Shown piece after piece: positions 1 to 34,773 of a stretch of 34,773 nt of DNA. Source of the stretch: Candidatus Saccharimonadota bacterium. Its GTDB lineage: Bacteria; Patescibacteriota; Saccharimonadia; Saccharimonadales; Saccharimonadaceae. The notes beneath the pieces were generated by a model. That model made no database searches. It was not told the origin of the DNA and was given only the letters and a program-made list of their open reading frames with translations. Numbering within the stretch: position 1 is the first letter of the stretch; every line of letters starts with the position of its first letter. Where the stretch lies: positions 1 through 34,773 of the forward strand of contig JAEEKR010000027.1 of assembly GCA_016282495.1 (NCBI GenBank), read 5' to 3'. The translations under genes and the position numbers were made by a program.

Positions 1-66
1 AAATGAGATGATGAACAGTCCATAAGTCGTTACCTTCGGGAACGCAGGACAGGAAAGGAGCTAGCT

Positions 67-405
67 ATGGCTAACTTTAAAGCAACTTGGTCCGGTAAAT
101 ACCCTTGTCTTTGCGTAGGTGAATGGACTCTGTACCTTGACGGTGTAGATGTCTCTGACGTAATCCCTCAGATTCTCAGAATCTCTCCGATGGGTACCCG
201 CAAGGAGTACGCCGCCGTGAGGGTTGATGAGAACTGTGACGAGACTTACGAACGCTACTGGGATGGCCTTTCGGCCAAAAAGTGGATTCGTAAAAATCTC
301 TACTGGGTTACTAAGATCTGTAAGACCTGGGGTGAAGCCTTTGAGCTTTACCATGCGATCAATGATGCCGATTGGCGCCATTCTTCGTGTGGGGGCTGCC
401 TGTAA
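67..405 (+). CDS. orphan small protein (112 aa), C-terminus DWRHSSCGGCL
   Basis: ATG with strong SD (aaaggag) upstream; complete ORF; no recognised family. Confidence 0.75.
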   Translation: MANFKATWSGKYPCLCVGEWTLYLDGVDVSDVIPQILRISPMGTRKEYAAVRVDENCDETYERYWDGLSAKKWIRKNLYWVTKICKTWGEAFELYHAINDADWRHSSCGGCL

Positions 406-414
406 GGCAGCCCT
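396..414 (+). other. perfect hairpin overlapping the stop codon of the 67-405 ORF (GGGCTGCC..GGCAGCCC), no clear U-tract
   Basis: inverted repeat gggctgcctgtaaggcagccc with TAA in the loop. Confidence 0.6.
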
Positions 415-458
415 TCCTGGTGAATAGACATTCACTTACGATGTAATAAATATAGAAT

Positions 459-870
459 GCTCCGACCATGAGCGGTAGTGCGAGGCCTTGCAGTCATAAG
501 TCAAGGCGAGGCACATTGGTCTGTTTCTTGCGACAGTATCACATGCAAGAATCTGCAGTAAAGGCCAGCAGGATGGCTGGTGACCCGTGGCGCGAAAGGC
601 CAAGAATTTCTGTCTTGGTGGACGCACCGAGACAGGAATTCCTTCTCGGGCGGACGCGTCAGGGAAGAAGGCTATAAGTAGCGGGTGCAGATTGAGGAAG
701 ATTTTTGCAGTGTTTTTCCAGCCGAAAAGTAAAATGAGTGGAAAAATCTGAACGATCGCGGTAACTGAACTGGGAGAAATCCCCCGCGAGAGTGTGGACA
801 GGAGTTAACAATGGCCTGTCCTAGAACGATTCAACCATCCTCCGGTAGACTACCGGGGGATTTTTCTTTG
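459..870 (+). ncRNA. candidate structured non-coding RNA of unknown class
   Basis: Several internal hairpins (GCCTTG..CAAGGC; TTCTTGC..GCAAGAA; CCAGC..GCTGG; CCGAG..CTCGG; GGACAGG..CCTGTCC) followed by an intrinsic terminator; no convincing ORF; weak -10 (tatagaat) near 451-458. Confidence 0.55.
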
Positions 871-1649
871 GGAACTTTACTTAGCTCGTCTTGGTCGGTG
901 TTTTTACGAATATATTTTTTAGAGAAGAGAAAGAATTGGCGCATAGCGTCGGCTATTTCGGGGGATTCAATGATAGTAGACATACTGTTTTTTTCATAGT
1001 TTATGAAAGCAACATTGTCTCCAAAGATGTCAATTTCTACAGGAGAATCATATTCGCCATGTGGTAGGAAAGTACGAGTAAGAAGATAGTTCTTTTCCAT
1101 GTCCTTATTACTAATCTCATTAGAAAACTCTGAAGCGGTAATATTTTCAGCTTTGATATTGTTTTTCACCCTTGAAGAAACAAATTGTTTGAACCCCTCT
1201 TTATCCACAGTGTTGTCGTATCTGCTTCTGACGAAATAAAAAGTTTTTTTAGTCGCTATGATTTTGTCCCAGATTATTTTTATGCCTTCTTTCCCGTAAA
1301 ATGTTTGTGTGCCAGGTTCGTTTTGATGTTCGTTGTAAAAATTAATTAAACTGGGGAGATTGCTTTCTAAATTGCGGGCTTGGCGGGCCATTTGACGAAG
1401 GCGCTTTTCGGCTAAGCTTTCTAGAACGGATGGGTGGTTCGGAATATAGGCTGATATTTTACCGCGATCTTTTTGCGAGATGATGCCTGTTTTTTCGAGC
1501 TTTTCAAGAGCAGAGTAAACAGTAGTTCGATTCTCGTCGACACCTTTAGCGATCTCTGATGCGGTCTTTTGCCCATTTTCGATTAGATATAAATAGATTT
1601 TTGCCTGTATTTCTGACAGGCCTGCTTGCATTAATATTTCTTTATCCAT
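831..1649 (-). CDS. TrmB-family-like HTH transcriptional regulator
   Basis: N-terminal wHTH (GLSEIQAKIYLYLIENGQKTASEIAKGVDENRTTVYSALEKLEKTGII); start placed at MDKEILMQ, 6 nt after TATAAT. Confidence 0.8.
   Translation of the reverse strand: MDKEILMQAGLSEIQAKIYLYLIENGQKTASEIAKGVDENRTTVYSALEKLEKTGIISQKDRGKISAYIPNHPSVLESLAEKRLRQMARQARNLESNLPSLINFYNEHQNEPGTQTFYGKEGIKIIWDKIIATKKTFYFVRSRYDNTVDKEGFKQFVSSRVKNNIKAENITASEFSNEISNKDMEKNYLLTRTFLPHGEYDSPVEIDIFGDNVAFINYEKNSMSTIIESPEIADAMRQFFLFSKKYIRKNTDQDELSKVPKEKSPGSLPEDG
837..870 (+). terminator. intrinsic terminator
   Basis: ATCCTCCGGTAG-A-CTACCGGGGGAT followed by TTTTTCTTT. Confidence 0.85.
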
Positions 1650-1746
1650 ATTGGCATTATAGCACATAGTTTATAGTTTTGTCGACTCTATTTCGACAAA
1701 ATTTTTAACTATTACCTCTGTTAATATTGAAAAAAACGTACTAATA

Positions 1747-1775
1747 TTGACAAAATGCAAGTTTTTTGGTACAAT
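1747..1775 (+). promoter_or_regulatory. sigma70-like promoter TTGACA-17-TACAAT
   Basis: ttgaca aaatgcaagttttttgg tacaat. Confidence 0.8.
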
Positions 1776-2061
1776 GGTTGCAACAATCATGTGGAGATTG
1801 CGTGATTGTTGCAGACAACATTAAAAACTTTTTCGTAAAAACAAGCTCAACTTTGGCGAGTTGAGCTGGGCTGAATAAACTCCCTCTTTATTCTCCCAGC
1901 TTTGCTCGTCAATTTTGCGGGTGAACATTAAAAAATTGATTAGAGCATGAAGAAAGAAGAAAAGGGCCTTTAAGGTTCCGCCCATCCCAAAAGGGAATGG
2001 GTGCCGCTTTTATGGTTATAAGCGCTCTAGCGTGAAGACCACGGTTGGAAGGGACTTCTAT
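1776..2061 (+). promoter_or_regulatory. long multi-hairpin 5' leader
   Basis: Consecutive inverted repeats: GCAACAATCA/TGATTGTTGC, AGCTCAACT/AGTTGAGCT, GCTGGG-GAATAAA/TTTATTC-CCCAGC, GCTC-TCAATTTT/AAAAATTGA-GAGC, CCCATcCC/GGgaATGGG. Confidence 0.7.
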
Positions 2062-2397
2062 ATGAAGTACTCTCCTCTTTCCCTCGCCGCTTTGTACGCA
2101 ATCTTCGCTCTTCGTCCTTCTGAGTTTGAACACTCAGGAAGTCGACAGGACGGACATTACTACAAAGTGTACTTCCCGAACGGCTTCGGCGCTTCGATAA
2201 TCAAACATTCGGGGTCTTATGGCCGCGAAGATGATTTATTTGAAGTTGCCGTCCTCTTTGAAGGGGACATCTGTTACAGGACTCCTATCACGAATGACGT
2301 GGTGGGCTACTTAACAGATGAAGACGTCGCACATATCTGCAGGAGGATCTCTGACCTGGAGCTCTCTGATTTGTGCGAAGAAGATGATGAGTGGTGA
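2062..2397 (+). CDS. orphan small protein (111 aa), acidic C-terminus
   Basis: ATG preceded by SD ggaaggg; complete ORF ending tga taa. Confidence 0.7.
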   Translation: MKYSPLSLAALYAIFALRPSEFEHSGSRQDGHYYKVYFPNGFGASIIKHSGSYGREDDLFEVAVLFEGDICYRTPITNDVVGYLTDEDVAHICRRISDLELSDLCEEDDEW

Positions 2398-2508
2398 TAA
2401 ACACAACTCATCATCTCAGGGAACTTAACCAACAGAGCTAAAACTCGGGGCAAGAGAGCTTGCCTGGCAACAGAAGTGGTTTGGAGAGCCACAATAAAAA
2501 ACTCCAAA

Positions 2509-2538
2509 AACCTCCGACCGATAGGCCGGAGGATTTTT
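2509..2538 (+). terminator. intrinsic terminator
   Basis: CCTCCGaccgataggcCGGAGG followed by ATTTTTT. Confidence 0.75.
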
Positions 2539-2561
2539 TATAGGGATAAACATAAAAACTA

Positions 2562-2590
2562 TTGACATTTTTGATTAAGTGTGCTATAAT
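2562..2590 (+). promoter_or_regulatory. perfect consensus promoter TTGACA-17-TATAAT
   Basis: ttgaca tttttgattaagtgtgc tataat. Confidence 0.9.
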
Positions 2591-2663
2591 AATAAAGTTG
2601 ACCTTTGGTTGACATTGCCTGGCTGCGTATGTAGCTAGAGTACTTTTATAAGGAGGTATTCGT

Positions 2664-3026
2664 ATGAATACCAATAAGTTCGAGATTACAAAAAGAAGCT
2701 TTGGAATCAAGAACGGCCCCAGCAGGGACTTGCTCATCGACTCGCTGAAATATGCGTATGACAAAGGCAAGGTTCTCCCGGTAGACTTTTCTATTGCAGT
2801 AGGATACACTACTCCTCTTGACGATCCGGGCTGTGCTTTTGTGGCAATGAAAATTGAGTCCTTGACCATTACATCTCTTGAGCATGAAGATGGTTCAGGA
2901 TACTCCTTTAATCTTGCCGGGTATTGCAGAGCCACTTTGTCTCCTTGGGGAGAAGTTAAACCCTACAAATTTAAGGCCTACTATAATGCAAAAGTCCGAG
3001 AAGGCCGTATCGAATTTACCGACTAA
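2664..3026 (+). CDS. orphan small protein (120 aa)
   Basis: SD aaggagg, ATG, own consensus promoter and terminator. Confidence 0.75.
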   Translation: MNTNKFEITKRSFGIKNGPSRDLLIDSLKYAYDKGKVLPVDFSIAVGYTTPLDDPGCAFVAMKIESLTITSLEHEDGSGYSFNLAGYCRATLSPWGEVKPYKFKAYYNAKVREGRIEFTD

Positions 3027-3071
3027 CACGACAACTACTCCACTTCATTGCGAATCTCCTTCTTTCTCCAT

Positions 3072-3108
3072 GGCCCGAGCCTTAGCGCTCGGGCTTTTTC
3101 CTTTTTTA
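3072..3108 (+). terminator. intrinsic terminator
   Basis: GCCCGAGCcttagcGCTCGGGC TTTTTCCTTTTTT. Confidence 0.9.
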
Positions 3109-3137
3109 GAGATAAACCTCTATGTTATAATACGGAT

Positions 3138-3686
3138 ATGGAAGAAGATACGCGGAATCTTGTGGACGAATACAAAGGAATGGAGAACGAACAAGTTTTT
3201 GATGCGCTCTCGAAAAAGCGTAATTCTCTAGAGGTAGCGATTGAAAATGTTTCTCACGATTTTAATGTGGGAACGATCGTGAGGAGCGCGAATAATTTTA
3301 ACGTCTCTAAAGTACATATTGTGGGTAAGAAGAAGTATAACCGTAGGGGTGCGATGTGTACAGATAAGTATATTGAGATTCTACATTGGGAGAGTTTAGC
3401 GGATTTTTTGAAGGATCAGAGAGAAAGGAAACGAGAAATTGTTGCAATTGAGAATAATACAGAGAGGGTTTTGCCTTTATCTCGAGGTAAATTACCAAAC
3501 AATGCGACTTTGGTGTTTGGAAGTGAGGGTGATGGGATTTCTAGGGAATTATTAGAGGAGGCAGATGAAGTGCTTGAAATTGAGAGCTTTGGATCAACTA
3601 GATCGGTGAATGTTGGAGTAGCGGCCGGGATCGCAATGTATGAGTGGGTGAGGAGGAATGTCCTTGGAAGAGCAGGTAAAGAATAA
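3138..3686 (+). CDS. SpoU/TrmH-family RNA 2'-O-methyltransferase
   Basis: SHDFNVGTIVRSANNFNV, LVFGSEGDGIS, STRSVNVGVAAGIAMYEW motifs; start at MEEDTRN, 6 nt after TATAAT. Confidence 0.9.
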   Translation: MEEDTRNLVDEYKGMENEQVFDALSKKRNSLEVAIENVSHDFNVGTIVRSANNFNVSKVHIVGKKKYNRRGAMCTDKYIEILHWESLADFLKDQRERKREIVAIENNTERVLPLSRGKLPNNATLVFGSEGDGISRELLEEADEVLEIESFGSTRSVNVGVAAGIAMYEWVRRNVLGRAGKE

Positions 3687-4494
3687 GGCGGTAAATATTG
3701 AGAAAAAAGATGAAGACCGCAAGAAGCATCAGTGGTTAAAAATAGGGATTCCGTTTGTCGTTTTGCTTAGTTTTGTGGGGTGGTTAACAGGGTGGCTTAG
3801 AGATCAAGCGATGGATGCGACTACTATTTTGTCGATTTCGGCACCGATGCAAAAGCAGGCTGAGACACTATATAAGAGGAATACGTTTGGGAAAAAGTTG
3901 GTGGCTTTGACCTTTGATGATGGGCCATTTCCAGCAACAACGAATAGACTATTAGATATTCTGCGCGAAAAAGAAGTTCGGGCGACATTTTTTGAACTAG
4001 GAACAATGGCAAGTAGATATCCGGATGTGACAAAAAGAGTATATAACGAGAAACACGAGTTAGCGAGCCATACAATGTCGCATAGACAGCTAAATAAGAT
4101 TAGCGCTGGCGAAGTAGCGGCTGAAGCTGGACAAGCACGAGATGTGATTAGGAATATAACAGGGGAAGATCCGATGCTAATGCGCCCACCTTATGGGGCG
4201 ATCAATAGGATTGTAGCGGGGAATGTTGGTGCGCCGATGATTTTATGGACGGTAGACACGGAAGATTGGAGGTCTAAAGATGCTGGATCGGTGCTAGAGC
4301 GTGCAAGGTCTGCGGCATTTGATGGGGCGATAATCTTGATGCACGATATTTATGAATCGACCGTGGATGGAGCAGCAATGGTAATTGATGCGCTTAGAGA
4401 AGATGGTTACGAGTTCGTGACAGTGAGCGAACTTGCTAAAATGAGAGGTGTAGAGCTAAGAAACGGGGAAGCGTACGGATCTTTCAAACCGTAG
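3658..4494 (+). CDS. membrane-anchored polysaccharide deacetylase (NodB-like)
   Basis: TM near N-terminus; LTFDDGPFPATT, ELASHTMSHRQL, MRPPYGAIN, LMHDI motifs. Confidence 0.92.
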   Translation: MSLEEQVKNKAVNIEKKDEDRKKHQWLKIGIPFVVLLSFVGWLTGWLRDQAMDATTILSISAPMQKQAETLYKRNTFGKKLVALTFDDGPFPATTNRLLDILREKEVRATFFELGTMASRYPDVTKRVYNEKHELASHTMSHRQLNKISAGEVAAEAGQARDVIRNITGEDPMLMRPPYGAINRIVAGNVGAPMILWTVDTEDWRSKDAGSVLERARSAAFDGAIILMHDIYESTVDGAAMVIDALREDGYEFVTVSELAKMRGVELRNGEAYGSFKP

Positions 4495-4548
4495 GGTGCT
4501 TTATAACGCTTGATTTTTTGCAGATAATGGGTTAAAATTGGTGGAGTT

Positions 4549-4625
4549 GGGGATATAGCTCAGCTGGTTAGAGCGCGTCACTGATAATGACGAGGTCTGT
4601 GGTTCAAGTCCACATATCCCCACCA
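4549..4625 (+). tRNA. tRNA-Ile(GAU), CCA encoded
   Basis: Cloverleaf; anticodon stem CGTCA/TGACG, loop CTGATAA; ends ACCA. Confidence 0.96.
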
Positions 4626-4636
4626 GTTAACAATTT

Positions 4637-4713
4637 GGGGTAATAGCTCAGTTGATTAGAGCGCTGCCTTTGCAAGGCAGAGGTCCAGGGTTTGAGTCCC
4701 TGTTACTCCACCA
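4637..4713 (+). tRNA. tRNA-Ala(UGC), CCA encoded
   Basis: Cloverleaf; anticodon stem CTGCC/GGCAG, loop TTTGCAA; ends ACCA. Confidence 0.96.
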
Positions 4714-4819
4714 AATTTGAATATTAAAGCCGGGAATCCGGCGTTTTTTCTGCCTTGCTCTATGTATAATAGCGCTGCGGCAGAAGAAAACGCCTCTTCC
4801 CGGCTTTAATATCCAAATT
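4714..4819. repeat. large imperfect inverted repeat (~41-nt arms, 24-nt loop with TATAAT)
   Basis: 4714-4754 is nearly the reverse complement of 4779-4819; left arm includes tRNA terminator GCCGGgaatCCGGCgTTTTTT. Confidence 0.85.
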
Positions 4820-4879
4820 AATGCTTCTGGAAAAGCCCAATCTACCGGCTTTTAATTACGAAATTACAGCAGGAGATAA

Positions 4880-4913
4880 AAACACCGCAGTGATTGGCTG
4901 CGGTGTTTTTTTA
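4880..4913. terminator. intrinsic terminator, possibly bidirectional
   Basis: AAAACACCGCAgtgattggcTGCGGTGTTTTTTT. Confidence 0.85.
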
Positions 4914-4921
4914 TGAATGAT

Positions 4922-5692
4922 TTATTCGAACATTGAATCGTCGTATTCAACGTAGCTACCATCAGACAGTACGAATACCGTAGTTATTCCGCCGCCAACT
5001 TTATCTTCCTCGAAAAAGCTAATGTAATTAACTACGTCGGTGACAAAACCGTCTATTTTTGCTTTTTTCACAGTGAAGTCTGATTTTCCAAGAGCATTGT
5101 CAAGTGATAGATATTCTACACTGCCATTTTCTAATATAAACCCTATACTATCACCACTTGCATCTTGGCCTCTTTCGATTTCAACAGCTTTGTAAATCTT
5201 TCCGGAGAGCCCATTGATGTTGCAATTCGATTGTCGGGTGACGTCCCCGCCGATTTCAACGAGGCAAGAGTTGATTTCTCCATTTTCAATAGATATGGAT
5301 ATGCTTGAAGGCTCATAGTTTTCTGGAAGATATATTTGGTTTGATTTTAATTGAAGACGGTAATGCCTTGGGCTAGTAGCAGAGATAATAGGGTTAGATT
5401 TTTTAACATTAGTGTCAGTGATGGTGACGGTTGTGGTGCCGTCTGCGGTTGTAATTTCTGGGGTTTCTAGAGTAGTGGTTGTGCCATCGGCGTTTTTGAT
5501 TTGGACCTTTAGGTCGGAAGCCTTATCGTCTTTCTTTTGGCTTTGCATCATGCCAAAGACACCGAAACCGATGCCACAGAGGGCAATGATTGCCATTAAT
5601 GCGGTGGCGATTTTTAAGCCTTTGCCACTCTTTTGTTGTGGGGCCCCGCCCATGTCCATTTGGGGCATAGCGGTAGTCATATCTTGTTCCAT
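4922..5692 (-). CDS. membrane-anchored extracytoplasmic protein of unknown function
   Basis: Cytosolic MPQMDMGG.. start, one TM (LKIATALMAIIALCGIGFGVFGMM), T-rich linker; SD aaaggaggt. Confidence 0.75.
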   Translation of the reverse strand: MEQDMTTAMPQMDMGGAPQQKSGKGLKIATALMAIIALCGIGFGVFGMMQSQKKDDKASDLKVQIKNADGTTTTLETPEITTADGTTTVTITDTNVKKSNPIISATSPRHYRLQLKSNQIYLPENYEPSSISISIENGEINSCLVEIGGDVTRQSNCNINGLSGKIYKAVEIERGQDASGDSIGFILENGSVEYLSLDNALGKSDFTVKKAKIDGFVTDVVNYISFFEEDKVGGGITTVFVLSDGSYVEYDDSMFE

Positions 5693-5753
5693 TTTACCTC
5701 CTTTATAACAAAATACTTATGACTATTATAGCAGAAAAGGGTATAGGAAAGAC

Positions 5754-5840
5754 AAAAAGTGCCCGAATTGGGCACTTTTTATAACTTCTAGAAGTTATCC
5801 GGTATTTTGAGTAACCTCGCAGTTTTGTTTACTCAAAATA
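5754..5840. repeat. cluster of three perfect inverted repeats
   Basis: AAAAAGTGCCCgaattGGGCACTTTTT (5754-5780); ATAACTTCTAGAAGTTAT (5781-5798); TATTTTGAGTA/TACTCAAAATA (5803-5813/5830-5840). Confidence 0.85.
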
Positions 5841-5921
5841 TACCTCTATAATATATCACAGAATGCATAATGTCAATGCTTTTTCTATACATATTATAAC
5901 ATATTTTTTAGCAAAAACGTA

Positions 5922-5950
5922 TTGACAAAGCAAAAGTAGTATGCTATAAT
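5922..5950 (+). promoter_or_regulatory. consensus promoter TTGACA-17-TATAAT
   Basis: ttgaca aagcaaaagtagtatgc tataat. Confidence 0.9.
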
Positions 5951-6022
5951 GTTTGTAACACTCTAAAAAAGGGTGGTGTTTAGTAATGATTAATAACTGG
6001 TGGGCAGAAAGTGAGTTTCAGA

Positions 6023-6226
6023 ATGGCTGGAACCAAAGCTGGTGGCTTAAAAGCTGCTGCTACCAACAAATCCAAATACGGCAAAGAATTTTATGCTCGT
6101 ATTGGTCAAAAAGGTGGCCGCAATGGTCATACTGGTGGTTTTGCCGCTAACCCTGCTCTTGCTAAGATTGCTGGTGCTAAGGGTGGTCGCATCTCCCGTC
6201 GTGGCCCTGCTAAAAAAGCTGCTTAA
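6023..6226 (+). CDS. KGG-repeat (Con-10/general stress-like) small basic protein
   Basis: MAGTKAGGLKAA..GQKGGRNGHTGGF..AGAKGGRISRRG; GTG start at 6011 also possible. Confidence 0.75.
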   Translation: MAGTKAGGLKAAATNKSKYGKEFYARIGQKGGRNGHTGGFAANPALAKIAGAKGGRISRRGPAKKAA

Positions 6227-6242
6227 TTAGATAAGAATTGAA

Positions 6243-6270
6243 AAATAACCCCGTTTTGGGGTTATTTTTT
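6243..6270 (+). terminator. intrinsic terminator
   Basis: AATAACCCCgttttGGGGTTATTTTTT. Confidence 0.9.
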
Positions 6271-6298
6271 GATGTATAATGGGGAAAAAGGAGGAGTT

Positions 6299-6643
6299 AT
6301 GAATTTTAATGATTATCAAGTGGCGGCGGCAAAATATGATACTTTTAAGGACATAAAACCGGAGGTAAGCGATCCAGGTGTAATAGAGAAAGTATTGGGT
6401 TTGGCGGGTGAAACTGGAGAGGCGTGCGAAAAGTTTAAAAAGATTTTGCGCGATAAGGGCGGAAAGCTATCTCCAGAGGACAAAAAAGAGGTAGTAAAAG
6501 AACTTGGCGATGTTTTGTGGTATCTAGCGTCAATCTCAAGATGTATGGGAGTGGAGTTTCAAGAGGTGGCAGAGATGAACCTCGATAAACTACAGAGTAG
6601 GTTGGAAAGAAATAAAATTCACGGAGCAGGGGATAATCGCTAG
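6299..6643 (+). CDS. MazG-like nucleotide pyrophosphohydrolase
   Basis: SD aaggagg; GLAGETGEACEKFKK..KKEVVKELGDVLWYLA motif. Confidence 0.9.
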   Translation: MNFNDYQVAAAKYDTFKDIKPEVSDPGVIEKVLGLAGETGEACEKFKKILRDKGGKLSPEDKKEVVKELGDVLWYLASISRCMGVEFQEVAEMNLDKLQSRLERNKIHGAGDNR

Positions 6644-7044
6644 AGGTCACAATGGGGACAATGATAGGCTCCGTCTGGGGTTTGATAACGGTTGAGGCCA
6701 CATTTTTTACAGAGAGATTTTTGATGGAGCCAGTTGCGATAGGAGTCTAGTTCTTCTTCGGACAGGGAAGAATCAAACTTTACACCAAATTTTTGACATA
6801 ATTCTTTGGTCTTTTCCCAAGCGGCAACTTCCATTTTGATGCGTTCCACATCTGTTTTAAAGGAAAAATGGCCGAGTTCGGCGTGGGCAAGCTCGTGCAG
6901 GGCGAAAAATTCGAAATTCGGAGTGTTTTCGGGGCCAAAATAGATGGTTTTTGGGGGGCGAAACATGAATTTTTTACCGAAATGGATATGGTAATTTGGG
7001 TATAATTCCTCTAGTTTTTTGAGAAATTTAGTGGGTTTTGGCAT
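6640..7044 (-). CDS. HExxH putative metallopeptidase (ImmA/IrrE-like) with C-terminal zinc ribbon
   Basis: FFALHELAHAELGHF; CKKCGLNRYQTPDGAYHCPHC. Confidence 0.75.
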   Translation of the reverse strand: MPKPTKFLKKLEELYPNYHIHFGKKFMFRPPKTIYFGPENTPNFEFFALHELAHAELGHFSFKTDVERIKMEVAAWEKTKELCQKFGVKFDSSLSEEELDSYRNWLHQKSLCKKCGLNRYQTPDGAYHCPHCDL

Positions 7045-7813
7045 AGAGATATCCGCCGTGAATTACTGACTCTTTAGGATATTTTGCAGGGACAAGCTTT
7101 GGAAGTTTTTTGAATGATTTTTTAAGTTCTTTCTTCAAAGGCTTTTCGAAATCTTTAAAAAGCATGCCGATTGGACCACCAATAATAATGACTTTTGGAT
7201 TGATATTTTTAATGATACCAGTGAGACCGAGTGACATACGTTTGGCGATATCGAGAAACGCCTCCGCGCCTTTAACATCAGTGGCCTGGCAACCATAAGT
7301 GGCGCCAATGGCGTTAGCGGAAGCGATATCTTCCCATTCTAAGAGTTGGCCGTTGAAAGTGTATTTTTGATGACCAGGCTCAAAAGAAGAGGATTCTGGC
7401 AAGAGTTTGCCATTTTTCGCAATGCCACCGCCGATGCCTGTACTGAAGGTAAGATAGATAGTTTTTTTGTGGTAGCGATGTGCCTCATAAATTGTGGCGA
7501 GATCGGCATCATTGACGAAAAATATGGGGGCGGAGTTGAATAAATTTTTTATTGGATCAAAAAAGCTAAGGTGTTGGTTCTCCCAATTTAGGTTGCCGAG
7601 TTTGAAAGTGGTGCCAGAGATTTTTCCGGGTAGAGCTATGACAATTTTTTCAATGGAATAGGCCTTAAAGTCTTGAAGACCCTGTAGCAAGTCAGAGAGG
7701 AATGTGCTCTGTTTTTTGTTAGTGAAGAATTTGAAACTTTTGATTTTTTGACCGCGTTTGTTAAACACGGCAATGAGAGTTTTTGTACCTCCGATATCGA
7801 TAGCTAGAAACAT
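7028..7813 (-). CDS. ROK-family sugar kinase/regulator
   Basis: MFLAIDIGGTKTLIAV; LTFSTGIGGGI; FEPGH; KVIIIGGPIG; start 6 nt after TATAAT. Confidence 0.88.
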   Translation of the reverse strand: MFLAIDIGGTKTLIAVFNKRGQKIKSFKFFTNKKQSTFLSDLLQGLQDFKAYSIEKIVIALPGKISGTTFKLGNLNWENQHLSFFDPIKNLFNSAPIFFVNDADLATIYEAHRYHKKTIYLTFSTGIGGGIAKNGKLLPESSSFEPGHQKYTFNGQLLEWEDIASANAIGATYGCQATDVKGAEAFLDIAKRMSLGLTGIIKNINPKVIIIGGPIGMLFKDFEKPLKKELKKSFKKLPKLVPAKYPKESVIHGGYLYAKTH

Positions 7814-7906
7814 ATTTTTATTATAGCATCTGCAAGGTAAATAATTGAGTTTTTTAAACCTTTTTGTTATTATTAGAATAATATAAGCATAAACGGGAAC
7901 AAAACA

Positions 7907-9349
7907 ATGGAGGATGGGCAAAATAATAACGACTCGTCGGATGAGGTGAAAGTGCGAGTTGGTGATAACACAGATGACAATATGGCTTCTGATGTGGAAG
8001 ATCTTCAATCAGAAGAAGAGGAGCTAGAAAGGCTTTCGGCTGAAGTGTCATCAGATTTTAATGATAATGCACAAAATGAAACGAAGGATGTTCCAGTAGA
8101 AGAACCTAAAATACTGAATACGACTGTAGATAATTCATATAGCGAAAGAGGCCATGTTTATAAAAATAGGGCTTTTTATGCGTTTAGATATGTTATTATG
8201 CTTCTGACTGGCGGTAGTTTTATTGCATCTCTTATTTCTATTCTTTCGATAACGATTTCTAAGTGGGTAGACAAAGATTTTAGTGTACCTTATTGGGCTG
8301 GACCGTTTTATGCCAATATGGTAACAGTGGTAGTTATTTTGGGGCTTATTCACTTATTTATTTCGCTTACGGTGGGTGCAAATTGGAAACCAGAAGATGG
8401 CGAAAAGAGACGTTACCCAGCTGTATTATCGGTGATTTATAGTGTGGCTTTGGGTGTGTCCGCCATAACATATCTTGTACTATTCTTGGGTACTCTGTTT
8501 GGCTCAATGATAGACCTCAATGATGCCAAAAATAAAGATATACTTGAACAATTTCTGATCAGTTTAACGGCAATTGCCATTCTGAGCTTTGCGCTTGCTT
8601 ACAAGTTAGATCTGTTCAAGAGGATGCAGAAGGCTATTTATGTGCTTGTGATGGGGGCGGTTGCGGTAGCTGGAGTGACATTGTTCATGGTATTTCCAGC
8701 AAAGGAAGTTAGGGAAGCGGTACATGATGATAATGTGGCTAGTGATCTCACGACTATAGAATTGGCAATAGGCGAGTATTATAAAAAAGAAGATAATTTG
8801 CCAGCAGATTTGAACGATCTAACGATCACTTCTGAGAAGAACAATAATAAGCCATATCTTGATAAGGACAATTTGAACTATGGAATAAAAGGATATGAAT
8901 ATACGATAACTAGTAGCGGAAGCGGTGGGCGAAGGTATTATTATTCGTCTCCGCAGTATCAGGTTTGTGCTGAATTCAAAACTAATACAATTGATGATGA
9001 CGATAGGTCTCCGTATTATTCATATGGAAGTTATGGCTACAGATATCATGAAAGTGGAAGATATTGTTTTGATAGAAGTGTGAATGGAAGAAGTGTCATC
9101 TATGATGATTACGACTATTATAATTCTGGTTCTAATAATTATTATAAAGATGAGGATGAGGAAGGGGGAGAAGATGATATCACCGCAAGCATTAGGGATG
9201 CTTTAGACGATTTTAATGCCAGTAGTGATGGTAGTTGTACGGAAGTTGAAATTACCAAGGATGGAGTTAAGTGTTCAGATGACGATAATAACGATGAAGA
9301 CGAATACAATTGGTCGTGGCTTGATGATGATGAAGAAACGAATGAATAG
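7907..9349 (+). CDS. multi-TM membrane protein with C-terminal pilin-like domain and acidic/Tyr-rich tail
   Basis: Several hydrophobic helices, then SDLTTIELAIGEYYKKEDNLPADLNDL..YQVCAEFKT..GRYCFD. Confidence 0.75.
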   Translation: MEDGQNNNDSSDEVKVRVGDNTDDNMASDVEDLQSEEEELERLSAEVSSDFNDNAQNETKDVPVEEPKILNTTVDNSYSERGHVYKNRAFYAFRYVIMLLTGGSFIASLISILSITISKWVDKDFSVPYWAGPFYANMVTVVVILGLIHLFISLTVGANWKPEDGEKRRYPAVLSVIYSVALGVSAITYLVLFLGTLFGSMIDLNDAKNKDILEQFLISLTAIAILSFALAYKLDLFKRMQKAIYVLVMGAVAVAGVTLFMVFPAKEVREAVHDDNVASDLTTIELAIGEYYKKEDNLPADLNDLTITSEKNNNKPYLDKDNLNYGIKGYEYTITSSGSGGRRYYYSSPQYQVCAEFKTNTIDDDDRSPYYSYGSYGYRYHESGRYCFDRSVNGRSVIYDDYDYYNSGSNNYYKDEDEEGGEDDITASIRDALDDFNASSDGSCTEVEITKDGVKCSDDDNNDEDEYNWSWLDDDEETNE

Positions 9350-9435
9350 ATTATAAAAACCAAACCTGGATGGGTAGCTTCTGCTACCCATCTTTACTTT
9401 TTCGCTTATTTTTGGTAGAATTAAGGGATATTGGG

Positions 9436-9473
9436 CCCGTTCAAAAGGGTAGAGGGGTGCTTTTTTGAACGGG
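9436..9473 (+). promoter_or_regulatory. hairpin in rpsA 5' leader
   Basis: CCCGTTCAAAA..TTTTGAACGGG perfect 11-bp stem upstream of rpsA SD. Confidence 0.75.
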
Positions 9474-9496
9474 TCTAAGGAAGGAAAAATAATATA

Positions 9497-10582
9497 ATGG
9501 CTAAAGATGCCAAAAAAATAACAATGGATGAATTGTTGGAAGCTTCCAGCGATTCTGTTAAAAAAGCGATTGCTGGGGATACTGTACAGGGTACGGTGTT
9601 GTCAGTAAAAAAACACGAAATCTTAATTGATCTTGGAGCACAAGGTGTTGGCCTAGTTCCTCGTCGTGAGGCTTCGTTTGCAAAAAATCTAAAGGTCGGG
9701 GATGAGGTTTCTGCATCAGTAATCGATCCAGAGATGGATGATGGCTATGTGCTACTATCTCTACGCAAAGCAGTCAAGGATAAAGGCTGGGACGAAATTC
9801 AAGCCAAACTTGATAACGCCGAGATTGTCAGCGTGGTACCATTCGATGCTAACAGAGGTGGTTTATTGGTAGAATACGAAGGTATTCGTGGGTTCCTACC
9901 TGTTTCACAACTTTCTGCAGAGCATTATCCAAGAGTTGGTTCTGCCGACAAAGACGAGATTTTGCAAAGATTGAACTCCCTAGTTGGAAAATCTATCAAA
10001 GTTCGTATTCTTGACGCAATCAAGAAAGAAAACAAGCTTATCTTCTCTGAGAAGGAAGCTGTTAAAGATGGTCTTGCTGCTAGATTCGCCGAACTCAACA
10101 TCGGTGACACCGTAAAAGGTGTAGTTACTGGCGTAGTAGACTTTGGTGTATTCGTAAACGTAGACGGTATCGAAGGTTTGATCCACATTTCCGAGATTTC
10201 TTGGGAACGTGTAAATAGCCCATCTGATTACGTTAAGGTTGGCGATACGATCGAGGCCAAGATTATCGCTATCGACAAAGAACGCTTGTCTCTTTCGATG
10301 AAGCAACTCGTGGAAGATCCATGGCTATCAGAGGTAGAAAATCTTAAGAAAGGTTCAAAAGTTGAGGGAACGATTACTCGTATTACTCCATTTGGTGCTT
10401 TTGTGCAGATTTCTCCAGCTGTTGAAGCTTTGATGCACGTATCTGAGCTTGGCGAAGGTAGCGATGTTGATCCAGAGAAAGTGTTTACCTTGAACGAACG
10501 CAAAGAGTTTAAGGTGCTCGACATCGACAAAGAAGGTCGCAAGATTTCTCTATCTATCGTTGATAAAAAAGCTAAGAAATAA
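9497..10582 (+). CDS. rpsA: 30S ribosomal protein S1
   Basis: Four S1 RNA-binding repeats (GDTVKGVVTGVVDFGVFVNVDGIEGLIHISEISW). Confidence 0.93.
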   Translation: MAKDAKKITMDELLEASSDSVKKAIAGDTVQGTVLSVKKHEILIDLGAQGVGLVPRREASFAKNLKVGDEVSASVIDPEMDDGYVLLSLRKAVKDKGWDEIQAKLDNAEIVSVVPFDANRGGLLVEYEGIRGFLPVSQLSAEHYPRVGSADKDEILQRLNSLVGKSIKVRILDAIKKENKLIFSEKEAVKDGLAARFAELNIGDTVKGVVTGVVDFGVFVNVDGIEGLIHISEISWERVNSPSDYVKVGDTIEAKIIAIDKERLSLSMKQLVEDPWLSEVENLKKGSKVEGTITRITPFGAFVQISPAVEALMHVSELGEGSDVDPEKVFTLNERKEFKVLDIDKEGRKISLSIVDKKAKK

Positions 10583-10593
10583 GCTTTAAACAA

Positions 10594-10620
10594 AAAACGG
10601 CCTTTAGGGGCCGTTTTTTT
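10594..10620 (+). terminator. intrinsic terminator
   Basis: AAAACGGCCtttaggGGCCGTTTTTTT. Confidence 0.9.
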
Positions 10621-10640
10621 GGTGGGTGTATAATTGGGGT

Positions 10641-10889
10641 ATGGAAGATAAAAGATTTAAAAAGCACGGGGTTTATAGGCATTTTAAGGGCGGAATGTAT
10701 ATTCTTGAAGATGTGGCGTTTCATAGTGAGACAGAAGAGAAAATGGTAGTCTACCGAGCGCTTTATGGTGAGGGGAAGGTGTGGTGTCGGCCTTATTATA
10801 TGTTTTTTGCGGAGGTTGACCATGAAAAATACCCTGAAGTAAAGCAAAAATATCGGTTTGAGCTGATAGATCTAGAGGATAAGACGTAA
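10641..10889 (+). CDS. DUF1653 family protein
   Basis: HGVYRHFKGGMYILEDVAFHSETEEKMVVYRALYGEGKVWCRPYYMFF; ATG 6 nt after TATAAT. Confidence 0.85.
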   Translation: MEDKRFKKHGVYRHFKGGMYILEDVAFHSETEEKMVVYRALYGEGKVWCRPYYMFFAEVDHEKYPEVKQKYRFELIDLEDKT

Positions 10890-10935
10890 GAATTCTCTTT
10901 ATTTGTGAAATTTTTGTGATATAATTAGAGAACAA

Positions 10936-11010
10936 TCCCGGGTAGCTCAATGGTGGAGCAAGAAGCTGTTAACTTCGAGGTTGCCGGTTCGAGCCCGGCC
11001 CCGGGAGCCA
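10936..11010 (+). tRNA. tRNA-Asn(GUU), CCA encoded
   Basis: Cloverleaf, anticodon loop CTGTTAA, acceptor TCCCGGG/CCCGGGA, ends GCCA. Confidence 0.95.
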
Positions 11011-11016
11011 GAGAAA

Positions 11017-11038
11017 TGGCCTTTGAGGGCCTTTTTTG
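11017..11038 (+). terminator. tRNA-Asn terminator
   Basis: TGGCCtttgagGGCCTTTTTT. Confidence 0.7.
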
Positions 11039-11115
11039 TTGGCACATTAGGGGAAAATGTGGTAAAATAGGAGGAACTTGTTTTTTTGATATTATTTTTA
11101 ACAGAAAGGAGCAAA

Positions 11116-12885
11116 ATGGAAGAAAAAACGATACAGCTTGCTGGTTCTATCACTGTTGATGAACTTTCCAAAGCATTGGGCCTTTCTGTAACTGAATTAA
11201 TCGGCACACTCTTTAAAAATGGAATTGTGGCTACGATTAATCAGAGATTAGATTTTGAAACCGCTTCAATCATTATCGACGAGCTTGGTCTTAAAAATGT
11301 GAAGTTAGAGCGCAAGAATACCGCTACTAAAACTACAGAAGGATTCAGACACGAGTTGTCTGATAAAGCCATCTCTCGTCCACCAGTGGTGGCAGTGATG
11401 GGCCATGTTGACCATGGTAAAACTACGCTTCTTGATACACTTCTCCATAAGAAAACCGTAGAAGGTGAGGCTGGTGGCATTACACAGCATATTTCGGCTT
11501 ATCAGCTTGAGCATAATGATCGCATGATCACCTTTCTTGATACCCCTGGGCATGAGGCTTTTGCGGCGATTCGTCAGCACGGTGCAATGCTTACCGACAT
11601 CGTAGTAATTGTGGTGGCGGCAGATGATGGCGTAAAACCACAGACCGTAGAAGCTATTAAGTTTGCTCAGAGCGCGAATGCTAAGATTATTGTGGCAATT
11701 AACAAGATCGACCGCGAAGGGGCAGATATCCCAAGAACGATGGCAGATTTGGCCCAACATGGCCTTCAGCCAGAAGAATGGGGCGGCGATATTGTGATGG
11801 TGCCAATTTCGGCTAAAAGAGGTGATAACCTCGAAAAATTACTTGATATGATATTGCTCACGGCTGATATCGAGGAGCTCAAAGCCGATATAGATATCCC
11901 AGCAGAAGGATTGGTGATTGAATCTCATATGGAAGTGGGGAAGGGTTCGGTCGTAAATCTTTTGGTGACTGGCGGCGAACTAAAAACCGGTGACTTTATC
12001 GTAGCTGGTTCTAGTTTTGGTAAAATCCGCACGATGTTGGATTTTAGAGGTAAACCAAAGGGTAAAGCTACTCCATCTACCCCTGTTACGGTCACTGGCT
12101 TTAAGGAACTTCCAAACTTTGGCGATCGATTTGTAGAGGTCAAAGATGAGAAAACAGCTCGCAAAATGGCACTTCTTAATGCTCAAAATCAAGCCAATGA
12201 GCTTGCTTCGGCCAATGTCACCTCTAATGACCTTCTTAGAATGATGAATACAGTTGATAATACTAAGATGTTTAATGTGATTATTAAAGGCGACGTGCTT
12301 GGTTCAGTAACGAGCGTAGTAGATTCTCTTAAGATGATTGATACTAAGGGAGAAGTTACGCTTAATATTGTGGCGACTGGCGTAGGCGATGTAACAGAGA
12401 ACGATGTTTATATGGCAGTGGGTGAGAACACTGTGATTTATGGTTTTAATGTGACAGTGCCAACGAACATCTCTAAGATGGCGGCAAGGGATGGAGTCTC
12501 GATTCGTACTTATAAAGTGATTTATGAGCTCCTTGATGACGCAAAACATTCTATGGAAGATTTGCTTGACGCAGAGGTAGTAGAGGAAGATATGGGCGAA
12601 ATGAAGATAATGGGCGTGTTTAGAACAGAGAAGAGTTCGATTATTGCTGGTGGTGAAGTTTTGAAAGGCAAAGTTGAAGCCAAGATGCTTGGGCGCGTGG
12701 TGCGTGACAAGCAATATATCGGCGAAGTTGAAGTTGAAAGTGTCCAAAAAGAAAAGATTGATGTAAAAGAGCTGGTTGAAGGCGAAATTGGTGGTTTGGC
12801 CCTTAAAACTACCAAGAAAATTACGATGGAAATCGGAGATAGAATTAAATTCTTTGTGAGAGAATTGAAAAAGAAAACGCTTTAA
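11116..12885 (+). CDS. infB: translation initiation factor IF-2
   Basis: SD aaagga; GHVDHGKTTLLD, DTPGHEAF, NKID GTPase motifs. Confidence 0.97.
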   Translation: MEEKTIQLAGSITVDELSKALGLSVTELIGTLFKNGIVATINQRLDFETASIIIDELGLKNVKLERKNTATKTTEGFRHELSDKAISRPPVVAVMGHVDHGKTTLLDTLLHKKTVEGEAGGITQHISAYQLEHNDRMITFLDTPGHEAFAAIRQHGAMLTDIVVIVVAADDGVKPQTVEAIKFAQSANAKIIVAINKIDREGADIPRTMADLAQHGLQPEEWGGDIVMVPISAKRGDNLEKLLDMILLTADIEELKADIDIPAEGLVIESHMEVGKGSVVNLLVTGGELKTGDFIVAGSSFGKIRTMLDFRGKPKGKATPSTPVTVTGFKELPNFGDRFVEVKDEKTARKMALLNAQNQANELASANVTSNDLLRMMNTVDNTKMFNVIIKGDVLGSVTSVVDSLKMIDTKGEVTLNIVATGVGDVTENDVYMAVGENTVIYGFNVTVPTNISKMAARDGVSIRTYKVIYELLDDAKHSMEDLLDAEVVEEDMGEMKIMGVFRTEKSSIIAGGEVLKGKVEAKMLGRVVRDKQYIGEVEVESVQKEKIDVKELVEGEIGGLALKTTKKITMEIGDRIKFFVRELKKKTL

Positions 12886-12914
12886 GTTAAAATAAAGAAA
12901 AATGGGAGGTAAAA

Positions 12915-13205
12915 ATGCAGTTTGATGAACAATTTTTAAGCGATATTGGGCTAGATGATATGCCTGAAGAACAGAAAAAGGCTTTTTTGGATTACGCCCA
13001 AGAAGAGCTGGAGGTGAGAATTGGCGAAAAGATTAGTGAGGGTATGACCGAGGAACAGCTTAATGAGTTTGATGCTATAGAGGATCAAGAACTGGCAGTT
13101 CAGTGGTTAGATGCTAATAGGCCAGATTATAAAGAAGTAGTGGCAAGAGTAGTGGAAGATTTTAAAAACGAAATTGCTTCTAATAAAGATCAAATTGCGG
13201 CTTAA
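12915..13205 (+). CDS. DUF5663-like small acidic protein
   Basis: SD ggagg; LDDMPEEQKKAFLDYAQEELEVRIGEKISEGMTEEQLNEFD. Confidence 0.75.
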   Translation: MQFDEQFLSDIGLDDMPEEQKKAFLDYAQEELEVRIGEKISEGMTEEQLNEFDAIEDQELAVQWLDANRPDYKEVVARVVEDFKNEIASNKDQIAA

Positions 13206-13206
13206 C

Positions 13207-13233
13207 AAAATAATAACCCTTCAGGGTTATTTT
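13207..13233. terminator. intrinsic terminator
   Basis: AATAACCCttcaGGGTTATTTTTT. Confidence 0.85.
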
Positions 13234-14009
13234 TTGTAACCATTAAGAAAGGATTTTGCATCCATAGGTTTTTTGCCTTCTGGTTGGACGCGATCAATGG
13301 CGATAGTTTGGCCATCTTTACACTTTAGTGGTAGTACTGCGGTCTCACCCTGCTTTAATATATGAGCTTCTAAAATGATGCAATTTTGGCCATAAAAGGG
13401 GTATTTTGGTTTTGGAAAGCCTTGATAGGCAACAATTTTACGAAGTGTTTCTTCGGCTGTATCTGAATCTGGGGTGAGATTCGACATTGATTTATCAAGT
13501 TTTTGGGTGAAAGTTGCGTTTGCTTCATCTTGATTGATTGGGATAGGGAGATGGGTGAGATTTTCTGCAAGCCAATTAGCGCCCGTTTCGGAGAGATTTT
13601 GATAGATTAAATCTTTATTTAAGGGGAGATTTGATAGAGTGGCTTGATAATAAATTGGGCCAGCATCCATAGACTTTACGAGTTTCATAATAGAGACGGA
13701 AAATTCATTATCTCCGCTCAAAATGGCGGTTTCAATTGGGGAAGCTCCGCGATATTTAGGAAGGAGGGAAGGGTGGATATTCAAAATACCTTCAGGCTCA
13801 AAGAGGTTTAGAACATCTTCTTTAATGATTACACCAAAGGAGGCAAGGACACCATGAGCTTTAGGATGTGTTTTTTTGAGGTTTTTTACGGTTTCAAGGT
13901 CGGCTTTTTCTCGGGCGTGAAAAATAATTTGGCATTGTTGCTCTAGGATATTCTTAGCGTAGTCGGCGAGAGGACCGTTGCCGAAAAAGATAATTTTTTC
14001 TTTATTCAT
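13227..14009 (-). CDS. fmt: methionyl-tRNA formyltransferase (short form)
   Basis: NIHPSLLPKYRGASPIETAILSGD; overlaps def. Confidence 0.92.
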   Translation of the reverse strand: MNKEKIIFFGNGPLADYAKNILEQQCQIIFHAREKADLETVKNLKKTHPKAHGVLASFGVIIKEDVLNLFEPEGILNIHPSLLPKYRGASPIETAILSGDNEFSVSIMKLVKSMDAGPIYYQATLSNLPLNKDLIYQNLSETGANWLAENLTHLPIPINQDEANATFTQKLDKSMSNLTPDSDTAEETLRKIVAYQGFPKPKYPFYGQNCIILEAHILKQGETAVLPLKCKDGQTIAIDRVQPEGKKPMDAKSFLNGYKK

Positions 14010-14574
14010 CAGGGAAAAGCTTCTTATTGTTTTTAATTTCTTTATCGTAGTCTACTGGGTCCAAGTCACCTTTGTCGTTCATCTTGAAGAAGGCATCTTT
14101 TTGATCTTTGATGTGGTCGATGAAAAGAATGCCATCTAGATGGTCTATTTCGTGAAGGAGGACGCGGGCGAGGGAGGCATCGGCTTTAATACGGACTTCG
14201 GTGCCATCTTCAAGCATGGCTTTTATGCGGGCTTTAGTAGGGCGGGGAACTTTGCCATAGAGAAAAGGAACAGAGAGGCAACCCTCGTAGTCGACTTCAA
14301 TTTTACCTTCGGTCTTAATTACCTCTGGATCGATTAAAGCGGTAAAATTAGAGTTTTTCTTGTTCTCCATGTCGTCGCGAATAATGATAATACGTTTATT
14401 AATCCCTAGTTGAGGAGCGGCCATAGCAGCAGAAAGCTCGTATGGGTGTTTTTCTTCCCAGGCAAGAGAAGCTTTAACCATTTCAGCAATAATTTCCTGG
14501 TCTTCTTCGGTTACGAATTTAACTTTTTTGGATTTTGTCCTCAGTCTTGGATCTGGAGTGGTAATAATTTTCAT
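14002..14574 (-). CDS. def: peptide deformylase
   Basis: AAPQLGINKR, EGCLSVP, HEIDHLDG motifs; ATG 6 nt after TATAAT. Confidence 0.95.
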   Translation of the reverse strand: MKIITTPDPRLRTKSKKVKFVTEEDQEIIAEMVKASLAWEEKHPYELSAAMAAPQLGINKRIIIIRDDMENKKNSNFTALIDPEVIKTEGKIEVDYEGCLSVPFLYGKVPRPTKARIKAMLEDGTEVRIKADASLARVLLHEIDHLDGILFIDHIKDQKDAFFKMNDKGDLDPVDYDKEIKNNKKLFPDE

Positions 14575-14676
14575 AGGCTAATTATAACATAAACTGATTA
14601 ACAGGGAAAGCATAAGGGTTTGTTGACAGGTTAGTAAAAATAGCATAAGCTTAAGGAAAATAAGGAAAGGATCTAG

Positions 14677-15003
14677 ATGAAATACTTATTGATGGCAGTT
14701 TACGGAGTGATTGCGATAATATTTTTCGGCTCTGCGTTATCTTTGTGTATGAAAAGAAAGAAAAAGACAGACAGTATCATATATAGAGCGTATGATAAAA
14801 AGGTCAAAAAATCTGTGCCGCCGATAGTGGTGTTTACTAATATTTTGTTTGGGCTTTGCATGGTCTCCTTTTTTATTGCGTCGGCTTATTATCCACAAAA
14901 CATTTCAACTACACTTTATATTATTTCAGCGTACGCACTTCTAGCTCCGGTGGCAGTAATGCTTATCACTTGGATTTGGATGCAGTTTCATAAGAAGAAA
15001 TAG
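14677..15003 (+). CDS. small multi-TM protein of unknown function
   Basis: SD aaggaaagg; three hydrophobic segments; TTGACA-17-TAAGCT promoter upstream. Confidence 0.7.
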   Translation: MKYLLMAVYGVIAIIFFGSALSLCMKRKKKTDSIIYRAYDKKVKKSVPPIVVFTNILFGLCMVSFFIASAYYPQNISTTLYIISAYALLAPVAVMLITWIWMQFHKKK

Positions 15004-16935
15004 CTATAGGATAGATATTGGATCGAGAGAAATGCTGGCTAGATTTTTGTCGATTTTTTCGAGAGCGGAAAGAAGGGCTTTTCTAGAGGTGGATTTGACG
15101 ATTAGTTGCCAAATGTAGCCGTTGCTTGTACGCTCGTGAAAGGCAGGAGTTGGCAGGGAAACAAAGACGCCAGGGGTTTTTGAGAGTTTGCTGCGAATAT
15201 TTTTGATATGCTTGACTGCAGTGGCCTCAGTTTTGGCGGTTGAAGTGATTTTGGCGAGATAAACAAAGGGTGGGAAGTGTTGTTTTTTGAGTTTAGCGAC
15301 TTCATAGTTATAAAAACCGGAATAGTCACTCTTGATAGCGGTAGTAATGGCGGGATGATCTGGTTGATAGGTTTGAACTATGGCGTGAGCTTTGTCGGAA
15401 TGGCCACGTCCAATGCGGCCGATAACCTGAGTAAGAAGCTCAAAAGTACGTTCCTCGGCGGAATAATCAGGGAGAGAAAGGCCGGCGTCGGCCTGGATAA
15501 CACCGACGGTGGCGAGATTCGGGAGGTCGAGACCCTTGGCGAGAGTTTGAGTTCCAATGATAATGTCGATTTTGCCGGATTTTACCTCTGTGTATAAGGA
15601 ATCTAGACTGTTTGTTTTGTTGTTATCGCCATCAAAACGGGCGATTTTGGCGGTTTTGAAGAGTTTTTTAAGCTCTGATTCCAAGAGTTTTGTACCGAAG
15701 CCCTTGTGAATTATATCTGGATGATGACATTCTGGGCAGCTGGTAGGGACAGGGGATTGATGTCCGCAGGTGTGGCAAAATAGAAGGTATTTGTCGGCGT
15801 GGAGCGTAAGAGGTAAATAACAGTTTGGGCAGAGTGCTTGCCAGCCGCATTTGGCACAGATGGTAAGAGGTGCCGAGCCGCGGCGATTATGAAAGATTAG
15901 AGTTTGTTTGTGGTTTGCAAGGTTTTCTTCGATAGAATGGATAAGAGAATTAGAAAAATAGCGATTTTTGGTGAAATTATCACGTTTTTTAAAATCGATG
16001 ATTTCGACTTTTGGCGGAGTGGTTTTTTTGGCTTTTTCAGTGAGGGTGACTAGAGAATTTTTAGATTTTGCGAGGTAATAATCTTGGGCGAGAGGAGTAG
16101 CGGTGCCAAGGACGCAGGAGATTTTTTCGGATTTAGCGATAAAACTGGCGAGACGAAGAGCGGAATACTTAGGTGCGTTCTCTTGGTAAAAGGCAGATTC
16201 GTGGGCTTCATCAATAATAATAAGGCCGAGGTTCTTAAGAGGGGCAAAGAGGGCAGAACGGGGGCCAACGACAATGCGTGGTTCGCTAGAGTTTAGGATT
16301 TCGTCCCAGATTTGATGACGCTCGGATTCGGTTTTTTTAGAGTGAATAAGGGTAACGTTAGTGCCGAAGGTTTCTTCAAAAACTTGGACGAGCTGGGAGG
16401 TGAGGGCGATTTCGGGCACTAAAAGGATGGTGGATTTACCCTTTTTAAGGCATTCTAAGGCCATCTGGAGGTAGATGTTGGTTTTACCACTACCGGTAAC
16501 CCCATGAAGTAGTTTGGTGGCTTCCTGAATGCTCTCAAGGGCTTCTAGGGCCTGTTTTTGGGCGGGGTTAAGGGGGATAATTGGCAATTTTTGGGTTAAT
16601 TTTGGCTTTTTAATTAGTTTTTTACGACGCGATTTTAAAACTCCCTTAGGGATTAAAAGCGTTGCTACGACTGGCAGAGGAATTAGATAATACTTAGAAA
16701 GCCAGAGAGCTGCTTTCAAAAGATGATTTGGTAGAGGTGTTTCGTAAAGAATTTTTGAAATAGGCTTGGTTTTAAAAGCGGGTTTTTGAGTTTTTTTCAC
16801 AACAATGCCGACGATTTCGTTTTTGCCCAGAGGAACAACAACGATTTGGCCAGGCAAAAGTTCCACCTCTGAAGAATAGGTAAGAACGCCAGAATCTTGG
16901 CGGAAAATTTTGGTTGGTATGACCTCATAAAACAT
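15004..16935 (-). CDS. priA: primosomal protein N' (PriA helicase)
   Basis: GVTGSGKTNIYLQ, DEAHESAFYQ, CxxC zinc-binding cluster, GTQTLAKGLDLPN. Confidence 0.94.
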   Translation of the reverse strand: MFYEVIPTKIFRQDSGVLTYSSEVELLPGQIVVVPLGKNEIVGIVVKKTQKPAFKTKPISKILYETPLPNHLLKAALWLSKYYLIPLPVVATLLIPKGVLKSRRKKLIKKPKLTQKLPIIPLNPAQKQALEALESIQEATKLLHGVTGSGKTNIYLQMALECLKKGKSTILLVPEIALTSQLVQVFEETFGTNVTLIHSKKTESERHQIWDEILNSSEPRIVVGPRSALFAPLKNLGLIIIDEAHESAFYQENAPKYSALRLASFIAKSEKISCVLGTATPLAQDYYLAKSKNSLVTLTEKAKKTTPPKVEIIDFKKRDNFTKNRYFSNSLIHSIEENLANHKQTLIFHNRRGSAPLTICAKCGWQALCPNCYLPLTLHADKYLLFCHTCGHQSPVPTSCPECHHPDIIHKGFGTKLLESELKKLFKTAKIARFDGDNNKTNSLDSLYTEVKSGKIDIIIGTQTLAKGLDLPNLATVGVIQADAGLSLPDYSAEERTFELLTQVIGRIGRGHSDKAHAIVQTYQPDHPAITTAIKSDYSGFYNYEVAKLKKQHFPPFVYLAKITSTAKTEATAVKHIKNIRSKLSKTPGVFVSLPTPAFHERTSNGYIWQLIVKSTSRKALLSALEKIDKNLASISLDPISIL

Positions 16936-17034
16936 GTGTAATTAGTATAGCATTAGAGAATAAAATAAAAAAATGTTGTTGAAATTACATGTTTTTCGCG
17001 TATAATAGAGAGAGTAAAAAGGAGAGGTAACTAA

Positions 17035-17331
17035 ATGCTAGATGTTTTCATCACGTCGAGGGTCAGAAGGAAGATTTTGGTGGTTTTTGCGAAGTACCCA
17101 GATTTTAAAACTCACGTTAGGGCACTTTCTAAATTGATTAAAGAAGATCCAGGTAACATCCAGAGAGAGTTGCATAGATTGGAAAAAGGCAAGTTTTTGA
17201 TTGTAACTAAAAAAGGGAACACTAAGATTTATCAAACAAACAAGCAGTTCCCTATCTTAAAAGAGCTGCAAAGCATGGTAATTAAAAGCCAGCAACTATC
17301 AAATAACAAACCTAGCAAAACTATTGGATAA
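17035..17331 (+). CDS. winged-helix DNA-binding protein
   Basis: SD aaggag; FKTHVRALSKLIKEDPGNIQRELHRLEKGKFL; stop overlaps recJ start (TAATG). Confidence 0.75.
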   Translation: MLDVFITSRVRRKILVVFAKYPDFKTHVRALSKLIKEDPGNIQRELHRLEKGKFLIVTKKGNTKIYQTNKQFPILKELQSMVIKSQQLSNNKPSKTIG

Positions 17332-18956
17332 TGACAAAACTTTTTAAGAAACTGCTTGAAAAACGGGGTATTTCTGATGCATTTTTGCATCCGAATTACG
17401 AGGAGTGTGCGGATCCGTTTTTGCTGCCAGATATGAAACAGGCGGTGGCGCGAGTTAAAAAGGCGATTAAGGATAAAGAGAAGATTTTGGTCTATGGGGA
17501 TTATGATGCGGATGGTGTGACGGCTTCGGTGGTGATGAAAGAGGCTTTAGAGATGGCAGGGGCGTCTAATGTGGCGGTGATGCTGCCGAACCGATTTAAG
17601 GATGGGTATGGAATGAATGATAAGGTAGTGGAGCGAGTAAAGAAAGACAAGATTGATCTAGTTGTGACGGTGGACTGCGGTAGTGGCAACGCGGAAATTA
17701 TAGAGAAATTAAGGGATATTTCGGTGGACGTGATTGTGAGCGATCATCACGAGTGCCCGGAGGAGTTGCCAAAGGCGGTGGCGGTGGTTAATCCTAAGCG
17801 TAAGGATATGGATATTTTGGCGGAGTTGAAAGATTTGGCAGGCGTAGGAGTGGCATTTAAGATTGCGCAGGCAATGCAAAAAGAAGGAATGTTTGTGATT
17901 GGGCAGGAAAAATGGTTGCTCGATCTCGTGCTGATTGGGACGATTTGTGATAACATGCCGATGACTTTAGAAAACAGGCGCCTCTGTTATTATGGGATGA
18001 TAGTACTAAAAAAGACGAGACGTGTGGGGCTTAGGGAGTTGATGCGCTTTGCGGGGGTGAAAACGATAAATACTGATAGTATTGGGTTTCAGATTGGGCC
18101 AAGGATTAATGCTACGGGAAGAATTAAGAGTGCGGAGCTTGCGCTGGAACTATTTTTGACAGATTCGGCACCAGAGGCGGTGAAAATTGCAGAGAAGATG
18201 GAGGTGCTAAATCTAGAGCGCAAACAGATGCAGAATGCGGCATTGCGAGAAATAAGAGAGGAAGGAGTAGGTAAAGAGCACGTGATTGTAGTGTCTGGTA
18301 ATTGGCACGAAGGTGTACTTGGGATTATTGCAGGGAAGTTGACAGAGGAATATAAGCGCCCGAGCTTTGCTTTTACTAAATTTGATGATGTTTATAAGGG
18401 GTCGGGAAGAAGTTTTGGTGAGTTTAATTTAGCACAAGCATTATGCGAGTGCCAAAATACGATATCGACGGGTGGAGGCCATGCTGGCGCTTGCGGCGTG
18501 AAAGTGCCAATTTCGCAGTTTGAGAACTTTAAAACAGAGTTAAATAAGTACTATGATAGTCTGAGATTAGAGAATCAGGAGCGATTTTTGAGCGCAAAAG
18601 AAGACCTCATAGTCCATGATTTGAGCGATTTTGAGCTAGAACTAATAGATGAAATGGAGCAGCTTGAGCCATTTGGCGACAAAAATGAAGAACCAGTATT
18701 TAAACTTTTAAATGTCGAGGTGAGGGAGCTAAGGAAAATGGGGAAGAATGGTGAGCACCTCTGCCTTTTGGTGAGCGATAAGCAGAATAATAAGATGAAG
18801 TTGGTGGCGTTTTATGCGCCAGAAAAATGGTTTGAGATTTCTGAAGAGGATTACGTTGATGTTTTGGTGAAATTAATTGAAAATGAATGGAACGGGATTA
18901 AGACGCTTGAGGGGCGAATCGAAAAAATAACTCTTGCAGAGAGCGAGCTTATCTGA
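17331..18956 (+). CDS. recJ: single-stranded-DNA-specific exonuclease RecJ
   Basis: VYGDYDADGVTA, VTVDCGSGN, SDHHE, GGHAGACG motifs. Confidence 0.94.
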   Translation: MTKLFKKLLEKRGISDAFLHPNYEECADPFLLPDMKQAVARVKKAIKDKEKILVYGDYDADGVTASVVMKEALEMAGASNVAVMLPNRFKDGYGMNDKVVERVKKDKIDLVVTVDCGSGNAEIIEKLRDISVDVIVSDHHECPEELPKAVAVVNPKRKDMDILAELKDLAGVGVAFKIAQAMQKEGMFVIGQEKWLLDLVLIGTICDNMPMTLENRRLCYYGMIVLKKTRRVGLRELMRFAGVKTINTDSIGFQIGPRINATGRIKSAELALELFLTDSAPEAVKIAEKMEVLNLERKQMQNAALREIREEGVGKEHVIVVSGNWHEGVLGIIAGKLTEEYKRPSFAFTKFDDVYKGSGRSFGEFNLAQALCECQNTISTGGGHAGACGVKVPISQFENFKTELNKYYDSLRLENQERFLSAKEDLIVHDLSDFELELIDEMEQLEPFGDKNEEPVFKLLNVEVRELRKMGKNGEHLCLLVSDKQNNKMKLVAFYAPEKWFEISEEDYVDVLVKLIENEWNGIKTLEGRIEKITLAESELI

Positions 18957-18972
18957 TATAATGTGGAGCAGT

Positions 18973-19191
18973 ATGGCAATAAAAGTTACTAGAAAAGATC
19001 AGAACGAAGCGAACGAAAACATTATTCGTCGTTTTAATCGTAAGGTTTTGCAGAGTGGTGTGATGCCCCTCAAGAAATCGCAAATGCGTTTTTCGAAGCC
19101 AATTTCAAAGCGAGAGCGCCGCAATAAGGCAATTTTGCGTGAAGCGCGCAAGGCTGAAAAAACTGAGCGCATGAAACTTGGACTAAAGTAA
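18973..19191 (+). CDS. rpsU: 30S ribosomal protein S21
   Basis: MAIKVTRKDQNEANENIIRRFNRKVLQSGV. Confidence 0.85.
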   Translation: MAIKVTRKDQNEANENIIRRFNRKVLQSGVMPLKKSQMRFSKPISKRERRNKAILREARKAEKTERMKLGLK

Positions 19192-19259
19192 ATGCATTTT
19201 AAAAAGTCCTACTTAAATAGTCAGGACTTTTTTGATATACTGAAGGTGAAAGGACAAAA

Positions 19260-19817
19260 GTGATTATATTATTTGGTTTAGCAGGCTCTGGTAAAAGTAC
19301 ACAGGGTAAGATATTAGCGGAAAAGTACGGTTGGCGTTGGCTGTCGGTGGGGCAAGTACTGCGCGACACGGGGGAATTTGACGCAACTTTGCAGACTGGC
19401 GAGCTGGTCGATGATGACGTGGTGATTAGACTAATGACAGGAAAGATTCTGGAAGCTGAGAGCGAAGGGAAGGACGTGATTCTAGACGGATACCCACGCG
19501 ATGCATATCAAGCCGAATGGTTGGTGAAAAATATGGCCGATAGAATCAACGGCGCGATTATTTTGGATGTGCCAAAGGACGAGCTGCTCACGCGTATTGA
19601 AAAACGTGGTCGAAGCGACGATACGACGGAAGCTTTGGCGAAACGTTTTGCGATTGTTGAACAAAATATTTATACAATGATTGGGCTTCTAGAGGGGAAA
19701 GACATAAAAGTTGTGAGAGTTAACGGTGTTGGGACCTTCGACGAAGTGACAGAAAGATTGTCTACAGAAATTGAAAAAATAATGTTCAAGGACGGAGAAA
19801 AAAATGGATCAAACTAA
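19260..19817 (+). CDS. adk: adenylate kinase-like protein (GTG start)
   Basis: FGLAGSGKSTQGK, DGYPRDAYQAEWL. Confidence 0.88.
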   Translation: MIILFGLAGSGKSTQGKILAEKYGWRWLSVGQVLRDTGEFDATLQTGELVDDDVVIRLMTGKILEAESEGKDVILDGYPRDAYQAEWLVKNMADRINGAIILDVPKDELLTRIEKRGRSDDTTEALAKRFAIVEQNIYTMIGLLEGKDIKVVRVNGVGTFDEVTERLSTEIEKIMFKDGEKNGSN

Positions 19818-20550
19818 AATTAAGGCCATGCGTGAAGGCGGGCAGATACTTGGAAAGCTACTTCTAGATCTCAAAAATTATGTGAAACCGGGCATGAGCG
19901 AAAAAGAAATTGATGCTTGGGTTAGAAAAGAGATTATAGCGCGTGGAGCGGGTGTGGCTTATGATATGCTCGACGAGAAGTTTCCGGGTGCAATCTGTAT
20001 CTCGGTGAATGATGAGTTAGTGCATGGGGCGCCAACCGATTATGTTCTTGAAGAAGGTGATAAGGTTTCGTTTGATCTTGATATCTTTTATAAGGGGTAT
20101 TTTACGGATTCGGCCTTTACGATGATTGTCGGAGAGAAAGGCTCTCCAGCGGTAAAAAAGATGATTTCGGTAACAGAATCGGCGATGTGGGCCGGGATCG
20201 ACTTGGTGCGCGAAGGTGTGCATCTCGGTGATATTGGCTATGCGATTGAGAAGGTTTTGAAGGCTGGGAATCTTGGCGTGATTGAGAACTATATTGGGCA
20301 TGGAATTGGCAAAACAATGCACGAAGAGCCAGAGGTACCAAATTACGGCAAAAGAGGGCACGGATATGTGCTCAAGGCTGGTGATATGATCTGTATTGAA
20401 CCAATGTCGTCTCTTGGGAAGCCGGCTAATTACGTAGATAGGGAAAACGGGTGGACTGTAAAGATGAAAGATGGCTCGATTGGCTGTCATTGTGAACATA
20501 CGGTGTTGGTTTTGCCGGACGGACACGAAGTTTTGACCTTGCCAAAATAA
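19804..20550 (+). CDS. map: methionine aminopeptidase type I
   Basis: ISVNDELVHGAP, GHGIGKTMHEEPEVPNYG, EPM motifs. Confidence 0.95.
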   Translation: MDQTKIKAMREGGQILGKLLLDLKNYVKPGMSEKEIDAWVRKEIIARGAGVAYDMLDEKFPGAICISVNDELVHGAPTDYVLEEGDKVSFDLDIFYKGYFTDSAFTMIVGEKGSPAVKKMISVTESAMWAGIDLVREGVHLGDIGYAIEKVLKAGNLGVIENYIGHGIGKTMHEEPEVPNYGKRGHGYVLKAGDMICIEPMSSLGKPANYVDRENGWTVKMKDGSIGCHCEHTVLVLPDGHEVLTLPK

Positions 20551-20571
20551 TATTTATGCTATAATAAGCTT

Positions 20572-21789
20572 ATGGATGAAATTTCTCGATACGCCGTAGG
20601 CTTGGACGTAGGAACAGAAAATGTGAGAGCGGTTCTTGCCAGCGTTAATAAAGAAGGCAAGATATCAGTTATAGGTTACAACGAGGAAAAAAACTCGGGT
20701 ATGAGAAAAGGGGTGGTGATAAACTCCGTTGGGCCGTCCGAAGCTATCAATAAGATGCTGGGTGAAGTAGAACGCATGAGTGGCGTAGAGGTAAAAAACG
20801 CTTTTATATCCATTAACGGTGCGCATATTCTTTCTACCAAAACAGAAGGAATGATTGCTGTTGGAACAGTTGAGCATGAAATAAATGAAGAAGATCTTGA
20901 TAGGGTAAGAGACGTAGCGGTGATTGGTAGGATTCCTGTCAATCGAGATGTTTTGGATGTGGTTCCACTAAGCTATGCGATAGATGGGCAAGATGGAATT
21001 AAAAACCCAGTAGGGATGAACGGTGCTCGTTTGGAGATGAAAGCTAATGTTATTTCAGCTCTTTCTCCAAACTGTGAATTATTAAGAAAAGCAGCAGAAC
21101 AAGCTGATGTAGCAGCACTTGGAATGATACCGACCGCTGTAGCTGCAGCAAAGGCAGTACTAAACGAAAAACAATTAGAAAATGGAGTAGCAGTGGTTGA
21201 TCTTGGCGCCGCAACTACATCAATTGCGGTTTTTGAAGAAGGTGAACTACAATATACAGGAGTGGTTCCGATTGGCTCAAATAATATTACTAATGATTTG
21301 GCTATTATGCTCGGCATAGATACAGAGGTGGCGGAAGAAATAAAGTGTAGATTCGTAACAGGCAGCTTTACGGGAGAAAAGAATATTGTTTTGAAACGGG
21401 GTAGAGAAGAATTTACCTTTAAGAGAGATCTCGTGAACGAGGTCGTAAAGGCAAGACTTGATGAGATTTTTGAGCGAGTACGCAAAGAACTAAAAAATGC
21501 TCACTATGATAGAAAGTTACCAGAGGGAATTGTGCTTGTTGGTGGTGGAGCTAAAATGCGAGACATTGAGGTGTACGCAAGGGAAGCGATGGAAGCATCA
21601 GTAAAGATAGGTGTACCTAAAGGGCTTGGTGGCGTAGCTGACTCAATTGAAAAACCAGAATATACCACAGCGGTTGGACTTATGTTGATGGCGGCAAATG
21701 ATAACGGCATATTAGTGAACAAAAAAAGTAAGAAGAAAAAAGCAAAATCTGGCGGCGGATTTTTGAAGAAATTTTTGAAGAAATTTTGA
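20572..21789 (+). CDS. ftsA: cell division protein FtsA
   Basis: AVGLDVGTENVRAVLA, VVDLGAATTSIAVFEEG, C-terminal amphipathic GGFLKKFLKKF; ATG 6 nt after TATAAT. Confidence 0.94.
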   Translation: MDEISRYAVGLDVGTENVRAVLASVNKEGKISVIGYNEEKNSGMRKGVVINSVGPSEAINKMLGEVERMSGVEVKNAFISINGAHILSTKTEGMIAVGTVEHEINEEDLDRVRDVAVIGRIPVNRDVLDVVPLSYAIDGQDGIKNPVGMNGARLEMKANVISALSPNCELLRKAAEQADVAALGMIPTAVAAAKAVLNEKQLENGVAVVDLGAATTSIAVFEEGELQYTGVVPIGSNNITNDLAIMLGIDTEVAEEIKCRFVTGSFTGEKNIVLKRGREEFTFKRDLVNEVVKARLDEIFERVRKELKNAHYDRKLPEGIVLVGGGAKMRDIEVYAREAMEASVKIGVPKGLGGVADSIEKPEYTTAVGLMLMAANDNGILVNKKSKKKKAKSGGGFLKKFLKKF

Positions 21790-21840
21790 TTAAATTTTTT
21801 AATCTGTGGTATACTTGTATTAATTAAGTGAGGAAAAAAT

Positions 21841-23019
21841 ATGCCCGAAATTAAACCAACAGAGGTGGAAAGTAAAGCAAGTATTAAAGTAGTGGGTGTT
21901 GGTGGCGCAGGTGGATCTGCCGTCGACCGCATGAAAGACGTTGGTCTTTCCGGCGTTGAATTTATTGCGATTAACACTGATGCGCAGGCACTTCATCATT
22001 CTACAGCCGATGTAAAAGTCCATATTGGTAAAGGTCTTGGTGCTGGTGGTGATCCAGAAAAGGGTCGCGAAGCAGCAGAAGAAAGCCGTGAAGAAATTGG
22101 TAGAGCACTTGATGGTGCCGATATGGCATTTATCACACTTGGTGCAGGTGGCGGTACTGGTTCTGGTGCTGGCCCACTCGTGGCGGCCGAAGCTAAAGCT
22201 CGTGATATTTTGACTGTTGGTGTTGCTACAAAGCCATTTACTTTTGAGGGTGCGAAAAGGAAAGAAAATGCAGATAAGGCAATTGACAAATTAGCACGTG
22301 AAGTTGATGCTCTTATTACTATCCCGAACGACAGATTACTTCAGACAATCGATCCTCGTACTCCACTTCTTGAAACTTTCAAGATTGCTGATGATGTGCT
22401 TCGCCAAGGTGTTCAGGGTATTTCTGAGCTAATCACCGAACACTCATTAATTAACCTAGACTTTGCCGATGTTAAAGCTATTATGAAGAACGCGGGTTCG
22501 GCTTTGATGGGCATTGGGCGTGCGTCTGGTGAAAACAGAGCCGTTATTGCTGCACAACAAGCAATTGAATCACCATTAATTGAAGTCAAAATTGAAGGCG
22601 CAAGGGGCGTACTGTTCTCTGTAGCTGGTGGCTACGATATGTCTATGTCTGAGATTCAGGATGCTGCAGAAGTTATCACTGGTGCGGTTTCTCCAGAAGC
22701 AAACATCATCTTTGGTGCTGCAATTAGGCCAGAGCTCGAAGACGAGATTGTGATTACCGTTGTGGCAACTGGTTTTGATTCGGAATACTATAGAAATCTA
22801 GAAAGCGCCAATAATGAAGCCGAGAGTGTTTCTAGTTATGTAGAAGAAGAAAGACAAGAAGATGAAGAAGTAAAACCAGTAGAGACTAATGCCGCTGAAG
22901 ATTTTACTGCTGAAAACAAAGTGAACATGTGGGAGTCGATTAAGCCTGAACAAGACGAAGATTTAGACATTCCGCCATCACTAAGGATGCGTGATAAGAA
23001 CCGTAACACAAAACAATAA
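21841..23019 (+). CDS. ftsZ: cell division protein FtsZ
   Basis: GGAGGSAVDRM, FITLGAGGGTGSGAGP, NDRLL motifs. Confidence 0.98.
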   Translation: MPEIKPTEVESKASIKVVGVGGAGGSAVDRMKDVGLSGVEFIAINTDAQALHHSTADVKVHIGKGLGAGGDPEKGREAAEESREEIGRALDGADMAFITLGAGGGTGSGAGPLVAAEAKARDILTVGVATKPFTFEGAKRKENADKAIDKLAREVDALITIPNDRLLQTIDPRTPLLETFKIADDVLRQGVQGISELITEHSLINLDFADVKAIMKNAGSALMGIGRASGENRAVIAAQQAIESPLIEVKIEGARGVLFSVAGGYDMSMSEIQDAAEVITGAVSPEANIIFGAAIRPELEDEIVITVVATGFDSEYYRNLESANNEAESVSSYVEEERQEDEEVKPVETNAAEDFTAENKVNMWESIKPEQDEDLDIPPSLRMRDKNRNTKQ

Positions 23020-23037
23020 AAAAGAAGTGGGGTAGAA

Positions 23038-23496
23038 ATGATCTCAAAATTCAAAATTGGCGATAGCAAGGTTTTGGAGAGTCGAGAAGCGCTTGATGGC
23101 ACAATGATTCGCCGTCGCAGGGTGACTTCAGATGGGAAACATCGTTTTACCACTTATGAACGAATTGAAATGCCAACTTTAACCGTGCTTAAAAAGAGCG
23201 GTAATAAGGAAGTTTTTGATCGAGATAAGTTAATGACAGCAGTGCGACGTAGTGTGGGTAAATTTCTGGATTCTGAGCTTGAAGTGGAAGAGGTTGTTGA
23301 TAAGGCTATTGATATTTTGTATGGGTATAATTCAGATCAAATTACTTCTGAGCAGATTGGCGAAGCAGTTCTCACGGTGCTTGCGGATATGAATGAAGTG
23401 GCCTATGTGCGTTTTGCCAGCGTATTTAAAAAATTTAAAACTCTAGATGATTTCGAACAGATCATAAGAGAACAAAGGAGAAAGGGTGGGAAATAA
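23038..23496 (+). CDS. nrdR: NrdR-like transcriptional regulator lacking zinc-ribbon cysteines
   Basis: IRRRRVTSDGKHRFTTYERIE plus ATP-cone KKSGNKEVFDRDKLMTAVRRS; no cysteines in the ORF. Confidence 0.88.
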   Translation: MISKFKIGDSKVLESREALDGTMIRRRRVTSDGKHRFTTYERIEMPTLTVLKKSGNKEVFDRDKLMTAVRRSVGKFLDSELEVEEVVDKAIDILYGYNSDQITSEQIGEAVLTVLADMNEVAYVRFASVFKKFKTLDDFEQIIREQRRKGGK

Positions 23497-23775
23497 ATGA
23501 AAGTTGTTTGTGTTTGGCGGGAGGAATCAGATTATGCTAGGGAAGTAATTGATTTTATGCGTGATTTTGAAACTCGAACTGGTAAAGAGATAGAAAGTGT
23601 AGACCCAGACACAATAGAAGGTGAGATTTTTGTGAGGAGTCGAGATATAATGGAATATCCTGCACTAGTAGCCGTTGATGATAGTGGAAAGGTTTTGCAA
23701 CATTGGACTGGCACGCCGCTTCCTCATATTGATGAAATTTCTTACTATGCGCAAGACAAAGCAGTAGAAATGTAA
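23497..23775 (+). CDS. thioredoxin-like fold protein without CxxC (tentative)
   Basis: cis-Pro-like EYPALVAVDDSGKVLQHWTGTPLP; abuts nrdR. Confidence 0.5.
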   Translation: MKVVCVWREESDYAREVIDFMRDFETRTGKEIESVDPDTIEGEIFVRSRDIMEYPALVAVDDSGKVLQHWTGTPLPHIDEISYYAQDKAVEM

Positions 23776-23792
23776 AATCTTTGGAATTGTGG

Positions 23793-23798
23793 TATAAT
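23793..23798 (+). promoter_or_regulatory. -10 element of ileS promoter
   Basis: TATAAT in ttgtggtataataagg. Confidence 0.7.
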
Positions 23799-23804
23799 AA
23801 GGGT

Positions 23805-23970
23805 ACAGACGTTTGAGCAGTTATCAGCTGCGAGTCGGCGGAAGAAAAGCTTTGCCTAGTAGAACCGCTCGTGAATCTGCGTAAAAGATGAATTAAGGGC
23901 TAACTATTGTTAGAAATTGGATGGTACCGCTCGAATGAGTTCCAATGCGAAAGCATTGGTTTTTTATTTA
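23805..23970 (+). promoter_or_regulatory. T-box leader (tRNA-Ile sensing) with antiterminator/terminator
   Basis: T-box core TGGTACCGC; antiterminator ATTGGA-TGGTACC-GCTC..GAGT-TCCAAT; mutually exclusive terminator CCAATGCgaaaGCATTGGTTTTTT; precedes ileS. Confidence 0.9.
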
Positions 23971-23986
23971 TAAAAAAGGAGTAAAA

Positions 23987-26860
23987 ATGAAATTCAAAGC
24001 GGGAACAAGACGAAGGGCAATAGAGTATGAACGAGCAATTTCTGAATGGTGGAAGAAAAATAAAACTTTTGAAAAATCGGTAGAACAAAGACCGATTGAT
24101 AATTCGTATGTTTTTTATGACGGACCTCCGTTTATTACAGGTAATCCGCATCATGGTACACTCCTTTCTTCGATCGTAAAAGATGCCGTGCCTCGTTTTT
24201 GGACGATGCGCGGAAAGAGGGTGGAGCGTAGATGGGGATGGGATTGTCATGGGCTTCCAGCAGAGAATTTTGTTGAAAAACAACTTGGAATAACGGATAG
24301 GCGTGAAATTGGTACTAAATGGTCGCTTGAAGATTATATTATTAAGGCGCGCGAATCGATGGTGGCAAATTCGGAAACTTGGCGTGGCACGATTGACCGT
24401 GTTGGACGTTGGGTGGATTTTGATAACTGCTATCGCACAATGAATAAGGACTTTATGGAGTCGGTCTGGTGGGCATTTAAGACTTTGTATGAAAAAGGGA
24501 AGATTTACGAAGGGCGTAAAGTTCTCATGTATGATACAAAGTTTGCAACGCCGGTTTCTAAAGCTGAGGTGACGATGGATAATGATGCATATCAGACGGT
24601 GACGGACCCAAGTGCATTTGTAAAATTTAAATCCTCTGACGACGACTTCTATTTTTTGGCTTGGACGACGACGCCTTGGACGTTGCCTGCTAATATGGTG
24701 CTCGCCGTTAATCCAAAGATGAAATACGGTCTTTATCAGGTTGAAAACGAGCGATTTATTTTGGGCGTAGAGCAGGCAGAAAAGCTTTTCCCAGATAATA
24801 AGCCACTCAGGACTTTTCCTGGAAAAGAGTTGGTGGGGCAAGGCTATGAGCCATTAATTGGATTTCTCGATAAAAAAGAATTAAAGAAAGACACTTATCA
24901 TGTGCTAGGGGCGGATTTTGTCTCTAATGAAGATGGTACGGGTATTGTCCATATTGCGCCGGCCTATGGTGAGGATGACTATGCGCTATCCTTAAAGCAT
25001 GATGTAGATTTTCTCGATTGTATCGATGAGAATGGTTATTATCTTCCGGAAATGGCGGAAAAATTGCATGAACTTGGTGTGCGCGATACCGATGAAAACG
25101 GGATTGAGATTTGGGCGGGGAACAAGTTTATCGCAAAGATTCTTGAAGAAAAGGGAATTGTTTATAAGATTGAATATATTAAACACGAGTATCCGTTTAA
25201 CCCACGTTCTAAACAGCGTATTATGTACCGCGCGTTCCCGAGTTGGTTCTTTGACATTGAAGGCTCTAAGCCTTTGATGCTTGAAGAAAACGAGAATATT
25301 AACTGGTTCCCAGGGCATTTGAAACATGGTCGTTTCGCTAAGAATATCGAGCAGGCACCGGATTGGAATCTTAGCCGAGATAGATTCTGGGCAACAGCAA
25401 TGCCAGTTTGGAAGGGTGATAAAGGCTCGATTAAAGTAGTAGGATCATATGATGAACTTTATGAGCTCTCAGGGAAACGCCTAGAGGATTATCACCGACC
25501 ATGGGTGGATGAAATTAAGTTTGATATTAAAGGTGAGCATTTTACGCGTGTTGACAAGGTTCTTGACTGTTGGTTTGAATCTGGCTCGATGCCGTTTGCG
25601 CAGATGCATTATCCGTTCGAGAATAAAGAGAAGTTTGAACGAAATTATCCGGCTGACTTTATCGTGGAATATGTGGGGCAAGTGCGCGCTTGGTTCTATT
25701 ATGTTCATGCGGTGAATACGGCGCTCTTTGGCCATAATGCCTATAAAAATGTGATTACTACAGGTACTTTGGCCGGAAATGATGGTAGGAAGATGTCTAA
25801 ATCACTTGGGAATTATACTGATCCGAATGAGCTGATGGACAAGTTCTCGGCGGACTCTTTGAGATTTTTGCTTCTTTCTTCGCCGGTGCTTTCTGGAGAG
25901 GATTTTGCGCTTCTTGATAAGGATGTTTCAGATACGGCAAGAAAGCTCTCGATGGTTTGGAATGTATATGATTTCTTCACAACATATGCAGAAGTAGATG
26001 GGTTTGATTCGGATGATGCAAAATTGCCAAAGAAATTTGAGAATAGTTTGGACGAGTGGATCGTATCAAGAGTCTATCAGCTTAGGAATGAAATTACTGA
26101 AGGTATGGAAGAGTATAATATTCCGAGAGCCCTGGAGGGCGTCTTGCCATTTATTGACGATCTTTCAAACTGGTTTGTCAGAAGAAGCCGAAGACGTTTT
26201 TGGAAGTCTGAGGATGATTCAGATAAAAATGAAGCTTATAATACGCTTTATTTCGTCCTAGTTTATCTTAGTAAAATTATTGCACCGTTTGTGCCATTTC
26301 TTGCAGAGGAACTATACCAGCAGCTTGAAGGTCGAGACAAGTCCGTTCATCTGCTCGATTGGCCGGAAGCTGGCGAGATAAATGAGAACGTTGTTGAGGA
26401 AATGGGCAGAGTGCGTGCGATTATTACGGATGGTTTGGCGCTTAGGATGCAGAAGTCTGAAACAGAAGATCAAATCAAAGTGCGTCAGCCACTTTCCGAG
26501 TTGGTTTATCCTGGGAAAAAGCTTAGCGACGAATATGAGAAGATTATCGCAGAGGAAGTGAACGTAAAAAAGGTTGTGAACGGTAAAGAGTTGAAGCTTG
26601 ATAAGAAGCTCACAAAAGAACTAAGAGAGGAAGGATTTGCTAGGGAACTGATTCGTGTAATTCAGTCAGCAAGAAAGAAAGCGGGACTTAACGTTGACGA
26701 TCGAATTAAATTATCGGTTTCAAAGGAATTGAAGAACGAATGGAAGAAATTAGTGATGAACGAAGTGTTGGCGGTTGATATGACAAAAGATAACTATAGC
26801 TATGATGAAATTGTAAAAGTGGATGGGGAAGAGCTGACGATTTCGCTTGAAAAAGCATAA
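23987..26860 (+). CDS. ileS: isoleucyl-tRNA synthetase, eukaryote-like (IleRS2) type
   Basis: DGPPFITGNPHHGTLLSS, GWDCHGLPAE, KMSKSLGNY; SD aaggag; start at MKFKAG. Confidence 0.95.
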   Translation: MKFKAGTRRRAIEYERAISEWWKKNKTFEKSVEQRPIDNSYVFYDGPPFITGNPHHGTLLSSIVKDAVPRFWTMRGKRVERRWGWDCHGLPAENFVEKQLGITDRREIGTKWSLEDYIIKARESMVANSETWRGTIDRVGRWVDFDNCYRTMNKDFMESVWWAFKTLYEKGKIYEGRKVLMYDTKFATPVSKAEVTMDNDAYQTVTDPSAFVKFKSSDDDFYFLAWTTTPWTLPANMVLAVNPKMKYGLYQVENERFILGVEQAEKLFPDNKPLRTFPGKELVGQGYEPLIGFLDKKELKKDTYHVLGADFVSNEDGTGIVHIAPAYGEDDYALSLKHDVDFLDCIDENGYYLPEMAEKLHELGVRDTDENGIEIWAGNKFIAKILEEKGIVYKIEYIKHEYPFNPRSKQRIMYRAFPSWFFDIEGSKPLMLEENENINWFPGHLKHGRFAKNIEQAPDWNLSRDRFWATAMPVWKGDKGSIKVVGSYDELYELSGKRLEDYHRPWVDEIKFDIKGEHFTRVDKVLDCWFESGSMPFAQMHYPFENKEKFERNYPADFIVEYVGQVRAWFYYVHAVNTALFGHNAYKNVITTGTLAGNDGRKMSKSLGNYTDPNELMDKFSADSLRFLLLSSPVLSGEDFALLDKDVSDTARKLSMVWNVYDFFTTYAEVDGFDSDDAKLPKKFENSLDEWIVSRVYQLRNEITEGMEEYNIPRALEGVLPFIDDLSNWFVRRSRRRFWKSEDDSDKNEAYNTLYFVLVYLSKIIAPFVPFLAEELYQQLEGRDKSVHLLDWPEAGEINENVVEEMGRVRAIITDGLALRMQKSETEDQIKVRQPLSELVYPGKKLSDEYEKIIAEEVNVKKVVNGKELKLDKKLTKELREEGFARELIRVIQSARKKAGLNVDDRIKLSVSKELKNEWKKLVMNEVLAVDMTKDNYSYDEIVKVDGEELTISLEKA

Positions 26861-26884
26861 AAATAATAAAAACAAAATGAAATA

Positions 26885-26907
26885 AGGCCGAAAAGGCCTT
26901 ATTTTTT
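26885..26907 (+). terminator. intrinsic terminator
   Basis: AAGGCCgaaaaGGCCTTATTTTTT. Confidence 0.85.
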
Positions 26908-26953
26908 ACCCCTGTAAATTTGACATTTCTTAAAAATAAAGCATAAACACTAT

Positions 26954-26982
26954 TGACTTTTTTGTAAAAGTGTGCTAATATG
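26954..26982 (+). promoter_or_regulatory. promoter TTGACT-17-TAATAT
   Basis: ttgact tttttgtaaaagtgtgc taatat; resembles the 2562 promoter. Confidence 0.8.
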
Positions 26983-27059
26983 AAAAGCAGTTAGATAATA
27001 AAAATAAAAATCTAACAAACAATATTAAAACATAAACAAAAAAAGAAAGCAAAAATAAA

Positions 27060-27308
27060 ATGAAAACGCCAAATCAAACAAAATCATCCGAAGTGATCGA
27101 ACTTCCAAGTAAAGTATTTAATGCCAACTGGAGGGATGATATTCCTGAAGAGCTTACGGATGAAGAAAATGAAATGGCGTTTGAAGTATATTCTGACGAA
27201 AAGAATTATCAATCGCCAGAAGAAGTTACCGCAAAAGCAGAAAGGAGAATAAGAATAATGAATGCTAAACGCGGTAAGAAAATTGGTAGTCTGCTTTCTG
27301 CTGCCTAA
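27060..27308 (+). CDS. orphan small acidic protein (82 aa)
   Basis: Complete ORF behind own promoter. Confidence 0.65.
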   Translation: MKTPNQTKSSEVIELPSKVFNANWRDDIPEELTDEENEMAFEVYSDEKNYQSPEEVTAKAERRIRIMNAKRGKKIGSLLSAA

Positions 27309-27435
27309 GAAAGGGAAATATTTATAAGTTAGACAAAGCAATAATAACTTTAATAATAGGGAATATACCGATGTAATGTAAAATTGAACACAAAAATTAT
27401 CAAAATTACCAAAGGAGTTTTTATAAGATAGAGCA

Positions 27436-27470
27436 GTTGGGCATCTTGACGGTGCTCAACTTTTTTTATG
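27436..27470 (+). terminator. intrinsic terminator
   Basis: AGTTGGGCAtcttgacggTGCTCAACTTTTTTT. Confidence 0.85.
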
Positions 27471-27478
27471 AAAAAATG

Positions 27479-27507
27479 TTGACAAAGTATTTCGCTTGTG
27501 GTAATTT
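27479..27507 (+). promoter_or_regulatory. operon promoter TTGACA-17-TAATTT
   Basis: ttgaca aagtatttcgcttgtgg taattt. Confidence 0.75.
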
Positions 27508-27557
27508 GAGGGGAGAAATGGTCATATATTAATAAAAATAAAAAGAAAGGCAAAAAT

Positions 27558-27893
27558 ATGAACGTTGACTACGATAAGCTAAATAATGAAAAGCTTGAGG
27601 CTTTTGTTTTGCAAATGATTGCAGATAAGGGTCTTGCGCTTGACGAAGAAGCTAAAGAGGAAGAGAAAGATAAACTTTTGGATTCTCTCAATGACAAGCT
27701 TGATGAGGCTATGGTCAATGCTCTGCCAGAAGATAAAGCTGAAAAGCTAAACGATCTTTTGGACGAAAAAGGCGACGAAGCAACAGAACGTGAAATTCAC
27801 GCTTTGCTTTATAGCTCAACTAATGAGATTAATGAAGCAATTGATAAAACTATGAATGCTTTTCGTGAAGAGTATTTGAAAGAGGAGGCTTAA
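27558..27893 (+). CDS. small acidic helical protein, possibly DUF5663-like
   Basis: SD aaagg; composition and pattern resemble the 12915 gene product. Confidence 0.7.
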   Translation: MNVDYDKLNNEKLEAFVLQMIADKGLALDEEAKEEEKDKLLDSLNDKLDEAMVNALPEDKAEKLNDLLDEKGDEATEREIHALLYSSTNEINEAIDKTMNAFREEYLKEEA

Positions 27894-27894
27894 A

Positions 27895-30027
27895 ATGAGT
27901 AGCGGCGAACAGGGACCTAAACCTGTTGTTTCGAGTGAATGGGATAGTTTAGCCGATCTTGAAGCAAAAAGAGAAGAGCTAAATCCTAACGAAACAGTAG
28001 ATGAAAGAGATGATTTTGATGCAGATCGCCTTAAGGAAGTTTACGAACAGCAAGAAGGCGAATCTGACGCAGATTACGAAAAAAGAATTGCTGGTATGGA
28101 AGAGGCGGCAAAAACCGGAACTTCTAAAGTAGAAGAAATTACGGCTACTGAGCAGGCAACTAAAGAAAACCGAGAAGCAGCTGAAAAGTTGGAAGAAGAA
28201 TATGCTGAAAGATTAAGAAGGTTTGATGCGTCGACCGAGCAGGGCCTCGCTGACGTAGCTGATGTTCTTAGCGGCGGCGTGAATGATGAAAGATACAAAG
28301 CTGTAGCTGAAAAAAGAAAAGCAGATAATGCCAAAAAGGCCGAAGAACTTAGAGCGCGAATCGATGAGGCCGTGAAAGCTGGGACTGCTGCTGAATTATT
28401 AGCGAAGTTGAAAGAAGAGGATAGGCTTGATGATGAATTTGAATGGTCACAGGAGGCTGGGAAAGCTGGTCTTGATGGTACTAAAGATGGCGAAGTTAAA
28501 GAAGCAGCAAAAGATTTGATGAAAGAATATTTTGCAAGATTGGATAAAATCGAGGCTGATATTAAGGAAACGGAAGAACAAATTAAAGGTGGTGAAGGTT
28601 CAATTGAAAGTATTAATAAGGATCTTGATGATAAAAAACAACAAGCTAAGGAAGGACTTGATAAAGTAATTGAACATATAGATGAACAAGAAAATTTGGA
28701 CGATGCACACAAGAATAGGCTAAAAGAGTTGGCTCAAAAAAGGTATGAAGCAAAACTCAAAGAGATTGAAGACGAACATAGTACGAGTGAAAAAGAAGCG
28801 GATTTGTCTGAGCTTAAAGCTAAGCTTGAAGAGCTAAAGCTTCAGAAAGAAGACGTACTGTCTGATCTCGAATATGTTAATGAAGAAGCCTTAAAACAAA
28901 GAAAAGAAATTCGAGATAGGTTTAATGCGACGGTGAGTGAGCCGGGCGAAGAAGAGCGCTACATGGATTTCTTCAAAAAGCATAAAGAAGAAAATTATGA
29001 ACAGCTTGAAAGAACTGGCCGTTTGAATAGGCAAAAAGAAACTACCGAGGCGGCCGATGAGGTTGTTGAAGGGGTAGCTGGTGGTGTAAAAGAAGATGAA
29101 GCAAAGGATGATTCTGAAGGACAGCCTGACAGTGAGAAAGCTGAAAAAATGGATGCAAAAGAGTTCTTGGAACAACTAAAAAAGTGGCGCGATGACGCTA
29201 TGAGAGAAATTGATGAAAAGTATAATGAGTTGTTGAAGAAATTCAACGGTGAGGCAGGGGAAGACGGTGAATCATCAGCCGATGAAGAACCAAAGGATGT
29301 AGGTGACTTAGGTGCTGCTGAGGTGATAAAGAATGGAGAAGTAATTGATGGTATTGATTTCGAAGGCTTAGATCTCGATGCATTAGAAGATTTGGAAAAA
29401 GTTGCTGATATGGAGCTCTCGGACATAGATGCCAAAGAAAAATATGGTGTTGCGGCGCATTATGTAGCCAATGTTCCGATTGATAAAAACAAGCCAGTTG
29501 CTTTCTATGTTGAGCAGATGAAGAGCGCATTTGCCGATGAGGATTTAAACAATGAGGCTTGGGAACAGCTAGAAAAAAATATGACGACTAGGTATAACAA
29601 TATTGTCTCACATCAAGCTGATGAATCTGAACCTGCTTCTAAAGATAGAGCTTTAGATATTGATGCTGGTGCCGATGCTTATGCAGAAACAGCCGAAGGT
29701 AAGCTAGAAATATTGAAGGGTGATGTGGACAAAGCTAAAAACGCAAGAGCCTTTATTAGGGATCTTGAGTTGGAAGACATTGAAGGCTTGTCGGTTGAAC
29801 AAGTGATGGATAAAGTTGTTCGTCCAAAGTTCTTTGCTAGTGGCTTCGATACGGCAGGTAGAACTTCGGTAAAATGGGATAAGTTAATTGATAGACTAAA
29901 TGCAGTATATGAATCATATGGCCTTAATTCTAAGGGCGAAAGAATCATTGATGAAGAAGCAGATGGTAGACGAAAGAAAAAAGGGATAGCTGGTAGGATT
30001 CGTGCAATGTTTAGGAGAGGAGAATAA
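27895..30027 (+). CDS. long coiled-coil, Glu/Lys-rich protein with basic amphipathic C-terminus
   Basis: Extended heptad-like E/K/L composition; ends RRKKKGIAGRIRAMFRRGE. Confidence 0.8.
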   Translation: MSSGEQGPKPVVSSEWDSLADLEAKREELNPNETVDERDDFDADRLKEVYEQQEGESDADYEKRIAGMEEAAKTGTSKVEEITATEQATKENREAAEKLEEEYAERLRRFDASTEQGLADVADVLSGGVNDERYKAVAEKRKADNAKKAEELRARIDEAVKAGTAAELLAKLKEEDRLDDEFEWSQEAGKAGLDGTKDGEVKEAAKDLMKEYFARLDKIEADIKETEEQIKGGEGSIESINKDLDDKKQQAKEGLDKVIEHIDEQENLDDAHKNRLKELAQKRYEAKLKEIEDEHSTSEKEADLSELKAKLEELKLQKEDVLSDLEYVNEEALKQRKEIRDRFNATVSEPGEEERYMDFFKKHKEENYEQLERTGRLNRQKETTEAADEVVEGVAGGVKEDEAKDDSEGQPDSEKAEKMDAKEFLEQLKKWRDDAMREIDEKYNELLKKFNGEAGEDGESSADEEPKDVGDLGAAEVIKNGEVIDGIDFEGLDLDALEDLEKVADMELSDIDAKEKYGVAAHYVANVPIDKNKPVAFYVEQMKSAFADEDLNNEAWEQLEKNMTTRYNNIVSHQADESEPASKDRALDIDAGADAYAETAEGKLEILKGDVDKAKNARAFIRDLELEDIEGLSVEQVMDKVVRPKFFASGFDTAGRTSVKWDKLIDRLNAVYESYGLNSKGERIIDEEADGRRKKKGIAGRIRAMFRRGE

Positions 30028-30029
30028 TT

Positions 30030-32042
30030 ATGAGCGACCCTGAAAGAATTAATTCTGCGGCAGATAATACGGCAGAACAAGAGAATGTTGCTCGCCACAA
30101 TGTGAATGGTCTTGGCGCAGCAGCAATGGCTGGTGCTGCAGAATCCGTGGATATGCCTGAATTCCCTAAAACCAAGGAAGAAATCGAAGCTTTCATTAAA
30201 AGCGGTAAGCTTAGCAAAGATGAACTCTTGAGATTAAAAGAGCGAATCGCTGAGGCTAAAGCCAAAAGAACTGGCAAGGTTCTCGAGGGAGCTAAGTCGG
30301 AAGTATCTGAAGCCGAAAAGAAACAGGCTGAAGAAATTAAGGAAGAAGTCGCCGAGCAAGAAAAGAATGCAAGAGGTAACTTACAAGAAAAACTGAATAA
30401 ACATAAAAACTTCAGAAAGGTTGCGGCCGTATTTTTGGCGGGCGCAATTGCCGTAGGTGGCTTTATTGCTGGCAGAAATATGCTTAAAAAACATAATGCG
30501 AATGCTGTTCCAGGCAATGATACAGCAGCTTCGGATGAAGTTAAGGATAACAATACAACCGAAAAACTCGATGAGGGTGGTGTTGTTGATCTTAATGGTG
30601 GTGGTGAAAAAACTGAAGTTGATAATAACGGAGGTGAAACTGCCGATGATGGGTTTGAGTTCACATCGAATGGCGTGAAATATAAAGTTAGCTTTTATGA
30701 TGGCAGTATAGAAAAAGAGCATAAATATGACTTTACTGGCGATAACAGTGAAATTTGGGATGACAAAGATGAAAAAGCTGCGGCTGAAATGGCTAAAGAT
30801 TTAGTAAGAGGTAACCCAGAAGCTTTGGCTGCTTTCTTCTATGAACTAGATGATAGCGTAAAAGGTGATTTAGCTGGGTACAGCAGAACGCAACTTGATA
30901 GCATGCTGAACGGCGAAGATGGTGCAGATTTACAGCAGCAGATGCTTAAAACTGTCGAAGGATTTATTGATGGCGGCAAAGTTGAGTTTACTGCAGCTGA
31001 AGCTGGACAAACTGCTTATAATACTTATGATCAGTTTGCGAACAATCCTGCTGATTCGTTACTTGCAACTAATCAGATTAATTTTAAGGGTGGTGAGAAG
31101 ATTTTTAGATATAGTGACGGTAAGTCTACTGTACTTCTTAATGCCGAATGTAGCAATATCTTGAGAATTGTTTTCGAGGATGACGGTTCGGTGACTGTGA
31201 CTGAAGAAAAAATTACGACAGATACACCAACACCAGATAAGCCAACACCGGATAAACCAACTCCAGATACACCAACACCAGATAAGCCAACACCGGATAA
31301 ACCAACTCCAGATAAACCGACACCGGATAAACCAACTCCGGATACTCCGGTCACCCCTCCAGATGTGACTCCTCCAGATGTGACTCCACCGGATGTGACT
31401 CCACCAGATGTCACTCCTCCAGATGTGACTCCACCAGATGTCACTCCTCCAGATGTGACTCCACCAGATGTCGCTCCTCCAGATGTGACCCCTCCGGATG
31501 TCACTCCTCCTACACTTACACCTAAAGGTGAAGATACTCATGCTGGTGTAGCCCCACTTCAGGAAACCCCTGAGGCTCCTGAAAGCGGCGCAACTCCAGT
31601 AGAGGCAACTGAAGAAAATCATGTTGATGCCGAAACAAATCCTGGCGCTGAAGTTAAAACCGAGGATATGAGCGATGAGGGTAAAGAAGGAATCGGTGAA
31701 GCTATTATGCAGGCACCAGAAGTGACGGAACAGGAAAACACTCCTACCTATAGTCCTGAAGTAAAACATCAGGAAGAAAATGAGGTACCTGTTGTAGGCG
31801 ATGGCGATACTAGGACATTTGAAGAAACTAAGCCGAACGTTAACGAAGCGGCGGCAGCTGAGAATACTCCTGGTAGTGCCGAAGACGGTACACGCACCCA
31901 AGAGGAGCTTGCAAATAGGTTTGCGGAGCTTAGTGGGACTGGTAGTAATGCCGAAAATAGTAGCAATGGTGCCACAGAGGCAGAGATGAATGCAGAATTT
32001 GGATTTGGCGAAACAACAAATAACAACGGAGGTAACCAGTAA
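30030..32042 (+). CDS. single-pass membrane protein with long Pro-rich pentapeptide stalk
   Basis: TM VAAVFLAGAIAVGGFIAG; folded middle region; TPDKP/TPPDV repeats; acidic C-terminal region. Confidence 0.8.
   Translation: MSDPERINSAADNTAEQENVARHNVNGLGAAAMAGAAESVDMPEFPKTKEEIEAFIKSGKLSKDELLRLKERIAEAKAKRTGKVLEGAKSEVSEAEKKQAEEIKEEVAEQEKNARGNLQEKLNKHKNFRKVAAVFLAGAIAVGGFIAGRNMLKKHNANAVPGNDTAASDEVKDNNTTEKLDEGGVVDLNGGGEKTEVDNNGGETADDGFEFTSNGVKYKVSFYDGSIEKEHKYDFTGDNSEIWDDKDEKAAAEMAKDLVRGNPEALAAFFYELDDSVKGDLAGYSRTQLDSMLNGEDGADLQQQMLKTVEGFIDGGKVEFTAAEAGQTAYNTYDQFANNPADSLLATNQINFKGGEKIFRYSDGKSTVLLNAECSNILRIVFEDDGSVTVTEEKITTDTPTPDKPTPDKPTPDTPTPDKPTPDKPTPDKPTPDKPTPDTPVTPPDVTPPDVTPPDVTPPDVTPPDVTPPDVTPPDVTPPDVAPPDVTPPDVTPPTLTPKGEDTHAGVAPLQETPEAPESGATPVEATEENHVDAETNPGAEVKTEDMSDEGKEGIGEAIMQAPEVTEQENTPTYSPEVKHQEENEVPVVGDGDTRTFEETKPNVNEAAAAENTPGSAEDGTRTQEELANRFAELSGTGSNAENSSNGATEAEMNAEFGFGETTNNNGGNQ
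31230..31502 (+). repeat. in-frame 15-nt tandem repeat tract: 8 TPDKP/TPDTP units then 10 TPPDV/APPDV units with a 3-nt joint
   Basis: Read directly from sequence and translation. Confidence 0.93.
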
Positions 32043-33370
32043 TGAAAAAAACAACAATCAAAAAACTTTTGGTGGGTGTTTTAGCATTTGCAGGTGCGTT
32101 GGGAGTCTTTTCTCTTCCTGCCAATGCAGCAGAATCTTGGGGTCCACAGGACCGACAGATGTTCACTTGGGAATCGCCGGCGCCTTATGCCACATTTAAC
32201 TCTATTAGCAATAACCCGGATATTGGTAAAGAATCAAACTTTGTGAGAGTACGTAAATATGGTACAAATGACAAATATTCTGACGAGGTCGCTATTGAGC
32301 CTGGAGGAATTTACGAAGTATATGTGTACTTTCACAATAATGCTGCTGACAATTTAAACGCTTCTGGTGCTGGTATTGCAGACAACGTTCGTCTTGCGAT
32401 GGAAATGCCATCCGAAGTTAATAAAGGTGAAGCTGCAGTGGTGAAGGGCACAATTTCTTCTACAAATACAAACCCTGGTAGTGTTTATGATACTGCTTAC
32501 CTTACTGCTTCTGAAACAGTATACTTAAGATATGTACAGGGTACGGCAGAAATTCATAATGGTGGTTCAGCTAATGGTAAGCTATTAGACGATGCTGCTC
32601 TTTGGAGTACTGGTTCTAAGTTGGCTTATTGGGATGAAGAGTGGGGAATGATTCCTGGTTGTAACAACTACGCTGGTTATGTTACCTTTAGGGTTAAAGC
32701 GGATCAACCAAGATTTTATATTGCTAAAGAAATTTCGGTTGATGGCGGAAATACATGGTCTGAGAACGCTACTGTAAAGCCTGGCGATACTGTAAAGTTT
32801 CGCATTAAATACCAAAACATTGGCACAACAAACCAAACTTCTGTGACCGTCTACGATGTTTTGGCGGATGGGATGACGTTGGTTCCTGGCTCTATTAAGG
32901 CAAAGATTCCAGCCAATGCTAATTATGTAGACGTCGATGATTCTGCTTGGGCGAACGGGCTAGGTATCGGTGATTATTTGCCAGAACAAGAAGGATATGT
33001 GGTTTACGATGTGAAAATCGAAGACAATAAGGATATCTTCATTTGTGGCAATACTGTTGTCTATAACAATGCTTATGTTACGACGGCTAACGGTACCATG
33101 TATGATAAGGTTGGAATAACCGTAGAAAGAAACTGTGGTGGAAATAATGGTGGTGGTAATACAACTCCAAATACCCCATCTGAACTTCCTTCAACTGGTC
33201 CTGCTGAAATTGTTTTAGCAGTGATTGTAGCATTAGCTATTGGTGTAGGTGGATACTACCTGATTAAGTCTAGTTCGACTTTGCATAGCATCAAGAAAGT
33301 TGAAACTGGTAAAGCCGTAAAGAAAGCTACTAAAACCACCAATAAAAAAGAGCATAAAGCTGATAAATAG
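32042..33370 (+). CDS. secreted DUF11-like surface protein with LPSTG-TM C-terminus
   Basis: Signal peptide (KKLLVGVLAFAGALGVFSLPANAAES), FRIKYQNIGTTNQTSVTVYDVLADGMTLVPGS, ELPSTGPAEIVLAVIVALAIGVGGYYL. Confidence 0.85.
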   Translation: MKKTTIKKLLVGVLAFAGALGVFSLPANAAESWGPQDRQMFTWESPAPYATFNSISNNPDIGKESNFVRVRKYGTNDKYSDEVAIEPGGIYEVYVYFHNNAADNLNASGAGIADNVRLAMEMPSEVNKGEAAVVKGTISSTNTNPGSVYDTAYLTASETVYLRYVQGTAEIHNGGSANGKLLDDAALWSTGSKLAYWDEEWGMIPGCNNYAGYVTFRVKADQPRFYIAKEISVDGGNTWSENATVKPGDTVKFRIKYQNIGTTNQTSVTVYDVLADGMTLVPGSIKAKIPANANYVDVDDSAWANGLGIGDYLPEQEGYVVYDVKIEDNKDIFICGNTVVYNNAYVTTANGTMYDKVGITVERNCGGNNGGGNTTPNTPSELPSTGPAEIVLAVIVALAIGVGGYYLIKSSSTLHSIKKVETGKAVKKATKTTNKKEHKADK

Positions 33371-33453
33371 TGATTAAATCTGAGTAATCTCTTAGGATGC
33401 TTCACAAATTCGTGAAAGTGTGGTAAAATAAGTTGATTAATTAAAGGATTAAT

Positions 33454-33762
33454 ATGAAAAAAGCAGTTGTACTCATCGGCGGGAAACAATATCTTGTCGA
33501 AGAGAAAGAGACCCTACGGGTGGACCTCCTCCCGGCAGGCACAAAAGAGCTCGAAACTGATGCTTTGCTTCTTATCGATGGTGATAAGACTACTGTTGGA
33601 ACCCCAACTGTTAAAGGCGTTAAAGTTTCAGCGAAAGTAGTCGAAGAAAAAGTTGCTGGCGATAAGGTGCGCGTGATTCGTTATCATTCAAAGAAACGCG
33701 TTCACACTGAAACTGGTCATCGTCAAAAATATTCAGTGATTGAAATCACATCAATAAAATAA
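33454..33762 (+). CDS. rplU: 50S ribosomal protein L21
   Basis: VLIGGKQYLVEEKETLRVDLL..KVRVIRYHSKKRVHTETGHRQKYSVIEI. Confidence 0.92.
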   Translation: MKKAVVLIGGKQYLVEEKETLRVDLLPAGTKELETDALLLIDGDKTTVGTPTVKGVKVSAKVVEEKVAGDKVRVIRYHSKKRVHTETGHRQKYSVIEITSIK

Positions 33763-33787
33763 TCCTCCTAGGGGGGTTATTTTTTTG
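33761..33787 (+). terminator. intrinsic terminator
   Basis: AATAATCCtcctagggGGGTTATTTTTTT. Confidence 0.8.
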
Positions 33788-33833
33788 AGAAATAGATTAT
33801 TTAACTTATGTTTTATGGTATAATAGGAATATT

Positions 33834-34595
33834 ATGGCGAAGGTTATCTGTGTGACAAACCAAAAGGGGGGAGTAGGAAAAACGACGACGGCCGTTAACC
33901 TTTCTTATTATCTTGCGAAGAATAAACTTAGAGTGCTTCTTGTCGACCTTGATCCACAGGGAAATGCGACGAGTGGGTTAGGATTTGAAAAAGAAAAGTT
34001 GAAAGCAACAATGACGGATGTGATGCTTGGTGAGGTAACGATTGAAGATGTGATTTTGAAGACAAAATTTAAAAACTTTGAACTAGCACCAGCGACACCG
34101 CAGCTTGCGAATGCGGAAGTTGAGCTGACGAAAATGAGTAAGAAATTTGTTCAACTAAGAGATGAAGTGAAAAAAGTGGTTGGAAAATATGATTATATTA
34201 TCATTGATTCGCCACCGTCTTTGTCTCTTCTTACTGTGAACGGAATGATTGCATCAGATTATCTTCTCTTGCCGGTTCAAACGGAATTTTATGCGCTTGA
34301 GGGAGTGGCCCAGCTTCTTGAAAGTATGAAGCTAGTCCGAAAAGTGAACCCGAAGCTGAAACTATTAGGTGTTGTGGCAACAATGTATGATAAACGTACT
34401 TCGCTTTCGATTCAGGTTCTGGCGGAGATTAAGAAATATTTCAAAGACAAAACTTTCAATACTGCAATTCCAAGGAATGTGAGGATTGCTGAGGCTCCGA
34501 GTCATGGTGTGCCAGTTGGGGATTATGATCGTTTTTCTAAAGGTGCGAAGGCTTATAAGGAACTTGCAAAAGAGGTTCAGGAAAGGACAAAATAA
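33834..34595 (+). CDS. parA: chromosome partitioning ATPase ParA/Soj
   Basis: NQKGGVGKTTTAVNLS, VDLDPQGNATSG, IIDSPPSL. Confidence 0.96.
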   Translation: MAKVICVTNQKGGVGKTTTAVNLSYYLAKNKLRVLLVDLDPQGNATSGLGFEKEKLKATMTDVMLGEVTIEDVILKTKFKNFELAPATPQLANAEVELTKMSKKFVQLRDEVKKVVGKYDYIIIDSPPSLSLLTVNGMIASDYLLLPVQTEFYALEGVAQLLESMKLVRKVNPKLKLLGVVATMYDKRTSLSIQVLAEIKKYFKDKTFNTAIPRNVRIAEAPSHGVPVGDYDRFSKGAKAYKELAKEVQERTK

Positions 34596-34773
34596 TGGGA
34601 AAAGCTTTAGGACGAGGATTTGAAAGTTTGATTCCGACCGAGCTGGTTGATGATGAATTCGATTTGACAGCGGATGAGGACGAAAAAGTTTCGACGCTCC
34701 AGGAAATCGAAATTGAAAAAATTGTTCGTGATGAAGAACAGCCGAGAAAAGATTTTTCTGAGGAAGCATTAAA
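34595..34773 (+). CDS. parB: ParB N-terminus (truncated by window end)
   Basis: MGKALGRGFESLIPTELVDDEFD..EIEIEKIVRDEEQPRKDFSEEAL; overlaps parA stop. Confidence 0.88.
   Translation, partial: MGKALGRGFESLIPTELVDDEFDLTADEDEKVSTLQEIEIEKIVRDEEQPRKDFSEEAL

Follow-up and report, generated by a model that had tools for sequence, protein, structure and literature searches.

What does a run of four closely packed genes between ileS and the gene of ribosomal protein bL21 do in Saccharibacteria? The window analysed here is a stretch of 34,773 nucleotides from Candidatus Saccharimonadota bacterium, with ileS at 23945-26860, the four genes p1 to p4, rplU/bL21 at 33454-33762 and then parA. Saccharibacteria live as epibionts, and some of their surface proteins are essential; type IV pili have been named for tethering to the host, and further close-range adhesins have been predicted (PMC10633639, PMC12206443, PMC12815258). 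The original prediction took the four genes for an attachment or envelope-spanning apparatus. In our reading, drawn from sequence comparison and for and against which we are about evenly balanced, p1-p4 would be a conserved Saccharibacteria surface module with its own promoter, in which p3 and p4 form an outer-face complex for close-range host contact. The elements of the locus are the following.

27060-27308, + strand: p0, a small ORF (82 aa) between ileS and the operon, with similar ORFs in relatives
27435-27461, + strand: intrinsic terminator, 11-bp stem and T-tail, closing the upstream unit
27479-27507, + strand: promoter, TTGACA, 17-nt spacer, extended -10 TGG-TAATTT
27558-27893, + strand: p1, ORF of 111 aa
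27895-30027, + strand: p2, 710 aa, after a gap of 1 nt
30030-32042, + strand: p3, 670 aa, after a gap of 2 nt
30642-31184, + strand: p3 ectodomain (residues ~205-385), just outside the membrane, predicted alpha/beta fold
31149-31151, + strand: codon for Cys374, the sole cysteine of p3 and part of a C-x(1,2)-[Q/N] motif
31224-31517, + strand: Pro/Thr-rich stalk of p3, TPDK and TPPDV repeats in the sequence
32042-33370, + strand: p4, 442 aa, in a TAATG overlap with p3
32708-33139, + strand: DUF11-containing lobe of p4 (residues 223-366; PF01345, TIGR01451)
33185-33199, + strand: LPSTG of p4, followed by a transmembrane segment, placed by the family alignment

These coordinates and the promoter confirm the proposed layout of four genes following one promoter, and by eye p2, p3 and p4 are each preceded by a Shine-Dalgarno-like sequence. 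The -10 element (TAATTT) is weak, with 3 of 6 consensus positions and an extension by TGn, and because its score lies below the scan threshold a generic promoter scan missed this promoter. In a comparison of the 260 nt 5' of p1 in 27 genomes, about 24 have TTGAC[AC], a spacer of 16-18 nt and TAnnnT located 50-90 nt before p1, commonly with TGn, and the mean best promoter score is 10.4 upstream of p1 versus 8.8 in shuffled sequence. Hairpin-T sites, mostly ACCGAACA..TGTTCGGT, stand at the place matching the terminator in about 21 of the 27 relatives. Because promoter and upstream terminator both recur among these genomes, the p1-p4 operon appears, by comparative evidence, to be a real and conserved transcription unit. 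The small ORF p0 is a separate unit outside the operon; about 20 relatives have a diverged p0-like ORF of 45-105 aa in the corresponding position, and the family motif is W[RK]DDI..Y....EY.SP..VS.E..RI. In one locus (L101, genome G005), a gene inserted between p0 and p1 encodes a secreted protein of 815 aa that has a phage-type lysozyme domain and a CHAP domain.

The usual order in the genus is ileS, p1, one long middle gene, p4, bL21, parA. The middle gene encodes 500-1480 aa, mostly with one internal transmembrane segment, and the window and one relative, G016, have two middle genes where other genomes have one. Counting the window's own genome, a p4 homologue is found in 50 of 60 relatives and p1, weakly, in 26 of 60. 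A single-query search detects p3 in only 6 of the 60 (own genome again counted), a tally that is misleading because the neighbourhoods show the long middle gene in most of the genus. The p3 family was recovered by neighbourhood and ectodomain comparison (iteration of a p3-only HMM stalled at 9 sequences): with middle proteins compared by segments from the transmembrane segment onward, BLAST single linkage joins 52 of 69 into one family, and several others join it through profile comparison, among them proteins encoded at a distance from bL21. The arrangement p1-middle-p4 is present at 36 of 80 public-genome p4 loci (80 listed of 295), a sample that overlaps the set of 60 relatives, is nearly all labelled Saccharibacteria and has several loci cut by contig ends. 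Variants of the locus also occur. In G003 (L090) the p1-p3-p4 cassette is present as a tandem duplicate, and G013 (L099) has two p4 genes. In several genomes (L070, L071, L117, L118 and others) p4 and bL21 are separated by a gene that encodes about 420 aa; in L070, the one examined, the product is a RimK-like ATP-grasp. A 3.6-kb contig, G000:C34 (L103), holds a second ileS (70% identical) with p0, p1 and p3-type genes, and is probably contamination by a different species of the same genus.

Conserved synteny in Saccharibacteria, one of the points raised with the original prediction, holds for p1-p3-p4 in the genus and for p3-p4 beyond it, but not for p2, so that the four genes do not stand as one system and the core is the p3-p4 pair. 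The product of p2 was correctly described as a coiled coil with a basic amphipathic end: it has a charge of -76, shows heptad power in two stretches (residues 1-100 and 200-345), and ends in 17 aa that are basic and have a helical moment of 0.53. It has no Pfam or NCBIfam family match, and the sole match in the 60 relatives is the window's own genome. A separate gene at the p2 position exists in G016 alone, and the similarity between the two proteins is no better than that of shuffles, reflecting composition only. To judge from these searches p2 encodes an additional coiled coil, acidic, lineage-specific and unconserved. It might conceivably be an N-terminal piece split off from the long one-gene versions, but no similarity was detected either to those versions or to the gene of G016, and we did not adopt this origin.

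The first gene, p1, encodes an acidic protein (charge -19), as predicted, and a helical one. By itself it scores poorly against DUF5663 (PF18908; E 0.06, 14.4 bits, curated cut-off 23.7), and 15 of 27 aligned sequences of the p1 family match at E<=0.05, the best value of 3.5e-15 being that of an infB-linked paralogue included in the alignment. Through the scores of its orthologues, which fall in the family as the infB-linked copy does, we assign p1 to the patescibacterial DUF5663 family, to which by sequence it seems to belong. DUF5663 is present in 73 of 287 Patescibacteria genomes and in 0 of 14 controls, and we found no paper naming it in the open-licence literature. The window itself has a second DUF5663 protein, encoded at 12915-13205 directly after infB (E 3.5e-15); unlike that copy, p1 stands upstream of a membrane stalk protein.

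That stalk protein, p3, has the predicted transmembrane segment (~130-150), folded domain and Pro stalk (Pro/Thr-rich, ~399-496), together with a charge of -72 and an acidic tail. AF2 modelling of the ectodomain from 58 sequences gives a block with pLDDT 83-97 over ~229-378, mostly above 90, in which helices are followed by six strands. The model has no Foldseek match in the PDB (best E 0.11) or in BFVD and is a candidate new fold, "new" being relative to solved and viral structures. The Cys at the end of the ectodomain is found in 58 of 61 aligned homologues, and in 56 of those 58 a Gln or Asn stands at +2/+3 (background 19%). A complement-like thioester (CGEQ) was entertained for this C-x-x-Q and set aside, as Asn often replaces Gln and the spacing varies.

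In p4 the order is signal peptide, conserved N-terminal lobe, DUF11 lobe, transmembrane segment and Lys-rich tail. It matches DUF11 (PF01345) with 26.7 bits, above the cut-off of 24.6 (E 7.3e-6), and TIGR01451 with E 3.6e-9, and 23 of 24 p4 orthologues have DUF11 matches. The AF2 model (mean pLDDT 83.8) consists of two lobes of beta structure plus a C-terminal helix, the first lobe being without a Pfam entry. In the PDB, Foldseek matches it at low TM-scores to integrin alpha, to the C-terminal domains of AgI/II proteins and to collagen-binding adhesins, and the DUF11 and Ig-like matches are generic (TM-scores to the query below 0.3). Among AgI/II and PrgB-type Gram-positive adhesins, p4 matches the C-terminal domains of BspA and AspA, but at TM-scores of only 0.24-0.32 and ~10% identity the likeness is one of generic Ig-like folds. 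The closest described proteins are the DUF11 fibrillar-adhesin-like proteins (PMC9210967), whose stalks have a reported kinship to integrin alpha and Ig-like adhesins. Like them, p4 has a signal peptide, a stalk-type DUF11 lobe, an LPxTG-like end and integrin-alpha-like matches; unlike them, it is short and has no tandem stalk-domain repeats, its N-terminal lobe is specific to the family, its basic tail is long and its partner gene is fixed. It has no known adhesive domain, though the stalk-type DUF11 and the anchor are present. A pilin-like match of the p4 profile (E 0.004) was judged too weak.

The secretion, DUF11 lobe, LPSTG and transmembrane segment of p4 are all present as originally described, but the tail is too long and the LPXTG is not kept in orthologues. 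In the family alignment the T and G of the anchor motif are found in 109 of 112 homologues and the P in 89 of 112, and the preceding residues vary; cell-wall anchoring of p4 through LPXTG is, on sequence, doubtful, since IVNTG or IVETG takes the place of this motif in several orthologues. Sortase-anchored proteins have a short basic tail and a motif kept in orthologues, and p4 differs in this: its tail after the transmembrane segment runs for more than 25 residues, unlike the usual sortase signal, and Gram_pos_anchor scores 13.3 bits against a cut-off of 20. Sortase (PF04203) is present in 60 of 60 genomes, with three matches in that of the window. Nearly all homologues (110 of 112) retain three cysteines of p4, C207, C335 and C365, the last two of which lie on either side of a predicted hairpin and may pair with each other. 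Two p4 relatives in Lachnospiraceae-labelled records (L136, L184) have neither the three cysteines nor the TG motif, and are either mislabelled bins or transferred genes.

Outside the genus, p4 relatives are present in all 15 genomes searched from other genera and families, where their neighbours are folD, a response regulator together with a 7TM histidine kinase, or prfB-ftsEX (folD, prfB and ftsEX identified by eye). An exported Pro-rich protein is again found upstream of p4 relatives there. The p3-ectodomain HMM, run on the proteins near p4 relatives, finds L201 (2e-15), L212 (2e-8), L205 (6e-5) and L211 (1e-4), the matches in these alternative contexts being partly weak; hhalign supports the L201 partner (96%), and several further partner proteins bear, by eye, an RCGNxV-type motif. 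We read an anchored ectodomain-plus-stalk protein followed by p4 as a putatively old two-gene pair, to which p1 would have been added in the genus. In L202, L204, L206, L207 and L208, p4 relatives stand beside a 74-aa transmembrane protein, a multi-TM protein and a response regulator near folD; the multi-TM neighbour in L202, the only one examined, is a histidine kinase of the 7TM type that carries GAF and HATPase domains.

How far do these observations require a module of the surface, and one for host contact? Conservation within the genus extends to all of the region from ftsA to parB, and p1-p4 might simply be neighbours of unrelated roles kept together through slow rearrangement. We consider this very improbable: p1-middle-p4 is intact despite an inverted ileS (G033) or bL21 (G032), the middle gene and p4 stay together in G002 and G031 (ftsA and parAB inverted, p1 missing), the unit has one promoter, and p3-p4 recurs at unrelated loci. 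A structural envelope module, the chief rival and possible if rather unlikely, would have p4 as a coat or S-layer-like protein and p3 as a tether through the wall to a scaffold of p1/p2, with host contact incidental. The near-universal p4 family fits such a module, as do the company of the ftsA-ftsZ and parAB housekeeping genes and a codon usage of p1-p4 resembling that of translation and ftsZ reference genes, though this measure is crude, with four reference genes. The mature N-terminus of p4 is its most conserved part (mean pairwise identity 0.66), which suits assembly no less than it suits a tip specific to the host, and counts against host contact. On the other side, p4 has no S-layer homology or known anchoring domain, and p1, the p3 ectodomain and p4 diverge much faster than the flanking genes: median identity to the window is 84% for bL21, 83% for ftsZ, 77% for ileS and 76% for parA, compared with 42% for p4, 27% for p1 and 25% for the p3 ectodomain. 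Such fast divergence is also compatible with weak constraint.

Type IV pili and the T4SS of Saccharibacteria are envelope systems tied to epibiotic life (PMC10633639, PMC12206443, PMC12102498), and p4-type proteins could be a PrgB-like adhesin serving as contact factor for the patescibacterial T4SS, which we hold to be quite improbable. A PrgB-type adhesin was not found in Patescibacteria by PMC12102498, and p4 has the AgI/II-domain matches described above, but that fold is generic. A p4 paralogue (L102 and L217, from G000:C9; L104, L107, L095) has a transmembrane protein upstream of it and, downstream, a one-TM protein and a multi-TM protein of ~1000 aa. The latter is TrbL/VirB6-like in 3 of 4 neighbours: 1.3e-5 and 25.5 bits in the window's own genome, 7.1e-5 in G001, and 29.7 bits in G011, above the cut-off of 25.9. 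However, the other two matches are below that cut-off, the fourth neighbour has none, no virB4-like gene is seen by eye near the paralogues, and the window's own p4 stands beside no T4SS gene. There is also no pilin, ATPase or channel component among p1-p4 in Pfam and NCBIfam searches.

The surface module with host contact remains our best guess, and a structural envelope role is also possible. We counted for the surface module the promoter and terminator, the kept unit, the recurring pair, the fast divergence and the adhesin-type fold matches, and against it the generic DUF11/Ig-like matches, the unconserved p2 and the partly weak partners in alternative contexts. By sequence, p4 is an exported two-lobe beta protein held by its C-terminal membrane helix, and p3 a single-pass protein, its N-terminus probably cytosolic, whose ectodomain closes with C-x(1,2)-[Q/N] before the stalk. 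In the module the two would join in one complex on the outer face, with p1/p2 sitting on the cytosolic part of p3 and p2 perhaps touching the membrane through its basic amphipathic end; a spread of products over cytosol, membrane and surface had been proposed, and the sequences support it. The complex might then act close to the host cell after tethering by pili, the weakest step of the proposal. As originally supposed, no description of the p1-p4 set was found in the open-licence literature, supplementary tables aside, and for the p3-p4 pair we found no published function there. The pair is near-universal, fast-evolving and of fixed gene order; it gives named knock-out targets in cultured strains and bears on the question of close-range binding between Saccharibacteria and their hosts.

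A bolder version, which we think improbable, makes p3-p4 the missing close-range host-attachment complex itself, with the new-fold ectodomain joined to p4, the stalk reaching the host and p1/p2 providing the link to the cytosol. The joint could perhaps be a disulfide that links Cys374 of p3 to Cys207 of p4, which among the three cysteines of p4 is the one apparently left unpaired. This disulfide is only speculation, because C207 is kept in those 110 of 112 homologues with paralogues elsewhere included, and three genomes (G026, G002 and G031) have lost the p3 Cys while keeping C207. As to oxidative folding, VKOR was not found in the 24 genus genomes searched, and is present in 9 of 16 genomes from other families of the order. 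DsbA-like proteins (PF13462) are present in 30 of 30 genomes.
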